Below are positions 1 through 64,000 of a stretch of DNA of 64,000 nucleotides, one piece after another (the stretch's first letter is position 1; every line of letters begins with the position of its first letter). The stretch comes from Dolomitihabitans soli (GTDB lineage Bacteria > Actinomycetota > Actinomycetes > Streptosporangiales > Streptosporangiaceae), in NCBI RefSeq assembly GCF_022213955.1, contig NZ_JAKNTW010000005.1, forward strand, positions 496,001 to 560,000, given 5' to 3'. The translations under genes were made by a program, and so were the position numbers. Below the pieces are notes generated by a model. It made no database searches. It saw nothing but the letters and a program-made list of their open reading frames with translations, and was not told where the DNA came from.

Positions 1-1218
1 AAGAAGCACCTGCGCGCCCAGGAGGTGGCCCTCCACAACCACCTGCCCTGCGTCTACCTGGTCGACTCCGGCGGCGCGTTCCTCCCGGAACAGGACGACG
101 TCTTCCCCGACCGCGAGCACTTCGGCCGGATCTTCTACAACCAGGCCACCATGTCGGCCAGGGGCATCCCGCAGATCGCCGCGGTGCTCGGCTCCTGCAC
201 GGCGGGGGGCGCCTACGTCCCCGCGATGAGCGACGAGGCCGTCATCGTGCGCGGCCAGGGCACGATCTTCCTCGGCGGCCCGCCCCTGGTGAAGGCCGCG
301 ACCGGTGAGGAGGTCACCGCCGAGGAGCTCGGCGGTGGCGACCTGCACGCCCGCACCAGCGGCGTCACCGACCACCTCGCCGAGGACGACACCCACGCCC
401 TGGCCATCGTCCGCGACATCGTGGCCACCTTCGGGCCGAGGTCCCCCGTGCCGTGGGAGGTCACCGAGGGGGAGGCGCCCGCGCACGATCCCCGCGACCT
501 GTACGGCATCGTCCCGCCCGACAGCCGCACGCCGTACGACGTGCACGAGGTCATCGCGCGGATCGTCGACGGCAGCCGGTTCCTCGAGTTCAAGGCCGAG
601 TACGGCGCGACGCTCGTCACCGGGTTCGCCAGGATCCACGGGCACCCGGTGGGCGTCATCGCGAACAACGGCATCCTGTTCGGCGAGTCCGCGCTCAAGG
701 GCGCGCACTTCATCGAGCTGTGCGACCGGCGGAGCATCCCGCTGGTCTTCCTGCAGAACATCAGCGGGTTCATGGTCGGCAAGGCGTACGAGGCGGGCGG
801 GATCGCCAAGCACGGGGCCAAGATGGTGACCGCCGTCGCCTGCGCGCGGGTGCCCAAGCTGACCGTCGTCATCGGCGGCTCGTTCGGCGCGGGCAACTAC
901 GCGATGGCCGGGCGGGCCTACTCCCCGCGCTTCCTGTGGATGTGGCCGAACGCCAGGATCTCGGTGATGGGCGGCGAGCAGGCGGCGAACGTGCTCGCCA
1001 CCGTGCGCCCGGGGATGACGGCCGAGCAGGAGGAGGCGTTCAAGGCGCCCATCCGCGAGCAGTACGAGCGCCAGGGCAACCCCTACTACTCCACCGCCCG
1101 GCTGTGGGACGACGGCGTGATCGATCCCCTCGACACCCGGACCGTGCTCGGCCTCGCCCTGGGCGCCGTGGCGAACGCCCCCCTCGAACCCGTCGGCTAC
1201 GGCGTCTTCCGGATGTGA
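1..1218 (+). CDS. Acyl-CoA carboxylase carboxyltransferase (beta) subunit, methylcrotonyl-CoA type, 5' partial
   Basis: This is the carboxyltransferase subunit of a biotin-dependent acyl-CoA carboxylase; it moves the carboxyl group from biotin to the acyl-CoA. The reading frame is open from the first base, so the true start lies upstream; 405 residues are visible, against roughly 530 for the family, so about a quarter is missing. Visible landmarks include [29 protein letters not shown] and [20 protein letters not shown], all typical of the crotonase-like carboxyltransferase fold. The downstream alpha subunit and HMG-CoA lyase argue for methylcrotonyl-CoA as substrate, that is leucine or isovalerate breakdown. 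Propionyl- or geranyl-CoA carboxylase is a less likely alternative. The stop codon overlaps the possible GTG start of the next gene. Confidence 0.93.
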
Positions 1219-1223
1219 GTGAG

Positions 1224-3218
1224 ATGTTCGAAACGGTGCTCATCGCCAACCGGGGCGAGATCGCGGTCCGCGTCAGCCGTACGCTGCGCCGGCTGGGGGT
1301 TCGCGCGGTGGCCGTGCACACGGCGGCCGACGCGGGAGCCCGGCACGTGCGCGCGGCCGACCTCGCCGTGAGCGTGCCCGGCTACCTCGACATGGACGCC
1401 ATCGTGGCCGCCGCGCTGGCCACCGGCGCGCAGGCGGTCCACCCCGGTTACGGCTTCCTCGCCGAGAACGCGGCCTTCGCCCGGCGGTGCGCCGAGGCCG
1501 GCCTGGTCTTCGTCGGGCCGCCGCCCTCGGCCATCGAGGCCATGGGCGACAAGATCCAGGCCAAGGCGACGGTGTCGGCCGCCGGGGTGCCCGTGGTGCC
1601 CGGCGGCGCCGAGCCCGACGACGACCTGGCCGAGGCCGCGCACCGGGTCGGTTTCCCCGTCCTGATCAAGCCGTCGGCCGGGGGCGGCGGCAAGGGCATG
1701 GTCGTGGTGCGGGCCGCCGCCGAACTGCCCGCGGCGATCGAGTCCGCCCGGCGCGGCGCGCTGGCCGCGTTCGGCGACGGGACCCTGCTCGTCGAGCGGT
1801 TCGTGGCCGGGCCGAGGCACATCGAGATCCAGGTCCTCGCCGACGCCCACGGCAACGTGGTCCACCTGGGCGAGCGCGAGTGCAGCCTGCAGCGCCGGCA
1901 CCAGAAGATCGTCGAGGAGGCTCCCTCCCCGCTGCTGGACCCCCCGACCAGGGAACGGATGGGCGCGGCCGCCGTGGAGGCAGCCCGCTCGGTCGGCTAC
2001 ACCGGCGCGGGCACCGTCGAGTTCATCGTCGACGGTGCCACCGGCGAATATCACTTCATGGAGATGAACACCCGCCTCCAGGTCGAGCACCCGGTCACCG
2101 AACTCGTCACCGGCCTCGACCTGGTCGAACTCCAGCTCCAGGTCGCCGCCGGCGCCGTCCTCCCCATCACCCAGCGGGACGTCCGGCTCACCGGCCACGC
2201 CGTCGAGGCCCGCGTCTACGCGGAGGATCCCGCCCGCTCCTTCCTGCCCACCGCCGGCCCGCTGCTCGCCGTCCGGTTCCCCGCCGACGGCGACGCGTCG
2301 CCGAAAGGCGGGGCGGTGCGATCCGGCGGGCCGATCGTCAGGGTCGACTCCGGTCTCATGGCGGGGGGCGTCGTGGGGACCGGGTACGACCCGATGCTCG
2401 CCAAGGTCATCGCCTGGGCGCCGGACCGGGAGGGCGCGTTGCGGGCCCTCACCCGGGCGCTGTCCGAGACGATGATCCTCGGGATCACCACCAACGTCCC
2501 CTTCCTGCGCGCGCTCCTCCGGCATCCCGCCGTCCGCGCGGGAGACCTGGACACCACCCTGGTCGAACGCCACCTCGACGATCTGGCGGGAACCGCCGAG
2601 GTTCCCCCCGACGTCCTGGCCGCCGCCGCCATGGTCCTGCACGACTCGGGCTCCTCCCCCTGGGAGATCGCGGACGGCTGGCGGCTGGGCGAACACGCGT
2701 GGACGACCTGGCGGCTGGAGAGCCGGGGCGAGGTGATGGAGGCAGAGGTGCGAGGACTCCCGCTCACCGGGGCCGAGGTACGCCTCCCGCCGGGCTCAGC
2801 CGTCCAGGATGCCCGGCTCGTCCCGGACGGGAGTGGTTTCCTGGTGACGCTGGGCGGAGTCACCCGCCACTACGCCGCCGCCCGCGACGGTGACACCGTC
2901 TGGCTGGGCAGGGACGGTGAGACCTGGTCGCTGAAACGGCACCTCCTCGGCGATCCCGGCGACCGGCTGGGCGCGGGACACGCGGGGGACGGGGTGGTGC
3001 GGAGCCCGATGCCGGGAACCGTCCTGGTGGTGAAGGTGTCGCCGGGGGAGCGGGTCGCGCCGGGCCAGCCGTTGCTGGTCGTGGAGGCGATGAAGATGGA
3101 GCACACCGTGACCGCCCCGGTCGGCGGCGTGATCGCCGAACTGAGCGCGCGGGCGGGCCGGCCCGTCGACATGGACGCCGTGCTCGCCGTGGTGCGTCCG
3201 GAGGAGGAAGGGGCATGA
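1224..3218 (+). CDS. Acyl-CoA carboxylase biotin carboxylase/BCCP (alpha) subunit
   Basis: This 664-residue protein carboxylates biotin using ATP and bicarbonate and carries the biotin itself. It opens with the biotin carboxylase signature VLIANRGEIAVRV, followed by the ATP-grasp domain with its glycine-rich loop around Lys157, the C-terminal biotin carboxylase domain, and a biotinyl domain ending the protein with VVEAMKMEH (biotin on Lys624). The length is normal for methylcrotonyl-CoA carboxylase alpha. I chose ATG 1224, which matches the usual family start; GTG 1215, overlapping the upstream stop as GTGA, is the alternative. It forms one complex with the preceding subunit and is translationally coupled to HMG-CoA lyase. 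A strong Shine-Dalgarno for that next gene (3201-3210) lies inside its last codons. Confidence 0.95.
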   Translation: MFETVLIANRGEIAVRVSRTLRRLGVRAVAVHTAADAGARHVRAADLAVSVPGYLDMDAIVAAALATGAQAVHPGYGFLAENAAFARRCAEAGLVFVGPPPSAIEAMGDKIQAKATVSAAGVPVVPGGAEPDDDLAEAAHRVGFPVLIKPSAGGGGKGMVVVRAAAELPAAIESARRGALAAFGDGTLLVERFVAGPRHIEIQVLADAHGNVVHLGERECSLQRRHQKIVEEAPSPLLDPPTRERMGAAAVEAARSVGYTGAGTVEFIVDGATGEYHFMEMNTRLQVEHPVTELVTGLDLVELQLQVAAGAVLPITQRDVRLTGHAVEARVYAEDPARSFLPTAGPLLAVRFPADGDASPKGGAVRSGGPIVRVDSGLMAGGVVGTGYDPMLAKVIAWAPDREGALRALTRALSETMILGITTNVPFLRALLRHPAVRAGDLDTTLVERHLDDLAGTAEVPPDVLAAAAMVLHDSGSSPWEIADGWRLGEHAWTTWRLESRGEVMEAEVRGLPLTGAEVRLPPGSAVQDARLVPDGSGFLVTLGGVTRHYAAARDGDTVWLGRDGETWSLKRHLLGDPGDRLGAGHAGDGVVRSPMPGTVLVVKVSPGERVAPGQPLLVVEAMKMEHTVTAPVGGVIAELSARAGRPVDMDAVLAVVRPEEEGA

Positions 3219-4147
3219 TGCGCGTGCCGTACGAGGTTCCGGCGGACGGGCTGCCGGAACGGGTCACGATCTACGAGGTGAGCCCCCGCGACGGTCTGCA
3301 GAACGAGTCGGCCGTCGTCCCCGTCGAGGTGAAGGCAGAGCTGATCGCGCGGCTGGCCGAGGCGGGGCTGACCACGATCGAGGCGACCAGCTTCGTGCAT
3401 CCCCGGTGGGTGCCGCAGCTCGCCGACGCGGGGGAGCTCCTGACACGGATGCCGAGGGTGCCCGGCGTCCGCTACCCCGTGCTGGTGCCCAACGAGCGGG
3501 GCCTGGACCGGGCGCTGGAACACGGGGTCACCGAGATCGCGATCTTCGGCAGCGCCACCGAGACGTTCGCGCAGCGCAACCTGAACCGCAGCGTCGCCGG
3601 CTCGATCGAGATGTTCGCCCCGGTGGTCTCCCGGGCCCTCCAAGAAGGGATCAAGGTCAGGGCGTACGTCTCGATGTGCTTCGGCGACCCGTGGGAGGGG
3701 CCGACGCCGCCTGCCCAGGTCGTCGACGTGGGCGCCCGCCTGCTCGACCTCGGCTGTTACGAGCTGTCGCTCGGCGACACGATCGGCGTCGGCACCCCGG
3801 GCCACGTCGCCGCTCTGATCGCCGCGTTCGACGCCCGGGGGATCGGCGCAGGCCGGCTCGCCGTGCACTTCCACGACACCTACGGCCAGGCGCTGGCGAA
3901 CACCCTCGCGGCGCTGACCGCCGGGGTGACCGTGGTGGACGCCTCGGCCGGGGGGATCGGCGGCTGCCCCTACGCCCAGTCGGCGACGGGCAACCTCGCC
4001 ACCGAGGACCTGGTCTGGATGCTGCACGGCCTCGGCATCGAGACCGGCGTGGACCTCGGCTCGCTCGCCGCCACCAGTGTCTGGGTCGCCGAACGGCTCG
4101 GCCGTCCCAGCCCTTCCCGCGTCGTCCAGGCCCTCGCGAAGGAATGA
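3215..4147 (+). CDS. Hydroxymethylglutaryl-CoA lyase
   Basis: The enzyme cleaves 3-hydroxy-3-methylglutaryl-CoA to acetoacetate and acetyl-CoA, the last step of leucine degradation. The 310-residue product is full length for a bacterial HMG-CoA lyase (DRE-TIM metallolyase family). It has the N-terminal SPRDGLQNE motif with the metal-binding Asp, and the C-terminal GGIGGCPYA motif with the conserved cysteine at residue 251. ATG 3215 overlaps the upstream stop and is preceded by GAGGAGGAAG, so the start is well supported. No enoyl-CoA hydratase for methylglutaconyl-CoA lies next to it, so that step must be encoded elsewhere, possibly by the hydratase near 28.3 kb. Confidence 0.95.
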   Translation: MMRVPYEVPADGLPERVTIYEVSPRDGLQNESAVVPVEVKAELIARLAEAGLTTIEATSFVHPRWVPQLADAGELLTRMPRVPGVRYPVLVPNERGLDRALEHGVTEIAIFGSATETFAQRNLNRSVAGSIEMFAPVVSRALQEGIKVRAYVSMCFGDPWEGPTPPAQVVDVGARLLDLGCYELSLGDTIGVGTPGHVAALIAAFDARGIGAGRLAVHFHDTYGQALANTLAALTAGVTVVDASAGGIGGCPYAQSATGNLATEDLVWMLHGLGIETGVDLGSLAATSVWVAERLGRPSPSRVVQALAKE

Positions 4148-4149
4148 TC

Positions 4150-5304
4150 ATGAAGCTCACCGACGAGTACGAAGCACTGCGCAAGACCGTGCAGGGGTTC
4201 GCCCGCGACGTGGTCGCCCCCGTCATCGGCGACTACTACGAGCGCGAGGAGTTCCCCTACGAGATCGTCAGGCAGATGGGCGCCATGGGGCTCTTCGGCC
4301 TGCCGATCCCCGAGGAGTACGGCGGCATGGGCGGCGACTACTTCGCCCTCTGCCTCGTTCTCGAGGAACTGGCCCGGGTCGACTCCAGCGTGTCGATCAC
4401 CGTGGAGGCGGCGGTGTCGCTCGGCGCGATGCCCATCTACCGCTTCGGTACGGCGGAGCAGCGGGCGACCTGGCTGCCCCGGCTCACCTCCGGCGAGATG
4501 CTGGGCGCCTTCGGCCTGACCGAGCCCGGCGGCGGCACCGACGTGCCCGGCGGGATGCGGACCACCGCCACGCTCGACGGCGGCGAATGGGTGATCAACG
4601 GCACGAAGGCGTTCATCACCAACTCGGGCACCGACATCACCGGAGTCGTCGGCGTGGCCGCCATCACCGGGACCACGGCGGCCGGCAAGCCGGAGATCTC
4701 CACCATCCTGGTCCCCTCGGGCACGCCCGGCTTCACCGTCTCCAAGAAGTACTCCAAGGTCGGCTGGTCCGCCTCCGACACCCGCGAACTGTCCTTCGCC
4801 GACTGCCGGGTCCCCGCCGCCAACCTGCTGGGCGAGCGCGGCCGGGGCTACGCGCAGTTCCTGCAGACCCTCGACGAGGGCAGGATCGCGATCGCGGCGC
4901 TCGCCGTCGGGCTGGCCCAGGGCTGCGTCGACGAGTCGCTCCGCTACGTGCGCGAGCGGCGGGCGTTCGGCCACCCGATCGGCCACTACCAGGCCATTCA
5001 GTTCAAGATCGCCGACATGGAGGTCAGGACCCACACCGCCAGGCTGGCCTACCACCACGCGGCCGAGCGGATGCTCTCCGGCCTGCCCTTCAAGAAGGAG
5101 GCGGCCATCGCCAAACTGGTCGCCGGCGACGCCGCCATGGACAACGCGCGGGCGGCCACCCAGATCTTCGGCGGCTACGGCTTCATGAACGAGTTCCCGG
5201 TCGGCAGGTTCTACCGCGACGCCAAGATCCTGGAGATCGGCGAGGGCACCAGCGAGGTCCAACGTCTCCTGATCGCCCGTGAACTGGGACTCGCCGACCT
5301 GTGA
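4150..5304 (+). CDS. Acyl-CoA dehydrogenase (AcdH-like, branched-chain acyl-CoA catabolism)
   Basis: This FAD enzyme makes the alpha,beta double bond in acyl-CoAs. The 384-residue protein shows the full domain order: helical N-terminus, FAD-binding beta domain with LTEPGGGTDVPGG, and C-terminal helical domain with ERRAFGHPIG and QIFGGYGFMNEFP. The catalytic base is Glu365 in IGEGTSEVQ, as in short/medium-chain dehydrogenases. Classical isovaleryl-CoA dehydrogenase has Gly or Ala there and uses a Glu elsewhere. It closely resembles the Streptomyces AcdH protein, known from valine, leucine and isoleucine catabolism, so I favour a general branched-chain enzyme. ATG 4150 is chosen because AAGGA lies 6 nt upstream; ATG 4144 overlaps the previous stop but has no usable ribosome site. 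Confidence 0.93.
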   Translation: MKLTDEYEALRKTVQGFARDVVAPVIGDYYEREEFPYEIVRQMGAMGLFGLPIPEEYGGMGGDYFALCLVLEELARVDSSVSITVEAAVSLGAMPIYRFGTAEQRATWLPRLTSGEMLGAFGLTEPGGGTDVPGGMRTTATLDGGEWVINGTKAFITNSGTDITGVVGVAAITGTTAAGKPEISTILVPSGTPGFTVSKKYSKVGWSASDTRELSFADCRVPAANLLGERGRGYAQFLQTLDEGRIAIAALAVGLAQGCVDESLRYVRERRAFGHPIGHYQAIQFKIADMEVRTHTARLAYHHAAERMLSGLPFKKEAAIAKLVAGDAAMDNARAATQIFGGYGFMNEFPVGRFYRDAKILEIGEGTSEVQRLLIARELGLADL

Positions 5305-5505
5305 CGGGTGCTCTCACCCCGTCCGGTGATCCGCCGGCCCCGTTTCCGCATGTGAGCGATCCTCAGCGGAGGTCTAAGGAGATCCAGGAGTTGAAGATCG
5401 GTGGGCTGCGGGACGGTCGGGGGTGACCGGCCGGCACCCGGGATCAGCCGGATGCCGGCCGGCGCGTCCAGGATGAGCTTGCCGGTGGGGACGATCCGGG
5501 TAGAG
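5305..5505. terminator. Convergent gap with inverted repeat
   Basis: This gap separates the 3' ends of the acyl-CoA dehydrogenase and the minus-strand BtrH-like gene. It holds a perfect 10-bp inverted repeat, CCGGCCGGCA at 5427-5436 and TGCCGGCCGG at 5453-5462, with a 16-nt loop, which could end transcription from both sides. No gene was recognised; the minus strand reads open for a short distance without any family motif. Confidence 0.4.
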
Positions 5506-6489
5506 CTACAACTGACGCAGCACCTGCATGGCATCCCTCTCGATGCGCGAAAGATCGTGGAGAATGACGCGGGCCTGTTCGAGATGCCCCACATCGCCGT
5601 CCTCTCCAGCCTTCGTGATCAAGGTGGCCACGTCCGTCCACAGGGTGGCGGCCTCGGCGTACAGCTTGTGACCGGCGCGGAGGCCGCTGTCGTCGATCAG
5701 CTGGAGGCACTCGCCGAGGAAGTCGCGATAGAGGGCGCGAAACAAGGCACCGCCGGTGCCCGCTTTCTCCATCAAGAGGGCGGCTTGCGGTAGGTCCTGC
5801 TGCGGGTTGCCGACGCGCGCCAGCCATTTGGGCACCTGTTCGGCGGCTTTCTCGATGCCGCGGTGGCCCAGGTTCGCGATGGGGGCGGCGAGGAAGGCGT
5901 CGGCGCAGTCCCTGATGGCGGGGACGATCTGGTCCTGCCAGCGAGGCGGGTGCTCCGGCAGGGTGATGGTGAAGGATCGGTTTCTGGCGGTCATCGGGCC
6001 GCGTTCGGTCCGCGCCATGGCCAGGCTGACCCTGCTGGTGCGCACCGCTCCTCCCTGCTGGCCGGTGTCCACCAGGTAGACGTCGTGCTCGTCGTAGCCG
6101 TACATGGCGACGACATGGCCGCCGAAGTGCACCTTGGACCGGAAGTACTCCAGGTGATAGCAGTCGAGCTGAAGGCCGACCGGCCGACCGGCATCGATGG
6201 GGGCGGCCACGTTCTCCCACGCCTTGCGCGGCGAGGTGGTCTCCTCGACCAGCAATGTCAGCCCCAGCCTGACAGCCAGGTTCCTGGTGAGCTCGAAGGG
6301 CTTGACGCGACCTCCGAGAAAGGGGAACGCCATCCCCTTGCTGTCCCAATAGATGAAGGACAGGCCCGAGCCCAGCCCGAACAGCATGGGCTCGGACAGA
6401 TCAAGCCCTTCATGCCGCAACAGCACCCCCAGCGCCGTCGTCTCGCAGTGCTGCATGCCGCGAGCCTCGATGTCCTGCACGGTGGGCAT
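5506..6489 (-). CDS. BtrH-like protein (BtrH N-terminal domain plus DUF4872-like C-terminus)
   Basis: The 327-residue protein resembles BtrH, the acyltransferase that transfers the AHBA side chain from acyl carrier protein in butirosin biosynthesis; its N-terminal half has a papain/C39-like fold. A candidate catalytic cysteine sits at residue 15 in MQHCETTALGVLLRHEG, followed by GHVVAMYGYDEHDVYLVDT, which supplies the expected histidine and aspartate. The C-terminal 150 residues are helical and look like DUF4872. The start ATG 6489 has GGGGAGA just upstream. No carrier protein, aminoglycoside gene or other biosynthetic partner lies nearby, so a role in making an aminoglycoside is not supported. 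It may be a stand-alone amidase or acyltransferase. The family assignment is good; the reaction is unknown. Confidence 0.75.
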   Translation of the reverse strand: MPTVQDIEARGMQHCETTALGVLLRHEGLDLSEPMLFGLGSGLSFIYWDSKGMAFPFLGGRVKPFELTRNLAVRLGLTLLVEETTSPRKAWENVAAPIDAGRPVGLQLDCYHLEYFRSKVHFGGHVVAMYGYDEHDVYLVDTGQQGGAVRTSRVSLAMARTERGPMTARNRSFTITLPEHPPRWQDQIVPAIRDCADAFLAAPIANLGHRGIEKAAEQVPKWLARVGNPQQDLPQAALLMEKAGTGGALFRALYRDFLGECLQLIDDSGLRAGHKLYAEAATLWTDVATLITKAGEDGDVGHLEQARVILHDLSRIERDAMQVLRQL

Positions 6490-6664
6490 ACGTTCTCCCC
6501 GCTACTTCCTTGACCGGCTACCAGGATCGTCAGGCGTAGCATGAGGCCTCCCACAGGGGGAGAGTCCAGCCGCATGATCCTCACCTCGCCGGGGCCGGCT
6601 CGGCGAGTGCCGGCTTCCATCCGGCGGGCGGCCCTGAGGTCGGCCGGGGCCTCGACGTGGTGGG

Positions 6665-6692
6665 TCCTGTGCCCACGGCTGTGGGCACAGGA
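6665..6692 (-). terminator. Hairpin terminator of the 570-residue gene
   Basis: A perfect 12-bp inverted repeat (TCCTGTGCCCAC / GTGGGCACAGGA) with a GGCT loop lies 12 bp beyond the stop codon of the minus-strand gene at 6705. There is no T-run, as is usual for actinobacterial terminators. Confidence 0.7.
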
Positions 6693-6704
6693 TATGGACA
6701 CCCG

Positions 6705-8417
6705 TCAGCTCGGCAGCTGGGCGTCCAGGCGGTAGCCGTCCACCGTCACGTAGACCTGGTCGCCCGGCCGCGCGTTGAGCCGCATCAGCACCGGCTGGAG
6801 CGAGTCGAAGACGGGCTGGCGGTCGCGCCACACCAGCACCACCGCGTTGTCACCCGGCCCGGTCACGGACAGCAGCGTGCCGGGCCGCATGCCGAGCTGC
6901 GCCGCGTACCCCTCGGGCACGGCGACCGGCTCACCACGCAGGTGTTCGCTGGTGACGTCGATCCGCTGCCAGCGCCTCGGGTCGGAGGCGGGGTTCGGCG
7001 GCGGCGGCGGAGGCGTGGCGGGCGCTCCGGCGCGCTGGCCGGGCATCAGGTGGGTGCGGCCGTTGCCGGACAGCGCCGACAACGTGGCGAGCGCCGCACT
7101 CGGATCGATGCTGGCGGTGCTGACCTGCGGGACCGGCTGCCCGCCGCGCGGATGACCGTTGGCCCCCGGCGTACGGCGGGGCAGCGGCGTCTGCGCGGCG
7201 AACGCGCCCGAGGCGGTCTCGGCGCCCCGTTCGTGCTGCGCCGCCTCCTGGGCCGGCGGGGCGGTCAGCAGCGCGTCCATCCACGCTCTGGCCGAATGCG
7301 AGCGGATGCCGAGCTGGCCGAGCAGCTCCACCATGTCGCCCCCCGCCTGGTTGGCGGCCAGCAGCTGGCGGGTGCGCTCGCGGAGCCCGCCGAGGTCGCC
7401 GACCACCAGCCAGCCGTCCTGGAGGCGGCGGTCGGGCATCAGGGTGACCAGGACCCGCCACAAGGAGGTGCGCAGGACGGGCACCTCGATCGGGTGCGCG
7501 GGATCGGCCCCGATCAGCTGCTCCTGAGTCGCCGCCGCGCCCAGCCACTCGGTGAGCCGGAACAGGTGGCCGGTGAGGGCGGAGGACGCGGGAGAGCGGA
7601 GCCAGTGCAGGACCCGCTCCTCGGCGCTGCGCTGGGCGAGGGAGAGGACCTCGCGGTCCACGTCGAGCCGGTGCGCCAGGGTGCGGAGGCTGATCGGGTC
7701 GGCCGCGAACAGCCGCTCGACGGCCACGGCCCGCTCCAGCGGCTGCCATTCGCGGAACATCCCGTCCACCAGCCCGACCAGCGGGAACTCGGTGGACGCG
7801 GCGGGCGCGACGGCGGGCTGAGGGGCGGTCGCCGGCGGTTGCGCCTGAGCGGGCTGCGGCGGCTGGGCCGGCGCGCGTCCGGGCTGCGGTTGCCGCGGGA
7901 CCTGCGCGGGGGCAGGCGGGTGCGGCACGGCGGTCTGAGGCTGGGTCTGGGTCTGGGTCGTGGCGGCGGGCGCGCCCGCCGCGGAGCGGTGGGCCGGGAT
8001 CCGGCTCAGCACCTCGCGGAAGACAGCGGACACCACGGCCTCCGGCGGGGCCGCGCCGCCAGGGGCGGCCAGGTCGCCAGGGGTGAGCCGGGTGACGTGC
8101 GACCATCCGCCGAGCGCCGCGACGACCGAGCGGGCGGGCGCGGGCCAACCGGGCAACGCCGGATCGGCCGCGTGCACCTGCAAGGCGGGCAGCACGTCGG
8201 TCAGTGCGAGGTGGTCCCACCGGGTGAGCGACAGGCGGGACAGCCGGTCGCAGAGCCAGTCCATTCCCATCACGGCCATGGCGCGTGGCAGCGCCACAGA
8301 GGCCCACCAGCCGGTGGGCAGTCGGGGGTCGGCCAGTACTTCGGCAACCTGCTTGGGCCGGCTCCAGCGCAGAGCCGGAACCAGATCGCTCAGGCAGATC
8401 GATGACTCGGCGTCCAT
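6705..8417 (-). CDS. Hypothetical protein with central sigma-region-4-like helix-turn-helix and low-complexity linkers
   Basis: I do not recognise this 570-residue protein. The N-terminal 150 residues are globular and helical. A Pro/Gln/Ala-rich linker follows at about 155-215. The middle domain contains ERLFAADPISLRTLAHRLD and DREVLSLAQRSAEERVLHWL, which read like the helix-turn-helix of sigma factor region 4. A second Pro/Gly-rich linker precedes a C-terminal domain of about 80 residues ending in YVTVDGYRLDAQLPS. No signal peptide or membrane segment is visible, so it is probably cytoplasmic. It follows psuK by 64 bp on the same strand and may be cotranscribed. A TTGACA overlaps the end of psuK, but no well-spaced -10 follows. 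A regulatory or DNA-binding role is a guess based only on the helix-turn-helix-like segment. Confidence 0.7.
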   Translation of the reverse strand: MDAESSICLSDLVPALRWSRPKQVAEVLADPRLPTGWWASVALPRAMAVMGMDWLCDRLSRLSLTRWDHLALTDVLPALQVHAADPALPGWPAPARSVVAALGGWSHVTRLTPGDLAAPGGAAPPEAVVSAVFREVLSRIPAHRSAAGAPAATTQTQTQPQTAVPHPPAPAQVPRQPQPGRAPAQPPQPAQAQPPATAPQPAVAPAASTEFPLVGLVDGMFREWQPLERAVAVERLFAADPISLRTLAHRLDVDREVLSLAQRSAEERVLHWLRSPASSALTGHLFRLTEWLGAAATQEQLIGADPAHPIEVPVLRTSLWRVLVTLMPDRRLQDGWLVVGDLGGLRERTRQLLAANQAGGDMVELLGQLGIRSHSARAWMDALLTAPPAQEAAQHERGAETASGAFAAQTPLPRRTPGANGHPRGGQPVPQVSTASIDPSAALATLSALSGNGRTHLMPGQRAGAPATPPPPPPNPASDPRRWQRIDVTSEHLRGEPVAVPEGYAAQLGMRPGTLLSVTGPGDNAVVLVWRDRQPVFDSLQPVLMRLNARPGDQVYVTVDGYRLDAQLPS

Positions 8418-8481
8418 CGGCAGACCGCAACCTCCCCAGAGTGACGCGTGTGGCTAGTGGTGCAGCCTACGCCGCAAGCTA

Positions 8482-9444
8482 TCAATTGGTGTCAATAGGG
8501 TAAAGCTCGTTGGGCGGTGAATCGGGCGAATCACGTATTTGGGGTCGGCCACCTATCTGGGTTACGGCCCTCGCCCCCGCCCGGCACCCCGCTGTCAGGG
8601 CGTCGGCCTCGGAGGATCCGGCGAGCACGGCCGTCAGAAATCCCGCGGCGAACGCGTCGCCCGCGCCGGTGGAGTCGACGACCCGGGCGGGCAGGCCCGG
8701 GACGGCGGTCTCCAGACGCCCGTCCCTCGCGAACAGCGCACCCCTCTCGCCGACTTTCACCACGGCCGCACCGTATCGGGAACTGAGCTCTCGTGCGGCC
8801 CGCTTCACCTCGGTCACCCCCGTCAGCACCTCTGCCTCGTCCTGGTTCGGGATGATGAGCCCGGCGGATGAGGTCTCCGAAAGGAAGCGCTCGACACCGA
8901 AGCCGCGCAGGAATCCCGCCGATCCGGGATCCACGCTGATCCGCACGCCGCGCGCGGACGCCGCCGCCATCGCCAGCCGGGCCAGTTCGAGGCCGGGCTC
9001 GGCGAACAGCAGGTAGCCCGACATGTGCAGCAGTCCCACGCCGTCCAGCAGCGCGTCGTCCCAGTCGCCGGGGCCGATCCAGGCGCCGGCCCCCCGGTTG
9101 GTCAGCATCGAGCGCTCGCCGGTGACGTCCACCATCGCGATCACCACGGCCGTCGGGTGATCGGGGTCGACGTCGACGTGCGGGCGCACCCCCGCGCGTA
9201 CCAGTTCGGCCGTGTGCCACTCGGCGGTGTCGTATCCGACGCGGGCCAGCAGGCGCGCGTCGGCTCCCAGGTGGGCCGCCCAGCAGGCGGTGTTTGCGCC
9301 CGAGCCGCCGGGCCGCAGGACGATGTCGGCGGCGGTGTCGGTGCCGGTGCCGGTGCCGACGCTGGTGCCCGCGTCGAACGCGGCGGCCTGGTGCAGGGCG
9401 ACGACGTCGGTCACGACGTCGCCGATGACGAGCAACCCGGCCAC
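8482..9444 (-). CDS. psuK: PfkB-family sugar kinase, probable pseudouridine kinase
   Basis: This 320-residue ribokinase-family protein has the N-terminal GG-type motif (LRPGGSGANTACWAAHLGAD) and the C-terminal PfkB signature with its anion hole and catalytic Asp, DSTGAGDAFAAGFL. Its gene starts with GTG 4 bp after the stop of psuG, so the two are cotranscribed. In characterised systems PsuK phosphorylates pseudouridine at O5' and PsuG then splits the C-C glycosidic bond. The context makes pseudouridine the likely substrate; adenosine or ribose kinase would be the alternative on sequence alone. No nucleoside transporter is adjacent. Confidence 0.85.
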   Translation of the reverse strand: MAGLLVIGDVVTDVVALHQAAAFDAGTSVGTGTGTDTAADIVLRPGGSGANTACWAAHLGADARLLARVGYDTAEWHTAELVRAGVRPHVDVDPDHPTAVVIAMVDVTGERSMLTNRGAGAWIGPGDWDDALLDGVGLLHMSGYLLFAEPGLELARLAMAAASARGVRISVDPGSAGFLRGFGVERFLSETSSAGLIIPNQDEAEVLTGVTEVKRAARELSSRYGAAVVKVGERGALFARDGRLETAVPGLPARVVDSTGAGDAFAAGFLTAVLAGSSEADALTAGCRAGARAVTQIGGRPQIRDSPDSPPNELYPIDTN

Positions 9445-9448
9445 GTGG

Positions 9449-10369
9449 TCAGTCCCTCGCCGACCAGGCGGCCGCGATGAGTCCCGCGAGGCGGGCGTTC
9501 CCGCGGACGGCGGCCAGGTTCGCCTCCAGCGAGGCCCCCTTCGTGCCCTCGGCCAGGAACTCCAGCAGGAACGGCGTGATCGCCTGGCCGGTGACCCCCG
9601 CGCGCTCGGCCGCCGCGAGGGCCTCGGCCAGCACCCGGTCGTGCAGCGCGGGATCGAGCTGCGCCGCCTGCGGCACCGGGTTGGCCACGATCAGCGCCGT
9701 CTCGGTGCCGAGCCGATCCTGAGCGAGCATGATCGCGGCTGCCTCGTCGGGCGACTCGATGCGCCAGTCGACGGGCTCCCCCGAGCTGTGCAGGTAGAAA
9801 CCGGGGAAGGTGTCGCTCCCGAAACCCGCGATCGTGACCCCGCGGGTCTCCAGCCGCTGCAGCGTGGCGGGCACGTCGAGGATCGACTTCACCCCGGCGC
9901 AGACCACGGTGATCTTCGTACGGCTCAGCGTGTCGAGATCGGCGGACTCGTCCTGGCTGTCCGTCCACCCCCGGTGCACCCCGCCGAGCCCTCCCGTGGC
10001 GAACACCCGGATGCCCGCCCGTGCGGCGAGGAACGACGTCGCGGACACCGTCGTCGCGCCGCTCGCCCGCAGCGCCGCGGCGGCCGCCAGATCGCGCTGG
10101 CCCAGCTTGCGCAGGCCGGGCTCGGTGGCGACCCGCGTCAGCTCCGCCTCGTCCAGCCCGATGCGGGCGACCCCGTCGAGCACCGCGATCGTCGCGGGTA
10201 CGGCGCCGGCCGCCCTGACGATCTCCTCCAGCTCGACGGCCACCTCCAGGTTGCGTGGCTGAGGCAGCCCGTGGGAGATGATCGTGGACTCCAGGGCCAC
10301 CACCGGATCGCCGGCGGACAGCGCCCCGGCGACCTCCTTCGACAGGCTGAGCACGGTGTTCGTAGGCAT
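9449..10369 (-). CDS. psuG: Pseudouridine-5'-phosphate glycosidase
   Basis: The 306-residue protein belongs to the PsuG (indigoidine synthase A-like) family, which reversibly converts pseudouridine 5'-phosphate to uracil and ribose 5-phosphate. Diagnostic stretches are ALESTIISHGLPQPRN, FATGGLGGVHRG, VVCAGVKSILDVPATLQRLE and NPVPQAAQLD. I chose ATG 10369, which gives the usual family N-terminus; an in-frame start at 10432 would add 21 residues of unrelated character that overlap repeat DNA. With psuK it forms a two-gene unit for salvaging pseudouridine from RNA turnover. Indigoidine-type biosynthesis is unlikely because no NRPS is present. Confidence 0.93.
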   Translation of the reverse strand: MPTNTVLSLSKEVAGALSAGDPVVALESTIISHGLPQPRNLEVAVELEEIVRAAGAVPATIAVLDGVARIGLDEAELTRVATEPGLRKLGQRDLAAAAALRASGATTVSATSFLAARAGIRVFATGGLGGVHRGWTDSQDESADLDTLSRTKITVVCAGVKSILDVPATLQRLETRGVTIAGFGSDTFPGFYLHSSGEPVDWRIESPDEAAAIMLAQDRLGTETALIVANPVPQAAQLDPALHDRVLAEALAAAERAGVTGQAITPFLLEFLAEGTKGASLEANLAAVRGNARLAGLIAAAWSARD

Positions 10370-10476
10370 GGGGTGGTTCTTACTCCTCGTCCATGGGCTG
10401 CTCCGGCGCAACTGGAACGGCACGCTGAGCACGGTTGTTCCAAGACGGGCACGCTATCCGGACCCGCTGGAACGTC

Positions 10477-10653
10477 GCGTTGAGCGGGGTTCCACGCCGG
10501 CAGGCCACCCGGAGCGCCGTGAGCGGCGCGTCGGACGGGCTCCAGGCTGCACGCCACCCGGAGCGGCGCGTTGAGCGGGGTTCCACGCCGGCAGGCCACC
10601 CGGAGCGGCGCGTTGAGGATGGTTCCAAGCCGGCACGTGGTGCGGAGCCGCCG
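10477..10653. repeat. Imperfect tandem repeats of about 45 bp
   Basis: About four units lie upstream of psuG. Two 40-bp copies, 10477-10516 and 10568-10607, are identical and 91 bp apart; a diverged unit lies between them (about 10528-10566) and another follows. Each unit carries GCCACCCGGAGCG or a close variant. No gene is credible across this gap (10370-10851). Confidence 0.85.
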
Positions 10654-10715
10654 GACTGTCGCCGGCACACCACCAGAGCCGCCGAAACGTCACGCGGAGC
10701 GGTCGTTCGAAGGCG

Positions 10716-10795
10716 GTACTGTCACCCGAAATCAGTACTGTCACCCCGGAGTCGGTAGGTACGGTCACCCGGAGTCGGTACGGTCACCCGGAGTC
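10716..10795. repeat. Four 19-20 bp tandem repeats
   Basis: Units read GTACGGTCACCCGGAGTCG with small changes. The last two (10758-10776 and 10777-10795) are identical and directly adjacent; two diverged copies start near 10716 and 10735. They lie just beyond the 3' end of the YeiH-type gene, on the far side of the larger repeat block. Confidence 0.85.
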
Positions 10796-10851
10796 GTCCG
10801 GCGGCGGCTCGGAGCGCTGTCGTCCGGCGTGCCGTACGGAGTCGTTGCGGA

Positions 10852-11892
10852 TCACGCCACGAGGGTGACGCCCGCGAGCGAGACGGTCGCGATGATCATG
10901 GTGGCGATGCCCCCGAGCAGCAGCGACCGGCCGCCGCGCAGCAGCCGGCGCACGTCGACCCCGGTCCCGAGCCCGAACAGGGCCGCCGCCAGCAGCACGT
11001 TCGTCACCTGCGGTGTCGCCTGCACGATCGCCGCCGGCACCAGCTCCGCACTCCGTACCACGGCCAGCACGGCGAACCCCGCGACGAACCAGGGCACGCC
11101 CGCCCCACGCGTCCGCCCCGACCCCGGATCCGTACGGCGGGCCGTCAGCGAGACCAGCGCCACCATCGGCCCGAGCAGCAGCACCCGGGACAGCTTGGCG
11201 ATGATCCCAGCGGCCAGCACGGCGGCTCCGCCGGCGGCCCCGATCGCCGCCACCTGCGCGACCTCGTGGACCGATGCTCCCGCCCACAGCCCCACCTCGC
11301 GAGGCGACAACCCCAGCGCCGCCCCGATCATCGGCACCAGCACGATCGCCGCGCTCCCGAAAAGCGTCACCACGGCCACCGCGCTCCCCACGTCGTCGTC
11401 CTCCCGGCCGTCGCCGGAGGGCGTCGTCCCCTTCGCGGTCGTGCCCGTCTTCGTGGCCGTGTCCATGGCGGCGATGGCGGCGGCGCCGCAGATGGACACG
11501 CCGGTCGCGATGAGCAGCGCCCGGCGCGGCGGCACGCCGATCCGGGCGCCGAGCGCCCGGGTGCCCAGGAACGTGATCGCGGTGCTTCCGGCGATCACCA
11601 CCAGGGCCTGCCAGCCCAGCGCGAGCAGTTCGGGCAGTGCGATCTGCAGCCCGAGCAGCACGATCGCCACCCGGAGCACCCGCTTGGTGATGAAGGCGAG
11701 TCCTGGCCGTGTCGCTCCGGGCAGCCACCCCAGGTTCGCCAGCGCCGCCCCGGCCGCCACCGCCACCACCGCCGGGCTCACCCCCGGCACCACCCGCGCC
11801 GCCGCGACCCCGGCGACCACCACGCCCCCCGTCAACGCCACACCCGGCCCCAGCTCCCGCAGCCGCTCCCGCACCCGCGCCGCCACGCTCAC
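10852..11892 (-). CDS. YeiH/UPF0324 family putative sulfate exporter
   Basis: This is an integral membrane protein of the YeiH (UPF0324) family, with about ten hydrophobic segments and hallmark stretches VLLGLQIALPELLALGW, SICGAAAIAAMD and GASVHEVAQVAAIGAA. Family members are proposed anion (sulfate or sulfonate) exporters; the substrate is not proven here. The frame stays open back to GTG 12405, but those extra 171 codons encode a Thr/Pro/Gln repeat and are rich in A at third positions (ACA, CCA, CGA, GAA), unlike real genes here. I therefore start at GTG 11892, with AGGAAA upstream, giving 346 residues, close to the E. coli YeiH length. The divergent LysR gene next door matches the common yeiE-yeiH pairing. 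Confidence 0.8.
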   Translation of the reverse strand: MSVAARVRERLRELGPGVALTGGVVVAGVAAARVVPGVSPAVVAVAAGAALANLGWLPGATRPGLAFITKRVLRVAIVLLGLQIALPELLALGWQALVVIAGSTAITFLGTRALGARIGVPPRRALLIATGVSICGAAAIAAMDTATKTGTTAKGTTPSGDGREDDDVGSAVAVVTLFGSAAIVLVPMIGAALGLSPREVGLWAGASVHEVAQVAAIGAAGGAAVLAAGIIAKLSRVLLLGPMVALVSLTARRTDPGSGRTRGAGVPWFVAGFAVLAVVRSAELVPAAIVQATPQVTNVLLAAALFGLGTGVDVRRLLRGGRSLLLGGIATMIIATVSLAGVTLVA

Positions 11893-12078
11893 CCGCGCCG
11901 TTTCCTGCGACAGCGCCCGCGTCCCGGCCCCTGACAGTGCAAGCGCTCCGTCACCCGGCGCGGCCGAGGGCTTCGGCGATGGCGCAGCCGATTCCGGAGC
12001 CGCCGCCTGGGCCCGCGTCCGTCCGCGCGGCTCGGGTCGTGCCTCTATCGGCGGCTTGGCCCGTGTTTGCTCCTGTGT

Positions 12079-12311
12079 CGTGGTCGAGGCTCTGGCCGGT
12101 GGTGTGGTCTGTGGTTGCGTGTGTGGCCGGGTCTGCGTTCGATCCGGGGATGTGGTCGAGGCTCTGGCCGGTGGTGTGGTCTGTGGTTGTGTCTGTGGCC
12201 GGGTCTGCGTTCGATCCCGGGATGTGGTCGAGGCCCCGACCGGCGGTGTGGTCTGTGGGTGTGTCTGTGGTTCGGTCCGCGCCCTCGCCTGTGGTTCGGT
12301 CCGCGCTCGGT
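12079..12311. repeat. 72-bp tandem repeats upstream of the yeiH-like gene
   Basis: About three copies of a 72-bp unit, each beginning GTGGTCGAGG on the plus strand, run through 12079-12237; a shorter doublet containing TGTGGTTCGGTCCGCGC follows to about 12311. On the minus strand the unit would encode a 24-residue Thr/Pro/Gln repeat. The first two copies differ at only a few bases. The repeat fills much of the 556-bp gap between the yeiH-like start and lysR, and its codon use argues against translation. Confidence 0.85.
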
Positions 12312-12434
12312 TCTGGAGTGTGTCCGGGGCGGGCGGAGTGGTGGCCGCATACCGGGCTGAACCGGGAGGGAAGGGCATGCTTCGAGTCTTCGGCAGGTTG
12401 GGCACGCCGGGTAGGCGGCAACTGGCTGGGAGGT

Positions 12435-12451
12435 CATAGCCTGGGGCTATG
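12435..12451 (+). promoter_or_regulatory. Leaderless promoter and palindrome at the lysR start
   Basis: TAGCCT (12437-12442) lies exactly 6 nt before ATG 12449, the spacing that puts the transcription start on the start codon. A perfect 7-bp inverted repeat, CATAGCC / GGCTATG with a TGG loop (12435-12451), covers both the -10 element and the start codon and could be an autoregulatory site. Confidence 0.55.
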
Positions 12452-13381
12452 AGTGAGCTGCCGGATCTGGAGTCGCTGAGGCTACTGGTGGACGTGGGCG
12501 AGTTGGGCAGCCTCGGTCAGGCGGCGCGTGCCGCCGGGATCGCCCAGCCGTCGGCGAGCAAGCGGATCGCGCTGCTGGAGAGACGGCTCGGGCTGCCGCT
12601 GCTGGAGCGCACGCCCAGCGGGTCCAAGCTCACCACCCAGGGTGCGATGGTCGCGGGGTGGGCGACGCAGGTGCTGGCCGCGGCGGAGGAACTGGTGCGG
12701 GGCGCGCAGGCCGTACGGCGGGGGCGTGAGGGGCATCTGCGGGTGGCGGCGAGCATGACCGTGGCCGAATACCTGCTGCCGAGATGGCTTGGCGAGTTCC
12801 AGGCGCGCGAACCGCAGGTCCAGGTCGGGCTGGACGTGCTGAACTCCGCCGAGGTCGCCGCGCTGGTGCTGGGCGAGGAGGGGCAGCGGCCTGCGGTCGG
12901 CGGCGAGGACGCGGAGGTGGAGCTGGGCTTCGTGGAGGGGCCGGTGGTGCCCGCCGGGCTGGAGTCGGAGGTGGTGGCGACGGACCGGCTGGTCGTGGTG
13001 GTGGCCGGCGGGCATCCGTGGGCGCGCCGCCGTACGCCGTTGCGTCCGGCGGAGCTGGCGGCGACCGCGTTGGTGGTGCGGGAGCGTGGTTCGGGGACCA
13101 GGGACACGCTGGACCTGGCGATGCGCGGGCACGTGGTGGCCGCGCCGAGGCTGGAGCTGGGCTCGAACACGGCGGTCAAGGGCGCCACCCGGGAGGGGGC
13201 GGCGCCTGCGGTGCTCAGCGGGTACGCGGTGGAGACCGAGTTGGCGACCGGCCGGCTCGTGGAGGTCACCACGGCCGGGATCGACCTCGGCCGCCGCCTG
13301 CGCGCGGTCTGGCGCCGCGGCCGGAGACTGGCCGGGCCCGCCGCCACCCTCCTCGCGATCGCCAGGTCCGGCGCGAAGTGA
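12449..13381 (+). CDS. LysR-family transcriptional regulator
   Basis: The 310-residue protein has an N-terminal winged helix-turn-helix (LGSLGQAARAAGIAQPSASKRI, residues about 14-35) and a C-terminal periplasmic-binding-type effector domain containing LRVAASMTVAEYLLPRWL. It is divergent from the yeiH-like exporter gene, the classical arrangement of a LysR regulator and its target; YeiE-type regulators control yeiH in enterobacteria. The start ATG 12449 fits a leaderless transcript. Its last codons are the first unit of a 52-bp triplication. The likely effector is an anion or sulfur compound, by analogy only. Confidence 0.9.
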   Translation: MSELPDLESLRLLVDVGELGSLGQAARAAGIAQPSASKRIALLERRLGLPLLERTPSGSKLTTQGAMVAGWATQVLAAAEELVRGAQAVRRGREGHLRVAASMTVAEYLLPRWLGEFQAREPQVQVGLDVLNSAEVAALVLGEEGQRPAVGGEDAEVELGFVEGPVVPAGLESEVVATDRLVVVVAGGHPWARRRTPLRPAELAATALVVRERGSGTRDTLDLAMRGHVVAAPRLELGSNTAVKGATREGAAPAVLSGYAVETELATGRLVEVTTAGIDLGRRLRAVWRRGRRLAGPAATLLAIARSGAK

Positions 13382-13510
13382 TCGTTGGCGGACTCGAGTG
13401 CTCATAGCGATCGCCAGGTCTGCTGCGAAGTGATCGTTGGCGGGCCCAAGTGCTCATAACGATCGCCAGGTCCGGCGCGAAGTGATCGTCGGCGGACTCA
13501 AGCGCTCATA
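13355..13510. repeat. Three exact-length 52-bp tandem repeats across the lysR stop codon
   Basis: Units at 13355-13406, 13407-13458 and 13459-13510 are each 52 bp and differ by only a few bases. The first contains the last codons and TGA of the lysR gene, so copies 2 and 3 are duplicated gene ends (each could encode IARSxAK-stop in a shifted frame, since 52 is not a multiple of 3). Each contains the palindrome CGATCG. Confidence 0.95.
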
Positions 13511-13529
13511 ATTCAGATAGGGTCCGGAT

Positions 13530-15068
13530 TTGATGCGATACGACGTTGTCATCGTCGGGGCCGGCCACAACGGGCTGGTCGCCGCCGCCTACCTTGCCGG
13601 GGCGGGCCGCCGGGTGTTGGTCCTGGAGCGGCTCGGGCACGTCGGCGGGCTCGCGGTGTCGGCCAGGGCCTTTCCCGGCGTGGACGCGCGCCTGTCCCGC
13701 TACTCGTACCTGGTCAGCCTGCTGCCCTCCAAGATCACATTCGATTTGGGGCTGAAGCTGGAGCTGCGTGGCCGCCGCTTCGCCTCCTACACCCCGGTCG
13801 GCCGTACCGGACTGCTGGTCGACGGTGGCGACGAGGCCAGGACCGCCGCCTCGTTCGCGGCCGTGACCGGCGGCGGAGCGGAGTACGAGGCATGGCGCCG
13901 GTTCTACGCGCTGACCGCCCACGTCGCCCGGCGGGTCGCGCCGACGCTGCTGGAGCCGCTCGTCGGCGCTTGGGCGATGCGGGCGGCCGTGGGCGCGGAG
14001 GCGTGGCGCGATCTGTTCGAGCGGCCGGTCGGCGAGGTGGTGGACGAGCGGTTCGCCGACGACACGGTGCGCGGCGTGGTGCTCACCGACTCGCTGATCG
14101 GGACCTTCGCCGACCCGTCGGCGCCCGACCGCCTCGCCAACCGGTGCCTCCTCTACCACGTGATAGGTGACGGCACCGGAGACTGGAACGTGCCGGTCGG
14201 CGGCATGGGGGCGGTGACGGATGCGCTCGCCTCGGCCGCGCGGGCGGCGGGGGCCGAGATCCGCACCGGTACCGAGGTGCTGGCCATCGACCCCGCCGGC
14301 GAGGTGACGTTCCGCGACGACCGGGGCGAGCACACGGTGACCGGCGGGCACGTACTCGCCAACGTGCCGCCCGCCGTACTGTCCCGGCTGCTCGGCGAAG
14401 GCGAAGGCGAGGGCGGGGACCTGCCTGAGGGCGCCCAGCTCAAGATCAACATGGTGTTGTCCCGGCTGCCCCGGTTGAAGGACCCGGCGGTCGATCCCGC
14501 GCAGGCGTTCAGCGGGACGTTCCACATCAACGAGGGCCGCGACCAACTCGCCGCCGCCCATGCCGAAGCCGCCGGCGGGCGCGTCCCCTCGCTGCCGCCC
14601 GCCGAGGTCTACTGCCACTCGCTGACCGACCCGTCGATCCTGGGAGCCGACCTGCGGGCGGCGGGGGCGCAGACGATGACCCTGTTCGGGCTGCACATGC
14701 CCGCCAGGCTGTTCCGGGCCGACCCGGAGAAGGCCAGGAAGGAGGCGCTGGCGGCGACGCTGGCCTCCGTGGGCGGCGTGCTCGCGGAACCGCTGGAGGA
14801 GTGCCTGCTGCGCACCCCCGGCGGCGAACCCTGCCTGGAGGTCAAGACCCCGGTCGACCTGGAACGCGAGGCAGGGCTGCCCGGCGGGCACATCTTCCAC
14901 CGAGATTTGTCGTGGCCGTACGCCGAGGAGCCGGCCGACGAGGGACGGTGGGGCGTGGAGACCGGGCACCCGAAGGTGCTGCTGTGCGGCGCGGGCGCGC
15001 GGAGGGGCGGCGGCGTCAGCGGCATCCCCGGCCACAACGCGGCCATGGCGATCCTGCACGGCGGCTGA
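13530..15068 (+). CDS. Phytoene desaturase-like FAD-dependent oxidoreductase (PYROXD2-like)
   Basis: This 512-residue flavoprotein begins with a Rossmann dinucleotide-binding motif, VVIVGAGHNGLVAAAYLAG, ending in an acidic residue in LVLERLGHVGG. The C-terminus has GAGARRGGGVSGIPGHNAAM, the second FAD-contact motif of the phytoene-desaturase/PYROXD2 group. The middle is the substrate domain. No carotenoid synthase genes are nearby, so carotenoid desaturation is not supported; PYROXD2-like proteins have no settled substrate. TAGGGT at 13518-13523 lies 6 nt before TTG 13530 and 9 nt before ATG 13533, so a leaderless TTG start is plausible. A solitary gene, flanked by repeat DNA on both sides. 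Confidence 0.85.
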   Translation: MMRYDVVIVGAGHNGLVAAAYLAGAGRRVLVLERLGHVGGLAVSARAFPGVDARLSRYSYLVSLLPSKITFDLGLKLELRGRRFASYTPVGRTGLLVDGGDEARTAASFAAVTGGGAEYEAWRRFYALTAHVARRVAPTLLEPLVGAWAMRAAVGAEAWRDLFERPVGEVVDERFADDTVRGVVLTDSLIGTFADPSAPDRLANRCLLYHVIGDGTGDWNVPVGGMGAVTDALASAARAAGAEIRTGTEVLAIDPAGEVTFRDDRGEHTVTGGHVLANVPPAVLSRLLGEGEGEGGDLPEGAQLKINMVLSRLPRLKDPAVDPAQAFSGTFHINEGRDQLAAAHAEAAGGRVPSLPPAEVYCHSLTDPSILGADLRAAGAQTMTLFGLHMPARLFRADPEKARKEALAATLASVGGVLAEPLEECLLRTPGGEPCLEVKTPVDLEREAGLPGGHIFHRDLSWPYAEEPADEGRWGVETGHPKVLLCGAGARRGGGVSGIPGHNAAMAILHGG

Positions 15069-15089
15069 CGCGACGAGGCCGACGAGGCT

Positions 15090-15290
15090 CCCCGGGTCCC
15101 GTGGTCCGGTGGCGGAGGTCCGGTCACGCGTGGCATGCGGCGGAGACGGATGGCGTCCCCGCTCAACGAGGCACGCGACGAGGCTGGCCAGACTTCCCCG
15201 GGTCCCGTGGTCCGGTGGCGGAGGTCCGGTCACGCGTGGCATGCGGCGGAGACGGATGGCGTCCCCCGCTCAACGAGGCACGCGACGAGG
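15090..15290. repeat. Direct duplication of about 94 bp
   Basis: Copies at 15090-15183 and 15196-15290 are identical except for one extra C in the second; the period is 106 bp. Each runs from CCCCGGGTCCCG to GCACGCGACGAGG. They fill most of the 296-bp gap between the flavoprotein gene and the response regulator; no gene was seen there. Confidence 0.92.
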
Positions 15291-15333
15291 TCGGCGGGGG
15301 ACGCGGCGGGACGACGGGATCGGTGCTTAACGG

Positions 15334-15358
15334 GATTCTCATCTGGTGCGGTTAGCGT
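15334..15358 (+). promoter_or_regulatory. Leaderless promoter and shared operator-like 10-mer before the response regulator
   Basis: TAGCGT (15353-15358) sits 6 nt before GTG 15365, fitting a leaderless transcript. The 10-mer GATTCTCATC at 15334-15343, where a -35 box would lie, occurs again at 17414-17423 just before the glycosyltransferase pair, so it may be half of the response regulator binding site. Confidence 0.5.
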
Positions 15359-15364
15359 GACCTG

Positions 15365-16060
15365 GTGAGCGCACATGTTCTGGTCGTCGACGACGAGCCC
15401 GCCCTGCGGGAGGCCCTGCAGGCGAGCCTGGAGTTCGAGGGATACTCCGTCGGCCTGGCGAGCGACGGGCAGGCGGCGCTCGACACGCTGGAACGCGTGC
15501 CGTACGACGTGGTGCTGCTCGATGTGATGATGCCGCGCCTGGACGGGCTGACCGCCTGCCGGCGGCTGCGGGCCGCGGGCAACCAGGTGCCGGTGCTGAT
15601 GCTCACCGCGCGCGAGGCGGTCGGCGACCGGGTCTCGGGTCTCGACGCGGGCGCCGACGACTACCTGGTCAAGCCGTTCGAACTGGACGAGCTGCTGGCC
15701 AGGGTCAGGGCGCTGCTGCGGCGCGGTACGGCGGCCGCCGGGAGCCTCCTGGACGACGGCGTGCCGGCCTTCGGCGACCTGCGGATGGACACCGTGAGCC
15801 GGGAGGTGACCAGGGCGGGTCGCAGGCTCGACCTGACCCGGACCGAGTACCTCCTGCTGGAGCTCTTCCTGCTGCACCCGAGGCAGGTGCTGACCCGGGA
15901 GCAGATCCTCAGCGAGGTCTGGGGCTACGACTTCGCGCCCTCGTCCAACTCGCTCGACGTCTACGTGATGTATCTGCGCCGTAAGACCGAGGCGGGCGGC
16001 GCGCCCCGGCTGATCCACACGGTCCGGGGCGTCGGCTACGTGTTGCGGGCCACCCTGTGA
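15365..16060 (+). CDS. OmpR/PhoB-family response regulator
   Basis: The 231-residue protein has an N-terminal receiver domain (acidic pocket VDDE at 9-11, phospho-acceptor Asp53 in LLDVMMP, switch Lys in LVKPF) and a C-terminal winged-helix DNA-binding domain ending in [14 protein letters not shown]. It belongs to the MprA/PrrA-like branch of actinobacterial regulators. The stop overlaps the GTG start of the histidine kinase gene, so the pair is cotranscribed. The downstream glycosyltransferases are its most likely targets. The GTG start is set by the TANNNT box 6 nt upstream. Confidence 0.95.
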
Positions 16061-17415
16061 ACAGGCGCACGCTGCGTTCCCGGCTGACCCTGCTGGTGGC
16101 CACGGCGGTCGCGCTGGCGATCGCGGTGTGCGCGGGCGCGTCCTGGTTCATCGTGCGCGCCGAGATGCTCAGGCAGGTGGACCGCAGCCTGCAGGGCCCG
16201 GGTGCGGACCCCAGACCGCCCCGCGAGCTCGCCAAGATCCTGGAGCGCTGCACCGAGGGCGGGCCCCCGCCGGGCGGCGACGGGCTCCGGCCGTTCCTCC
16301 CGCCGTTGCAGATCGCCTACGCCGGGGGCGAGCGGTGCGTGATCGGCCCCGAGGGGATCGTGGTCACGGCCGCCGACCGGCGGATCGCGTCCGACGGGGG
16401 ATCCGCGTTCCGGTACGGCGTCACCGACCAGGGCTCGGCCGTACGGGTCAGGACCTCGGGCGTCGCCCCCGGGGTCGCGGTGATGGAGTCCCGGCAGCTC
16501 GCCGAGCTGGAGTCGACGCTCGCCGGACTGGCCTGGATACTCGCCGGGGTCGCCGCGGTCGGCGTGCTGGGCGCCGCCTCGGCGGGCCTGCTGATCTCCC
16601 GTACGGCGCTGCGTCCCGTGGCCGGCCTGACGGAGGCGGTCGAGCACATCGCCCAGACCGAGGACCTCGGCACCACGATCCCGGTCGAGGGCACCGACGA
16701 GATCGCCCGGCTCAGCGCCTCCTTCAACGCGATGACGGCGGCGCTCGCCGGATCACGCGACCGGCAGCGGCGGCTGATCATCGACGCGGGCCACGAGCTG
16801 CGCACCCCGCTCACCAGCCTGCGCACCAACATCGACCTGCTGCTGCGCAGCGAGCACACCGGGCGCGCCCTGGAACCCGGCGCCAAACGCCGGCTGCTCG
16901 GCAACGTCAAGGCCCAGTTCGAGGAGTTGTCCACGCTCGTCGGCGACCTGCTCCAGCTCGCCAGGTCCGACGAGGACCACGAACCGGGGGAGCGGGTCGC
17001 CTTCCACGACGTGATCGAGGCGGCCGTCGCCAGGGCCAGGCTGCGCGCCCCCGGCGTACGGGTGGACACCGAGCTGGCCCCCTGGCACGTCACCGGGCAC
17101 GCCGCCTCGCTGCAGCGCGCGGTGATGAACCTGCTCGACAACGCGGTGAAGTTCAGCCCGCCGGGCGGCTCGGTGCGGGTGTCCCTCAAGGACGGCAGGC
17201 TCACCGTCACCGACCACGGGCCCGGGATCCCGGAGGAGGACCTGCCCTACGTCTTCGACCGGTTCTGGCGCTCACCAGCCGCGCGCAGCCTGCCGGGCTC
17301 GGGACTGGGCCTGGCCATCGTGGCGCAGGCCGCGCGGGAGGCCGGGGGAGAGACCGGCCTGGGCAACGCGCCGGGCGGCGGCGCGGTGGCGTGGCTGTGG
17401 CTGCCCGGCTCGTGA
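16057..17415 (+). CDS. Membrane sensor histidine kinase
   Basis: This 452-residue partner of the preceding regulator has a first membrane helix at about 9-32, an extracytoplasmic sensor region of about 125 residues, a second helix near 157-182, a HAMP linker, the dimerisation domain with phospho-acceptor His246 in [12 protein letters not shown], and a C-terminal ATPase domain with [11 protein letters not shown] (N box), [11 protein letters not shown] (G1) and GSGLGLAIV (G2). GTG 16057 overlaps the previous stop. The sensor loop is Pro/Gly-rich with two cysteines (CTEGG and ERCVIG), perhaps disulfide-linked outside the cell. The signal is unknown; cell-envelope state is a reasonable guess given the glycosyltransferases that follow. 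Confidence 0.94.
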
Positions 17416-17450
17416 TTCTCATCGAGCGTTAACTCTCGCCTCAGTTTCGT
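17414..17450 (+). promoter_or_regulatory. Candidate response regulator site before the glycosyltransferase genes
   Basis: The 62-bp gap after the kinase contains GATTCTCATC (17414-17423, overlapping the kinase stop) followed by GTTAACTCTCGCCTCAG, a looser repeat of the same CTC-rich pattern. The 10-mer is shared with the region upstream of the response regulator. Confidence 0.4.
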
Positions 17451-17477
17451 CCAAGACCGGCTTCCGAATGTGGAGCC

Positions 17478-18671
17478 ATGAACCAGCCGACCGGGGCGCC
17501 ACCACGCACGCGAGTGGTCGAGATCGTCGTTCCCGTACACAATGAGCAACGGGTGCTCGCCACCAGCGTGCGCCGCCTGCACGACTACCTGACCCGCACC
17601 TTTCCCTACGGCTTCCGCATCACCGTCGCCGACAACGCCAGCACCGACGGCACCTGGGAGATCGCCACGGCCCTCGCCCGCGAACTGCCCTCCGTGCACG
17701 CCGTGCACCTGGCGCGGAAGGGCCGGGGGCGGGCGCTGCGCCAGGTGTGGCGGGAGAGCGCCGCCGACGTGGTGAGTTACATGGACGTGGATCTGTCCAC
17801 CGATCTGGACGCGTTCCTGCCGCTGGTCGCGCCGTTGCTGTCGGGCCACAGCGACCTCGCGATCGGCACCCGCCTGTCGTCGGCCGCCAACGTGGTGCGC
17901 GGGCCCAAACGCGAGCTGATCTCCCGCGCCTACAACCTGCTGCTGGTCATCGCGCTCGGGGCCCGGTTCTCCGACGCCCAGTGCGGCTTCAAGGCGGTGC
18001 GCACCGAGGTGGCCCAGGCGCTGCTGCCGGCCGTCGAGGACGAGGAGTGGTTCTTCGACACCGAGCTGCTGCTGCTGGCGGAACGGCACGGGCTGCGCAT
18101 CCACGAGGTGCCGGTCGACTGGGTCGACGACCCCGACAGCCGGGTCGACATCGTCAGGACTGCCCTGGACGACCTGCGCGGCATGCTGCGCGTCGCCACG
18201 TCCGGGGCCAGGGCCGTCGTGCCCGGCGGAAGGGCCGGCGGACGGGGACGGCAGGCGGAGCTGCCGCCGGGGATGGCCCGGCAGCTTCCGATCTTCGCGA
18301 TCATAGGAGTCTGCTGCACGCTCGCCTACCTCGGGCTCTTCCTCCTGTTGCGGCTCGTCATGCCCGCGCTCGCCGCCAACGCGGTCGCGCTGCTCGCCAC
18401 CGCGATCGCCAACACCGCCGCCAACCGCCGCTTCACCTTCGGGGTGACCGGCCGGGCGGGAGCCGTACGGCACCAGCTCGAAGGCGGCCTCGCCTTCCTG
18501 ATCGGGCTCGGCCTGAGCACCGGAGGGCTGGCCGTGCTCCACCTCGCGGTCCCAAGCCCCCCGACCGGCGCCGAACTGGCCGCCGTCGTCGCCGCCAACG
18601 CGCTCGCCACCCTCGTACGTTTCCTGCTGCTGCGTGCGTGGGTCTTCAACCCGTCGAGGAGAACCCGTTGA
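17478..18671 (+). CDS. Polyprenyl-phosphate glycosyltransferase (GT2) fused to a GtrA-like membrane domain
   Basis: The N-terminal 240 residues are a GT-A glycosyltransferase of the dolichyl-phosphate mannose/glucose synthase type, with VEIVVPVHNEQ, VADNASTDGTW and the metal-binding DVDLSTD. The C-terminal 130 residues are a four-helix GtrA-like domain (starting at PIFAIIGVCCTLAYLGLFL). Such fusions load a sugar onto polyprenyl phosphate at the inner face of the membrane and may help flip it. The 397-residue gene overlaps the next by TTGA and follows the kinase by 62 bp, so the four genes look like one regulated unit that makes and uses a lipid-linked sugar for the envelope. Confidence 0.92.
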   Translation: MNQPTGAPPRTRVVEIVVPVHNEQRVLATSVRRLHDYLTRTFPYGFRITVADNASTDGTWEIATALARELPSVHAVHLARKGRGRALRQVWRESAADVVSYMDVDLSTDLDAFLPLVAPLLSGHSDLAIGTRLSSAANVVRGPKRELISRAYNLLLVIALGARFSDAQCGFKAVRTEVAQALLPAVEDEEWFFDTELLLLAERHGLRIHEVPVDWVDDPDSRVDIVRTALDDLRGMLRVATSGARAVVPGGRAGGRGRQAELPPGMARQLPIFAIIGVCCTLAYLGLFLLLRLVMPALAANAVALLATAIANTAANRRFTFGVTGRAGAVRHQLEGGLAFLIGLGLSTGGLAVLHLAVPSPPTGAELAAVVAANALATLVRFLLLRAWVFNPSRRTR

Positions 18672-20740
18672 CCACGACCCTGGCTCGCGTCCGGCACCGC
18701 GCCGCCGCCGCGCCCGGCACCCCGAAGTGGGCCCGGCCCCTGCTCGTGGCCGTGCTCGCGCTGGCCGCCGTCCTCCACACCTGGGCGCTCGGCGCCAACG
18801 GCTACGCCAACTCCTACTACTCCGCGGCGATCCTGTCCGGCACCGAGAGCTGGAAGGCGTTCTTCTTCGGCGCCCTCGACGCGGGCTCGTTCATCACCGT
18901 CGACAAGCCGCCCTTCGCGCTGTGGGTCATGGGCCTGTCCGCCCGGATCTTCGGGGTCTCCGCGTGGAGCATCCTGCTGCCCCAGGCGCTGGCCGGCGTC
19001 GCCGCCGTCTGGCTGGTCCACTCGGCGGTACGGCGGAGCGGCGCGGGACACGCCGCCGCGCTGCTCGCCGCCCTGGTGCTGACGCTGACCCCGATCACCG
19101 TGGCGATCAACAGGGACAACAACCCGGACACCGTCCTGGTGCTGCTGCTCGTCGGGGCCGCCTGGCTCTGCCTGGAGGCGATCCGCACCGGGCGGCTGCG
19201 CACGCTGGTCCTGTCGGCGGTGCTCGTCGGGCTCGCCTTCAACACCAAGATGCTCCAGGCCTACCTGGTGGTCCCCGCCTTCGCCGCGACCTACCTGTAC
19301 GCGGCGCCGGGGACGATGCTCCGGCGGTGCGGCCGGCTGCTCGCGGCCGGGGCGGCGCTGGTGGTGTCCAGCGGGTGGTGGATGGTGCTGGTGGACCTGT
19401 GGCCGGCCGCCGATCGGCCGTACATCGGGGGCAGCACCGACAACACGGTCTGGGACCTGGTGATCGGCTACAACGGGCTCGGGCGGATCTTCGGCCAGGG
19501 CGGCGGCGGGCCGGTGCCGGCCGGTGCCGGGGATGTCGTGAGCGGTGGTTTCGGCGGTGGTCCCGGGCGTGGTGGCGGTTTCGGCGGGGAGGCGGGGGCC
19601 GGGCGGTTGTTCAACGACACCATGGCCGGGCAGATCTCCTGGCTGCTCCCGTTCGCGGTGCTGGCCCTGATCGTGGGACTCGTCCTGCTCTCCCGGCTGT
19701 CCGGCCCTGTCGTCTCCGCCGGTCCGGATCCGGCCGCTGCGCGTTCTCCCCTTCCCCGGACGGATTCCGTGAGAGCCGCCCTGTTGCTCTGGGGCGGATG
19801 GCTGGCCGTGCACTATGTGATCTTCAGTTTCTCCGGCGGCACCTTCCACCCCTACTACTCGACGGCGATGGCTCCGGCGATCGCGGCGCTGACGGGGATC
19901 GGCGGGGTGCTGATGTGGCGGGCGAGGTCCCGGGCATGGGGGTGGGCGTTGCCGGTGGGGGTGGCGCTGACCGGGGGGTGGGCGTTCGTCGTGCTGCGCC
20001 GTACGCCTGAGTTCGTGCCGTGGCTCGTGTGGGCGGTGGCGGGGGCGTCGGTGGTCGCGGTGGCCGGGCTGGTCGTGGCGCGCGCCGGGCGGCGGGTACG
20101 GCGGCGCGTGGCGTCCGTCGCGCTGATCGCCACGCTGGCGGCGGGGCTCGCCGGGCCCACCGCCTACGCGCTGACGCCGCTGGGTTCGGCGGTCAACGGC
20201 ACCAACCCGACGGCGGGCCCGGCGGGCAGCGGCTTCCCTGGCGGTTTCCCCGGCCAGGGTGGTCCCGGTGGTCCCGGTGGTCCCGGTGGTCCCGGTGGTT
20301 CCGCCGAGCCCGGCCAGGACGGCGCGCGCACGCCTGAGCGGGCCGGCGGCGGCCGGCGGGGGCCGGGCATGGGCCGGGAGGCGGTCAGCACGCGGCTCGC
20401 CGCCTACCTGCGGCGTGAACGGGGGAGCGCGGACTGGCTGGTCGCGGTTTCCAGCGCGCAGAGCGCGTCGGCCCTCATCCTGTCCACCGGCGAGCCGGTC
20501 ATCGCGATGGGCGGCTTCACCGGCGGCGATCCGGCGATGACCGTGGCGAAGCTGAAGGAGTACGTCGCCGCCGGCAGGCTGCGATTCGTCATGCCGGGCG
20601 GCGAGGGCGCCGGGGGCGCGGGGAGGGGAGGTCCGGAGCGCGGCGGGGCCGAGGTGACGGCGTGGGTCGAGGCCAACTGCGCCAAGGTCACCGATCACGG
20701 AGGGACGGAGATCCTCTACCGGTGCGATCACGGGGGTTGA
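18668..20740 (+). CDS. GT39/ArnT-like membrane glycosyltransferase with glycine-rich insertions
   Basis: The 690-residue protein starts at TTG 18668 (GAGGAGA upstream, start overlapping the previous stop). It has a GT-C architecture with about 11 membrane helices; the first extracytoplasmic loop carries FITVDKPPFALWVMGL with the catalytic Asp typical of GT39/ArnT enzymes that use polyprenyl-phosphate sugars. Two glycine-rich disordered segments stand out: GGG-rich near 278-315 and a tract of GGP repeats near 515-555, encoded by a 9-bp tandem repeat at about 20263-20300. A soluble C-terminal domain of about 130 residues follows, ending EILYRCDHGG. This layout is common in actinobacterial homologues of YkcB. 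It probably transfers the sugar made by its neighbour to a wall polymer or protein; the acceptor is unknown. Confidence 0.9.
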   Translation: MTTTLARVRHRAAAAPGTPKWARPLLVAVLALAAVLHTWALGANGYANSYYSAAILSGTESWKAFFFGALDAGSFITVDKPPFALWVMGLSARIFGVSAWSILLPQALAGVAAVWLVHSAVRRSGAGHAAALLAALVLTLTPITVAINRDNNPDTVLVLLLVGAAWLCLEAIRTGRLRTLVLSAVLVGLAFNTKMLQAYLVVPAFAATYLYAAPGTMLRRCGRLLAAGAALVVSSGWWMVLVDLWPAADRPYIGGSTDNTVWDLVIGYNGLGRIFGQGGGGPVPAGAGDVVSGGFGGGPGRGGGFGGEAGAGRLFNDTMAGQISWLLPFAVLALIVGLVLLSRLSGPVVSAGPDPAAARSPLPRTDSVRAALLLWGGWLAVHYVIFSFSGGTFHPYYSTAMAPAIAALTGIGGVLMWRARSRAWGWALPVGVALTGGWAFVVLRRTPEFVPWLVWAVAGASVVAVAGLVVARAGRRVRRRVASVALIATLAAGLAGPTAYALTPLGSAVNGTNPTAGPAGSGFPGGFPGQGGPGGPGGPGGPGGSAEPGQDGARTPERAGGGRRGPGMGREAVSTRLAAYLRRERGSADWLVAVSSAQSASALILSTGEPVIAMGGFTGGDPAMTVAKLKEYVAAGRLRFVMPGGEGAGGAGRGGPERGGAEVTAWVEANCAKVTDHGGTEILYRCDHGG

Positions 20741-21001
20741 GGAACCGGCGGACAGCCGTTGGCGCTGAGAAGGATCATGGTGGATGTCGCTTGTTCCCGC
20801 CGTTGAGGACTCGGTAGCGGTCAGCGCGTGGTCGCCGCAGGCGCCGTGGCGTTTCACCTCGTCGTGTTCGCGGAGCATGCGCAGGACGGCGACAGGGGAG
20901 GAGGGCTGTCCTTTCTGCTGCCCTGGGTGATGACAGCTCAGCCTGCGGCCACGTGGCGCGGCCCTCCGGTGTGGGGGCTTCAGGCGAGACGCTGGGTCGC
21001 G
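20741..21001. other. Intergenic region, no gene recognised
   Basis: This convergent gap lies between the glycosyltransferase and tetR 3' ends. The frames that are open here are short and have no family motif. I see no clear terminator hairpin or repeat. Confidence 0.5.
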
Positions 21002-21646
21002 TCACGTGCCGCCGGATGATGGGGGCTCAGCGAAGGCGCCGGCGGACGCGGCGAGGGCGGCGGTTCTGGCCGCGTGCTCGGGTAAGCGCGGATCGGGTGT
21101 TGTGCGGAGGATCAACAGCTGATGGTAGAGCGGCGCGGTGGCGGCGACGAGCAGTCGCCGAGCGTCGGTGTGCGACGGGAGTTCGCCACGCCGGATGGCT
21201 CGGCTGACGATGATCTCGCAGCGGGCGTACCGGTCCTCCCAGAGCCGCTGTTGGGCTTGGTCGGCCTTCTCGGAGCGAAATGAGGCGGCGATCAGGGCTG
21301 CGACGATCGGCGGCTGCGCAGTTAGAGCTGCCTGGATCTCATGGTTGAGTGCCGCCAGGTCGCCGCTCAGCGAGCCGGCGTCCGGGGGTTGCCAGGCGTC
21401 CTCGCCCGCAGCGTCGAGGACGTCGGCGAGCAAGCCGCCGACGTCCCCCCAACGCCGGTACACCGTTGCGCGGTGCACGCCCGCGCGCGCGGAGACGGCG
21501 TCCATGGTGAGCCCGTCATAACCGTGTTCTCCAAGCTCTGCGCGGACTGCGTCGAGTACCTGCGCACGAATACGTGCGGTACGGCCACCAGGGCGTCGGC
21601 CGGGCGTCGGCCGGGGGTCCTCCGGTCGTGGTGCTGGGTAAGTCAT
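21002..21646 (-). CDS. TetR-family transcriptional regulator
   Basis: The 214-residue protein has a TetR N-terminal DNA-binding domain: RIRAQVLDAVRAELGEHGYD, then the helix-turn-helix LTMDAVSARAGVHRATVYRRW (residues about 45-65). The all-helical C-terminal ligand domain contains ALIAASFRSEKADQAQQRLW. It is divergent from the Vat-like acetyltransferase gene, 280 bp away, and probably represses it together with the erythromycin-esterase-like gene. An 8-bp palindrome CACTAGTG at 21711-21718 in the shared gap is a weak operator candidate. Confidence 0.92.
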   Translation of the reverse strand: MTYPAPRPEDPRPTPGRRPGGRTARIRAQVLDAVRAELGEHGYDGLTMDAVSARAGVHRATVYRRWGDVGGLLADVLDAAGEDAWQPPDAGSLSGDLAALNHEIQAALTAQPPIVAALIAASFRSEKADQAQQRLWEDRYARCEIIVSRAIRRGELPSHTDARRLLVAATAPLYHQLLILRTTPDPRLPEHAARTAALAASAGAFAEPPSSGGT

Positions 21647-21728
21647 CGCTGGTCATCCGGTTTGCTCAGTGGGACGGCGTCGTGCCAGTATCTTAATGCA
21701 GCAGTTGTCGCACTAGTGGAGTTTTTCG

Positions 21729-21884
21729 ATGCTCTCTCGTAGCGTCCGCCCGGTCGTGCGGCCTTTGACGGTCGCCGGCTACGACGGCACTCTCATCGTC
21801 GGCCGCGAGCGCCTGCTGTGTCGGCACCGGCAGGGCGCGCATCCGGGCGTGCAGGCGGCTCTGGCTTCCCGCGCCAAGGCCTGA
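21729..21884 (+). CDS. Possible 51-residue small ORF upstream of the acetyltransferase
   Basis: ATG 21729, with GGAG 7 nt upstream, opens a 51-codon frame ending at TGA 21884, 45 bp before the acetyltransferase start. The product is basic (MLSRSVRPVVRPLTVAGYDG at the N-terminus, ending ASRAKA) with no recognised family. Its place between a TetR operator region and a resistance-type gene suggests either a leader ORF or a gene remnant. Expression is unproven. Confidence 0.3.
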   Translation: MLSRSVRPVVRPLTVAGYDGTLIVGRERLLCRHRQGAHPGVQAALASRAKA

Positions 21885-21929
21885 CGTCGTTCAGTCCCAT
21901 AGACAGCTTCAGCAAGGAGATGATTTGTG

Positions 21930-22574
21930 ATGCCCGTTCCCGCCGACCCGGCCGTGGTGCATCCCATGCCCGAGCAGCCGCGTCTGGTGCTGCTGAAGCC
22001 GCTGGTCACCTCGCCGCTGATCGAGGTCGGGGAGTTCTCCTACTACGACGATCCGGATGATCCGACTGCCTTCGAGACCCGTAATGTGCTGTACCACTAC
22101 GGGCCGGAGAAACTGGTCATCGGGAAGTTCTGCGCGTTGGGCGAAGGCGTACGGTTCATCATGAACGGCGCCAACCACCGCATGGACGGTGCCTCGACGT
22201 TCCCTTTCCCGATCATGGGCGGTTCCTGGGCCGAGCACTTCGACCTCATCACCGGCCTGCCCGGACGGGGTGACACCGTGGTGGGCAACGACGTCTGGAC
22301 CGGTTACCAGGCCATGGTGATGCCCGGTGTCCGCATCGGCCACGGGGCGATCATCGCCGCCGGCTCCGTCGTCGTCGACGACGTGCCCGACTACGGCATC
22401 GTCGGCGGCAACCCGGCCAGGCTCATCCGCCGCCGCCACAGCGAGGCCGACATCGACCGCCTCCTGGCCTTGGCCTGGTGGGACTGGCCGCTACAGCTCA
22501 TCACCGAGCACGTCCGCACGATCATGTCCGGCAGCATCGACGACCTGGAGAAAGCGGCCCCCGCGCAGGTGTAG
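21930..22574 (+). CDS. Vat-like xenobiotic O-acetyltransferase (CatB family)
   Basis: This 214-residue left-handed beta-helix protein belongs to the CatB/Vat group of hexapeptide acetyltransferases, whose members acetylate streptogramin A or chloramphenicol with acetyl-CoA. The catalytic His83 lies in NGANHRMDG, followed by the typical FPFPIMGGSW, and the acetyl-CoA region is DTVVGNDVWTGYQAMVMPGV. A C-terminal helical tail (DIDRLLALAWWDWP) is also typical. AAGGAG lies 10 nt before ATG 21930; GTG 21927 is an alternative. It is preceded by tetR and followed by an erythromycin-esterase-like gene, which favours a resistance function. Environmental Vat homologues often have unknown substrates, so streptogramin activity is not certain. 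Confidence 0.88.
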   Translation: MPVPADPAVVHPMPEQPRLVLLKPLVTSPLIEVGEFSYYDDPDDPTAFETRNVLYHYGPEKLVIGKFCALGEGVRFIMNGANHRMDGASTFPFPIMGGSWAEHFDLITGLPGRGDTVVGNDVWTGYQAMVMPGVRIGHGAIIAAGSVVVDDVPDYGIVGGNPARLIRRRHSEADIDRLLALAWWDWPLQLITEHVRTIMSGSIDDLEKAAPAQV

Positions 22575-22769
22575 GGGGTACGTCAGGCCCGCCGCCAAGC
22601 GGGGTGAGGACCGCTCGACAGTCCTGGCACAGGACAACCGGCAGCCGGGTGCGGCCCGGCGACTTCACCGCTATGCCGCCGAGCTCCCGTGGCGCCCCGC
22701 GTGCGGTGACCCGCACTCCCACCCCGCGTCATTTGATTCACCTTCCAACGCCAGAATCGAGCTGTCAGC

Positions 22770-24041
22770 ATGCCTGCTCCGTCCCACCCCACCTCATTCG
22801 CCGGCTGGCTTGGAGCCCATGCCGTCCCGCTCACCCACCTCGACCCTGAGGCGCCGCTCGATGACCTGGAGCCGCTGCGCGAGCTCATCGGCAACGCGCG
22901 CGTCGTCGCGATCGGTGAGAATTCCCACTTCATCACCGAGTTCTCGCTCATGCGCCGGCGCATCCTGCGGTTCCTGGTCGAACGCTGCGGCTTCACCGTC
23001 CTGGCCTTCGAGTACGGCTTCAGCGAAGGCTTCCCTCTGGACGCCTGGGCCCAGGGGGAGGGCCCGGACGATGATCTGTCGGCCCATCTCGCCGCGGCGA
23101 TCCCGGTGGGGATCGATGAGCCACTGCGCTGGATGCGCCGGCACAACGCCACAGCCGCGGCGCCGGTCCGTTTCGCCGGGATCGACATCCCGGCGGCCGG
23201 TGGGTCCTTGCTTCCCGCCCTGGCCCCGGTCGCCGACTACCTGCGCCAGGTCGACCCCGAGGTCCTCCCGGCGATCCAGCAGGCGATGCGGATCGCCGAA
23301 TCGTTCGCCAGCGCCTCCGCGGCCTCGGCCGCACCGGCCTGGACTCGCCTGGCCGCCGCCGAGCAGGACGCCCTCAGCGCGACCCTGATGCGCCTGCTCA
23401 TCCGGTTCCGCGCCGTCGCACCGCTGTATGTCTCCCGTGGTGACCAGCACAGTTATGACGTCGCCCTGCGTCGCCTCGAGGCCGCCTGCCACGCCGACTA
23501 CGGCTTTCGCGCCATGGCCGGCCTGTACGCCGGCAACGGGCTGACCGCCGACACCTCGGCCCGGGACGTCTACATGGCCGGGTCGATCCTGTGGCACCTG
23601 GAGCGCCTCCACCCCGGGACCCGCATCGTGCTGGCGGCCCACAACGCTCACATCCAGAAGACACCGGTCTCCTTCGACGGCCACCTCACCGGGCTCCCCA
23701 TGGGACAGCACCTGCACAACTCCCTGGGCGATGACTACGTCGCCCTCGCGCTGACCAGCATCACCGGACACACCGCCGACATGCGCCCCGACGAGAACGC
23801 CCGCTTCGGTTTCGCCATCGACGACACCACGCTGCAGCCGCCCGAGCCGGGCAGCATCGAAGCCGCCTTCGCCGACGCCGACCTGGGGCTCAGCATCGCC
23901 GATCTCCGCCAGGCGGATCACGAGATCCCCGGCCCCGACCGCATCCGGATCCAGAGCGCCTACCTGCATACCCCCGTCCTCGACGCGTTCGACGGCATCC
24001 TCAGCGCCCCGACCTCCACCGTGGCCGACATCGCGGGCTGA
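22770..24041 (+). CDS. Erythromycin esterase family protein
   Basis: The 423-residue protein is a member of the EreA/EreB family, whose characterised members hydrolyse the lactone ring of macrolides. The active-site residues of that family are present: Glu50 and His53 in VAIGENSHFITEF, the Glu in FEYGFSEG, and the paired histidines in LAAHNAHIQK. Length is as expected. It lies 195 bp after the acetyltransferase with no terminator seen, so the two may be cotranscribed. The ribosome-binding site is weak (CGAGC before ATG 22770). Many actinobacterial relatives, such as succinoglycan-type Ere proteins, do not act on erythromycin, so macrolide resistance is plausible but unproven. Confidence 0.88.
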   Translation: MPAPSHPTSFAGWLGAHAVPLTHLDPEAPLDDLEPLRELIGNARVVAIGENSHFITEFSLMRRRILRFLVERCGFTVLAFEYGFSEGFPLDAWAQGEGPDDDLSAHLAAAIPVGIDEPLRWMRRHNATAAAPVRFAGIDIPAAGGSLLPALAPVADYLRQVDPEVLPAIQQAMRIAESFASASAASAAPAWTRLAAAEQDALSATLMRLLIRFRAVAPLYVSRGDQHSYDVALRRLEAACHADYGFRAMAGLYAGNGLTADTSARDVYMAGSILWHLERLHPGTRIVLAAHNAHIQKTPVSFDGHLTGLPMGQHLHNSLGDDYVALALTSITGHTADMRPDENARFGFAIDDTTLQPPEPGSIEAAFADADLGLSIADLRQADHEIPGPDRIRIQSAYLHTPVLDAFDGILSAPTSTVADIAG

Positions 24042-24290
24042 GGGACCTCGACATGAGGCATCACGATCGCCGCGCTGACCGCATGGCCTGGCTCACGATC
24101 ATTTCGACCTGGGTGACATACCACGAATAATTAAAACTCACCCCATTGTTTTGCTGAAGGCGGAATGTGCCCACAGTGAAAAGCTGTGAGCGAAATGTGC
24201 GGTCAGCGAAAACGCGTGTGCCCGGATCGATGTTCTGGCTAATGTCCAAAACAACGAAGAACGCGATAGAGGACGGGTGATGGAGTGAGC
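24042..24290 (+). promoter_or_regulatory. A+T-richer control region of the clpP pair
   Basis: This gap is noticeably A+T-richer than its surroundings and has no gene. It contains two AGCGAAA direct repeats 15 bp apart (about 24189-24195 and 24204-24210) and an inverted repeat CACAG / CTGTG near 24173-24189. These are candidate activator sites for the clpP genes (ClgR- or PopR-type control is known for Streptomyces clpP operons), but I cannot match a published consensus. A GGAG at 24282-24285 serves ATG 24291. Confidence 0.4.
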
Positions 24291-24959
24291 ATGTCGAATC
24301 CATGGCAGCCGGCGGCGGCGCGCGACCTCGGAGGGCTCGGAGACGCGGGGCGGATCAGGGCGCGCACCGTCGAGACGCCGCGGCCCTCTCCTTTCGTCGA
24401 GCAGGTCAGCCAGCGGCTGCTCCAGCAGCGCATCATCTTTCTCGGCCAGGAGGTCGACGACGAGATCGCCAACCGGCTCTGCGCCGAATTGCTGCTGCTG
24501 AGCGCGGAAGACTCAGAGCGTGACATTTTTCTCTACATCAACTCCCCCGGCGGCTCGGTGTCGGCGGGAATGGCGATCTACGACATGATGGAATTCGTGC
24601 CCAACGACGTGAGCACGGTCGCGATCGGGCTGGCCGCCTCGATGGGTCAGGTGCTGCTGACGGCCGGAGCGCCCGGCAAGCGCTTCGCCCTGCCGTACAC
24701 CCGGGTGATGATGCACCAGCCCTCCGGCGGCATCGGCGGCACGGCGTCCGACATCGCGATCCAGGCCGAGCAGATGATGTTCATCAAGAAGGTCCTGGCC
24801 GAGCGGATCGCGGCGCACAGCGGACAGACCGCCGAGCAGGTCCGGGCCGACTGGGACCGTGACCGGTGGTTCACGGCGGAGGAGGCCAAGACCTATGGCC
24901 TCGTCGACGAAGTGATCCGCAACGCCACCCACCTGTCCACCGAAGGAGCGTCATCATGA
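24291..24959 (+). CDS. ATP-dependent Clp protease proteolytic subunit (first of pair)
   Basis: This 222-residue serine protease subunit forms the ClpP barrel that degrades unfolded or tagged proteins fed by ClpX or ClpC. The catalytic triad is intact: Ser117 (LAASMGQ), His142 (MMHQPSGG) and Asp191 (DRDRWF). The N-terminal 30 residues are a variable propeptide. It overlaps the second clpP gene by 4 bp (ATGA). No clpX or tig gene is adjacent, which distinguishes this pair from the housekeeping clpP1P2 locus; it is likelier the inducible clpP3-clpP4-type pair of filamentous actinomycetes. Confidence 0.95.
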   Translation: MSNPWQPAAARDLGGLGDAGRIRARTVETPRPSPFVEQVSQRLLQQRIIFLGQEVDDEIANRLCAELLLLSAEDSERDIFLYINSPGGSVSAGMAIYDMMEFVPNDVSTVAIGLAASMGQVLLTAGAPGKRFALPYTRVMMHQPSGGIGGTASDIAIQAEQMMFIKKVLAERIAAHSGQTAEQVRADWDRDRWFTAEEAKTYGLVDEVIRNATHLSTEGASS

Positions 24960-25597
24960 GCCGGTCGGAACCGCGGGCCGAGGGTCGTTACATCCTCCCC
25001 TCCTTCGTCGAGCGCACGACGTACGGCACGAAGGAGACCACCCCGTACAACAAGCTGTTCGAGGACCGGATCGTCTTCCTCGGGGTGCAGATCGACGACG
25101 TGTCGGCCAACGACGTGATGGCCCAGCTCCTCACCCTGGAGTCGATGGACCCCGACCGCGACATCCACCTCTACATCAACTCGCCCGGCGGATCCTTCAC
25201 GGCGATGAACGCGATCTACGACACGATGCAGTTCATCCGGCCGGAGGTCCAGACGGTCTGCCTCGGGCAGGCGGCCTCGGGCGCGGCGGTGCTCCTCGCC
25301 GCCGGAGCTCCCGGCAAGCGGGCCGCGCTGCCCAACGCGCGGATCCTGATCCACCAGCCCTGGACCGAGGGCGGGCGGGGTTCGGCCAGCGACCTGGAGA
25401 TCGAGGCCAGGGAGATCATCCGGATGCGCAATCTCCAGGACGAGCTGCTGGCCAGGCACTCGGGGCAGCCGCTCAACAAGGTCAGCAAGGATCTCGAACG
25501 AGACAAGATCTTCACCGCGCTGGAGGCGAAGGAGTACGGCCTGATCGACGACGTCTACACCGATCTGAAACGCAAGCCGCTGGCTGTGACACGCTGA
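24956..25597 (+). CDS. ATP-dependent Clp protease proteolytic subunit (second of pair)
   Basis: The 213-residue partner subunit also has a complete triad: Ser108 (QAASGAAV), His133 (ILIHQPW) and Asp183 (ERDKIF). In actinobacteria the two different ClpP subunits usually form a mixed two-ring tetradecamer, so overlap of the genes makes sense. GAAGGAG lies just upstream of ATG 24956, within the end of the first gene. The N-terminal RYILPSFVERTTYGTKE is typical of the ClpP2/ClpP4 type. Confidence 0.95.
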   Translation: MSRSEPRAEGRYILPSFVERTTYGTKETTPYNKLFEDRIVFLGVQIDDVSANDVMAQLLTLESMDPDRDIHLYINSPGGSFTAMNAIYDTMQFIRPEVQTVCLGQAASGAAVLLAAGAPGKRAALPNARILIHQPWTEGGRGSASDLEIEAREIIRMRNLQDELLARHSGQPLNKVSKDLERDKIFTALEAKEYGLIDDVYTDLKRKPLAVTR

Positions 25598-25609
25598 GCC
25601 CGCGAGCCG

Positions 25610-25635
25610 CCGCGTGGCCCTGCGGGGTCACGCGG
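25610..25635 (+). terminator. Hairpin after the clpP pair
   Basis: CCGCGTG (25610-25616) and CACGCGG (25629-25635) form a 7-bp stem that can be extended internally by a CCC/GGG pairing. It lies 13 bp after the clpP stop and overlaps the end of the convergent small gene, so it may serve both. Confidence 0.5.
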
Positions 25636-25891
25636 GAAGGGCGGCGAGGAGGTAGGCGAGGCGGGCGGCGGCGTCCTTGACGTTCCCCGAGTCGCCGAGG
25701 CGGTAGCCCCACGAGGTGATGAAATTCCCCTCGGGGCAGCAGGTCACCGTCTCGAACAGGGTGGTGCTGAACCTGTTGCGCACGCTCACGTAGGCGGGGT
25801 CGCTGCTCAGCGCGACGTTCTGCACCGAAAGATCGGCGTGCAGGCGGGCCGCTCCGGCGAAGCGCTCCAGGCAGGACAGCGTGTCCAGCAT
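25628..25891 (-). CDS. Small hypothetical protein linked to the XRE regulator
   Basis: This 87-residue soluble protein has no recognised function. It starts MLDTLSCLERFAGAARLHAD and contains ETVTCCPEGNFITSWGYRLG with a Cys-Cys pair. GGAGGTGA sits 4 nt before ATG 25891, a strong start signal; an upstream ATG at 25957 lacks one. It lies 75 bp after the XRE regulator on the same strand, and a GCAATTGC box (25954-25961) in that gap matches operator-like sites elsewhere in the locus, so it is probably controlled by the regulator. Confidence 0.7.
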   Translation of the reverse strand: MLDTLSCLERFAGAARLHADLSVQNVALSSDPAYVSVRNRFSTTLFETVTCCPEGNFITSWGYRLGDSGNVKDAAARLAYLLAALPA

Positions 25892-25953
25892 CCCGTCACC
25901 TCCGCGACATGTTCCGTTGCGACAGGATTGCACGATCATCATGAACCCGGCAA

Positions 25954-25961
25954 GCAATTGC
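25954..25961 (-). promoter_or_regulatory. GCAATTGC box before the 87-residue gene
   Basis: This 8-bp palindrome lies just downstream of TTGACC (25965-25970, minus strand), where it would fall in the spacer of a promoter for the small gene. It shares CAATTGC with the sites at 26774 and 27199. Confidence 0.45.
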
Positions 25962-25966
25962 GAGGG

Positions 25967-26827
25967 TCAATCCATCGATTGTTCCACCTGTCGTGAAAAA
26001 TCATTCAAAACTCGGAAAATTACCCCGCGGGCGTCATCCTGAAAGCAGGCCACCTCGGCGAGTTCCTCGAACGTGCGCGCGTAGAAGGCGATGTCCTCGG
26101 GGTCGCGCAGGACGAGGTCCTTGGTCCTGGTCGGCACGCCCACCATCGCCTCGTTGTAGATGTAGAACCCGTTGACCAGAGCCGAGGGCAGCGGCGCCTC
26201 GAACGGGATCACCCCGAACTCGAGGTTGGGCAGCGTGCTCACCGCGAGCAGCCGGTCGAGCTGGCCGCGCATCACGTTCAGCGGGGCGAGCCGGTATCTC
26301 AGCACCGCCTCCGGCACCACGAACCTGAAGCGCCGGCTCTGGTCGTAGAGGATCTCCTGACGCTGCATCCGGACCCGGATCGCCGAGTCGATCTCCTCCG
26401 AGGCGCTGTACAGGCGCTTGACCTTGGTGAAGATGTGCCGGGCGTACTCCGCCGTCTGCAGCAGGCCGATGATCACACCGGGCTCGAACACCCGGAACCT
26501 CTTGGTGCGCGCCTCCAGGTCGCGGATGTCCTCCTGGAGGGCGGCGAGCCCGCCCCGGTGCCGCTGCCGCCAGGAGTCGTGGCGTTCGAGGAGCCGGATG
26601 GCCTGCGCGATCAGGCCGTCGACCACCCCCGGCGGCGCCTGTACGGCCTGCCCCCAGACCACCACGTCGTCCTCTGACGCGGTCTGCCTGGCGTTCTCCA
26701 GCCGGGAGACCTTCGACGCCTGCCACCCGAGGCGCTCTGCGAGTTCCTTTCCCGACAGATGCGCGGTCTCCCGCAATTGCCGCAATTGACTGCCAAGGTC
26801 GATCCGGGCCTGCTGAAAGCCGCTCAC
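25967..26827 (-). CDS. XRE-family regulator with DUF5753 domain (Scr1-type)
   Basis: The 286-residue protein has an N-terminal helix-turn-helix (HLSGKELAERLGWQASKVSRL, residues about 23-43) and a C-terminal DUF5753-like domain of about 180 residues, with GLLQTAEYARHIF, a family hallmark. Such regulators are numerous in actinomycetes, where each is typically paired with a tiny protein and behaves like a toxin-antitoxin or anti-anti-sigma-like module. Here two small genes flank it. Codons 14-18 are CAA TTG CGG CAA TTG, spelling a palindromic CAATTGC-C-GCAATTG DNA site with codons that are rare in this genome, so the gene carries a probable operator inside itself. Confidence 0.9.
   Translation of the reverse strand: MSGFQQARIDLGSQLRQLRETAHLSGKELAERLGWQASKVSRLENARQTASEDDVVVWGQAVQAPPGVVDGLIAQAIRLLERHDSWRQRHRGGLAALQEDIRDLEARTKRFRVFEPGVIIGLLQTAEYARHIFTKVKRLYSASEEIDSAIRVRMQRQEILYDQSRRFRFVVPEAVLRYRLAPLNVMRGQLDRLLAVSTLPNLEFGVIPFEAPLPSALVNGFYIYNEAMVGVPTRTKDLVLRDPEDIAFYARTFEELAEVACFQDDARGVIFRVLNDFSRQVEQSMD
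26774..26788. promoter_or_regulatory. Intragenic palindrome CAATTGC-C-GCAATTG in the XRE gene
   Basis: A perfect 7+7 bp inverted repeat around one central base, within codons 14-18 of the regulator. It resembles the 16-bp palindrome upstream of the 68-residue gene and may be an autoregulatory roadblock. Confidence 0.5.
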
Positions 26828-26959
26828 GCTTCCTCCGTGATGGGGGCGCCGAATGGCCGGCGACGCCCCGGGACCCCGCGACGATCCGCAGGGTCACGGG
26901 TGCGCACCGACAGTAGACCCAAGCCGCCGATCATGCCAGTGGGCGCGGCGGAATCGTGA

Positions 26960-27166
26960 TCAGCCGATGACCTGCCTGGCTATGTCGATGAGGAGTTCGC
27001 GAGGCACTTCGACCGCGCCCTCGCCGTCGAGGACGTGCCGCAGGTCGCGCAGCGCTTCGGCGTCGGTCACCTGGAGGCCCTGCACGACGATGGTGCCCCG
27101 GTCGGTCTCGTAGAGCGACGGGCAGGCGCCCGCCTCGGAGGTGGAGCCCAGAAACCGCAGCCGCAT
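26960..27166 (-). CDS. Small partner protein of the XRE/DUF5753 regulator
   Basis: This 68-residue protein (MRLRFLGSTSEAGACPSLYE at the N-terminus) belongs to a family of tiny actinobacterial proteins encoded next to DUF5753 regulators, recognisable by RLRFLG, SLYETDRGTIVVQGLQV and VEVPRELL. Their biochemical role is not established. ATG 27166 is chosen because GGAAGGA lies just upstream; an ATG at 27247 would read through the promoter palindrome. It lies 132 bp before the regulator gene on the same strand. Confidence 0.8.
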   Translation of the reverse strand: MRLRFLGSTSEAGACPSLYETDRGTIVVQGLQVTDAEALRDLRHVLDGEGAVEVPRELLIDIARQVIG

Positions 27167-27198
27167 TGTTTCGTCCTTCCCGAGCGGTTCCCGCTGGT

Positions 27199-27216
27199 GC
27201 AATTGCGCGCAATTGT
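27199..27216 (-). promoter_or_regulatory. 16-bp palindrome overlapping a TACAAT -10 box
   Basis: CAATTGCG-CGCAATTG (27199-27214) is a perfect palindrome 33 bp upstream of the 68-residue gene. On the minus strand TACAAT (27211-27216) overlaps it, so a repressor bound here would block transcription initiation. It is the best operator candidate for the neighbouring XRE regulator. Confidence 0.65.
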
Positions 27217-27268
27217 ACGCGAACAGAGGGGTACGAGAAGGGTTCAACTGCCCAATTCGGGCTTTCGA

Positions 27269-28303
27269 TCACATAAAGGTCTGAGCACGTTCGAACAGGG
27301 CGAGCGTGGTGGCGTGCAGCAGATCGCCGATGTCCTTCGGCGCCTTGCCGGCGCAGGCCCGCGCATGGGTGCCCTCCAGCACGATGCCGAGCTTGAAGCA
27401 GGCCAGCGCCGCGTACCAGTCGACGGCGGACACGTCGCGGTCCGACAGCGACGCGTAGCAGGCGACCAGCTCGGCCGCCGGCGGCAGCCCGTCCACGGCT
27501 CCGGGGAGCATCGCCCCCCCGTCGGCGGTCGGCCAGGTGGCCAGCAGCCAGCCGAGATCCAGCAGCGGATCGCCGATCGTGCACATCTCCCAGTCGACGA
27601 TCGCCGCCACCCGAGGTCCGTCGTAGGCGTACATCAGGTTGGCCAGGTGGTAGTCGCCGTGCATGACACCCGGAGTGAAACTCGCCGGCCGGTTGCCCTC
27701 CAGCCATCCGGCGGTCCGCTCCAGGCCGGGGATCCCCGGCCCCGGATAGCCCGGGAGCTCCGCGTAGGACTCCAGCTCGCCCATCCACCGGGGCACCTGG
27801 CGATCCAGGAATCCCTCCGGCCGCCCGAAGCCGCCGAGCCCCACCGCGACGTGATCGACCCTGCCGAGCTCCGCCAGCGCCATGGCCGCCTCCAGGCCCA
27901 TCCGGTGGCGGATCGCCGGGTCGCCCGCGTGCGGCTGGGGCAGCTCCGTCGTCGGGTTGAACCCGCTGACCGGTTCCATGAGGTAGAAGACCGCCCCGCC
28001 CATGACGTTCTCGTCGGTGCACGCCGCGATGAGCCGCGGCGCGGCGACGGGCGTGTCCCTGAGCGCCCCGAGCACCCGCGCCTCCCTGCGCAACACCTCG
28101 TTGCTCCTGGCCCGCAGATGTAACGGCGGCCTGCGCAGGATGTACGGCACGCCGCCGCGGGAAAAGCGGATCATGACGTTCTGGGTGCCGCCGAGCAGTG
28201 CCTCGGCCGCTCCGAACTCGCCGCCGGGGAGCCCCTGCTCGTCCATCCACGTGCCGAGCACGCCGAAGTCGATGGCGGTGACGTCGATGTGCGTGGCGCT
28301 CAT
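27269..28303 (-). CDS. Phosphotransferase family protein (APH-like, ACAD10/11 type)
   Basis: The 344-residue protein has an aminoglycoside-phosphotransferase/choline-kinase fold. The catalytic loop is HGDYHLANLMY and the metal-binding segment is IVDWEMCTIGDPLLDLGW, the latter typical of the ACAD10/ACAD11-like branch that phosphorylates hydroxyacyl-CoAs during fatty-acid oxidation rather than antibiotics. It sits 45 bp downstream of an enoyl-CoA hydratase gene on the same strand, which supports a role in lipid or acyl-CoA metabolism. Antibiotic phosphorylation is unlikely. Confidence 0.88.
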   Translation of the reverse strand: MSATHIDVTAIDFGVLGTWMDEQGLPGGEFGAAEALLGGTQNVMIRFSRGGVPYILRRPPLHLRARSNEVLRREARVLGALRDTPVAAPRLIAACTDENVMGGAVFYLMEPVSGFNPTTELPQPHAGDPAIRHRMGLEAAMALAELGRVDHVAVGLGGFGRPEGFLDRQVPRWMGELESYAELPGYPGPGIPGLERTAGWLEGNRPASFTPGVMHGDYHLANLMYAYDGPRVAAIVDWEMCTIGDPLLDLGWLLATWPTADGGAMLPGAVDGLPPAAELVACYASLSDRDVSAVDWYAALACFKLGIVLEGTHARACAGKAPKDIGDLLHATTLALFERAQTFM

Positions 28304-28348
28304 GTGACCCCTGCCGAATCTTATTCTAATATGTCCCCGAACAGGACC

Positions 28349-29170
28349 CTACGAGCCCGCGTCGCCCGGGTCAACGACCCAGGACGCCGGGCGTTTGTCC
28401 ATGAACGCCCGGATGCCTTCCTGCCCCTCCGCGGAGGTGAACCGCTCGGCCGAGAGGGCGGCCATCCGCCGCATGCCCTCCTCGACCGGCATCGCGGGCA
28501 CGCTCCGCACGAGCTGCTTGGTGATCGCCAGCGCCTCGGGGCCGCCCCTGAGCAGCATGCCCGCGTAGTGCGCGACGATGGCGTCCAGCTCCTCCTCGGG
28601 TACGGCCCGCGTCAGCAGCCCGATCTCGGCCGCACGCGCGGCGTCGAAGACCTCGCCGGTGAGGAAGTACTCCGCCGCGGCGCCCGGCCGCAGCCGCCGC
28701 AGGCAGGTGACCGAGATCATCGCGGGCGCCACGCCCAGCCGTACCTCGGTGAAGGCGAACGAGGCGGACAGCGGCGCGAACGCGAAGTCGCAGGCCGCCA
28801 CCAGGCCGAGACCGCCGGCCCGCGCGGTGCCGTTGAGCCGGCAGATCACCGGTTTGGGGCTCTCCCAGATCAGATTCATGATCTCCGGGAACGAGGCCGT
28901 CACCGGGGCCTCGTGCGGATCGCTCCGCTCGATGCGCTGTTCCTTCAGGTCGGCGCCCGAGCAGAACACCGGGCCGGTGCCCGTCAGCACGATCACCCGT
29001 ACGTCGTCGTCGGCGATCGCCCAGTTGAGCCTGTCCTCCAGGTCGCCCAGCAGCCGCACGGAGAGCGCGTTGCGGTTACGCGGCGAGTCGAGGGTGATCG
29101 TGGCCACCCCGCCCTTCGTCTCCCTGTGCACCAGGCGCTCCACCGGCCATCCTGCTTCTGTGCTCGTCAC
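28349..29170 (-). CDS. Enoyl-CoA hydratase/isomerase family protein
   Basis: This 273-residue crotonase-fold protein has the oxyanion-hole stretches SGADLKEQRIE and NGTARAGGLGLVAACD. The usual catalytic glutamates of enoyl-CoA hydratase are not obvious: the first position reads NGTARAGGLG and the second FTEVRLGVAPA. It may therefore be a methylglutaconyl-CoA hydratase-type or a related isomerase. If so, it would supply the step missing from the leucine operon at the left edge. GTG 29170 is chosen because GAGGAG lies about 7 nt upstream; GTG 29176 is too close to that site. Likely cotranscribed with the phosphotransferase gene. Confidence 0.88.
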   Translation of the reverse strand: MTSTEAGWPVERLVHRETKGGVATITLDSPRNRNALSVRLLGDLEDRLNWAIADDDVRVIVLTGTGPVFCSGADLKEQRIERSDPHEAPVTASFPEIMNLIWESPKPVICRLNGTARAGGLGLVAACDFAFAPLSASFAFTEVRLGVAPAMISVTCLRRLRPGAAAEYFLTGEVFDAARAAEIGLLTRAVPEEELDAIVAHYAGMLLRGGPEALAITKQLVRSVPAMPVEEGMRRMAALSAERFTSAEGQEGIRAFMDKRPASWVVDPGDAGS

Positions 29171-29350
29171 CCGCACGCTCCTCGTCCACGGTCGCTACGC
29201 CGATTCGACGTATATCGCACCACCCTGCCACGCGACCCCGGAACCTGAGGAGGAGGTACGGCGGGCGTTCGCGGGCGTTCGCGGGGACAAGCCGACGCGG
29301 AGAGGTGATCCCCTTTGGCCGGGGATCACCTCGTCACGCGAGCCGGAGGC

Positions 29351-29745
29351 TCAGCAGTTCGGCGCTATGGCGTCGATCCTGCGGCCGAAGTTGGTGTCGT
29401 ACGCCTGCGCGTAGTCGCCGCTGTTGACGGTGCGCTTCTCCTGGGGGTTCCAGTCGATGAAGCAGCCGTTGGTGTTGGCGTAGAAGGAGTAGACGTGGTC
29501 GTGCAGATTGCTGGGCATATCGCGATAGCCGCTCGCGCGGGTCCATCGCCACGGGGTGCCGCTGTAGTTTCGGTCGCCCACAGGCAGATCTCACCGGCTC
29601 CGCACTGGTCGGCCGCGCGCTGCAGCGCGGCGGCCGGCGTCTCGGAGGGGCTCGACGCCGCGTGCGCCGGTGCCGCCACCGCGCCGGCGAGCGCGACGGC
29701 GAGCACCGAGGTGGCGATGCGCCCGAGATGAGTGACTGGTCTCAC
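29351..29745 (-). pseudogene. Secreted peptidase inhibitor I36-family gene with a frameshift
   Basis: Two overlapping frames together spell one I36-type inhibitor. The first, from GTG 29745 with GAGAGGA upstream, encodes a signal peptide (LAVALAGAVAAPAHA) and AADQCGAGEICLW. The second continues in another frame with GDRNYSGTPWRWT and ends in RRIDAIAPNC at 29351. Joining them needs one extra G in the TGGGCG at about 29576-29581. The mature domain, about 90 residues with conserved cysteines and the CLW...YSG motif, is otherwise intact. Either the gene is recently broken, or the G-run was miscounted, or the ribosome slips there. The intact form would be an exported small protein. Confidence 0.75.
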
Positions 29746-29856
29746 TGTTGGTCCTCTCGGATTGCTCAAGGAAGAGCTGGACCCAGTGATTGTTGCCATA
29801 ACTCTGCGTAGTCACACCATCACGCAGAGAATTTCTTGGGTGACGCTTGGGGGCGG

Positions 29857-31836
<1,980 letters not shown>

Positions 31837-31928
31837 GATTCCCCCCCCGACAAACTACGCAAACGGATTAACTCCCACAGAACGCTACCAGTGTGGAGCA
31901 AGAGGCGCTTGGGTTCTCTTGGGGTGAT

Positions 31929-33290
31929 TCAGATGGCCTTGCCCGGATTCAGGATGCCAAGGGGATCGAACACCTGTTTGATTCCCGCCTGGACCTCCTC
32001 CGCCACCGGCCCCGACTCCAGGCTGAGCCAGCGCCGCTTGAGCAACCCGACACCGTGCTCCCCGGTCAGCGTCCCGCCGAGCCGCAGCGCCGTACGGAAG
32101 ATCTCGTCGGCGGCGGCCCAGACGGCCGGCGGCGGCTCGGTCAGGCCGTGCTCGAAGATGAACACCGGGTGCAGGTTGCCGTCCCCCGCGTGGGCGACGG
32201 TGCAGATGCGCACGTGGTGCCGTACGGCTGCCGCCTCGATCTCGGTGATCATATCGGGCAGGACGGACCTGGGCACGCACATGTCCTCGACGAGGCAGGC
32301 GCCGAGCCGCTCCTTGGCCGGGTAGGCGAGGCGGCGGATGCCGATGAGCTCCTCGGCCTCCGCCGCGTCGCCCGACACCGCCACAAAGGACGCGCCGTGC
32401 TCTTCGCACAGCGCCTCCATCCGGCGCGCCGCGTTCTCGGCGTCGGTGGCGTCGGACTGGGCGATCAGCATGGCGGCCACCGAGGGCTCCAGGCCGATGT
32501 TCTTCCAGTCGTCGATGGCCTTCAGGGTGCCCCGGTCGAGGAGTTCGAGCAGCGAGGGCTGGCAACCCGCGGCGATGATGGCCGACACGGCGGACGCGGC
32601 GTCGTGCAGCGAGGCGAACTCGGCCGCGATCGTGGTGGGCGGGGCCAGCGGCGCGCGGCGAAGCCGTACGGTGGCCTGGGTGATCACGCCGAGGGTGCCC
32701 TCGGAGCCGACGAACAGCCCCGTCAGGTCGTACCCGGTGACGCCCTTGACGGTGCGCCTGCCGGTGTTGAGCACCCGCCCGTCGGCGAGCACGACCTCGA
32801 GGCCGAGCGCCGAGTCGCGGGTCACGCCGTACTTCACGCAGCGCAGCCCGCCCGCGTTGGTGGCCAGGTTCCCGCCGATCGTGGAGATCTCGAAGGAGGA
32901 CGGGTCGGGCGCGTACATCAGGCCGTGCGCCCGGGCCGCCCGGTCGAGGTCGGCGGTGATCACACCGGGCTCGACCACCGCGATCTCGTCCGCCGGCGAC
33001 AACTCCCTGATCGCGGTCATCTTGTGCAGGGACAGCACGATGCAGCCGTCGGTCGCCGTCGCGCCGCCGGCCAGACCGGTGCCCGCCCCGCGCGGCACCA
33101 CCGGGATCCGGTGCTCCGTCGCCCACCGCAACGTCGCCACGACCTCGTCACGGTTCTGCGCGAGCACCACGCCCAGCGGCTTGCCGGGCTCCAGGAAGGT
33201 CCGGTCACGGGCGTAGGAGTCGGCCACGTCGGGGTCGGTCAACACTCTGCCCGGGGGCAGGATCTCGGCAAGAGCGGAAATAGCAGTCAC
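31929..33290 (-). CDS. FAD-binding oxidoreductase, GlcD/D-lactate dehydrogenase type
   Basis: This 453-residue protein has the VAO-type FAD-binding domain (VVPRGAGTGLAGGATA and EISTIGGNLATNAGGLRCVKYG) and the FAD-oxidase C-terminal domain ending in GEHGVGLLKRRW. It matches the GlcD subunit family, which oxidises glycolate, D-lactate or other 2-hydroxy acids. No GlcE or GlcF gene is next to it, so it is more likely a stand-alone 2-hydroxyacid dehydrogenase. D-2-hydroxyglutarate and D-lactate are both reasonable substrates. The start ATG 33290 gives the usual N-terminus. Confidence 0.92.
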   Translation of the reverse strand: MTAISALAEILPPGRVLTDPDVADSYARDRTFLEPGKPLGVVLAQNRDEVVATLRWATEHRIPVVPRGAGTGLAGGATATDGCIVLSLHKMTAIRELSPADEIAVVEPGVITADLDRAARAHGLMYAPDPSSFEISTIGGNLATNAGGLRCVKYGVTRDSALGLEVVLADGRVLNTGRRTVKGVTGYDLTGLFVGSEGTLGVITQATVRLRRAPLAPPTTIAAEFASLHDAASAVSAIIAAGCQPSLLELLDRGTLKAIDDWKNIGLEPSVAAMLIAQSDATDAENAARRMEALCEEHGASFVAVSGDAAEAEELIGIRRLAYPAKERLGACLVEDMCVPRSVLPDMITEIEAAAVRHHVRICTVAHAGDGNLHPVFIFEHGLTEPPPAVWAAADEIFRTALRLGGTLTGEHGVGLLKRRWLSLESGPVAEEVQAGIKQVFDPLGILNPGKAI

Positions 33291-33611
33291 AAGGGGACTG
33301 TACGGCCCGCCTGAACGTGCTGCGGGCCGGGCGGGTCCTCGTGACCCTCGCGGGGTGTGCTATAGAGCACCCCTGTTGGCGGTGTAATCCGCGTTTTGGC
33401 ACGTTTCTAATGGAACTGATCCGCGGCGGAACGATCACAATTCGACAACATCCGCCGACAGGTTTACTTCGCCTTTACCTTCTCCTCTAACGTCCCGGTT
33501 GCGGATTCAGTGGTGCTCTGTCACAAGGGCCGTCTGAATCCCCAACGGCACATTCATCCCTGATGTGCCGCGACGTGCGCCCGGACCACCCCCGGGCGAG
33601 GGAGGAAGCCT
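33291..33611. promoter_or_regulatory. Divergent promoter region of glcD-like and M6 protease genes
   Basis: This 321-bp gap contains no gene. A palindrome GTGCT-ATAG-AGCAC at 33357-33370, extendable with G/C pairs on both sides, is a candidate operator. The part at 33400-33500 is relatively A+T-rich. GGGAGGAAG just before 33612 serves the protease gene. Confidence 0.4.
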
Positions 33612-36374
33612 GTGTCCAGCAGAGGCAGGGGCGCCCGGCGGCGCCTCATCGCGATCGTGCCCGCGCTCGGTCTCGCCGCCGCCGGTCTCGCGGTGATCGG
33701 CGCTGCGGCTCCGGCCGACACGTCGGTCGCGCGATATCAGCCGGCGGCGGCCGACCACTACATCAACTACACCGCGCCGCGGGTCGAGTCGGAGAAGGGC
33801 GAGCCGGGACTTCCCGGCCGCTCCCGCTCCCAGGCCGCGAAGAAGATCGACCAGAAGTTCTCCAGCGGTAACCCGGTCACGGCCAGAATGCTCGCGGCGC
33901 GCGAGGCGCAGGCCATCAAGACCGGCAAGAACCCGGCCGAGTTCATTTTCAAGAAGGCCAAGGAGACGCAGACCGCGAAGCTTCTGACGCTGCTCGTCGA
34001 ATTCGACGAGAACGCCAAGGACGACTTCTCGGGCTTCAAGCGCCCAAGGACGATCGGCAGCGACGCGAACGACTGTGTGACCGAGCCGCCGGGGACGCTG
34101 ATCTCCGGCCCGCTGCACAACCAGATCCCCGACCCGGCGAAGGCGTCCCACAAGGACAACAACTCCATGTGGGTCGGCGACTTCAGCCCGCAGCACTTCA
34201 ACAAGATGCTCTACACCAAGGAGGGCATCACCGAGCGGATCCGCAAGGACCTCAAGGGGCCCGACGGCAAGCCGGGCGTGGACATCTCCCGGCACACCAT
34301 GAAGAACATGTACGAGGAGATGTCCAAGGGCGCCTACTCGGTCACCGGCGAGGCCGTGGGCTGGATCAAGGCCCCGCACTCCGAGGCGTGGTACGGCGCG
34401 TCGGCCTGCGGCGGCGTGCCGCAGGACATGTCCGGCCACCCCGACAACAAGGTCGGCGGGGCCCAGCTCGCCATCGACGCGGTCAACGTGCTCGCCGCGC
34501 AGCAGCCCGACTTCCCGTGGGCCGACTACGACATCGAGGACGTCTCCGACGCGGACGGTGACGACAACTACAACGAGCCCGACGGCGTCGTCGACCACCT
34601 GGTGCTCGTGCACGCCGGCAAGGACAAGTCCAGCGACGGCGGCGCGCAGGGCACCTACGCCATCTGGGCGCACTCCAGCGCCGTCGCGGGCGGGCACACG
34701 ATCCCCGGCACCGACATCAAGGTGTCCAACTACATCGTGCAGCCCGAGGACTCGGGCGTCGGCGTCTTCGCCCACGAGTACGGCCACGACCTCGGCCTCC
34801 CCGACCTGTACGACACCTCGGGCAGCGCGGAGTCCGCGGTCGACTTCTGGGACCTGATGTCCAGCGGGTCGCACTCCGGGCCGATCTTCCAGTCGATGCC
34901 CACGCACATGGGGCTGTGGGACAAGTGGGTGCTCGGCTGGGCCAACCCGAAGGTCTTCAACCCCGGTGACCGGGCCCGCCCGGTCACCATCGGCCAGTCC
35001 TCGCGCACGCCCAAGCTGACCGAGGACGGCGTCCGGGTCAACCTGCCGAGCGAGCCGCTGAAGATGATCGAGCCGCACAGCGGCACCAAGACCTGGTGGG
35101 CCAACCTCGACCAGGAGTGGGGCGACGTCAAGCTGGCCCGCGACATCCAGGTGCCCGCGGGAACCGACCTCAAGTTCCGGATGTGGAACAACTACGAGAT
35201 CGAGCAGGACTGGGACTTCGGCTTCGTCGAGGTGTCCACCGACGGCGGCGGCACGTGGGCGCAGCAGAAGGTCTACGACCAGGCCGGCACGGAGGTCACC
35301 ACCCCCGACGGCTACCCGGACCCGAACAAGAACCTCGCCACCTTCGGCGGCAAGAAGTACGGTCTGACCGGCAACACCGACGGCTGGCGGCACGACTACG
35401 TCGACCTGGCGCCCTACGCCGGTAAGACGATCAAGCTGCGTCTCGTCTACAACACCGACGCGGCGTTCACTCCGCGCGGCTGGCACGCCGACGACTTCTC
35501 GGTCACCAACGGCGACCAGACGGTGTGGAGCGACGACGTCGAGGGCGGCGAGAACGGCTGGTCCGCCGCCGGCGGCACCTTCACCAACACCCACGGCCAG
35601 GGCTGGACGATCAACGACGGCTTCCGCGAGGTCCAGCGCTTCTACCTGGCCGAGTGGCGGAACCTCGACGGGTTCGACAAGGGCCTGCAGTACGCCTACG
35701 ACACCAGCTACTCGCGCGAGGGCGCGTGGAAGGTGGAGAAGGTCAAGTACAACGCCCCCGGCCTGCTCGTCTGGTACCGGGACTCGACCTTCACCACCAA
35801 CACGCTGGTCCCCAACCTGGAGCTCTCCCCGAGCCTCGGGACCAAGGGCAGCCTGCTGCTCGTCGACTCGCACTACGAACCGCTGCGCCGTACCGGCACG
35901 GCGGCGGAGAAGGACCCGACCGCGCGCAAGAACATGCAGGGCCGGGTCCAGACGTCCAACGCGGCCTTCTCCTTCAACAAGACCTATCCGCTCACCGAGT
36001 GCCTCGAGGCGGCCGACGAGCCGTACAGCGAGTACTGCACCAAGATTCCGGCGCTGCCGGCCGTGTCGGCCTTCAGCGACGCCAAGACCTGGTACCCGGG
36101 ACTGGAGTTGCTCAACGGCGCGCTCGGCTACCGCGACTTCGACGCCTCGGTGGTCGTGCCGTCCAAGGGCGACCAGAACTACTCCACCAGGGTCGTCCAC
36201 GCCGACGGCACCCCGGCCACCGAGCTGTACGGCCAGGACCTCGGCAACGGTCACGTCCTCGGCACCGGCAACCCCGGTGACGAGGGCAAGGCGCTGGGCG
36301 TGCAGTTCCGCCTGCTGGCTCCGCTCCCCGGCAACCTCGGGGCCGTCGTCCAGGTGACGCCGCCCACGAAGTAG
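33612..36374 (+). CDS. Secreted immune inhibitor A-like M6 metalloprotease
   Basis: The 920-residue protein is an exported zinc protease of the M6 (InhA) family. A Sec signal peptide (RRRLIAIVPALGLAAAGLAV) is followed by a propeptide region, the peptidase domain with the zinc motif HEYGHDLGLPD (His388, Glu389, His392) and the Met-turn WDLMSSGSHSG, and C-terminal beta-sandwich (MAM/VEG-like) domains rich in aromatic and Asp/Asn residues. It uses GTG 33612 with GGGAGGAAG upstream. Bacterial InhA enzymes degrade host peptides or extracellular proteins; here a saprophytic or developmental function is likely. It stands alone and is followed by a strong terminator. Confidence 0.95.
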   Translation: MSSRGRGARRRLIAIVPALGLAAAGLAVIGAAAPADTSVARYQPAAADHYINYTAPRVESEKGEPGLPGRSRSQAAKKIDQKFSSGNPVTARMLAAREAQAIKTGKNPAEFIFKKAKETQTAKLLTLLVEFDENAKDDFSGFKRPRTIGSDANDCVTEPPGTLISGPLHNQIPDPAKASHKDNNSMWVGDFSPQHFNKMLYTKEGITERIRKDLKGPDGKPGVDISRHTMKNMYEEMSKGAYSVTGEAVGWIKAPHSEAWYGASACGGVPQDMSGHPDNKVGGAQLAIDAVNVLAAQQPDFPWADYDIEDVSDADGDDNYNEPDGVVDHLVLVHAGKDKSSDGGAQGTYAIWAHSSAVAGGHTIPGTDIKVSNYIVQPEDSGVGVFAHEYGHDLGLPDLYDTSGSAESAVDFWDLMSSGSHSGPIFQSMPTHMGLWDKWVLGWANPKVFNPGDRARPVTIGQSSRTPKLTEDGVRVNLPSEPLKMIEPHSGTKTWWANLDQEWGDVKLARDIQVPAGTDLKFRMWNNYEIEQDWDFGFVEVSTDGGGTWAQQKVYDQAGTEVTTPDGYPDPNKNLATFGGKKYGLTGNTDGWRHDYVDLAPYAGKTIKLRLVYNTDAAFTPRGWHADDFSVTNGDQTVWSDDVEGGENGWSAAGGTFTNTHGQGWTINDGFREVQRFYLAEWRNLDGFDKGLQYAYDTSYSREGAWKVEKVKYNAPGLLVWYRDSTFTTNTLVPNLELSPSLGTKGSLLLVDSHYEPLRRTGTAAEKDPTARKNMQGRVQTSNAAFSFNKTYPLTECLEAADEPYSEYCTKIPALPAVSAFSDAKTWYPGLELLNGALGYRDFDASVVVPSKGDQNYSTRVVHADGTPATELYGQDLGNGHVLGTGNPGDEGKALGVQFRLLAPLPGNLGAVVQVTPPTK

Positions 36375-36392
36375 CCACCCCGCTCAACCGGC

Positions 36393-36422
36393 CCGCCGCC
36401 CCCGGTCATCCGGGGGCGGCGG
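36393..36422 (+). terminator. Strong terminator hairpin after the M6 protease gene
   Basis: A perfect 13-bp stem (CCGCCGCCCCCGG on the left arm) with a TCAT loop, 18 bp after the stop codon. Confidence 0.85.
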
Positions 36423-36473
36423 CGTCGTCTCGGGGGTCGTTCCGGGCGTGCCGGTGGCCCTACGATGGGGCCG

Positions 36474-37412
36474 GTGAGCGAGCTGCGTAGCAAGGTGGAT
36501 CACACCGCGGCGATCCTGACCGAGCGCAGGGTGGCCGTGGTGGTCAACACCCACTCGCGGCGCGGCAGGCACCGCTACCCCGAGGCGGTCGCGCTGTTGC
36601 GAGCCCGTGGCTTCCAGCCGCTCGCGCTGCACGCCGTCGTCAACCCCAAGCGGCTGCGCGAGACCCTGGAGAGCGCCCTCGACGCCAAGCCCGACCTGCT
36701 GATCGTCGGCGGCGGCGACGGCACCCTGAGCGCCGCCGTCAAGCACGTGGCCCACCGCGACGTCGCCCTCGGGGTCCTGCCGCTCGGCACGACCAACAAC
36801 TTCGCCCGCAGCCTCGGCCTCCCACTCGACCTCGCCGGCGCCGTCGACGTGTTCCGCACCGGCAAGGTGGCCGACATCGACCTCGGCATGGCCGACGACC
36901 GCGCCTTCGCCAACCTGGCCAGCTTCGGCGTCTCCGTCGAGGTCGCCGGCACCGTGCGGCCCTGGCTCAAGCGCCTTCTCGGCCGGGCCGCCTACCCTCT
37001 GACCGCCGTCTCGATCCTGCCCGGTCACCGCCCCTTCCGCGCCTACATCACGGTCGACGGCCGCCGCCACGAGCTGCTGACCCACCAGCTCAACATCGCC
37101 AACGGCCGTTTCCACGGCGGCTGGCAGGTCGCCAGCGACATCAGCATCGACAACGGCACCCTGGTCGCCTACCAGCTCGGCTCGGGGAAACGTCTCAGGC
37201 TCCTGGTGGAGACCATGTTCCGCGCCACCACCGGCCGCTGGCGGAGCCTCGCCGGCGGCCCGTTCGTCACCGGCCGCGAGATGTTCCTGGAGACCGATCC
37301 GCCGATGGCCGCCGACGTCGACGGCGAGGTCCGGCTCCGCACCCCGCTGACCCTCCGCACCGTCCCCAACGGCCTCCGCGTGATGGTCACCCCCGACTTC
37401 ACCGACAACTGA
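36474..37412 (+). CDS. Diacylglycerol/lipid kinase (YegS/DagK type)
   Basis: The 312-residue protein has the diacylglycerol-kinase catalytic domain with the nucleotide motif IVGGGDGTLS and GVLPLGTTNNFARSLGLP, followed by the beta-sandwich C-terminal half. It probably phosphorylates diacylglycerol or a related lipid at the membrane. The start is taken as GTG 36474 because TACGAT (36461-36466) lies 7 nt upstream, fitting a leaderless transcript; ATG 36465 lies inside the promoter element and would add three residues. The gene follows the M6 protease terminator and is probably monocistronic. Confidence 0.9.
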   Translation: MSELRSKVDHTAAILTERRVAVVVNTHSRRGRHRYPEAVALLRARGFQPLALHAVVNPKRLRETLESALDAKPDLLIVGGGDGTLSAAVKHVAHRDVALGVLPLGTTNNFARSLGLPLDLAGAVDVFRTGKVADIDLGMADDRAFANLASFGVSVEVAGTVRPWLKRLLGRAAYPLTAVSILPGHRPFRAYITVDGRRHELLTHQLNIANGRFHGGWQVASDISIDNGTLVAYQLGSGKRLRLLVETMFRATTGRWRSLAGGPFVTGREMFLETDPPMAADVDGEVRLRTPLTLRTVPNGLRVMVTPDFTDN

Positions 37413-37463
37413 CGGCCCTGCCGAACCCGGAGAACCCGTGGTCACCCCCAGTCGGCCGCCGAC

Positions 37464-37503
37464 CAAGCAAGTGCTTGACCAAATAAAATCGCGGACGTAT
37501 AAA
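37464..37503 (+). promoter_or_regulatory. Promoter with operator palindrome before the cholesterol-oxidase-like gene
   Basis: TTGACC (37475-37480) and TATAAA (37498-37503) are separated by exactly 17 bp, a near-consensus promoter. A perfect palindrome CAAGCA-AG-TGCTTG (37464-37477) overlaps the -35 box and looks like a TetR-family operator. Confidence 0.7.
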
Positions 37504-37582
37504 GAGCCATCGCCGAGCTGTGAAATCTGGACAAACCAGGCAAGCCCAGCTCAGTCGCCCCCCGCCTCAGGAGGTCAGCGTC

Positions 37583-39319
37583 ATGGCAGATGGTCACCAC
37601 CGCGCCCTGTCGAGGAGGACCCTGCTGGGTGGTGCGGTGGGCGCCGCCGCCCTCAGCGCGGCACAGTGGACGCCGGCCGTACGGCTGACCGAGGCCACCG
37701 GCGCGACCCTGGCGGCCCCGCCGTCCTTCCCCCCGGGCATCGAGCCCTACCAGCAGACCTATGAGAACTGGTCGGGCGAGATCGAGATGGACGGGGTGTG
37801 GACCTGCGCCCCGGTCTCCGAGGCGCAGATCGTCACGCTCGCGGACTGGGCGCGGGCCGTCAACTGGCGGATCCGCCCCAAGGGCCGCTCGCACAACTGG
37901 TCCCCGCTGCTGATCCCGCCGGGCGTCCCTGGCAACACCCTCCTGGTGGACACCCGCAACCTCGCCGCCGTCACGGTCACGTCCGGCTCCCCGGCGAGCG
38001 TGACCGCCCAGACGGGCGTCACCATGCAGGCGCTGCTGACCACGCTGGAGGCGGCGGGCTACGGCCTGACCGCCACACCCGCCCCCGGCGACCTCTCGCT
38101 CGGCGGGGTGCTCGCCATCGGCGGCCACGGCACGGGGGTGCCGAAGACCGGGGAGACCCTGACGCCGGGGCACACGTTCGGCTCCGTCAGCAACCTCGTG
38201 GTGCGGCTCAAGGCGGTCGTGTGGGACGCCGCCGCCGGACGCCACACGATCAGCACGTTCACCAGGTCCGATCCGCGGATCGGCGCGCTGCTCGTCGGGC
38301 TGGGCCGGTCGTTCGTCACTGAGGTGACCCTGCGCGTGGGCGTCAACAAGCGGCTGCGCTGCCAGAGCTTCTACCACATCAACGTGGACACCATGTTCGC
38401 GCCGCCGGCGTCCGCCGGCTCGGACTCGTTCGCGAGCCATGTGAACCGGTCCGGGAGGGTGGAGGCCATCTGGTTCCCGTTCACCACGGTGCCGTGGCTG
38501 AAGGTGTGGAGCGTGGCGCCGAGCAAGCCGATCTTCGCCAAGCAGGTCGACGGCCCCTACAACTATCCCTTCTCCGACTTCCTCTCCGAGGAGGCGTCGG
38601 ACCTGCTCTCCCAGATCGTCGCGGGCAACGCCGGACTCACCCCGACCTTCGAGAACACCCAGATGGCCGTGGTCGGCTCCGGGCTCATCCTGACCGGCAG
38701 CTGGGACATCTGGGGCTGGTCGAAGAACCTGCTCCTCTACGTCCGGCCGACGACCCTGCGGGTCACCGCCAACGGCTACGCGATCCTGACCGCCAGGAGC
38801 AACGTCCAGCGGGTGGTCAGCGAGTTCTACACCTACTACAAGAACGCCCTCGGCGCCTACGCCGCGCAGGGCCGCTACCCGATGAACGGCCCGCTGGAGA
38901 TCCGGGTCACCGGCCTCGACGTGCCCGCCGACGTGGGCGTCCCCAACGCGGTGTCCCCGCAGCTCTCGGCGGTCAGGCCGCGCCCCGACCATCCGGAGTG
39001 GGACGTCGCGGTGTGGCTCGACATCCTCACCGTCCCCGGCACGCCGTACTCCCAGCAGTTCTACCGGGAGACCGAGCGGTGGATCCTCGGCAACTACACC
39101 GGCGGCTACGCGGCGGTCAGGCCCGAGTGGTCCAAGGGCTGGGGATACTCGGGCAGCGCGGCCTGGGCCGACCCCGCCGTGCGGGACACCGTGATCCCGA
39201 ACGCCTTCCGAGCGGGCCAGCCCGCCGGCGACGGCTGGAACGCCGCCGTCGCGACGCTGAACGCCCTGGACCCGCACCGGGTCTTCAGCACCTCCTTCCT
39301 TGACGCCCTGATCGACTGA
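37583..39319 (+). CDS. Tat-exported VAO-family oxidase, cholesterol oxidase (type II)-like
   Basis: The 578-residue protein starts with a twin-arginine signal (LSRRTLLGGAVGAAALSAA), then the VAO/PCMH FAD-binding domain and a cholesterol-oxidase substrate-binding C-terminal domain. His104 in GRSHNWSPL matches the covalent FAD attachment site of Brevibacterium-type cholesterol oxidase; DLSLGGVLAIGGHGTG is the second FAD contact. Characterised homologues oxidise 3-beta-hydroxysteroids to 3-keto-4-ene steroids with O2. ATG 37583 is preceded by CAGGAGG and gives a good Tat signal. A sharp promoter with an overlapping palindrome suggests repression until substrate appears. No other sterol-degradation genes are adjacent; another sterol or sugar lactone substrate is possible. 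Confidence 0.87.
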   Translation: MADGHHRALSRRTLLGGAVGAAALSAAQWTPAVRLTEATGATLAAPPSFPPGIEPYQQTYENWSGEIEMDGVWTCAPVSEAQIVTLADWARAVNWRIRPKGRSHNWSPLLIPPGVPGNTLLVDTRNLAAVTVTSGSPASVTAQTGVTMQALLTTLEAAGYGLTATPAPGDLSLGGVLAIGGHGTGVPKTGETLTPGHTFGSVSNLVVRLKAVVWDAAAGRHTISTFTRSDPRIGALLVGLGRSFVTEVTLRVGVNKRLRCQSFYHINVDTMFAPPASAGSDSFASHVNRSGRVEAIWFPFTTVPWLKVWSVAPSKPIFAKQVDGPYNYPFSDFLSEEASDLLSQIVAGNAGLTPTFENTQMAVVGSGLILTGSWDIWGWSKNLLLYVRPTTLRVTANGYAILTARSNVQRVVSEFYTYYKNALGAYAAQGRYPMNGPLEIRVTGLDVPADVGVPNAVSPQLSAVRPRPDHPEWDVAVWLDILTVPGTPYSQQFYRETERWILGNYTGGYAAVRPEWSKGWGYSGSAAWADPAVRDTVIPNAFRAGQPAGDGWNAAVATLNALDPHRVFSTSFLDALID

Positions 39320-39388
39320 CATGGGGTTTGCGGTGTCGCTCCCGGGTAGCGGACGCACAGCTACACAAGATGTGCGGAGGTTTCCGAG

Positions 39389-39838
39389 ATGACCGAGAGC
39401 GACCCCGCGGGGCCCCCGGCCGAGCACACCGCGGGAGATGTGGGCGCGCGCAGGCACAGCGTCGGCGAGTCGGTCCGCGTGGACGAGAGCGGCTCGCTCA
39501 ACGTGCCCCCCACCCAGGTGGACGAGAACGAGGACCGGGACGAGAACAGGTTCGAGGACCGGGACGAGGAGAGGGAGGAGCAGCCCATGGAGCGCAAGGG
39601 CGGACCGATGGACCTCGGCCGTGCGGAGAGCGGCGCCGGCCCCTCTGTGACGCCGCCGGAGACCAGGGAGGCCGGTGAGACCAGGGAGGGTCCGGTGGCG
39701 ACCAGCAGGCGGGTCAGGGAGCGGATTCCCGAAGAGCAGACCGCCGGGTCCAAACACGGCCCCCGGCTGGCCAAGGTCGCCGTGGGAGCCGTGGCGCTGA
39801 TGGTCGTGCGCCGCCTGCTGAGAAGACGAAGGAAGTAG
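39389..39838 (+). CDS. Hypothetical acidic, disordered protein with C-terminal hydrophobic anchor
   Basis: I do not recognise this 149-residue protein. Residues 1-110 are hydrophilic and probably disordered, with an extreme acidic/arginine stretch (DENEDRDENRFEDRDEEREE). The C-terminus is LAKVAVGAVALMVVRRLLRRRRK: a short hydrophobic segment followed by a strongly basic tail, as in a tail-anchored or membrane-associated protein. GCGGAGG lies about 11 nt before ATG 39389. It sits between the cholesterol-oxidase-like gene and an acyl-CoA dehydrogenase without an obvious link to either. Confidence 0.65.
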   Translation: MTESDPAGPPAEHTAGDVGARRHSVGESVRVDESGSLNVPPTQVDENEDRDENRFEDRDEEREEQPMERKGGPMDLGRAESGAGPSVTPPETREAGETREGPVATSRRVRERIPEEQTAGSKHGPRLAKVAVGAVALMVVRRLLRRRRK

Positions 39839-39858
39839 TACGGCCCGCCGCCATCGGC

Positions 39859-39885
39859 TAGCGTGAAGGGCTAGAACCTCGTTCT
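39859..39885 (+). promoter_or_regulatory. -10 element and operator-like repeat before the acyl-CoA dehydrogenase
   Basis: TAGCGT (39859-39864) is followed closely by AGAAC-CTC-GTTCT (39873-39885), a perfect 5-bp inverted repeat placed over the expected transcription start. Repeats with AAC/GTT arms are common at acyl-CoA-responsive TetR-type operators; the 3-bp spacing differs from the KstR consensus. Confidence 0.45.
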
Positions 39886-39899
39886 GGTTAGGCGGGCTG

Positions 39900-41060
39900 A
39901 TGGATTTCGAGCTCAACGACGAGCAGCGCATGTTCCGCAGCACCCTGCGGGAGTTCGTGGCGAAGGACATCGTGCCGGTCGCGGCCGAATGGGAACGGAC
40001 CGGACGCCATCCCACGGAGATCATCGACCGGTTCCGCGAGCTGGGCCTGTTCGGCATCACGATCCCCGAGGAGTACGGCGGGCTGGACCTGGACCGGGTC
40101 TCCTTCGCCCTGGTCTTCGAGGAGATCGCGCGCGGCTGGATGGGCGTGGCGGGGGTCCTCGGCTCGCACTCGCTGGCCGCCTGGATGATCGCCAGGTACG
40201 GCACAGCCGAGCAGCGGTCCAGGCACCTGCCCGACCTGGCGAGCGGCGCGCGCCGTACCGGGATCGCGCTGACCGAGCCGGGCGCGGGCACCGACCTGCA
40301 GGGCATCGAGACGCGCGCGGTCCGCGACGGCGGCCACTACGTCGTCACCGGCACCAAGACCTGGATCACCAACGCGCGGCACGCCGACCCGCTGCCCGTG
40401 CTGGTCAAGACGGAACTGACCACCCCCGCGCACAAGGGCATGTCCGTGCTGCTCGTCGACCCGTCGAGCCGGGGCTTCACGGTCAGCCGCGACCTGCCCA
40501 AACTCGGCTACAAGGGCACCGAGACCTGCGAGGTCGTGCTCGACGAGGTACGGGTGCCGACAGGCGACCTGCTCGGCGAGGTGACGGGGCGCGGCATGCA
40601 GCAGGTGCTCTCCGCGCTCGAACTCGGCCGGATCAACATCGCCGCCCGCGCCGTCGGCGTCTCCCAGTGCGCCTACGACGCGGCGCTGAACTACTCGCGC
40701 GAACGGCAGGCGTTCGGCAAACCGATCGCCGACTTCCAGGCCATCCAGCTCAAACTGGCCGACATGGCCACCGACATCCAGGCCGCGCGGCTGCTGACCT
40801 ACTGGGCGGCCACCCGGTCCGCGGCCGGCGCGGTGAACACCGAGGCCGCCATGGCCAAGTACTTCGCCTCGGAGGTGGCGCTGCGGGCCACCATGGAGGC
40901 GATGCGGATCCACGGCGGCTACGGCTACTCGCAGGAGTTCGTGGTGGAGCGCCTCTACCGGGACGCGCCCCTGATGGCCATCGGCGAGGGCACCAACGAC
41001 GTGCAGCGCATGGTGATCGCCCGATCCCTCATCTCCGGTGCTGCCACACTGGACTGGTGA
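39900..41060 (+). CDS. Acyl-CoA dehydrogenase
   Basis: This second acyl-CoA dehydrogenase of the window is 386 residues with LTEPGAGTDLQG (FAD/substrate contact), ERQAFGKPI and IHGGYGYSQEF, and catalytic Glu in AIGEGTNDVQRMV. It belongs to the short/medium-chain group and shares no special similarity with the enzyme at 4150. The stop overlaps the GTG start of the HIT gene. An inverted repeat directly upstream suggests control by an acyl-CoA-responsive regulator. The exact substrate cannot be told from sequence. Confidence 0.93.
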   Translation: MDFELNDEQRMFRSTLREFVAKDIVPVAAEWERTGRHPTEIIDRFRELGLFGITIPEEYGGLDLDRVSFALVFEEIARGWMGVAGVLGSHSLAAWMIARYGTAEQRSRHLPDLASGARRTGIALTEPGAGTDLQGIETRAVRDGGHYVVTGTKTWITNARHADPLPVLVKTELTTPAHKGMSVLLVDPSSRGFTVSRDLPKLGYKGTETCEVVLDEVRVPTGDLLGEVTGRGMQQVLSALELGRINIAARAVGVSQCAYDAALNYSRERQAFGKPIADFQAIQLKLADMATDIQAARLLTYWAATRSAAGAVNTEAAMAKYFASEVALRATMEAMRIHGGYGYSQEFVVERLYRDAPLMAIGEGTNDVQRMVIARSLISGAATLDW

Positions 41061-41476
41061 ACGACGACTGCCTCTTCTGCTCGATCGCGGCGGGCGATCT
41101 GCCGGCCCACGTCGTCTTCGCCGACGACACCGTGATCGGCTTCCTCGACACCCGCCCCGTCTTCAAGGGACATGTGCTGGTCGTGCCCCGGGCGCACGTC
41201 GAGACCCTGACCGACCTGCCCCCCGGCCTCGTCGGGCCGTACTTCGAACGGGTCCAGCGGATCGCCCGCGCGGTGGAGGACGGCCTGGCCGCGGCGGGCA
41301 CCTTCGTGGCGATCAACAACCGGGTCAGCCAGAGCGTGCCCCACCTGCACACCCACGTGGTCCCCCGGAACCGCAAGGACGGGCTCCGCGGCTTCTTCTG
41401 GCCGAGGGTGAAGTACACCGACCCGGCGGAGGCCGACGCCTACGCCCAGAAGATCCAGTCGGCCCTGAAGGACTGA
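41057..41476 (+). CDS. HIT-family nucleotide hydrolase
   Basis: The 139-residue protein has the histidine triad HLHTHVVP (His96, His98, His100) and an N-terminal CLFCSIAAGDLPAHVVF typical of Hint/HIT proteins, which hydrolyse AMP-lysine, AMP-N or dinucleoside polyphosphates. GTG 41057 overlaps the acyl-CoA dehydrogenase stop (GTGA), so the two are coupled. A C-terminal KYTDPAEADAYAQKIQSAL is usual for the family. Confidence 0.93.
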   Translation: MNDDCLFCSIAAGDLPAHVVFADDTVIGFLDTRPVFKGHVLVVPRAHVETLTDLPPGLVGPYFERVQRIARAVEDGLAAAGTFVAINNRVSQSVPHLHTHVVPRNRKDGLRGFFWPRVKYTDPAEADAYAQKIQSALKD

Positions 41477-41482
41477 CGCTCA

Positions 41483-41504
41483 GCGCCGCCGCCGTGGGCG
41501 GCGC
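41483..41504 (+). terminator. Hairpin after the HIT gene
   Basis: GCGCCGCC (41483-41490) and GGCGGCGC (41497-41504) form an 8-bp stem with a 6-nt loop, 7 bp after the stop. Confidence 0.55.
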
Positions 41505-41550
41505 GTGGTCGCCGCCCCGGCCGGGCGGCGCGTGGTCGCCGCCCGGTCCG

Positions 41551-41594
41551 ACGCCGCCCGGACGCCGCCCGGACGCCGCCCGGACGCCGCCCGG
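41551..41594. repeat. Four 11-bp tandem repeats
   Basis: ACGCCGCCCGG is repeated four times without change, ending about 25 bp upstream of the -10 box of the sensor kinase gene. Confidence 0.95.
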
Positions 41595-41631
41595 TAGCGG
41601 CCGGCGTCCGGAGAGGCGCTAGCCTGCGGCT

Positions 41632-42828
41632 GTGGAACCCGTCGTCGCGGTCCTCCTGATCGTCGTCCTGGTGGGCGTGCCCACCTTCGTGCTGTGGCGG
41701 GTGCTCAGCGGGCGGCGGGAGCTGGGCAGCAGCCCCGCCGAGCGCGCCACCTTCGAGACCCTGCACACCGCCTCCCTCGCCGCGCCGCCGCTGCGCGCGG
41801 GCCTGACCGAGGCGGGCACCCTGAAAGCCTCCCGCCACCTGCGGGAACTGCTCGGCTCGCCCGCCCTGGCGATCACCGACGGCGAGCGGCTGCTGGTCTA
41901 CGACGGCGCGGGCGACCACCACACGGGAACCGCCTTCGCCCTGGCGGGCGAGACCCTCAAAGACGGCCGGACCCACGTGCTCGGCCCCGACCTGGTCTCC
42001 TGCGAACACCCCGAATGCCCCATCAGGTACGCGGTCGTGGTCCCGCTCACCCCCGACGACCGCGTCGTGGGCACCCTCACCGCGTACGGCGGGCACGCCT
42101 CCGCCGGGCTGGTCAGGGCCACCCAGGAGGTGGCCCGCTGGGTCGACTCCCAGCTCGAACTCGCCGAGCTGGACCGCTCGCGCACCCTCCTGATGGAGGC
42201 CGAGGTTCGCGCCCTGCGCGCGCAGATCTCCCCGCACTTCATCTACAACTCGCTGACGACCATCGGCTCCTTCGTCCGCACCGACCCCGAGCGGGCCAGG
42301 GAACTCCTGCTCGACTTCGCCGACTTCACCCGCTACTCCTTCAGACGGCACGGCGAGTTCACCACGCTCGCCGAGGAACTGCGCTCCATCGACCGCTATC
42401 TCACCCTGGAGCGCGCCAGGTTCGGCGACCAGCTCCGCGTCACCCTGCGCATCGCCCCCGAGGTGCTGCCGGTCGCCGTCCCGTTCCTCTGCCTGCAACC
42501 CCTCGTCGAGAACGCCGTCCGCCACGGGCTGGAGAGCAAGCCCGGCACCGGGCACATCACGATCCTCGCGGAGGACGCGGGGGCCGAGTGCACCATCAGC
42601 GTCGAGGACGACGGCGTCGGGATCGACCCCGACCGGCTGCGCCGCATCCTGGCCGGCGACGACCGGCAGCGGTCCGGCGCGGGCGGGGTCGGTCTGGCCA
42701 ACGTGGACGAGCGGCTGCGCCAGGTGTACGGCCACGACTACGGCCTCGTCGTCGAGACGGCCTCGGGCGCGGGCACCAAGGTCAGCGTCCGCGTCCCCAA
42801 GTACCGCCCGGGCGTCTCCGTCCGCTGA
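41632..42828 (+). CDS. LytS-type sensor histidine kinase
   Basis: The 398-residue protein has one N-terminal membrane helix (VVAVLLIVVLVGVPTFVLW), a GAF-like cytoplasmic sensor region (about 40-180) with two close cysteines (SCEHPECPIRY) that could bind a metal or sense redox, and the His_kinase domain of the LytS/YehU family: phospho-acceptor in ISPHFIYNSLTTI, then LQPLVENAVRHGLE and DDGVGIDPDRL. It pairs with the LytTR regulator 362 bp downstream. GTG 41632 follows TAGCCT by 6 nt, a leaderless arrangement. By analogy with BtsSR/YehUT and MctR-like systems, and because two solute symporters follow, it may sense a carboxylate. Confidence 0.92.
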   Translation: MEPVVAVLLIVVLVGVPTFVLWRVLSGRRELGSSPAERATFETLHTASLAAPPLRAGLTEAGTLKASRHLRELLGSPALAITDGERLLVYDGAGDHHTGTAFALAGETLKDGRTHVLGPDLVSCEHPECPIRYAVVVPLTPDDRVVGTLTAYGGHASAGLVRATQEVARWVDSQLELAELDRSRTLLMEAEVRALRAQISPHFIYNSLTTIGSFVRTDPERARELLLDFADFTRYSFRRHGEFTTLAEELRSIDRYLTLERARFGDQLRVTLRIAPEVLPVAVPFLCLQPLVENAVRHGLESKPGTGHITILAEDAGAECTISVEDDGVGIDPDRLRRILAGDDRQRSGAGGVGLANVDERLRQVYGHDYGLVVETASGAGTKVSVRVPKYRPGVSVR

Positions 42829-43190
42829 CACGCCCCCGCATAACGCCTGCCCGCTGTTGCTGCCTGCTTGTCCGCTGCCCTGGCATCTGCTGCCTGGCGT
42901 CTGCTGGCGCCTGCCGTTTGCCTCCTGCTGTCCGTCGTTCTGGTGCCCGCCGTACGTGTTCGTACGGCAGGCCAGGCCGAAGCCGCTCGCCGTACGGGGT
43001 GGGGGTCCGTGGGGCGGGGGTGCTCCGGTGGGGGTGGCCGGGGCGCCGTGACGACTGGGGCGTCGGCGTGGGTCTTCGGTGGAAGATCCAGGCCTGGCAC
43101 ATCTCTGACCTGTGATGCTGTCGTGATGCCGTTGACTCTTTATGCCTGTTTCATCACGCTAAAGGGCATTCGATGGTGAGGGGAGGGCTG
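42829..43190. promoter_or_regulatory. Gap between sensor kinase and LytTR gene
   Basis: No gene is seen here. CTGCTGCCTG-like low-complexity DNA covers the first 110 bp. An 8-bp hairpin GCCGTACG-TGTT-CGTACGGC (42949-42968) may be a terminator or attenuator. The last 70 bp are A+T-richer and contain TTGACT (about 43133), a possible -35 box of the regulator gene. GGGGAGGG lies just before GTG 43191. Confidence 0.4.
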
Positions 43191-43949
43191 GTGAACGGTC
43201 TGCGAGTCCTGGCGGTGGACGATGAGCTGCCCGCCTTGGAAGACCTCGCCTATCTCCTGCGGGCCGATCCCCGGATCGGCGAGGTGACGATGGCCCGTGA
43301 CGGGGCCGCGGCGTTGCGGCTGCTCGACCGGGGGATCGCCGAGGGCCGGCCGGTGGACGCCGTCTTCCTCGACATCCGGATGCGCGGCCTGGACGGGGTG
43401 GTGCTCGGGCGGCTGCTGTCGCAGTTCGCCAATCCGCCGCGGATCGTCTTCGTCACGGCGTACGAGGACCACGCGGTGGACGCCTTCGAGATCAAGGCGG
43501 AGGACTACCTGCTCAAGCCGGTGCGCCCGGAGCGGCTCGCCGAGGCCATCAGGCGGGTGTGCGTCGCCGCCGAGACGATGGGGCCCGACCTGGCCGTCCG
43601 CGACCCGGAGACCATCCCGGTCGAGCTGGGCGGCGTGACCAGGTTCGTGGCCAGCACCGATGTGATGTACGTCGAGGCGCAGGGCGACTACGCCCGCCTG
43701 CACACCTCCGCCGGCAGCCACCTGGTCCGCATCTCGCTGGCCACGCTGGAGGAGCGCTGGGCCACGGCGGGCTTCGTCCGGGTGCACCGCAGCCACCTCG
43801 TCGCCGTCAAGCACATCGACGAACTGCACATCGACTCGGGCCGTTGCGTGGTCCGCATCGACGGCGCCGAGATCCCGGTCAGCCGCCGGCACACCCGGGA
43901 ACTCCGCGACCTCCTGGTCCGCAGAGCACGCAGAGGCCACGGCACGTGA
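43191..43949 (+). CDS. LytTR-family response regulator
   Basis: The 252-residue protein combines a receiver domain (acidic pair in VDDELPALEDL, phospho-acceptor Asp in FLDIRMRGLDG, Lys in LLKPV) with a C-terminal LytTR DNA-binding domain containing YVEAQGDYARLHT and FVRVHRSHLVAV. GTG 43191 has a strong Shine-Dalgarno (GGGGAGGG); ATG 43173 would add six residues. It is the partner of the LytS-type kinase and lies directly upstream of two transporter pairs, its probable targets. Its TGA is the first base triplet of a 54-bp tandem repeat. Confidence 0.93.
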   Translation: MNGLRVLAVDDELPALEDLAYLLRADPRIGEVTMARDGAAALRLLDRGIAEGRPVDAVFLDIRMRGLDGVVLGRLLSQFANPPRIVFVTAYEDHAVDAFEIKAEDYLLKPVRPERLAEAIRRVCVAAETMGPDLAVRDPETIPVELGGVTRFVASTDVMYVEAQGDYARLHTSAGSHLVRISLATLEERWATAGFVRVHRSHLVAVKHIDELHIDSGRCVVRIDGAEIPVSRRHTRELRDLLVRRARRGHGT

Positions 43950-44108
43950 CGCCCCGCCGGTCCGCGCGGAGCCGGGGCGGCGTGCCGACGGCCGGGCGGC
44001 TGACGCCCCGCCGGTCCGCGCGGAGCCGGGGTGGCGTGCCACCGGCCGGGCGGCTGACGCCCCGTCGGCATGCGCGGAACTGGGGTGGTGTGCCGACGGC
44101 CGGGCGGT
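43947..44108. repeat. Three 54-bp tandem repeats starting at the regulator stop codon
   Basis: Units begin TGACGCCCCG at 43947, 44001 and 44055; the period is exactly 54 bp. The first TGA is the stop of the LytTR gene. Copies 1 and 2 are nearly identical and copy 3 is diverged. No gene is credible in the 277-bp gap that the array occupies. Confidence 0.92.
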
Positions 44109-44226
44109 GGGAGCGCGGGCCGGTCGTCCGGCGTGCGCGGCGGCACGGCGGTGTGGCGGCTCGGCGGCGTGGGGGCGGGCCTGGTGGCGTGGTGGCCGGG
44201 CGGGCCTGTGGCGGGCGGTGGGTGTG

Positions 44227-44598
44227 ATGACCGAGAAGCCGCGCAGGGAGGTCGTGACCAGTCCGCGGACGCAGGCGGCGCGCCGGCCGCGGTACCCGGT
44301 GACGCGTGAGATCGACGAGCAGACGCGGCTGGGGGAGGTCTACATCCGCTCGCTGGTCAGGACCCAGTTCCGGCTGGCGCTGTTCGTCTGCACGGTGCTC
44401 GGCTGCCTGATCGGCGGCCTGCCGCTGCTCTTCCTGCTGGTCCCCGACCTGCGCGAGGTGCGCCTCGTGGGCGTCCCGCTGCCCTGGGTGGTGCTGGCCG
44501 GGGTGATCTATCCGGCCTACGTCGCGGGGGCGTGGCTCTACGTACGCCAGGCTGAGCGCAACGAGCGGCACTTCGCCGAGATCGTCGAGCGGCAGTGA
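44227..44598 (+). CDS. DUF485-type small membrane subunit of a solute symporter
   Basis: This 123-residue protein has two membrane helices (FRLALFVCTVLGCLIGGLPL and PLPWVVLAGVIYPAYVAGAW) after a basic N-terminus. DUF485-like proteins (YjcH type) are encoded directly before acetate/pyruvate sodium-solute symporters and probably assist them. The stop overlaps the symporter GTG start by 4 bp. ATG 44227 is the likely start; GTG 44224 is adjacent in frame. Confidence 0.85.
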   Translation: MTEKPRREVVTSPRTQAARRPRYPVTREIDEQTRLGEVYIRSLVRTQFRLALFVCTVLGCLIGGLPLLFLLVPDLREVRLVGVPLPWVVLAGVIYPAYVAGAWLYVRQAERNERHFAEIVERQ

Positions 44599-46103
44599 GC
44601 ACCGCCTCCGGCGTCACCGCGGTCGTGCTGGTGATGCTCGCGGCGGTGCTGATCGGCGCCTTCGGCCTGCGGCTCTCGCGGACCACCTCCGACTTCTACG
44701 TGGCCTCGCGGTCGGTCTCGCCGCTGTGGAACGCCTCGGCGATCGGCGGGGAGTATCTCTCGGCGGCCTCCTTCCTCGGCATCGCGGGCCTGATCCTCGC
44801 CTACGGGGCGGACATGCTGTGGCTGCCGGTCGGCTGGACGGGTGGCTACCTGGTGCTGCTGGTCCTGGTGTCGGCTCCGCTGCGCAGGTCGGGGGCCTAC
44901 ACGCTGCCGGACTTCGCCGAGGCGCGGCTGTCGTCGATGACCGTCAGGCGTACGGCGAGCGTGCTCGTGGTGCTGATCGGCTGGTTCTACCTGATGCCGC
45001 AGTTCCAGAGCGCGGGGCTGGTGCTGCGGGCGGTCACCGGCGCACCCGTCTGGGTGGGGGGAGTGCTGGTGGCGGTGGTGGTGGCCGTCAACGTGCTGTC
45101 GGGGGGCATGCGCTCGATCACCTTCGTCCAGGCGTTCCAGTACTGGCTCAAGCTGACCGCGCTGGCGCTTCCCGTGATCTTCCTGTTGATGGCCTGGCGG
45201 GCCGACGGAGCCCCGGGGATCTCCGCCCAGGACGCGGCCACCTGGGCCCTGCCCCTGGCCAGCGGCAGGGACTTCCCGATCTACTCCACCTACTCGCTGA
45301 TCCTGGCCACGTTCCTGGGCACCATGGGCCTGCCGCACGTGCTGGTCCGCTTCTACACCAATCCGGACGGCCGGGCGGCTCGCCGTACGACGCTGGTGGT
45401 GCTCTCGTTGCTGGGCGCCTTCTACCTGCTGCCCGCCGTCTACGGCGCGCTCGGCCGGCTCTACACGCCGGAGCTGCTGGTCGCGGGCCGTACCGACGAG
45501 GTGGTGCTGACGCTGCCGGGGCGGCTGGTCGGCGGGACGCTGGGGGAGCTGTTGTCGGCGCTGGTGACGGCGGGCGCGTTCGCGGCGTTCCTGTCCACGT
45601 CGTCGGGGCTGACGGTGTCGGTGGCCGGGGTGATCGGGCAGGACATTCTGCGCGGCGGGGTGCGTTCCTTCCAGGTGGCCACGGTGCTGGCGGTGATCGT
45701 CCCGCTGGTGCTCGCCTCGGTCGCCCGGTCACTGCCGGTGGCCGACGTGGTGGGGCTGGCTTTCGCGGTGGCGGCGTCGTCGTTCTGCCCGTTGCTAGTG
45801 CTCGGCATCTGGTGGTGGCGGCTCACCTCGACGGGCGCGATGGCCGGTCTGCTGGCCGGCGGCGGCCTGGCCTGTACGGCGGTGCTGACCACGGTCGTCG
45901 GCGGGCCGTACGAGGGGTGGATCGGGGCGCTACTCGCCCAGCCGGCCGCCTGGACGGTGCCCGTCGCCTTCATCGTGATGATCGTCGTCTCGCTGGCGAC
46001 GCCCGACCGGGTGCCCGTGGACGTCGCGCGTACGATGGTCCGGCTGCACACGCCGGAACGGCTGAACGTCAACCGCGGCGACTGGCGGCCCCGGCGAAGT
46101 TGA
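44595..46103 (+). CDS. Sodium:solute symporter (ActP/MctC-like), first copy
   Basis: The 502-residue SSS-family transporter has 13 predicted membrane helices, with NASAIGGEYLSAASFLGIAG near the N-terminus (sodium/substrate site region) and GLPHVLVRFYTNPD, a hallmark of the ActP/MctC acetate-pyruvate-propionate group. Its helper subunit precedes it. The family imports short monocarboxylates with sodium or protons. It is the more diverged of the two copies here and probably has a different substrate preference from the copy at 46602. Likely controlled by the LytS/LytTR pair upstream. Confidence 0.92.
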   Translation: MSTASGVTAVVLVMLAAVLIGAFGLRLSRTTSDFYVASRSVSPLWNASAIGGEYLSAASFLGIAGLILAYGADMLWLPVGWTGGYLVLLVLVSAPLRRSGAYTLPDFAEARLSSMTVRRTASVLVVLIGWFYLMPQFQSAGLVLRAVTGAPVWVGGVLVAVVVAVNVLSGGMRSITFVQAFQYWLKLTALALPVIFLLMAWRADGAPGISAQDAATWALPLASGRDFPIYSTYSLILATFLGTMGLPHVLVRFYTNPDGRAARRTTLVVLSLLGAFYLLPAVYGALGRLYTPELLVAGRTDEVVLTLPGRLVGGTLGELLSALVTAGAFAAFLSTSSGLTVSVAGVIGQDILRGGVRSFQVATVLAVIVPLVLASVARSLPVADVVGLAFAVAASSFCPLLVLGIWWWRLTSTGAMAGLLAGGGLACTAVLTTVVGGPYEGWIGALLAQPAAWTVPVAFIVMIVVSLATPDRVPVDVARTMVRLHTPERLNVNRGDWRPRRS

Positions 46104-46263
46104 TCGACCGCTCATCGCCGATATCCGACCTTTCACCGCAAGGTGGGATCAGCTGGCCGCCACGCCGGGCCGACTCGGCGAACAGCCCGCCTGACCCCCT
46201 CGGCGGGAGATACCTTCCCCTCCTACCGTGGGCGTGATCCGCATCACATGCGTGGGAGGTCCA

Positions 46264-46605
46264 GTGACGACGCGAGAACATGATTCATCCGTATATGAAC
46301 AGGTGCAGGGCAGCGAGGAGTTCCAGGAGCTGAAGCGGCGTTTCCGCGCGTGGACCTTCCCGATGACCGCCGCATTCCTGGCGTGGTATCTGCTTTATGT
46401 GGTTATGTCCGGTTGGGCCCGTGACTTCATGGGCGCCAAGGTCATCGGCAACATCAATGTGGCCTTGATCTTCGGCGTGCTGCAGTTCGTCTCGACGTTC
46501 GCCATCGCGTGGGCGTATTCGCGGCACATGGAGAAGAAGATCGACCCGCTGGCCGACAAGCTCCGCCACGAGGTCGAGGGTGGCGCGGAGGGGACGACGA
46601 AGTGA
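46264..46605 (+). CDS. DUF485 membrane protein, second symporter subunit
   Basis: The 113-residue protein carries the typical DUF485 core: EFQELKRRFRAWTFPMTAAF, then YLLYVVMSGWARDFMG, then INVALIFGVLQFVSTFAIAW, followed by a basic/acidic tail. GTG 46264 is chosen because GGGAGG lies just upstream; an upstream GTG at 46228 lacks one. It overlaps the second symporter by 4 bp. Confidence 0.92.
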   Translation: MTTREHDSSVYEQVQGSEEFQELKRRFRAWTFPMTAAFLAWYLLYVVMSGWARDFMGAKVIGNINVALIFGVLQFVSTFAIAWAYSRHMEKKIDPLADKLRHEVEGGAEGTTK

Positions 46606-48209
46606 GTTCGGGGACGCTTTCCACCATCCTGTTCCTGTTGTTCGTCGCGGTGACGCTGGGCATCACCTTCTGGGCCAGCAGGAACACCAAGACCGCTGCC
46701 GACTACTACGCCGGCGGCCGGTCCTTCACCGGCGCGCAGAACGGCCTGGCCATCGGCGGCGACTACATGTCCGCCGCGTCCTTCCTCGGCATCGCGGGCA
46801 TCATCGCGCTGTCCGGCTACGACGGGTTCCTCTACTCCATCGGCTTCCTGGTCGCCTGGCTGGTGGCGCTGCTGCTGGTCGCCGAGCTGATGCGGAACTC
46901 CGGCAAGTTCACCATGGCCGACGTGCTGGCCTTCCGGATGAGCCCGCGGCCGGTGCGGACCGCCGCCGGCGTCTCCACCATCACGGTGAGCATCTTCTAC
47001 CTGCTGGCCCAGATGGTCGGCGCGGGCGCGCTGGTCGGCCTGCTGCTCGGCATCACCGGCGAGGCCGCCAAGGCGTGGACCATCGTCGCCGTCGGCATCC
47101 TGATGATCATCTACGTGGTGGTCGGCGGCATGAAGGGCACCACCTGGGTGCAGATCGTCAAGGCCGTGCTGCTGATGAGCGGCGCGACCCTGGTGACGCT
47201 GCTGGTGCTCGGCAAGTTCGGCTTCAACCTGTCCGCCCTCCTCGGCGAGGCGGCGGCGCAGAGCGGCAAGCCCGGTTTCCTGGAGCCCGGCCTGAAGTAC
47301 GGCACCGAGGCGCAGGGACTCGCCGGCAAGATCGACCTGATCAGCCTCGGCCTCGCCCTGGTGCTCGGCACCGCCGGCCTGCCGCACATCCTGATCCGCT
47401 TCTACACCGTGCCCACCGCGAAGGACGCGCGGAAGTCGGTGCTCTGGGGCATCGGCATCATCGGCGTCTTCTACCTGCTCACCCTGGTGCTCGGCTTCGG
47501 CGCCGCGGCGCTGGTGGGCGGGAAGGCGATCGTCGCGCAGGACAAGGCGGGCAACACCGCCGCGCCGCAGCTCGCCGAGGCGATCGGCACGGCCATCTTC
47601 GGCGACCTCGGCGGCACGATCCTGCTGGCCATCATCGCGGCGGTGGCGTTCGCCACGATCCTGGCGGTCGTCGCCGGGCTCACCCTGGCCTCCTCCTCCA
47701 GCTTCTCCCACGACCTGTACGCGCACGTGTTCAAGCGCGGCAATGTGACGGAGAAGGAGGAAGTGGTCGTCGCCAGGATCTCCGCGCTGGTCATCGGCGC
47801 GGTCTCCATCGGCCTCGGCATCCTCGCCCAGGGGCAGAACGTCGCCTTCCTGGTCGCGCTGGCCTTCGCGGTGGCGGCGTCGGGCAACCTGCCGGCGATC
47901 CTCTACAGCCTGTTCTGGAAGAGGTTCAACACCTCGGGCGCCGTGTCCGCGATCTACGGCGGCCTGGGCTCCGCCCTGATCCTGGTGATCTTCTCACCGG
48001 TCGTGTCGGGCAGCGCCACCGCGTTGTTCCCCGGCGCCGACTTCGCCTGGTTCCCGCTGCAGAACCCGGGCATCGTGTCCATCCCGCTCGGCTTCTTCGC
48101 CGGCTGGCTCGGCACCGTGCTCAGCAAGGAGTACAACGCGAGCAAGTACGCCGAGATCGAGGTCCGCTCGATGACCGGCGTGGGCATGGAGAAGGCCGAC
48201 GGCCACTAG
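46602..48209 (+). CDS. Sodium:solute symporter, cation acetate symporter (ActP/MctC-like), second copy
   Basis: This 535-residue transporter is a canonical ActP/MctC-like protein: TKTAADYYAGGRSFTGAQNG, GDYMSAASFLGIAGI, VVGGMKGTTWVQIVKA and GLPHILIRFYTVP. Thirteen membrane helices are expected. It should import acetate, pyruvate or propionate. GTG 46602 overlaps the stop of its DUF485 partner. Together with the neighbouring pair it makes a duplicated carboxylate-uptake system under a two-component regulator. A terminator hairpin follows at 48225. Confidence 0.95.
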   Translation: MSSGTLSTILFLLFVAVTLGITFWASRNTKTAADYYAGGRSFTGAQNGLAIGGDYMSAASFLGIAGIIALSGYDGFLYSIGFLVAWLVALLLVAELMRNSGKFTMADVLAFRMSPRPVRTAAGVSTITVSIFYLLAQMVGAGALVGLLLGITGEAAKAWTIVAVGILMIIYVVVGGMKGTTWVQIVKAVLLMSGATLVTLLVLGKFGFNLSALLGEAAAQSGKPGFLEPGLKYGTEAQGLAGKIDLISLGLALVLGTAGLPHILIRFYTVPTAKDARKSVLWGIGIIGVFYLLTLVLGFGAAALVGGKAIVAQDKAGNTAAPQLAEAIGTAIFGDLGGTILLAIIAAVAFATILAVVAGLTLASSSSFSHDLYAHVFKRGNVTEKEEVVVARISALVIGAVSIGLGILAQGQNVAFLVALAFAVAASGNLPAILYSLFWKRFNTSGAVSAIYGGLGSALILVIFSPVVSGSATALFPGADFAWFPLQNPGIVSIPLGFFAGWLGTVLSKEYNASKYAEIEVRSMTGVGMEKADGH

Positions 48210-48224
48210 CCGTCCGCACCGACG

Positions 48225-48254
48225 GGCCCGGTCGTGGACTGCCACGGCCGGGCC
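48225..48254 (+). terminator. Terminator hairpin between symporter and WS/DGAT genes
   Basis: A 13-bp stem with a single G-T wobble (GGCCCGGTCGTGG / CCACGGCCGGGCC) around an ACTG loop, followed by TTCGGT. It lies between convergent genes and could work for both. Confidence 0.8.
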
Positions 48255-48259
48255 TTCGG

Positions 48260-49759
48260 TCATCCGGCCCGCAGCCGTTCGCCGGCCGGATCGGCCACCC
48301 GGGCGGGGGCGCTCTCGGGGACACTCTCGGGGACGAGGGCCGACAGTTCATCCAGGGCCTCGCGGAGGTGGCCGAACAGCCGCCACACGTCGTCCACGCG
48401 GCCGGGGTCGGCGATCACCCCGAAGTCGAGGGAGCCGTCGTAGGAGAAGCAGGTGATGCTGAGCCCGCCGCTCACGTCGGTGAGCACCGAGATCGGGTGG
48501 TACGCCTCCACCCTGCCGCCGCACAGGTACAGCGGGAACTGCGGTCCGGGCACGTTGGAGATGATCAGGTTGATCGGCGGGAAGGCGAGCGAGGCGAGCC
48601 GGAAGACCGGGGCGGTGGCCATCGCCGTCACGGGGGCGGGCAGCAGGGCGCACAACTCGCTCAGCCAGGTGGCGGGGGAGCGGGCGAAACGGCGCTTGGC
48701 CGAGCGCATGGTGACCTTGACCGCCTGGAGCCGTTCGCGCGGGGACGTGAGGTCGGTGGGAATCGGGGCGACCATGGCGGAGATCCGGTTGCCCGGGGCC
48801 CGGTCCGGCTCCGCCGTACGGACGGCTACCGGGACGGCGGCGATCAGCGGCCGGTCGGGCAGCGCGTCGTGTTCCCGCAGCCAGGCGCGCAACGCCGAGG
48901 CGCACATCGTCATCACCACGTCGTTCACGCTCATCCCGAACGCCCCCGCGATCCGCTTGACCTCGCCGAGGGGCAGCGAGCCGTACGCGAACCGCCGTTC
49001 CGGGCCGATCGGCCCGTTGAACGGCGTGCGCGGCACCCCCAGCCCGGGCAGGTCCGGCATCTTCCGGGTGTCGCCCGACATCAGCCGGGCCGCCCGCGCC
49101 ACCAGCCGCGCGCCGGGCAGCCCCGCCGCGAGTGGCACCGCGTCCAGGTCGGCGGCGGTACGGCGGAGCGACCCGAGCGCCCGCAGCGGATGGGTCATCG
49201 ACCGGGTCACGGCGTCGGCCAGCATGGTCAGCGGGGCCGGGGCGGTGACGCGCTCCGGTTCGGCGGGCGGCTCGACCGTGCGCGGCTCCGGCGACAGGTC
49301 GAGCAGGGCGGCGAGCGTGTCCGCGCCGGAGACGCCGTCGATGGCGCAGTGGTGCACCTTGGTGTAGAGCGCGACCCGGCCGCCGGAGAGCCCGTGGATC
49401 AGGTGCATCTCCCACAACGGGCGGCGACGGTCGAGGCGGCGCTCGTGGATTCTGGCCACCACGTCGGGGAGCAGTCCGGGAGCGGGCAGGGTGAGCTCGT
49501 GGACGTGGTCGGCGGGATCGAAGCCGGGGTCCTCCGTCCAGTAGGGGTGATCCAGTCCGAACGGGACGTCGGCCAGCCGCTGCCGCAGAGCGGGCGCGAG
49601 ATGGATCCGCGTGCGCAGCAGCGCCACCAGACCGTCCCGGGTGATCGCGCCCGAGGGGGCGCAGGCCGGGTCGAGGATCGCCATCCCGGCCACGTGGGCG
49701 GTGGTGGTCGCCGATTCGGCGTGCAGGAACTGCGCGTCGAGCGCGGAGAGCTGGCGCAT
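48260..49759 (-). CDS. Wax ester synthase/diacylglycerol acyltransferase (WS/DGAT)
   Basis: The 499-residue enzyme esterifies fatty alcohols or diacylglycerol with acyl-CoA, making storage lipid. The catalytic motif is HHCAIDG (His136-His137, Asp141). The family blocks PLWEMHLIHGL, NDVVMTMCASALRAWL and NLIISNVPGPQFPLYLCG are all present. ATG 49759 has AGGAGG 8 nt upstream and gives the usual MRQLSALDAQFLHAE start; an in-frame ATG at 49798 has none. Such genes occur in multiple copies in actinomycetes that accumulate triacylglycerol. It appears monocistronic. Confidence 0.95.
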   Translation of the reverse strand: MRQLSALDAQFLHAESATTTAHVAGMAILDPACAPSGAITRDGLVALLRTRIHLAPALRQRLADVPFGLDHPYWTEDPGFDPADHVHELTLPAPGLLPDVVARIHERRLDRRRPLWEMHLIHGLSGGRVALYTKVHHCAIDGVSGADTLAALLDLSPEPRTVEPPAEPERVTAPAPLTMLADAVTRSMTHPLRALGSLRRTAADLDAVPLAAGLPGARLVARAARLMSGDTRKMPDLPGLGVPRTPFNGPIGPERRFAYGSLPLGEVKRIAGAFGMSVNDVVMTMCASALRAWLREHDALPDRPLIAAVPVAVRTAEPDRAPGNRISAMVAPIPTDLTSPRERLQAVKVTMRSAKRRFARSPATWLSELCALLPAPVTAMATAPVFRLASLAFPPINLIISNVPGPQFPLYLCGGRVEAYHPISVLTDVSGGLSITCFSYDGSLDFGVIADPGRVDDVWRLFGHLREALDELSALVPESVPESAPARVADPAGERLRAG

Positions 49760-49988
49760 CGTCGGGGCCTCCTGAAACGGGAATGTGAGCATCATCACGC
49801 CGCTGAGTTACCGGCGCGTTTCCTGAAGGTCTCCAGCACATTCTTCCAGGGGAATTTAGGCGTCAATGACCACTAATAGCGCGATTTGTTCTCATATATT
49901 GTTCTATATGCTGCTTGGGCTGCACTAATGGGCTGCCGTTTTCGACGCAGTGAGTTTCCTCTCACCAGTGCCCGGGGACGGCCCTTCG
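49760..49988. promoter_or_regulatory. A+T-rich promoter region upstream of WS/DGAT
   Basis: No gene is seen. The stretch 49840-49920 is A+T-rich and holds an inverted repeat CATATA-TTGTTC-TATATG (49893-49910), a candidate regulator site for the WS/DGAT gene. Confidence 0.35.
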
Positions 49989-51281
49989 TCACCGGGAGGC
50001 CGTCTCGACCCGCACCGGGTGCGCGACCACGGCGTCGAACAGGTAGCCATAAGTGTTGAACTGGGCCACGTCCGGTTGGCGAGCGCCGGTCTCGTCGCTC
50101 GCGCGGGCGAGCAGGACGTGCGGTCCCGGCCTGACCGGACGCCAGACGATCTGCCACGGCGCCCACGCCTCGGCGGGCCGCCGCCCGTCCAGATGGGCGT
50201 CCCGCCAGGTCGCGCCGCCGTCCGTGCTCGCCTCCACCCGCGTGATCCGCCCCTGGCCCGACCACGACCTGCCCCGCAGCACCTGCGGCCGGCCCGCCTG
50301 GATGACGGCGTCCCACGGCAGCTCGAACGCGCTCGTGATGCCCCGCGTGGTCAGCGGATCGCCGCCGCCGCACGGACGGCCGGGGCCGAACATCCGATAG
50401 AAACGGGTGTTCCACGGCGAGAAGAGCCGCTCGGCCGACACCTCGATGTCACCGACCCATTTGATCGACGCGATCCCGATCCACGACGGCACCACCAGCC
50501 GGACCGGGAAGCCGTGGTCCGGCGGCAGCGGCTCGCCGTTCATCTCGTAGGCCAGCAGCACGTCGTCGAGCGCCTTGGCGATCGGGAGCGGGCGGCGAAC
50601 CGGGCCATAGTCCACCCCGTCGCTGACGTAGTTCGCGTCCAGCCCGCTCGGCAGCACGTCGACCGCGTTCCCGGTGAGCCCGGCCTGCCGCAGCACGGTG
50701 GACAGCGGTACCCCCCGCCACCGCGCCACGCCCACCCCGCCCAGCCGCCACGGTGTGCCGGGAACCTCCTGCCCCTGCTGCGAGGCGAAGAACGAACGCC
50801 CGTTGCCCGCGCACTCGATCGCCACGTCGGCCGTCACCGACGGCAGCGCGAGCAGGTCGTCGTAGCCGAACTCCCGGGGGCTCGTCACCCCGCTCCCGTG
50901 GATCCGCAGCCGCCAGGTCGTGACGTCGATCAACGGGGTCGCGGTGTGGTTCCGCACGAAGAACCGGTCGTTGGGCACCTGGTAGCCGACCCCGCTCAGC
51001 GCCTCCCAGCGCGTCTCCGCGTTGGTCTCGTGCACCACGAACAACTCGTCGGGCAGCGGTTTGACGATCCCCGCGCCCCCGCTCACCCGGGTCGGCACGC
51101 CGCCGCCGGCCTGCCCCCGGCTCAGCACCGCTCTGCTCCCGCCGGGCCCGGTCTGACTCGCGCTCATCCTGTCCTCCCGGCCCTCACCGGTCCCCGTCCG
51201 GCTCACCAGCTCGCCGCGGGCCCTCGTCGTGGTCCTACCCCCGGCCGCTCCGACTGCACCGATCAGCTCCTCGTACGGCAT
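49989..51281 (-). CDS. Sulfite oxidase-like molybdopterin enzyme
   Basis: The 430-residue protein contains the sulfite-oxidase molybdopterin domain (FFVRNHTATPLIDV, ECAGNGRSFF with the molybdenum-ligand Cys157, then HGFPVRLVVPSWIGIASIKWV) and the C-terminal Mo-co dimerisation domain (STDGGATWRDAHL). No haem domain and no Tat signal are visible, so it may be cytosolic, or the start may be misplaced. ATG 51281 has GAGGAG upstream. The first 75 residues are low-complexity. Substrate could be sulfite or another oxyanion; the electron acceptor is unknown. Confidence 0.88.
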   Translation of the reverse strand: MPYEELIGAVGAAGGRTTTRARGELVSRTGTGEGREDRMSASQTGPGGSRAVLSRGQAGGGVPTRVSGGAGIVKPLPDELFVVHETNAETRWEALSGVGYQVPNDRFFVRNHTATPLIDVTTWRLRIHGSGVTSPREFGYDDLLALPSVTADVAIECAGNGRSFFASQQGQEVPGTPWRLGGVGVARWRGVPLSTVLRQAGLTGNAVDVLPSGLDANYVSDGVDYGPVRRPLPIAKALDDVLLAYEMNGEPLPPDHGFPVRLVVPSWIGIASIKWVGDIEVSAERLFSPWNTRFYRMFGPGRPCGGGDPLTTRGITSAFELPWDAVIQAGRPQVLRGRSWSGQGRITRVEASTDGGATWRDAHLDGRRPAEAWAPWQIVWRPVRPGPHVLLARASDETGARQPDVAQFNTYGYLFDAVVAHPVRVETASR

Positions 51282-51538
51282 GCGGCCCACTCCTCTTTCT
51301 TGGTTTACTTCATTTCCTACCAAGAGAGTATGTAATTGGGAAGTGGGCGGGGGGTTCCGGCCGGGGCGTGTCGCGGCTCAGATCCGATCTCCATGGCCCA
51401 GACCTGCCGCAGCTCGACGAACCGACGACCTCTCTCGACCGGACCGGCAGCAGGACGGCCCACATGTCCAACCGGACCCGGTAGCAGTACGACCCGCATG
51501 TCAGGCAGGTGGGCGGCTCGGGTCGGGAAGGCGGTGAC
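51282..51538. other. Intergenic region with imperfect direct repeats
   Basis: No gene is seen. Two diverged copies of roughly 30 bp (GGACCGGCAGCAGGACGGCC near 51440 and GGACCCGGTAGCAGTACGAC near 51474, each followed by CATGTC) lie in the second half. The first 60 bp contain the ribosome site and promoter of the sulfite-oxidase-like gene. Confidence 0.45.
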
Positions 51539-53236
51539 TCAGGGGCGGTGGAGGAAGGCGAGGAGGCGGTCGAGCGGCCAGGTGTTGATCACATCGTCGG
51601 TGGTCAGCCAGGCCCGCTGGGCGATGCCGATGCCGTAGTGCTGGTGGGCGAGGTGCGGGATCGCGTGCGAGTCGCTGTCGATGGAGAACTTGACGCCGTG
51701 GTGCCGGGCCAGCCGTACGAGGTCGGCGGGGAGGTCGGAGCGGTCGGGGTAGGCGTCGATCTCCATGACCGTGCCGGTGCGCGCCGCGCAGCGGAACACC
51801 GCCTCCCAGTCGGCGTCGACCGGCGGTCGCTTGCCGATCTTCCGGGTGGTGGGATGGCCGATGATGTGCACGTGCGGGTTCTCGCAGGCGGCGATGAACC
51901 TGGCCGTCATCTCCTCGCGGGACTGGGTGAAGTGCGAGTGCACACTGGCGACGGTGATGTCGAACCCTTGGAGGACCTCGGCCGGCCAGTCGACGGAACC
52001 ATCCGGGGCGATGTTCAGCTCGGTGCCGTGCAGCAACCGCATGTCCGGATATTTCTGTTGAAGGTGGCCGAGCTGCTCACGCTGCGCGAGGGCCTTGTCC
52101 AGCGTCATACGCTGCATGACCAGGTCGGGCGCGTGGTCGGTGACCGCGTAGTAGGAATAGCCCCGGCCCGCGGCGGCCGCCACCATCTCCGCCAGCGAGG
52201 CGATGCCGTCCGTCAGGTCGGTGTGGGTGTGCAGATCGCCCCTGAGATCCTCCAGGGTGACCACCTCGGGCAGCTTCCCGCCGAGCGCCGCCGCGACCTC
52301 GCCGCCGTCCTCCCGAAGGGTCGGCGGGATCCACGGCATGCCGAGCGCCTGGTAGATCTCCTCCTCGGTCCGCGAGGCGATCACCCGCTCGCCCTCGAAC
52401 AGGCCGTACTCCGACAGCTTCCAGCCCTTCTTGACCGCCATCTCCCGGATACGGACGTTGTGCTCCTTGGACCCCGTGAAGTACTGCATCGCGGCGCCCC
52501 ACGACTCGGCGGGCACCACCCGCAGATCCACCTGCAGCCCCTGCCTGGTGCGGATCGAGGTCTTCTTCTCCCCGGCCGCGATGACCTCCTCGACGTACGG
52601 CTGGGCGCGGAAGGCGGTCATCAGGGTCTCGGGCGCCACCGCCAGGATGTCGATGTCGCCGATCGTGTCGCGCATCCGCCGCAGCGACCCGGCATAGGCG
52701 ATCCGCTCCACCTGACCCGTCTCGGTCAGCGAGGTGATGATCTTCTCGGCGAGGTCCATGGCGACGCCGACGTGCACCCGCCGGCCCGCCTGCTCCATCT
52801 GCTCGATGCCCTTGAGCAGGTTCTCCTCGGTCCGGGCGCCGAAGCCCTTGAGGCCGGTCAGCCGCCCGGCCCTGATCGCCTCGGCGAGCGACTCGGGCGA
52901 GTCGATGCCCAGCTCGCCGTACAGGAAGATCGCCTTCTTCGGCCCCAGCGTCGGCACCCGGGTCATCCGCCGGACCCCTTCGGGCACCCGCCCCCGCAGG
53001 TCGTCGAGTTGCCGGAAGCTCCCTCTCGCCAGGAACTCCTCCACCTTCTTGGCGATCGCCTCGCCCACCCCCGGCACCCCGCGCACATCGGCGCCCGAGA
53101 TGTCCTCCGGGTAGCCCGCGATCGCCTTCGCCGCCTTCTGGTAACTCCGCACCCGGAAGGCGTCGCCCCCGTTGATCGCGAACAGATCCGCGTACTCCTC
53201 GAGAGCCGCCGCGGCCTCATCGTTTGCCCGAGCCAT
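51539..53236 (-). CDS. polX: Family X DNA polymerase with PHP domain
   Basis: The 565-residue protein has an N-terminal helix-hairpin-helix/8-kDa region (PGVGEAIAKKVEEFL, GFGARTEENLLKGI), the palm with catalytic aspartates in DTIGDIDILAV and LQVDLRVV, and a C-terminal PHP phosphoesterase domain starting at RGDLHTHTDLTDG and containing TDHAPDL and SIDSDSHA. PolX enzymes fill short gaps in base excision and double-strand break repair; the PHP part gives exonuclease or AP endonuclease activity. I start at ATG 53236 (MARANDEAAAALEEY) because TACGCT lies 7 nt upstream on the minus strand; an upstream frame start at 53266 would include the promoter. Confidence 0.93.
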   Translation of the reverse strand: MARANDEAAAALEEYADLFAINGGDAFRVRSYQKAAKAIAGYPEDISGADVRGVPGVGEAIAKKVEEFLARGSFRQLDDLRGRVPEGVRRMTRVPTLGPKKAIFLYGELGIDSPESLAEAIRAGRLTGLKGFGARTEENLLKGIEQMEQAGRRVHVGVAMDLAEKIITSLTETGQVERIAYAGSLRRMRDTIGDIDILAVAPETLMTAFRAQPYVEEVIAAGEKKTSIRTRQGLQVDLRVVPAESWGAAMQYFTGSKEHNVRIREMAVKKGWKLSEYGLFEGERVIASRTEEEIYQALGMPWIPPTLREDGGEVAAALGGKLPEVVTLEDLRGDLHTHTDLTDGIASLAEMVAAAAGRGYSYYAVTDHAPDLVMQRMTLDKALAQREQLGHLQQKYPDMRLLHGTELNIAPDGSVDWPAEVLQGFDITVASVHSHFTQSREEMTARFIAACENPHVHIIGHPTTRKIGKRPPVDADWEAVFRCAARTGTVMEIDAYPDRSDLPADLVRLARHHGVKFSIDSDSHAIPHLAHQHYGIGIAQRAWLTTDDVINTWPLDRLLAFLHRP

Positions 53237-53346
53237 ATGCCACAGCGTAGGCGCTCCCCCCGACAATTCGCCGTTCGCCCTCCAGGTCAGGGCGGGGTCA
53301 GTATTTGGTCACGGGGGGTAACGAGCCGAGAGAGTAGGGTGTGAAA

Positions 53347-53670
53347 GTGGTTGACCTGGCCCAGGCCGAGGTGCTCATCGTCGCGCTGCAGACGGAGGTT
53401 CGCGACATCAATGCGAGACTCGTCAAGGTAGAGAAGACATCGCACCTCGGGGCAACAGTGAGCGATCATTCAGTGGAGCTGGACAGGCACACCGACCTGC
53501 TGCACGAGATCAGGCGGCAGACCGACCGGATCGGCGCCCCCGCAGATTCGGACAAGACCGTCTGGTCCCGGCTCGATGACCACGATCGGATCCTCAACGA
53601 GCACAGCGTCATCCTGAACGAGCACAGTGCCATGCTCAAGGAGATCCTTGCGATCGTGAAGCAGAACTAG
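53347..53670 (+). CDS. Small coiled-coil protein
   Basis: The 107-residue protein has no recognised family. It is hydrophilic and predicted helical, with two heptad-rich stretches: residues about 1-30 (AEVLIVALQTEVRDINARLV) and a C-terminal DHDRILNEHSVILNEHSAML built on a 7-residue repeat (x-L-N-E-H-S-x). It is probably an oligomeric coiled coil. The start is placed at GTG 53347, exactly 6 nt after TAGGGT (53335-53340); GTG 53341 directly abuts that box. It is divergent from polX, 110 bp away, and ends in a perfect terminator. Confidence 0.7.
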   Translation: MVDLAQAEVLIVALQTEVRDINARLVKVEKTSHLGATVSDHSVELDRHTDLLHEIRRQTDRIGAPADSDKTVWSRLDDHDRILNEHSVILNEHSAMLKEILAIVKQN

Positions 53671-53681
53671 CGACCCGTTCG

Positions 53682-53709
53682 CAGGTCCCCGCCGTGCGGC
53701 GGGGACCTG
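53682..53709 (+). terminator. Perfect 12-bp terminator hairpin
   Basis: CAGGTCCCCGCC and GGCGGGGACCTG flank a GTGC loop, 11 bp after the coiled-coil gene. Confidence 0.88.
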
Positions 53710-53843
53710 TGGCGCGGTGCCGGGCCGGGCTCGAAGGGTCACGAGTGCATCCGAGTCGTCACGGCGACCGGCCACGCGCGCCCGAGTGGCGTGCATCCGC
53801 GGACACCCGCCGCCTGCGGCGCGTGGCGCCGGCGTGGCATGCC

Positions 53844-53940
53844 GTACGGACACGACGTACGGACACGACGTACGGACGCGACGTACGGACGCGACGTACG
53901 GACGCGACGTACGGACGCGACGTACGGACGCGACGTACGG
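53844..53940. repeat. Seven 13-bp tandem repeats
   Basis: GTACGGACGCGAC is repeated seven times from 53844 to 53934 (the first two copies have ACAC instead of ACGC), followed by a partial GTACGG. It ends 6 bp from the stop of the aldo/keto reductase gene. Consecutive units create CGTACG palindromes every 13 bp. Confidence 0.97.
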
Positions 53941-53946
53941 CGCGGG

Positions 53947-54921
<975 letters not shown>

Positions 54922-55176
54922 ACGCAGCACTCTAAACCGCGCCCAAGGGGTGCCCGTGGAGGGGGCGGTGGTGCGGCTCTGGCAATACGGTGGCGCTTGC
55001 TTGAAGGAACAGCGGGATAATCTTTCCCGAAGATAGTGAAATTTGCTTTGATAGGGGAATGGATTGACCATGCCCTTCCTGCTTGGCATGTCGCAGCAAG
55101 GCAGGACAGGTGACAAGTCCGTTTGAAAATGGGCAAGCCGCCTACGTGGCATTTCGGTCGCACAAAATGGGGGGCG
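54922..55176. promoter_or_regulatory. Divergent gap between aldo/keto reductase and sensor kinase genes
   Basis: The half next to the kinase is A+T-richer than average and contains an inverted repeat CATGCC-N10-GGCATG (55069-55090) and TTGACC (55064-55069). These are candidate control elements for the kinase gene that begins the lanthipeptide locus. No gene was seen. Confidence 0.4.
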
Positions 55177-56361
55177 ATGGAGCGCACGCAAAGGGAGAAT
55201 GATCCTCCGCCGGGCTCGGTTTTCCAGGGGTCGTCTCCCAAGCTGTGGCTCGACGCCGCCGCGTCGGCCTCGACCGGTGTCGCGATCTCGGCGCTGACCT
55301 TTGCCGGCATCTCCGGATCAGGTCAGGGACACGTGTTCGGCGGGCTGGTCTGGTTACTGGCGTTACTCGCACTGCACGCCCGACTGCTTGTGAAGGCGCT
55401 CAAGAAGCAAACGGTGGAATGGTGGGCGATCGCCCTGGAGGCGCTGCTGGCGTTTCTGCCGTTACTGGTTCTCGGGCCGGGCTGGGCGCCCGCCTGCGGG
55501 CTGCCGGTCGGCACCTTGCTGCTGGCCGCCTACCGGAGACGCCTGCCGGCGCTCGCGCTGGCCGGGCTCACCAGCGGTCCCCTCCTGCTCGTCCTGTCGG
55601 CGGTGGCGGCGTCCGGTGACCCGCCGCCGGACTGGACCGCGAGCTGGGCCGTGGGCCGGTCCCTGGCCTGGGCGGTGGCGGGGCCGGCGCTCGGCCTGGC
55701 GGAGTGCGCCTGGGTCCTCCTCGCGGGGCGGCTCGCGACCGGGCGGACCGAGCTGGTCCGCAACGCGCTGTCCCAGGAGCGCCGCAGGTTCAGCCGTGAC
55801 CTGCACGACCTGGTCGGGCACCGGCTGACCGTGCTGGTCCTGAAGGCCGAGCTCATCCAGCGGTTGCTGGACTCCGGCGACCGCAAGCTGCACGACGAGG
55901 TGCAGGAGGTCCTGCAGTTGCTGCGGGGGATGACCGGTGACGTCCGCTCCGTGGCGCACGGGTCGCCGTGCTCCTCGCTGGCGGCGGAGCTGGACTCGGC
56001 GCGTGCGGTGCTGGAGTCGATCGAGGTGCGGTGCCAGGTCGAGGTGTCGTGCCGGACCCTCGCCGCCGAGGCGACGGAGGTGCTCGCCCACGTCCTGCGC
56101 GAGGGCGTGACCAACATCCTGCGGCACGCCAGGGCCAGGGAGTGCGTCATCCACCTGGTCGAACAGGACGGAGTCGTCGAGCTCTCGATGACGAACGACG
56201 GGGTGGTGGCCGCGCGCGAGGGGGCGCGCGACGGGCAGGGCCTGCGGAATCTGCGGGACCGCATGGCCGAACTCGGCGGCCACCTGACGGCCGGCGATCT
56301 CCCCGAAGGGCGATTCCGACTTATCGCACATTTCATGCACAAATCTAAGATTTCATCGTAA
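55177..56361 (+). CDS. Orphan sensor histidine kinase (HisKA_3/NarL-partner type) with TTA codons
   Basis: The 394-residue protein has five or six N-terminal membrane helices (residues about 25-180), then a HisKA_3 dimerisation domain with phospho-acceptor His210 in RRRFSRDLHDLVGHRL and a short HATPase domain (LREGVTNILRHARA, DGQGLRNLRDRM). Kinases of this type phosphorylate NarL/LuxR-type regulators, but none is encoded in the window. It contains three TTA leucine codons (residues 60, 63 and 96). These are rare in such G+C-rich genomes and in Streptomyces depend on the developmental tRNA bldA. ATG 55177 is the likely start; ATG 55129 upstream is possible. Its position just before lanKC suggests it controls the cluster. 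Confidence 0.85.
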   Translation: MERTQRENDPPPGSVFQGSSPKLWLDAAASASTGVAISALTFAGISGSGQGHVFGGLVWLLALLALHARLLVKALKKQTVEWWAIALEALLAFLPLLVLGPGWAPACGLPVGTLLLAAYRRRLPALALAGLTSGPLLLVLSAVAASGDPPPDWTASWAVGRSLAWAVAGPALGLAECAWVLLAGRLATGRTELVRNALSQERRRFSRDLHDLVGHRLTVLVLKAELIQRLLDSGDRKLHDEVQEVLQLLRGMTGDVRSVAHGSPCSSLAAELDSARAVLESIEVRCQVEVSCRTLAAEATEVLAHVLREGVTNILRHARARECVIHLVEQDGVVELSMTNDGVVAAREGARDGQGLRNLRDRMAELGGHLTAGDLPEGRFRLIAHFMHKSKISS

Positions 56362-56511
56362 ATAAGTCAATTTGCACAAATACCTTAAACTATTATGTGA
56401 AATCCATGTTAGGCATGTGCGATATGTGTGTTCAGGTAATGTAATGTGTAACTAGACGGAAAAGCTCCCGATCGACATTCTCTAAGAGGGTTTCGAGCGG
56501 GAGGGCGTGGG
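56362..56511 (+). promoter_or_regulatory. A+T-rich control region of the lanthipeptide operon
   Basis: Bases 56341-56460 contain only about one third G+C, in sharp contrast to the rest. Several -10-like motifs (TAAACT at 56386, TATTAT at 56391) and direct repeats (TAATGTAATG; ATGTG repeated) are present, but no single promoter is clear. This is the obvious place for a RamR-like activator to bind. GCGGGAGGG serves ATG 56512. Confidence 0.6.
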
Positions 56512-59118
56512 ATGGACCAATACGAGCTGTACTGCCTGGCCGATCCTTTCTTCTATGACACGCTTGAGCACAGCGAGGTAGAGGGCGCCGATTTTTCCAT
56601 AGCCGGCGAGCCGCTCCCCGAAGGTTGGGCACATCACCCATCCGACACCTGGCTCTATTATGCGCCGGGCGGCGAGGCGCCCCTTCCCGCGCAGGGCTGG
56701 AAAATCCACGTGTCGGCCCGGATGGAGGATGCCGAACGGGCGCTGGCGATCGTGTGGGACTACTGCGTGACCCGTGGGATCGCGTTCAAGTTCCTGCGCG
56801 GCGCCCCCATCGTGATCATGCTGAACTCCAAGGCCGCCTCCCGGGCGTCGAGCGGCAAGCTGGTCACGATCTACCCGCGAGACGTCGACCAGCTCGAACT
56901 CATCCTGAAGGACCTCCACGAGCTGCTGCGCGGCATCACCGGCCCCTACATCCTCAGCGATCTTCGCTACGCGGAAGGCCCCCTCTACGTGAGGTACGGC
57001 GGTTTCGCCGAGCGCCACTGCGTGACCGAGGCCGGGGAACGCGTGCTGGCGGTCGAGGACGGCGCCGGGCGGCTGGTCCCCGACGTGCGCCACGCGATCT
57101 TCTCGATCCCGCCGTGGACGGCGCTGCCCGGGTTCCTCCAGCCCCATCTCGACAGCCGCAACACCGTGACGACGCACGACATGCCGTACACCGTGGAGAG
57201 CGTGCTGCAGTTCTCCAACGGCGGAGGGGTCTATCTCGCCAGGGACGGGCGCACCGGCGAGCAGGTGGTGCTGAAGGAGGGGAGACCGCACGCGGGGCTC
57301 GACGCGGCCGGCCGGGACGCGGTGACGCGCCTGGCGCACGAGCGGGACATCCTCGAACGCCTCGCCGGGCTGGACGGCGTGCCGGCCCTGCACGACTACT
57401 TCACCCTCGGCGAGCACCACTTCCTCGTCCAGGAGTTCATCGACGGCACCTCGCTGCAGAGCCGCCTGGTGCACCGGTTCCCGCTGACCAGGGCGACCTG
57501 CACACCGGAGGTGCTCGCGGAGTACACGCGGTGGGCGATGGACACGGTCGACGACGTGGAGCGGGTCGTGGCGTCCCTGCACGGGCGGGGAGTGGTCTTC
57601 GGCGACCTGCACCCCGACAACGTGCTCCTCATGGAGAGCGGCCGGGTGGTCATGATCGACTACGAGGTGGCCACCCTCGCGGACGAAGGCGGCCGCGCGG
57701 CGCTCGCGCATCCGGCGTTCAACGCCCCCCGGGACCGGCAAGGGGTCGACGTCGACACCTACTCGCTGGCCTGTCTGCGGCTCGGGTTGTTCGCCCCGCA
57801 GTGCACGATCATGCTGCCGCTGCACCGGGCGAAGGCACGGCACCTCGGCCGGCTCGTCACCGAGATCTTCCCGGTGCCGCCGCCGGCGATCGAGGCGGCG
57901 GTCGCCACGATCATGGGCGACGGCGACCATCCCGAGACGCCGGACCCGCCGATGCCCGGCACGGACTCCTGGCCGGACGTGCGCGACGCGATGTGCCGCG
58001 CCATCCGGAGCGCCGCGACGCCCGACCGCGAGGACCGGCTCTTCCCGGGCGACATCGCGCAGTTCGAGCCCGGCCACGGACTGAACTTCGCGCACGGCGC
58101 CGCCGGGGTCCTCTACGCGCTGACGTCGGTCGGCGCCGGACGTCTCCCCGAGTACGAGGAGTGGCTGTGCGCCCGCTCGGCGACGCCCGTGCCGGGCTCG
58201 GGGCTCGGCTTCTACGACGGGCTGCACGGCATCGCCCACGTCCTCGACCTGCTCGGTCGCCGGCAGGAGGCGCTCGACGTCGTCGAGATCTGCATGCGCG
58301 AGAAGGTGGAAGGGCTCCAGCCCGCGCTGTTCTCCGGCCTGTCCGGCATCGGCCTGAACCTCCTGCACCTGGGCGAGACCACCGGTGAGCACGAGCTGAC
58401 GCGCACCGCGCACCGCGTCGTGGACATCTGCGCCGACCGGCTCGGCGGTCCCGAGGACGTGCCGGAACTCAGCGGCGGCACCCGTCCGCGCGCCGGCCTC
58501 ATGTACGGCTCGGCGGGTCCCGCCCTGCTGTTCCTGCACGCCTACGAGCAGACGGGCGACGCCGCCCTGCTCGACCTCGCCGAGGTGGCGCTGCGTCAGG
58601 ACCTCCGCCGGTGCCGCCTGGCCGACGACGGCTCGCGCCAGGTGGACCAGGGCTGGCGGCTGCTGCCCTACCTCGACGAGGGTTCCGTCGGCATCGGCGT
58701 GGTCCTCGCCCGCTACCTGGCCCACCGCGAGGACGAGTCCTTCGCGGTCGCGCTGGCGGAGCTGCGGAAGGTGGCGCGGTCGCGTTACTTCGTGCAGTCG
58801 GGACTGTTCACCGGCCGGGCCGGCATCATCGCCGCGCTGGGCACGGGACTGCGCCCGCCCGGTCAGGGTCCCGACGACCTCATCGACGACCTCATCGACG
58901 ACCAGGTCCACGGCCTGCGGTGGCACGCGCTGCCGTACGGCGGGGGCCTGGCCTTCCCCGGAGACCAGATGCTCCGGCTCTCCATGGATTTCTCGACTGG
59001 AACGGCAGGTGTCCTGTTCGCGCTCGGCGTGGTTCTGTCCGAGCGGCCGGTGAGCCTGCCCTTCCTCGGGCCCGCGATCCCGCGGTCCCGTCACGACGAG
59101 CACAGGAAGGGGGTGTAA
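56512..59118 (+). CDS. Class III lanthipeptide synthetase (LanKC, RamC/AmfT-like)
   Basis: This 868-residue enzyme phosphorylates Ser/Thr of the precursor, eliminates phosphate and forms lanthionine or labionin rings. The N-terminal lyase domain has WKIHVSA with catalytic Lys64 and His66. The kinase domain has ATP-binding Lys255, catalytic Asp365 in FGDLHPDNV and metal-binding Asp383 in MIDYE. The C-terminal LanC-like cyclase (about 520-850) has GLMYGSAGPA and QSGLFTGRAG where zinc-dependent cyclases have CysGly and CysHis, so zinc ligands are absent, the class III hallmark. Full length for the family. It is followed after 5 bp by the first precursor gene, sharing the transcript. The start has GGAGGG upstream. 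Confidence 0.96.
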   Translation: MDQYELYCLADPFFYDTLEHSEVEGADFSIAGEPLPEGWAHHPSDTWLYYAPGGEAPLPAQGWKIHVSARMEDAERALAIVWDYCVTRGIAFKFLRGAPIVIMLNSKAASRASSGKLVTIYPRDVDQLELILKDLHELLRGITGPYILSDLRYAEGPLYVRYGGFAERHCVTEAGERVLAVEDGAGRLVPDVRHAIFSIPPWTALPGFLQPHLDSRNTVTTHDMPYTVESVLQFSNGGGVYLARDGRTGEQVVLKEGRPHAGLDAAGRDAVTRLAHERDILERLAGLDGVPALHDYFTLGEHHFLVQEFIDGTSLQSRLVHRFPLTRATCTPEVLAEYTRWAMDTVDDVERVVASLHGRGVVFGDLHPDNVLLMESGRVVMIDYEVATLADEGGRAALAHPAFNAPRDRQGVDVDTYSLACLRLGLFAPQCTIMLPLHRAKARHLGRLVTEIFPVPPPAIEAAVATIMGDGDHPETPDPPMPGTDSWPDVRDAMCRAIRSAATPDREDRLFPGDIAQFEPGHGLNFAHGAAGVLYALTSVGAGRLPEYEEWLCARSATPVPGSGLGFYDGLHGIAHVLDLLGRRQEALDVVEICMREKVEGLQPALFSGLSGIGLNLLHLGETTGEHELTRTAHRVVDICADRLGGPEDVPELSGGTRPRAGLMYGSAGPALLFLHAYEQTGDAALLDLAEVALRQDLRRCRLADDGSRQVDQGWRLLPYLDEGSVGIGVVLARYLAHREDESFAVALAELRKVARSRYFVQSGLFTGRAGIIAALGTGLRPPGQGPDDLIDDLIDDQVHGLRWHALPYGGGLAFPGDQMLRLSMDFSTGTAGVLFALGVVLSERPVSLPFLGPAIPRSRHDEHRKGV

Positions 59119-59123
59119 ACGAC

Positions 59124-59255
59124 ATGGTCCTTCTCGACCTCCAGGGTCTCGAGGCTCCTTCGAGCAGTGACGTCGCCAGCGGCGGCAGCACGCTCACGGT
59201 CCTCGGTTGCAACTCGCACAAGCCGAGCAACCTCAGTGTGCTGCTCTGCCACTAG
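59124..59255 (+). CDS. Class III lanthipeptide precursor, copy 1 (SapB-like)
   Basis: This 43-residue peptide has a leader MVLLDLQGLEAP with the conserved LxxLQ-type recognition motif (LLDLQ) of class III precursors, and a core carrying two Ser/Thr-x2-Ser/Thr-x3-Cys motifs: STLTVLGC (residues 22-29) and SNLSVLLC (residues 35-42). The spacing is the same as in SapB (RamS). The single leader proline (Pro12) is the expected cut site of the prolyl oligopeptidase encoded downstream. It starts 5 bp after the synthetase gene and is identical to copy 2. The mature product is probably a two-ring, amphiphilic peptide of 25-31 residues with morphogenetic or surfactant properties. Confidence 0.95.
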   Translation: MVLLDLQGLEAPSSSDVASGGSTLTVLGCNSHKPSNLSVLLCH

Positions 59256-59264
59256 TCACACTTT

Positions 59265-59292
59265 CCCCGGGCGTCCCACGGGCCGCCCGGGG
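59265..59292 (+). terminator. Hairpin after precursor copy 1 (imperfect)
   Basis: CCCCGGGCGTCC pairs with GGGCCGCCCGGGG with one mismatch compared with the perfect hairpin after copy 2. It probably acts as an attenuator that lets part of the transcripts continue and stabilises the precursor mRNA. Confidence 0.65.
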
Positions 59293-59312
59293 CCCACAAG
59301 GGGGTAAACGAC

Positions 59313-59444
59313 ATGGTCCTTCTCGACCTCCAGGGTCTCGAGGCTCCTTCGAGCAGTGACGTCGCCAGCGGCGGCAGCACGCTCACGGTCCTCGGTTGCA
59401 ACTCGCACAAGCCGAGCAACCTCAGTGTGCTGCTCTGCCACTAG
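59313..59444 (+). CDS. Class III lanthipeptide precursor, copy 2 (identical to copy 1)
   Basis: This 43-residue gene is base-for-base identical to the one at 59124, including its codon choices. GGGGGTAAACGAC precedes ATG 59313, as in copy 1 apart from a small deletion. Because the proteins are identical, the duplication would raise precursor dose rather than diversify the product. It lies 60 bp before the first ABC transporter gene, separated by a perfect hairpin. Confidence 0.95.
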   Translation: MVLLDLQGLEAPSSSDVASGGSTLTVLGCNSHKPSNLSVLLCH

Positions 59445-59453
59445 TAACACCTT

Positions 59454-59481
59454 CCCCGGGCGGCCCACGGGCCGCCCGGGG
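59454..59481 (+). terminator. Perfect hairpin between precursor copy 2 and ABC genes
   Basis: CCCCGGGCGGCC / GGCCGCCCGGGG with a CACG loop (12-bp stem). It sits 23 bp before GTG 59505 and probably terminates most transcripts, so that far more precursor than transporter is made. Confidence 0.75.
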
Positions 59482-59504
59482 CCCTGTCTTAGAAGGAGGG
59501 TCCC

Positions 59505-61172
59505 GTGCGCGCGGCAGACCGCCTGGTGATCGAGGCCGTACGGCGAGGCGGGCCCTGGCCGTCCGTGCTCGCGGTGGCGGCGGGGGCCGGCACCGCGGGC
59601 GAACTGGCCCTTCCCATCACGGCCGGCATGGCCATCGACGCGATGGTCACCGGCGCGCCGGACCGGACCGCCTGGCTGATCGCCTGCGCCGCGATCGTCG
59701 TCGGCGTCATGGTGTGCGAGACCGTCGCGGTCTGGGCGAGAGGCGTGAGCGGCGCGCAGGCCTCGGCCCGGATGCGCCGCCGGATCCTGCGCCACGTCCT
59801 CGGCGTCGGCCCCTCGATCAAGGGCCGGTTCGCCGAGGGAGACCTCGTCACCCGCGCGGGAATGAACGCCGAGGAGGTCGGCAGGGCCCCTGAGGCGCTG
59901 ATCAGCGGGCTGACCCTGCTGGTCCCGACCGTCGGCGGCCTGGTGGCCCTGACCCTCATCGACCCCGTCCTGACTCTGACCCTCGCCGTCGGCATCGCGG
60001 TCATCCTGCTGATCCTGCGGGCCTTCCTGCGGGCGAGCACCACGGTCGCGGGCGACTACCAGAACGTGCAGGGGGAGATCGCCGGACGCCTGCTCGACGC
60101 GCTGGAGGGCGCGCGCACGATCGCCGCGACGGGCACCGCGGAGCAGGAGGCGCGGCGGGTACTCCGCCCGCTGCCCCGCCTGCGCGCCCACGGCCTGGAG
60201 TTGTGGCGGGTCACCGCGACCGCCGGGGTACGGGCCGGGATCATGGTGCCGGTGCTGGAGGTGGCCGTGATCGCGGTGGGCGGCCTGCGTCTGGCCGCGG
60301 GCGAGCTCACCGTCGGGCAGCTGTACGCGGCGGCGCGCTACGCCGTGCTGGGGGCGGCGCTGAGCACGGCGCTCGGCTACGTCGGACGGCTGGCCCGGGC
60401 CCGCTCCGCCGCCGCACGGGTCGCCGATCTGCTCGCCGTACCCGCCACCGGCTACGGGACGCGGGTGCTCCCGCCGGGTTCGGGCCGGGTGGAGTTCGAG
60501 GAGGTGGCCGTGCCCGGCCTGGAGGTGCGCGGGCTGGTCCTCGCCGGCGGGTCGGCCACCGCGGTGGTCGGGCGGTCGGGAGCGGGCAAGTCGTTGCTCG
60601 CCGCCGTCGCCGGGCGGCTGGTGGACCCGGCGCGCGGCACCGTCCGGCTGGACGGGGTGCCGCTGCCCGAACTCGCCCAGGGGGAACTGCGGCGGGCGGT
60701 GGGGTTCGCCTTCGAACGGCCGGTCCTGGTGGGCGACACGGTCGGCGAGGCGATCGGGATGGGCGCGGCCGATCCCGGGAGCGTGCACGCCGCGGCGACG
60801 GCCGCCTGCGCCGACGGGTTCATCAGAAGACTTCCCGACGGGTACGACACCCCGCCGGACGACGCCCCCATGTCGGTCGGCGAACGCCAGCGGATCGGGC
60901 TGGCCCGCGCGTTCGCCCAGGCGGAACGGCTGCTCGTACTCGACGACGCCACCTCCAGCCTGGACACGGTGACCGAACGGCAGGTGGCCCGGACGCTCAC
61001 CGGAGCGTCCGACGGCCGTACCCGGCTGATCGTGGCGCACCGGCCCGCCACCGCGGCCCGCGCCGACCAGGTGGTCTGGCTGGACGCGGGCCGGGTACGC
61101 GCCCAGGGCCCGCACCGCGTGCTGTGGGAGGACCCCGACTACCGCGCGGTCTTCCAGGCGGCGGCACCATGA
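59505..61172 (+). CDS. ABC transporter, fused permease/ATPase (RamA-like)
   Basis: The 555-residue half-transporter has six membrane helices (residues about 20-300) and a C-terminal ATPase with Walker A GRSGAGKS (356-363), a degenerate signature MSVGERQ, and Walker B LLVLDDATSSLD. It forms a heterodimer with the next gene product to export the modified peptide. This matches the ramAB/amfBA layout of SapB-type clusters. GTG 59505 is preceded by GAAGGAGGG. The stop overlaps the next start (ATGA). Confidence 0.93.
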   Translation: MRAADRLVIEAVRRGGPWPSVLAVAAGAGTAGELALPITAGMAIDAMVTGAPDRTAWLIACAAIVVGVMVCETVAVWARGVSGAQASARMRRRILRHVLGVGPSIKGRFAEGDLVTRAGMNAEEVGRAPEALISGLTLLVPTVGGLVALTLIDPVLTLTLAVGIAVILLILRAFLRASTTVAGDYQNVQGEIAGRLLDALEGARTIAATGTAEQEARRVLRPLPRLRAHGLELWRVTATAGVRAGIMVPVLEVAVIAVGGLRLAAGELTVGQLYAAARYAVLGAALSTALGYVGRLARARSAAARVADLLAVPATGYGTRVLPPGSGRVEFEEVAVPGLEVRGLVLAGGSATAVVGRSGAGKSLLAAVAGRLVDPARGTVRLDGVPLPELAQGELRRAVGFAFERPVLVGDTVGEAIGMGAADPGSVHAAATAACADGFIRRLPDGYDTPPDDAPMSVGERQRIGLARAFAQAERLLVLDDATSSLDTVTERQVARTLTGASDGRTRLIVAHRPATAARADQVVWLDAGRVRAQGPHRVLWEDPDYRAVFQAAAP

Positions 61173-63034
61173 GCCGCGACCCGGGGCCGGGCGCACCCCA
61201 CCACGAACTCGACGAGGACGGCCCGCGGGCAGACCGGCCCGGGACCGAAGACGGCGACCCGCGGGTGAGTCAGCCTGGGATCGAAGCGGACGGCCCGCGC
61301 GCCCGCCGGCGGGGGACGGACGCGGGCGGTGACTGGCCGGTGATCGGGCCTGGCGCGCTGCTCTACGGGACCCTGCGGCGCAGGCCCGCGCGGCTGCTGC
61401 GGATCGCGGGCTGGTCGGTGGTGGAGGCGGCGCCGGCGTTCGTCATCGGGCTCGCCGTCGCACGCGCCATCGAGGACGGGTTCGCGGCGGGCCGCCCGGC
61501 GACCGGGCTGGCCTGGCTGGCGCTGCTGGGCGGCACCTGGCTGGTGGCCGCGGTCGGCGCCCGCCAGGTGATCCTCGCGGTCGCCGCCGTGGCCGAGCCC
61601 TTCCGCGACGAACTGCTCGGCCACGTCGTAGCGGGAGCCATGCGGCGGGCCACGGCCTCGTTCCGGTCCGCTGGGCCGGGCAGCGCGGCCGTGGCCCGTG
61701 CGAACCTTCAGGTCGAACTGGCCAGGGACTCGTTCGCCGCGGTCGTCACCGTGGTGCGGAGCTTCCTGTTCACCCTGGTGGGCGTCGTGCTCGGCATGCT
61801 GACCCTCGTTCCCGAAGCCCTGGTGCTCGCCCTGCCGCCGTTCGCGGTGGGGCTGGCGCTCTTCCTGCTGTCGCTGCCCGCCCTGGCCCGGAGGCAGCGG
61901 GAGTTCCTGCTGGCCGACGAGCGGACCGCGGAGGCGCTGAGCTCGATGGCCGGCGGCCTGCGCGACATCGCCGCCTGCGGCGCGGAGGACACCGTCGGGA
62001 ACGGGACGGAGCGGGCGGTGGCGGCGCAGGCCGCCGCGGCCAGACGGCTGGCGCGGGTCACCGCCGTGCGTACGGCGGCGCTCGCCGTGGGCGCGGGACT
62101 GCCCGTCCTGCTGGTCCTGGCCGGCACGCCGTGGCTGCTGAGCACAGGCGCGGGCGCGGGCACCGTCGTGGGCGTGCTCGCCTACGTCACGCAGTCGCTC
62201 GGGCCGGCGCTCGGCGGCCTCGTGGAGGGTCTCGGGGTCAGCGGCGTCGCACTGGTGACCTCTCTCGGCCGGATACTCAGGTCGCTCCCGCCGGCCGTAC
62301 CCGTGATCGCGCGGGCGGTGCCGCAGGGCGACGACCTGAGCCTGCGCGCCGTCACCTTCGCGTACGGCCCGCACGCCGAACCTGTCGTGGACCGGCTCGA
62401 CCTCGTCGTCCCCGCCGGGGACCATCTCGCGATCGTGGGCCCGAGCGGCGCCGGCAAGTCCACGCTGGCGGCGCTCATCACGGGGGTGCTCCCGCCGGAC
62501 GCCGGAGAGATCCGGCTCGGCGGCGTCCTGGCGGGCGAGGTGGTCCCGGCCGCGCGGGTGCTGATCCCGCAGGAGGCGTACGTCTTCCGGGGCACGCTGG
62601 CGGAGAACTTCGGATTCCTGGCCGACGTCCCGCAGGCGGACATGGCGGCGGCCGTGCGGGCGCTGGGCGCCGGCGAGCTGGTCACCCGTTGCGGCGGCTA
62701 CCAGGCCGAGATCGACCCGGCGGCGCTCTCGGCCGGTCAGCGGCAGCTGGTCGCCCTGGTCCGCGCCTACCTCGCGCCCGCCCGCATGGTCGTGCTCGAC
62801 GAGGCTACCTGCCATCTCGATCCCGCCGCCGAGGAACGCGTGGAGCGGGCGTTCGCGTCGCGCGGCGGCACCCTGATCGTGGTCGCCCACCGCCTCAGCT
62901 CGGCGGTGCGCGCCCGGCACGTCCTGCTCGTGGACGGCACGCGGGTGCTGAAGGGCACCCACGACGAGCTCGTCCGCGCCGTCCCCCTGTACGCCGACCT
63001 CGTCGGCCACTGGCAACCGGAGCCCGTTTCATGA
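61169..63034 (+). CDS. ABC transporter, fused permease/ATPase (RamB-like)
   Basis: The 621-residue partner has an unusual 55-residue N-terminal low-complexity extension rich in Asp, Gly, Pro and Arg, then six membrane helices and an ATPase domain with Walker A GPSGAGKS (424-431), signature LSAGQRQ and Walker B MVVLDEATCHLD. In heterodimeric exporters one subunit often has the canonical signature and the other a degenerate one, as seen here. It overlaps both neighbours by 4 bp. The hydrophobic cargo is most likely the lanthipeptide. Confidence 0.93.
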   Translation: MSRDPGPGAPHHELDEDGPRADRPGTEDGDPRVSQPGIEADGPRARRRGTDAGGDWPVIGPGALLYGTLRRRPARLLRIAGWSVVEAAPAFVIGLAVARAIEDGFAAGRPATGLAWLALLGGTWLVAAVGARQVILAVAAVAEPFRDELLGHVVAGAMRRATASFRSAGPGSAAVARANLQVELARDSFAAVVTVVRSFLFTLVGVVLGMLTLVPEALVLALPPFAVGLALFLLSLPALARRQREFLLADERTAEALSSMAGGLRDIAACGAEDTVGNGTERAVAAQAAAARRLARVTAVRTAALAVGAGLPVLLVLAGTPWLLSTGAGAGTVVGVLAYVTQSLGPALGGLVEGLGVSGVALVTSLGRILRSLPPAVPVIARAVPQGDDLSLRAVTFAYGPHAEPVVDRLDLVVPAGDHLAIVGPSGAGKSTLAALITGVLPPDAGEIRLGGVLAGEVVPAARVLIPQEAYVFRGTLAENFGFLADVPQADMAAAVRALGAGELVTRCGGYQAEIDPAALSAGQRQLVALVRAYLAPARMVVLDEATCHLDPAAEERVERAFASRGGTLIVVAHRLSSAVRARHVLLVDGTRVLKGTHDELVRAVPLYADLVGHWQPEPVS

Positions 63035-64000
63035 GATATCCAGAGTCGAAGCGATCGCCGATCACCGAGGAGATCCACGGCCACCAGGTGAGCGACCCCT
63101 ACCGGTGGCTGGAGGACCCGTCGGCGTCCCGGGAGTGGCTGGCGGCCCAGGACGAACTGTGGCACGCGCAGGCCGGCGGGCTGTCCTCGCGTGAACGTTT
63201 CAGGGCGCGGCTCACCGAGCTCGGCGCCATCGGGACGGTCACCCCCCCGGTGTGGTCCGGCGAGCGCTGTTTCGTCCTGCGGCGCGCGCCCGGCGAGGAA
63301 CACCCGGTGTTGTACTGCGACGACGAGGTCCTGCTCGACCCCATGCGGATCGACCCCGGCGGCCTGACGACGCTGGACGACTGGCAGCCCGACCCCACCG
63401 GCGAACTGATCGCCTACCAGCTCTCCAGGGGCGGGGACGAGAAGGCGAGCCTGTACGTCATGGACGTCCGCACCGGGAAGATCGTCGACGGCCCGATCGG
63501 CGGCTGCCGCTATTCCCCCGTGGCCTGGCCGGCGGCGGACGCCTTCTACTACGTACGGTTCCAGCAGGGGATCTTCCTGCACAGGCTCGGCACGCCGCCG
63601 GAGACCGACGTGACCGTCTTCACCGCCGGGCAGGGCCTCTCCTACGGGCTGGCGATCAGCGCCGACCGCCGCTGGCTCACGATCTCGGCGGCGCAGGGGG
63701 CCTCGGCGCCCAACGACCTGTGGCTGGCCGACCTCTCGACCGGCGGGTGCCCGCCGGAGATGCGGGTGATCCAGCGGGGAGTGGCGGCGCGCACCGCGGC
63801 GGCGGTCGGCCGCGACGGCCGCCTGTACGTGCTGACCGACCGGGACGCGCCCCGGCGGCGGCTCTGCGTGGCGGACCCGGCCAGCCCGCAGGAGTGGGCG
63901 GAACTGATCCCGGAGGACCCGGAGGCGGTGCTCGGCGCCTTCACGATCGTCGACGGGCCGGATGGGGAACGACCCCGGCTGCTGGCCGTCCGGATCCGGC
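63031..64000 (+). CDS. Prolyl oligopeptidase (S9A), 3' partial, probable lanthipeptide leader peptidase
   Basis: Only the first 323 residues are in the window. The N-terminus PITEEIHGHQVSDPYRWLED is the hallmark of prolyl oligopeptidase, followed by beta-propeller repeats; the catalytic Ser-Asp-His domain lies beyond the right edge. ATG 63031 overlaps the upstream stop by 4 bp, so it belongs to the lanthipeptide transcript. In the flavipeptin cluster the prolyl oligopeptidase FlaP cuts the modified class III precursor after proline. The only proline in the leader here is Pro12, so cleavage to leave Ser13 at the N-terminus is predicted. No signal peptide is seen, so it may act inside the cell or be released by other means. 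Confidence 0.9.
   Translation, partial: MRYPESKRSPITEEIHGHQVSDPYRWLEDPSASREWLAAQDELWHAQAGGLSSRERFRARLTELGAIGTVTPPVWSGERCFVLRRAPGEEHPVLYCDDEVLLDPMRIDPGGLTTLDDWQPDPTGELIAYQLSRGGDEKASLYVMDVRTGKIVDGPIGGCRYSPVAWPAADAFYYVRFQQGIFLHRLGTPPETDVTVFTAGQGLSYGLAISADRRWLTISAAQGASAPNDLWLADLSTGGCPPEMRVIQRGVAARTAAAVGRDGRLYVLTDRDAPRRRLCVADPASPQEWAELIPEDPEAVLGAFTIVDGPDGERPRLLAVRIR

What the first reader, a model, noticed from the sequence alone, without database searches (positions are those of the whole stretch)
55177..64000. A SapB-like class III lanthipeptide locus with its own prolyl oligopeptidase and sensor kinase
Seen: LanKC with intact lyase and kinase residues and no zinc ligands in the cyclase, two precursor genes, two fused ABC exporters and an S9 peptidase, overlapping or tightly spaced on one strand, preceded by a sensor kinase. 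Known: ramCSAB/amf clusters make SapB-type morphogens, and class III clusters occasionally carry FlaP-like peptidases. Inference: combining SapB-type ring spacing with a dedicated prolyl oligopeptidase is an unusual mix and the precursor core sequence is not one I recognise, so the product is probably a new peptide.
Basis: partly seen in the sequence, partly recalled or inferred. Interest (0 to 1): 0.88.

Follow-up and report, generated by a model that had tools for sequence, protein, structure and literature searches.

The report
Flavipeptin-type lanthipeptide cluster in Streptosporangiaceae
This is an intact gene cluster for a small ring-bearing peptide of a known type (flavipeptin, a cousin of the Streptomyces surface peptide SapB), with the leader-cutting protease that this type normally carries; the set-up is common in its bacterial family, and the one less expected part is a complete two-component switch where Streptomyces has only an orphan regulator.

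Summary
One strand carries a histidine kinase, an intact class III LanKC, two identical 43-aa precursors, two fused ABC exporters and an S9 prolyl oligopeptidase (POP). The POP continues past the window and ends at 65028, followed by a convergent NarL-type response regulator (RR).

The claim of an unusual mix does not hold. The POP sits beside the same LanKC/precursor/exporter set in 48 of 75 assessable related loci, across Nonomuraea, Streptosporangium, Actinomadura, Herbidospora, Kribbella and others. The Kribbella flavida genome, home of flavipeptin and FlaP, holds such a locus: its leader Pro is at -12, where FlaP is reported to cut, and its predicted core matches the window's at 18 of 22 positions. 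The window's exact core was found nowhere else, but a Nonomuraea core matches it at 20 of 22. This is a new member of a known kind.

One side result may matter more. In all 38 distinct RRs from clusters with an upstream kinase, the receiver keeps its five phosphorylation residues. In kinase-less clusters they are eroded (0 of 49 intact among apparent orthologues), as in orphan RamR. The tree shows essentially one split, so coupling is suggestive, not proven.

The parts
55177..56361 (+). membrane histidine kinase (HisKA_3), probable partner of the response regulator beyond the window
   Evidence: Pfam HisKA_3 53.3 bits; H-box His210, N-box EGVTNILRHA, G-box DGQGLRN; syntenic kinase upstream of LanKC in relatives
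56362..56511 (+). intergenic region with a conserved GTGT(A/T)ACTAG element about 60-70 nt before LanKC; candidate promoter or operator
   Evidence: alignment of upstream regions of kinase-bearing loci; function not tested
56512..59118 (+). LanKC, class III lanthionine synthetase (lyase, kinase, zinc-free cyclase)
   Evidence: NF038151 1071 bits; RamC_N, Pkinase, LANC_like; conserved catalytic residues
59124..59255 (+). precursor gene copy 1, MVLLDLQGLEAP/SSSDVASGG/STLTVLGCNSHKPSNLSVLLCH
   Evidence: same protein as copy 2; NF033212 49.1 bits, PF19402 RamS 47.5 bits
59257..59298 (+). strong RNA hairpin after copy 1 (predicted -28 kcal/mol), possible expression attenuator
   Evidence: fold; function inferred
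59313..59444 (+). precursor gene copy 2, nucleotide-identical to copy 1
   Evidence: 132 of 132 nt identical; period 189 bp
59445..59485 (+). strong RNA hairpin after copy 2 (predicted -37 kcal/mol)
59505..61172 (+). ABC exporter 1 (membrane domain fused to ATPase), RamA-type
   Evidence: ABC_membrane and ABC_tran
61169..63034 (+). ABC exporter 2, RamB-type; start overlaps exporter 1 by 4 nt
   Evidence: ABC_tran 74.8 bits
63031..64000 (+). prolyl oligopeptidase (S9, FlaP-like); runs past the window and ends at the equivalent of 65028
   Evidence: Peptidase_S9_N 178 bits, Peptidase_S9 169 bits; best solved relative M. xanthus POP 2bkl; triad S518/D601/H636. The convergent NarL-type response regulator lies at 65014-65619 (-), outside the window (L009:16014-16619)

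Best explanation
This is a functional-looking flavipeptin-type class III lanthipeptide cluster. LanKC binds the LLDLQ leader, phosphorylates and eliminates S22/T25 and S35/S38, and closes two rings on C29 and C42 (lanthionine or labionin; four waters lost). The cluster POP then cuts after Pro12 of the leader, preferring the modified peptide, as FlaP does. The remaining SSSDVASGG stub is trimmed by a general aminopeptidase, the two exporters send the peptide out, and a kinase/regulator pair flanking the operon switches it on. The peptide probably works at the hyphal surface during aerial growth, as SapB does. Shown here: gene content, intact active sites, family membership, synteny and leader Pro. 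Inferred: ring chemistry, cut site, trimming, regulation and function.
For: Family scores for LanKC, RamS-type precursor, POP, exporters and RR. Same operon in Nonomuraea, Streptosporangium, Planomonospora, Microtetraspora, Actinomadura, Acrocarpospora, Herbidospora, and with the POP moved next to the precursor in Kribbella, Jiangella, Nocardioides, Microlunatus, Labedaea. 48 of 48 POP clusters have a leader Pro about 12 residues into the precursor and a core S-x-L-T-x3-C-x-S-x2-P-S-x-x-S-x3-C-H. The K. flavida genome (contig length 7,579,488 bp, equal to the published size) holds L182 with Pro at -12; FlaP is reported to cut after Pro(-12) of modified FlaA (PMC10885120). Cluster POPs are distinct from the single housekeeping POP clade. 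Three M1 peptidases are encoded elsewhere in the genome.
Against: No expression, mass or phenotype data. The FlaA sequence itself was not in a readable paper; L182 is matched to flavipeptin by genome, POP and Pro position. The same leader Pro occurs in most POP-less clusters (21 of 25 with a clear state), so it is not a signature of POP cutting. The core also has a Pro (KP-S) that a POP could cut if the peptide were unmodified. SapB-like function outside Streptomyces is by analogy.
Confidence: 0.88

Rival explanations
1. A SapB/AmfS morphogen cluster proper, in which the neighbouring POP is incidental and the leader is removed by other proteases, as in Streptomyces.
For: Precursor is in the RamS/SapB families; POP-less sister clusters (Microbispora, Sphaerisporangium, Planotetraspora) keep the leader Pro and appear intact; a housekeeping POP 60% identical is encoded elsewhere.
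Against: POP start overlaps exporter 2 by 4 nt, the triad is intact in 48 of 48 loci, the gene is kept across two gene orders, and cluster POPs form lineages separate from housekeeping POPs; FlaP precedent.
Confidence: 0.1
2. The POP also or instead cuts after the core Pro34, splitting the product into two one-ring peptides (residues 22-34 and 35-43).
For: The core Pro directly before the second ring is present in 48 of 48 POP clusters and in 1 of 26 POP-less clusters with a readable core; all 47 distinct PSNLS-type cores keep it.
Against: Only two independent contrasts on the tree, so shared descent explains the pattern; FlaP is reported to cut in the leader; the Ser after Pro34 should be Dha or part of a ring after modification and probably resists cutting (inference).
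Confidence: 0.04
3. A silent or decaying cluster kept by chance, not expressed.
For: No expression data; the identical tandem precursors could be recent or an assembly effect.
Against: All genes open, all active sites intact, strong conservation of the core across genera.
Confidence: 0.05

Closest known systems
Flavipeptin cluster (flaKC/flaA/flaP) of Kribbella flavida DSM 17836
   Same: Class III LanKC, LLDLQ leader with Pro, core STLTVLGC....PSNLS.LLCH, cluster POP, two exporters, convergent NarL-type RR; core 18 of 22 identical, LanKC 60%, POP 57%
   Different: Gene order KC-A-POP-T1-T2 in Kribbella against KC-A-A-T1-T2-POP here; no kinase gene beside the Kribbella cluster and its RR has an eroded receiver (HRDVT at the five phosphorylation positions)
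SapB (ramCSAB-ramR) of Streptomyces coelicolor and AmfS
   Same: RamS/SapB sequence family, RamC-like LanKC, two exporters, NarL-type regulator, two S-x2-S-x3-C motifs
   Different: The ram and amf loci are described as KC, precursor, two transporters and a regulator, without a POP, and RamR is an orphan atypical regulator; core residues differ
Nonomuraea clusters, e.g. N. corallina (L084) and N. cavernae (L103)
   Same: Identical gene order including kinase and RR; core up to 20 of 22 identical
   Different: One precursor copy instead of two; uncharacterised
POP-bearing class III clusters of Streptococcus pneumoniae (LanPB, family III 3) and Brevibacterium
   Same: Class III with a prolyl oligopeptidase
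   Different: Other phyla or families; not compared by sequence here

Membership tests
Class III lanthipeptide synthetase (LanKC) | lyase-kinase-cyclase protein above the family cut-off | tested here: met
   NF038151 1071 bits against a cut-off of 575; class IV model 386 against 650
Class III lanthipeptide synthetase (LanKC) | no zinc ligands in the cyclase | tested here: met
   ThurKC S726/F770/D771 positions are D722/F766/T767
SapB/AmfS (RamS) precursor family | score above curated cut-off | tested here: met
   NF033212 49.1 bits (cut-off 25), PF19402 47.5 bits (cut-off 24.3)
SapB/AmfS (RamS) precursor family | product promotes aerial hyphae | not testable with these tools
   needs culture work
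Flavipeptin-type clusters | FlaP-like S9 POP in the cluster with intact triad | tested here: met
   Peptidase_S9_N and S9, S518/D601/H636, 57% identical to the K. flavida locus POP
Flavipeptin-type clusters | Pro in the leader at the FlaP cut site | tested here: met
   Pro12, ten residues before the core start; -12 in K. flavida L182
Flavipeptin-type clusters | POP cuts only the modified precursor after the leader Pro | not testable with these tools
   biochemistry needed
Flavipeptin-type clusters | labionin or lanthionine ring type | not testable with these tools
   ring type cannot be read from synthetase sequence (PMC13380574)
RamR-like orphan atypical regulator | no partner kinase, eroded receiver residues | tested here: not met
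   kinase directly upstream of LanKC; receiver quintet E8 D9 D54 T82 K104 intact

The most novel reading that the evidence does not exclude
The regulator in RamR position is here a true phosphorylation-switched response regulator driven by the kinase encoded at the other end of the operon. SapB-type clusters then exist in two regulatory states: a complete two-component switch (window, Nonomuraea, Streptosporangium, Microbispora and relatives) and an orphan pseudo-receiver in clusters without the kinase (Kribbella, Micromonospora, Streptomyces). This would give a natural comparison for how RamR-type regulators became phosphorylation-independent, or the reverse.
Probability: 0.55. Interest if true: 0.5.

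Novelty: new member of a known kind. Interest (0 to 1): 0.3.

Why it matters
As a peptide cluster it adds one more flavipeptin analogue and shows that POP-dependent class III clusters are ordinary in Streptosporangiaceae and Kribbella; a 2020 survey states that actinobacterial class III clusters usually lack a protease. If the kinase/regulator split is real, it offers a direct way to test how the control of SapB-type morphogens moved between a phosphorylation switch and an orphan regulator.

Tried and rejected
Leader Pro as a signature of POP use: rejected, because 21 of 25 POP-less clusters with a clear state have it too. Core Pro and POP coupling: perfect but for one locus, yet only two independent contrasts, so not significant. 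The neighbouring TAP-like hydrolase as part of the cluster: seen only in the two nearest genomes, not in Nonomuraea or Kribbella, so left out. Kinase presence and receiver integrity: clean split but about one change on the tree, sign test not significant. An iterated HMM for the RR drifted to wrong ORFs and was discarded (replaced). My first precursor coordinates were one base off, so the family scan for the precursor was void; repeated, and the PRE rows are out of frame and not used. The AplP paper is not held.

Full report
WHAT IS THERE. The window is bases 496001-560000 of contig C56 (581,857 bp) of a 10.8-Mb genome. I fetched the DNA beyond the window. The POP ends at 65028, and a NarL-type response regulator lies convergently at 65014-65619 on the - strand.

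ARE THE PARTS INTACT. LanKC scores 1071 bits against the class III model and falls below the cut-off of the class IV model. Every lyase residue tested by mutation in ThurKC (PMC10604976) has its counterpart here by the alignment, and all are invariant in nine sequences. The zinc-ligand positions carry D722, F766 and T767, so the cyclase is of the metal-free class III kind. The POP belongs to S9, its nearest solved relative is the Myxococcus xanthus enzyme 2bkl, and its triad is conserved in all 48 cluster POPs examined. The precursor is above the cut-offs of both SapB/AmfS models. The two precursor genes are identical in nucleotides and sit in a 189-bp tandem repeat, each followed by a strong predicted hairpin.

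HOW COMMON IS IT. LanKC relatives (E <= 1e-60) occur in 160 of 251 genomes of the family. In 80 named loci from a scan of 84,980 species genomes plus the window, 75 could be judged for a POP: 48 have it. They span Nonomuraea, Streptosporangium, Planomonospora, Microtetraspora, Actinomadura, Actinocorallia, Acrocarpospora, Herbidospora, Kribbella, Jiangella, Nocardioides, Microlunatus and Labedaea. The gene order is KC-A-T1-T2-POP in the first group and KC-A-POP-T1-T2 in Kribbella and its neighbours. A LanKC tree puts the window beside Nonomuraea. The housekeeping POPs form one separate clade, so the cluster enzyme is its own lineage. The claimed unusual mix is therefore the normal state of this cluster type.

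LINK TO FLAVIPEPTIN. The review PMC10885120 reports that FlaP, in the flavipeptin cluster, cuts modified FlaA after Pro(-12). It holds two such clusters. In one (L182) the precursor MALLDLQGLETPGYGHGGHHHGGSTLTVLGCGSQRPSNLSLLLCH has its Pro at -12 if the core begins at STLT. I take this as the flavipeptin locus; the FlaA sequence itself was not readable in an open paper, so this last step is an inference. The window core STLTVLGCNSHKPSNLSVLLCH matches it at 18 of 22 positions and matches Nonomuraea corallina at 20 of 22. No identical core was found.

MECHANISM. By analogy with ThurKC and FlaP: leader-guided phosphorylation and elimination at four Ser/Thr, two rings on C29 and C42, POP cut after Pro12, trimming of SSSDVASGG by aminopeptidases (three M1 enzymes are encoded elsewhere), and export. 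Ring type cannot be read from sequence (PMC13380574). The leader Pro is not diagnostic of POP use, since most POP-less clusters keep it. The core Pro before the second ring tracks POP almost perfectly (48 of 48 against 1 of 26), but the tree offers only two independent contrasts, so no inference on a second cut is warranted.

THE REGULATORS. The RR sits in the RamR position (convergent at the 3' end in 60 of 61 loci). S. coelicolor RamR is an orphan (PMC9739842) and is listed among atypical regulators whose Asp serves dimer formation, not phosphorylation (PMC12632262). Here a kinase gene lies directly upstream of LanKC. Across 91 distinct RR sequences, all 38 from clusters with that kinase keep the five receiver residues (Glu8, Asp or Asn9, Asp54, Thr82, Lys104), while 49 of 50 without it do not; the exception (L192) is only 35% identical, sits on a very long branch and is probably not an orthologue. 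A kinase profile search over the fetched flanks found no kinase directly upstream of LanKC in the kinase-less named loci, and in most of them none at all. The eroded sets differ between lineages (HRDIT in Kribbella, LDDAS in Micromonospora, EEDVK in Streptomyces), as expected for relaxed constraint. On the tree this is nearly a single split, so a causal link is plausible but not demonstrated, and the direction of change is not known.

VERDICT. A well-observed, intact and ordinary member of the flavipeptin branch of SapB-type class III clusters. The peptide sequence is new, the kind is not. The regulator comparison is the part worth following.

Noticed in passing
L009:16014-16619 (window equivalent 65014-65619) and relatives: Receiver phosphorylation residues are intact only in clusters that also carry the upstream kinase; kinase-less clusters have RamR-like eroded receivers.
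   Followed up: yes
L182 and L183 (K. flavida genome, by exact size): The genome holds two flavipeptin-type clusters, each with its own POP; the second has core STLTVLGCGSAKPSNLSLLLCH.
   Followed up: partly
L070 (Planomonospora sp. ID67723) against L071 (P. parontospora): Close relatives with and without POP; the POP-less one lacks both leader Pro and core Pro (core ...STVSLLLCSHHDSTLSAVC).
   Followed up: partly
L086, L088, L090, L091, L080, L083, L085, L107: Microbispora, Planotetraspora and Sphaerisporangium clusters lack POP and share another core, S(N/Q/S)LSL.(G/A)CTPHENSSLS(I/L)(I/L)CG or a near form.
   Followed up: no
window 56362-56511 and upstream regions of related LanKC genes: A conserved GTGT(A/T)ACTAG element upstream of LanKC, a candidate promoter or regulator site.
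   Followed up: no
window 59257-59298 and 59445-59485: Strong GC hairpins after each precursor gene, predicted -28 and -37 kcal/mol, possibly setting precursor against exporter expression.
   Followed up: no
G000 contigs C10 (two), C12, C22, C36, C44, C30: Seven further LanC-like domains in the same genome, outside this cluster.
   Followed up: no
L009:16783-18297: A TAP-like alpha/beta hydrolase with a lipoprotein-like start follows the regulator; conserved only in the two nearest genomes.
   Followed up: partly

Follow-up and report, generated by a model that had tools for sequence, protein, structure and literature searches.

A probably recent tandem duplication of a RamS/AmfS-type precursor cassette in a class III lanthipeptide cluster

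Introduction

Peptides of the SapB type act as surface-active morphogens in aerial growth (PMC13380574). Among class III lanthipeptide precursors, 57% are the sole precursor in their cluster, and one class III cluster of Bacillus cereus encodes 13 identical precursor peptides (PMC7268733). Identical, repeated class III precursors are therefore already known from these clusters. Tandem precursors are reportedly also the subject of the paper on cerecidin. A limited search found no literature centred on the homogenisation of lanthipeptide precursors, which is weak evidence of absence. The supply of precursor relative to enzyme may limit SapB-like surface-active morphogens, and the locus analyzed here carries two identical precursor genes. 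It lies in a 64-kb window, by which we mean the whole stretch of 64,000 nucleotides analyzed.

The lanthipeptide cluster

The locus belongs to the SapB/AmfS type of class III lanthipeptide clusters and lies in a Streptosporangiaceae-type actinobacterium. Its genes are listed below, preceded by a histidine kinase gene that may or may not belong to it.

55123..56361, + strand, histidine kinase gene immediately preceding lanKC in the same orientation (PF07730)
56512..59118, + strand, lanKC, class III lanthionine synthetase of 868 aa (NF038151, 1071 bits; RamC_N, Pkinase, LANC_like)
59124..59255, + strand, lanA copy 1, RamS/AmfS-type precursor of 43 aa (PF19402 and NF033212, above cut-off)
59313..59444, + strand, lanA copy 2, same sequence as copy 1 (PF19402, NF033212)
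59505..61172, + strand, lanT1, ABC transporter with membrane and ATPase domains (PF00664, PF00005)
61169..63034, + strand, lanT2, ABC transporter whose start is not fixed (PF00005)

The domains of LanKC comprise lyase, kinase and cyclase parts, and the precursor scored 47.5 bits against PF19402 (cut-off 24.3) and 49.1 bits against NF033212 (cut-off 25), which places it in the RamS or SapB/AmfS family. Two S/T-xx-S/T-xxx-C motifs, STLTVLGC and SNLSVLLC, can be read in the precursor core STLTVLGCNSHKPSNLSVLLCH, and both ABC transporter genes adjoin the precursors. No response-regulator partner (RamR-like) of the cluster was found among the neighbours scanned, which were part of the ORFs. By analogy with SapB-type peptides, we infer a morphogen function for the predicted peptide.

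Anatomy of the duplication

The two precursor genes lie in a tandem repeat that contains the following elements.

59111..59484, + strand, tandem duplication, period 189 bp, two copies (repeat limits and copy alignment)
59109..59117, + strand, Shine-Dalgarno sequence of copy 1, AAGGGGGTG, which overlaps the lanKC end (duplex with the anti-Shine-Dalgarno sequence, -18.8 kcal/mol)
59265..59292, + strand, hairpin downstream of copy 1, where a derived T leaves one stem mismatch (-23.8 kcal/mol)
59300..59306, + strand, Shine-Dalgarno sequence of copy 2, AAGGGGG region, weaker than that of copy 1 and shorter by 2 bp (-11.7 kcal/mol)
59454..59481, + strand, hairpin after copy 2 with a perfect stem (-31.0 kcal/mol)

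Tandem Repeats Finder recovered this repeat with 2.0 copies at 97% match and gave it the top score in the window. A preliminary description of the locus had stated that the precursor genes are identical base for base, that the duplication takes in the synthetase stop codon and that the flanking hairpins already differ, and direct comparison bore out all three statements. No base differs between the two 132-bp ORFs, and the exact match extends over 142 bp (59115-59256 versus 59304-59445), the longest exact repeat within the window. The lanKC stop codon TAA (59116-59118) is inside the duplicated block and has a non-coding counterpart at 59305-59307. Outside the exact match, the copies are set apart by a 2-bp indel immediately upstream and by three substitutions 3' of the precursor stop codon, one of which falls in the stem of the 28-nt post-gene hairpin. 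The tandem unit of 189 bp also stood, with the small correction that the ribosome-binding site (RBS) and the post-gene hairpin belong to it: the copied unit is the whole cassette of RBS, precursor gene and hairpin.

No second site matching the array was found in the genome, where the only other match was that of the hairpin to its own opposite strand. The assembly is a draft of 10.8 Mb in 81 contigs, in which additional identical copies could have been collapsed. Other tandem duplications in the window were located at 15068-15290, 12080-12270, 13356-13511 and 43947-44107, with units of 106, 72, 52 and 54 bp and 86–94% match. An array of the 13-bp unit CGTACGGACGCGA (53843-53944; 7.9 copies, 97% match) sits at the 3' end of an aldo/keto reductase gene (53947-55191, minus strand).

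Ribosome-binding sites and hairpins

In the place of the copy 1 Shine-Dalgarno sequence, relatives carry AAGGAGGTG. The 2-bp deletion in the RBS of copy 2 is derived, because relatives read ...GGTGTAA. When the first gene was compared with the mean of later copies, it had the strongest RBS in 46 of 46 other arrays, and the window fits this family rule (-18.8 versus -11.7 kcal/mol). A weak shared RBS for which the duplication would compensate was also considered and rejected, since the predicted duplex energy of copy 1 is near those of relatives (-16.5 to -20.5 kcal/mol).

The mismatched T in the stem of copy 1 is derived as well, since Spongiactinospora hairpins share the copy 2 stem CGGGCGGCCC...GGGCCGCCCG. 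The hairpin structure is conserved in relatives, with both-side paired changes in three of six predicted pairs. Across the 46 other arrays, the 60 nt 3' of the last gene had a median folding energy of -37 kcal/mol versus -7.5 kcal/mol for internal spacers (n = 61; P = 7e-18); folding and duplex energies are predictions, and spacers under 60 nt were folded at their full length, which biases them towards weaker values. The one weak value after a last gene, -6.2 kcal/mol, came from genome G308, in which the contig ends shortly after the second precursor. The internal spacer of the window reached -28.2 kcal/mol, a value attained by none of the 61 others; the strongest of these was in G212 (-22.8 kcal/mol), and G213 (-19.9 kcal/mol) was likewise intermediate. 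The window thus departs from the rule, seen in the 46 arrays compared, of a strong hairpin after the last precursor only. What is unusual in the window is the unit copied, namely RBS, gene and hairpin together.

Some precursor matches lay no more than about 100 bases from the ends of draft contigs (G305, C55:48-176 and C36:85-213; G308, C185:87-215). Assemblies seem to break at arrays, and copy numbers in drafts may be too low.

Relatives and age of the duplication

Among named genomes, a scan recovered 17 LanKC relatives, one a Nocardioides record and the others from Nonomuraea, Spongiactinospora and Thermoactinospora, and all carry a single precursor. A LanKC tree was built from 92 loci that were partly picked for being tandem, so that frequencies are not to be read from it. 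In this tree, the window belonged to a clade of 20 loci from Nonomuraea, Spongiactinospora, Thermoactinospora and their kin (SH-aLRT 100), and it was the sole tandem locus there: one precursor was present in 19 of the 19 other members. Such a comparison of copy number had been proposed in the preliminary description as a check on a recent duplication, and its outcome supports that reading; because the 19 other loci have a single precursor, the duplication appears to be both recent and lineage-specific. The whole tree needs seven changes between the single and the tandem state, six of them forced by well-supported branches, which indicates that arrays were gained or lost repeatedly. The suggestion that copy number could change easily by recombination is plausible and fits the two to four copies seen in relatives. 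The branch of the window is long (0.31 changes per site) and its genome is the sole one of its genus among those sampled, so the age of the duplication is not closely bounded.

The non-coding divergence between the copies (3/46) predicts 2.0 synonymous differences in the gene, and 0 were observed (P about 0.13). Zero coding differences would be expected often enough that neither gene conversion nor selection is needed for the identity. Of the earlier alternative between recent origin on the one hand and conversion or selection on the other, the first part therefore stood and the second proved dispensable. A young duplication suffices to account for the identity of the copies; conversion between them is possible but unneeded.

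Apparent core homogenisation in other tandem arrays

With two head-to-tail precursors after lanKC, the window counts as a tandem array. Identical genes were found in two of 62 neighbouring pairs, those of the window and of genome G199. In genus g59, 58% of the pairs within a genome had identical core peptides, versus 3% of those between genomes; none of 2000 shuffles was as high. Synonymous differences between cores were lower in within-genome comparisons (0.147) than in between-genome ones (0.264). The leaders of g59, which is among the arrays L035-L082, track array position, and the cores track genome. In 18 genome pairs, the ratio of genome-shared to position-shared sites was 34:30 for the cores and 7:30 for the leaders (Fisher P 0.0008); leaving out overlapping pairs gave 19:26 and 5:28, respectively (P 0.013). 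With linked sites and hand-picked pairs, these P values serve as guides. Since 12 of the 34 genome-shared core sites are synonymous, conversion is favoured over selection alone. Core homogenisation was not clear in genus g30 (28% versus 16%; 413 of 2000 shuffles as high), and the pattern is accordingly not universal. These comparisons suggest that conversion in the family is patchy, with tracts that in g59 are limited to the core region.

A common course with repeated origins can be proposed tentatively, although we consider it rather doubtful: after cassette duplication, the state of the window, the internal hairpin and the RBSs of later copies would decay, and conversion would then keep cores alike within the genome while leaders diverge by position.

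Proposed mechanism and alternative explanations

The reading we hold to be likely is one recent in-place duplication of the whole translational cassette, with a rise in precursor supply of less than twofold and with an identity of the copies that reflects their youth. A single event would have copied the RBS at the lanKC end, the precursor gene and the hairpin in place. Judging from the family, LanKC would dehydrate the identical precursor made from both genes and cyclise it at its pair of S/T-xx-S/T-xxx-C motifs, and export would fall to the two ABC proteins. Precursor supply would rise moderately, because copy 2 lies behind the hairpin of copy 1 and has a weaker RBS. The earlier view that the gain is one of dosage was drawn from the identity of the products, and a simple doubling is doubtful given the terminator-like hairpin and the two RBS energies; the gain in dosage is probably less than double. 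The hairpin most likely limits read-through into the transporter genes or protects the mRNA end before them, a role by which precursors would be made in excess. A hairpin between the precursors would make the duplication partly self-defeating until it weakens, and that of copy 1 has one weakening change so far.

An older duplication whose copies were kept identical by gene conversion would give the same picture, as the identical genes of G199, in a clade with an old array, illustrate, and it gains some weight from the homogenised cores of other arrays, both in g59 (58% versus 3%) and in the site-sharing ratios. We nevertheless regard this concerted evolution as unlikely here, since none of the 19 other loci of the clade is tandem, the internal hairpin has stayed almost whole, which is true of no internal spacer in the other arrays, and zero coding differences are often expected without conversion. 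That one real copy was doubled by the assembly is very improbable: the 81-contig draft and a repeat about as long as a short read would allow it, but the flanks differ by three substitutions and an indel, which argues that both copies are real, and these changes make sense when polarised by relatives. Tandem copies also occur in members of the family whose genomes consist of a single contig (G074, G078, G312, G313).

A neutral duplication, in which copy 2 has no effect on peptide yield and is on its way to being lost, deserves more credit, though we would not expect it to be the correct account. Copy 2 sits behind a hairpin with a weak RBS, a single copy is the rule in the clade and several more tandem duplications occur within the window; against this, the copy 2 gene is intact, and elsewhere arrays persist across whole clades with open frames and similar cores, so that extra copies can be kept. 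The internal hairpin and the family-wide pattern are worth following, in particular why a strong hairpin ends up after the last gene only. The locus also bears on whether core regions are homogenised by conversion.

Comparison with known systems

The window is a young example of the doubled precursor genes that are common in this family. Soon after duplication, it stands between single-copy relatives and old arrays, a starting point for array formation. It shares with the ramCSAB and amf clusters a RamS-family precursor, a RamC-type LanKC, two ABC transporters and the order lanKC-lanA-lanT-lanT, but its precursor gene is present twice in identical form, a hairpin follows each copy, and the core sequence of the predicted product differs. 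The Bacillus cereus cluster similarly encodes identical precursors repeatedly within one class III cluster, although in a different phylum. Orthologous clusters in Nonomuraea, Spongiactinospora and Thermoactinospora (L084-L095, L097-L100) have the same leader type (...SDVASGGSTLT), an RBS over the lanKC stop codon and a hairpin before the transporter gene, but a single precursor gene instead of two. Tandem arrays of two to four copies in other genera of the same family (L035-L082) likewise place their precursors head to tail right behind lanKC, and the cores are often identical; unlike the window, they carry a strong hairpin after the last gene only, their leaders have usually diverged and the arrays are common to whole clades.
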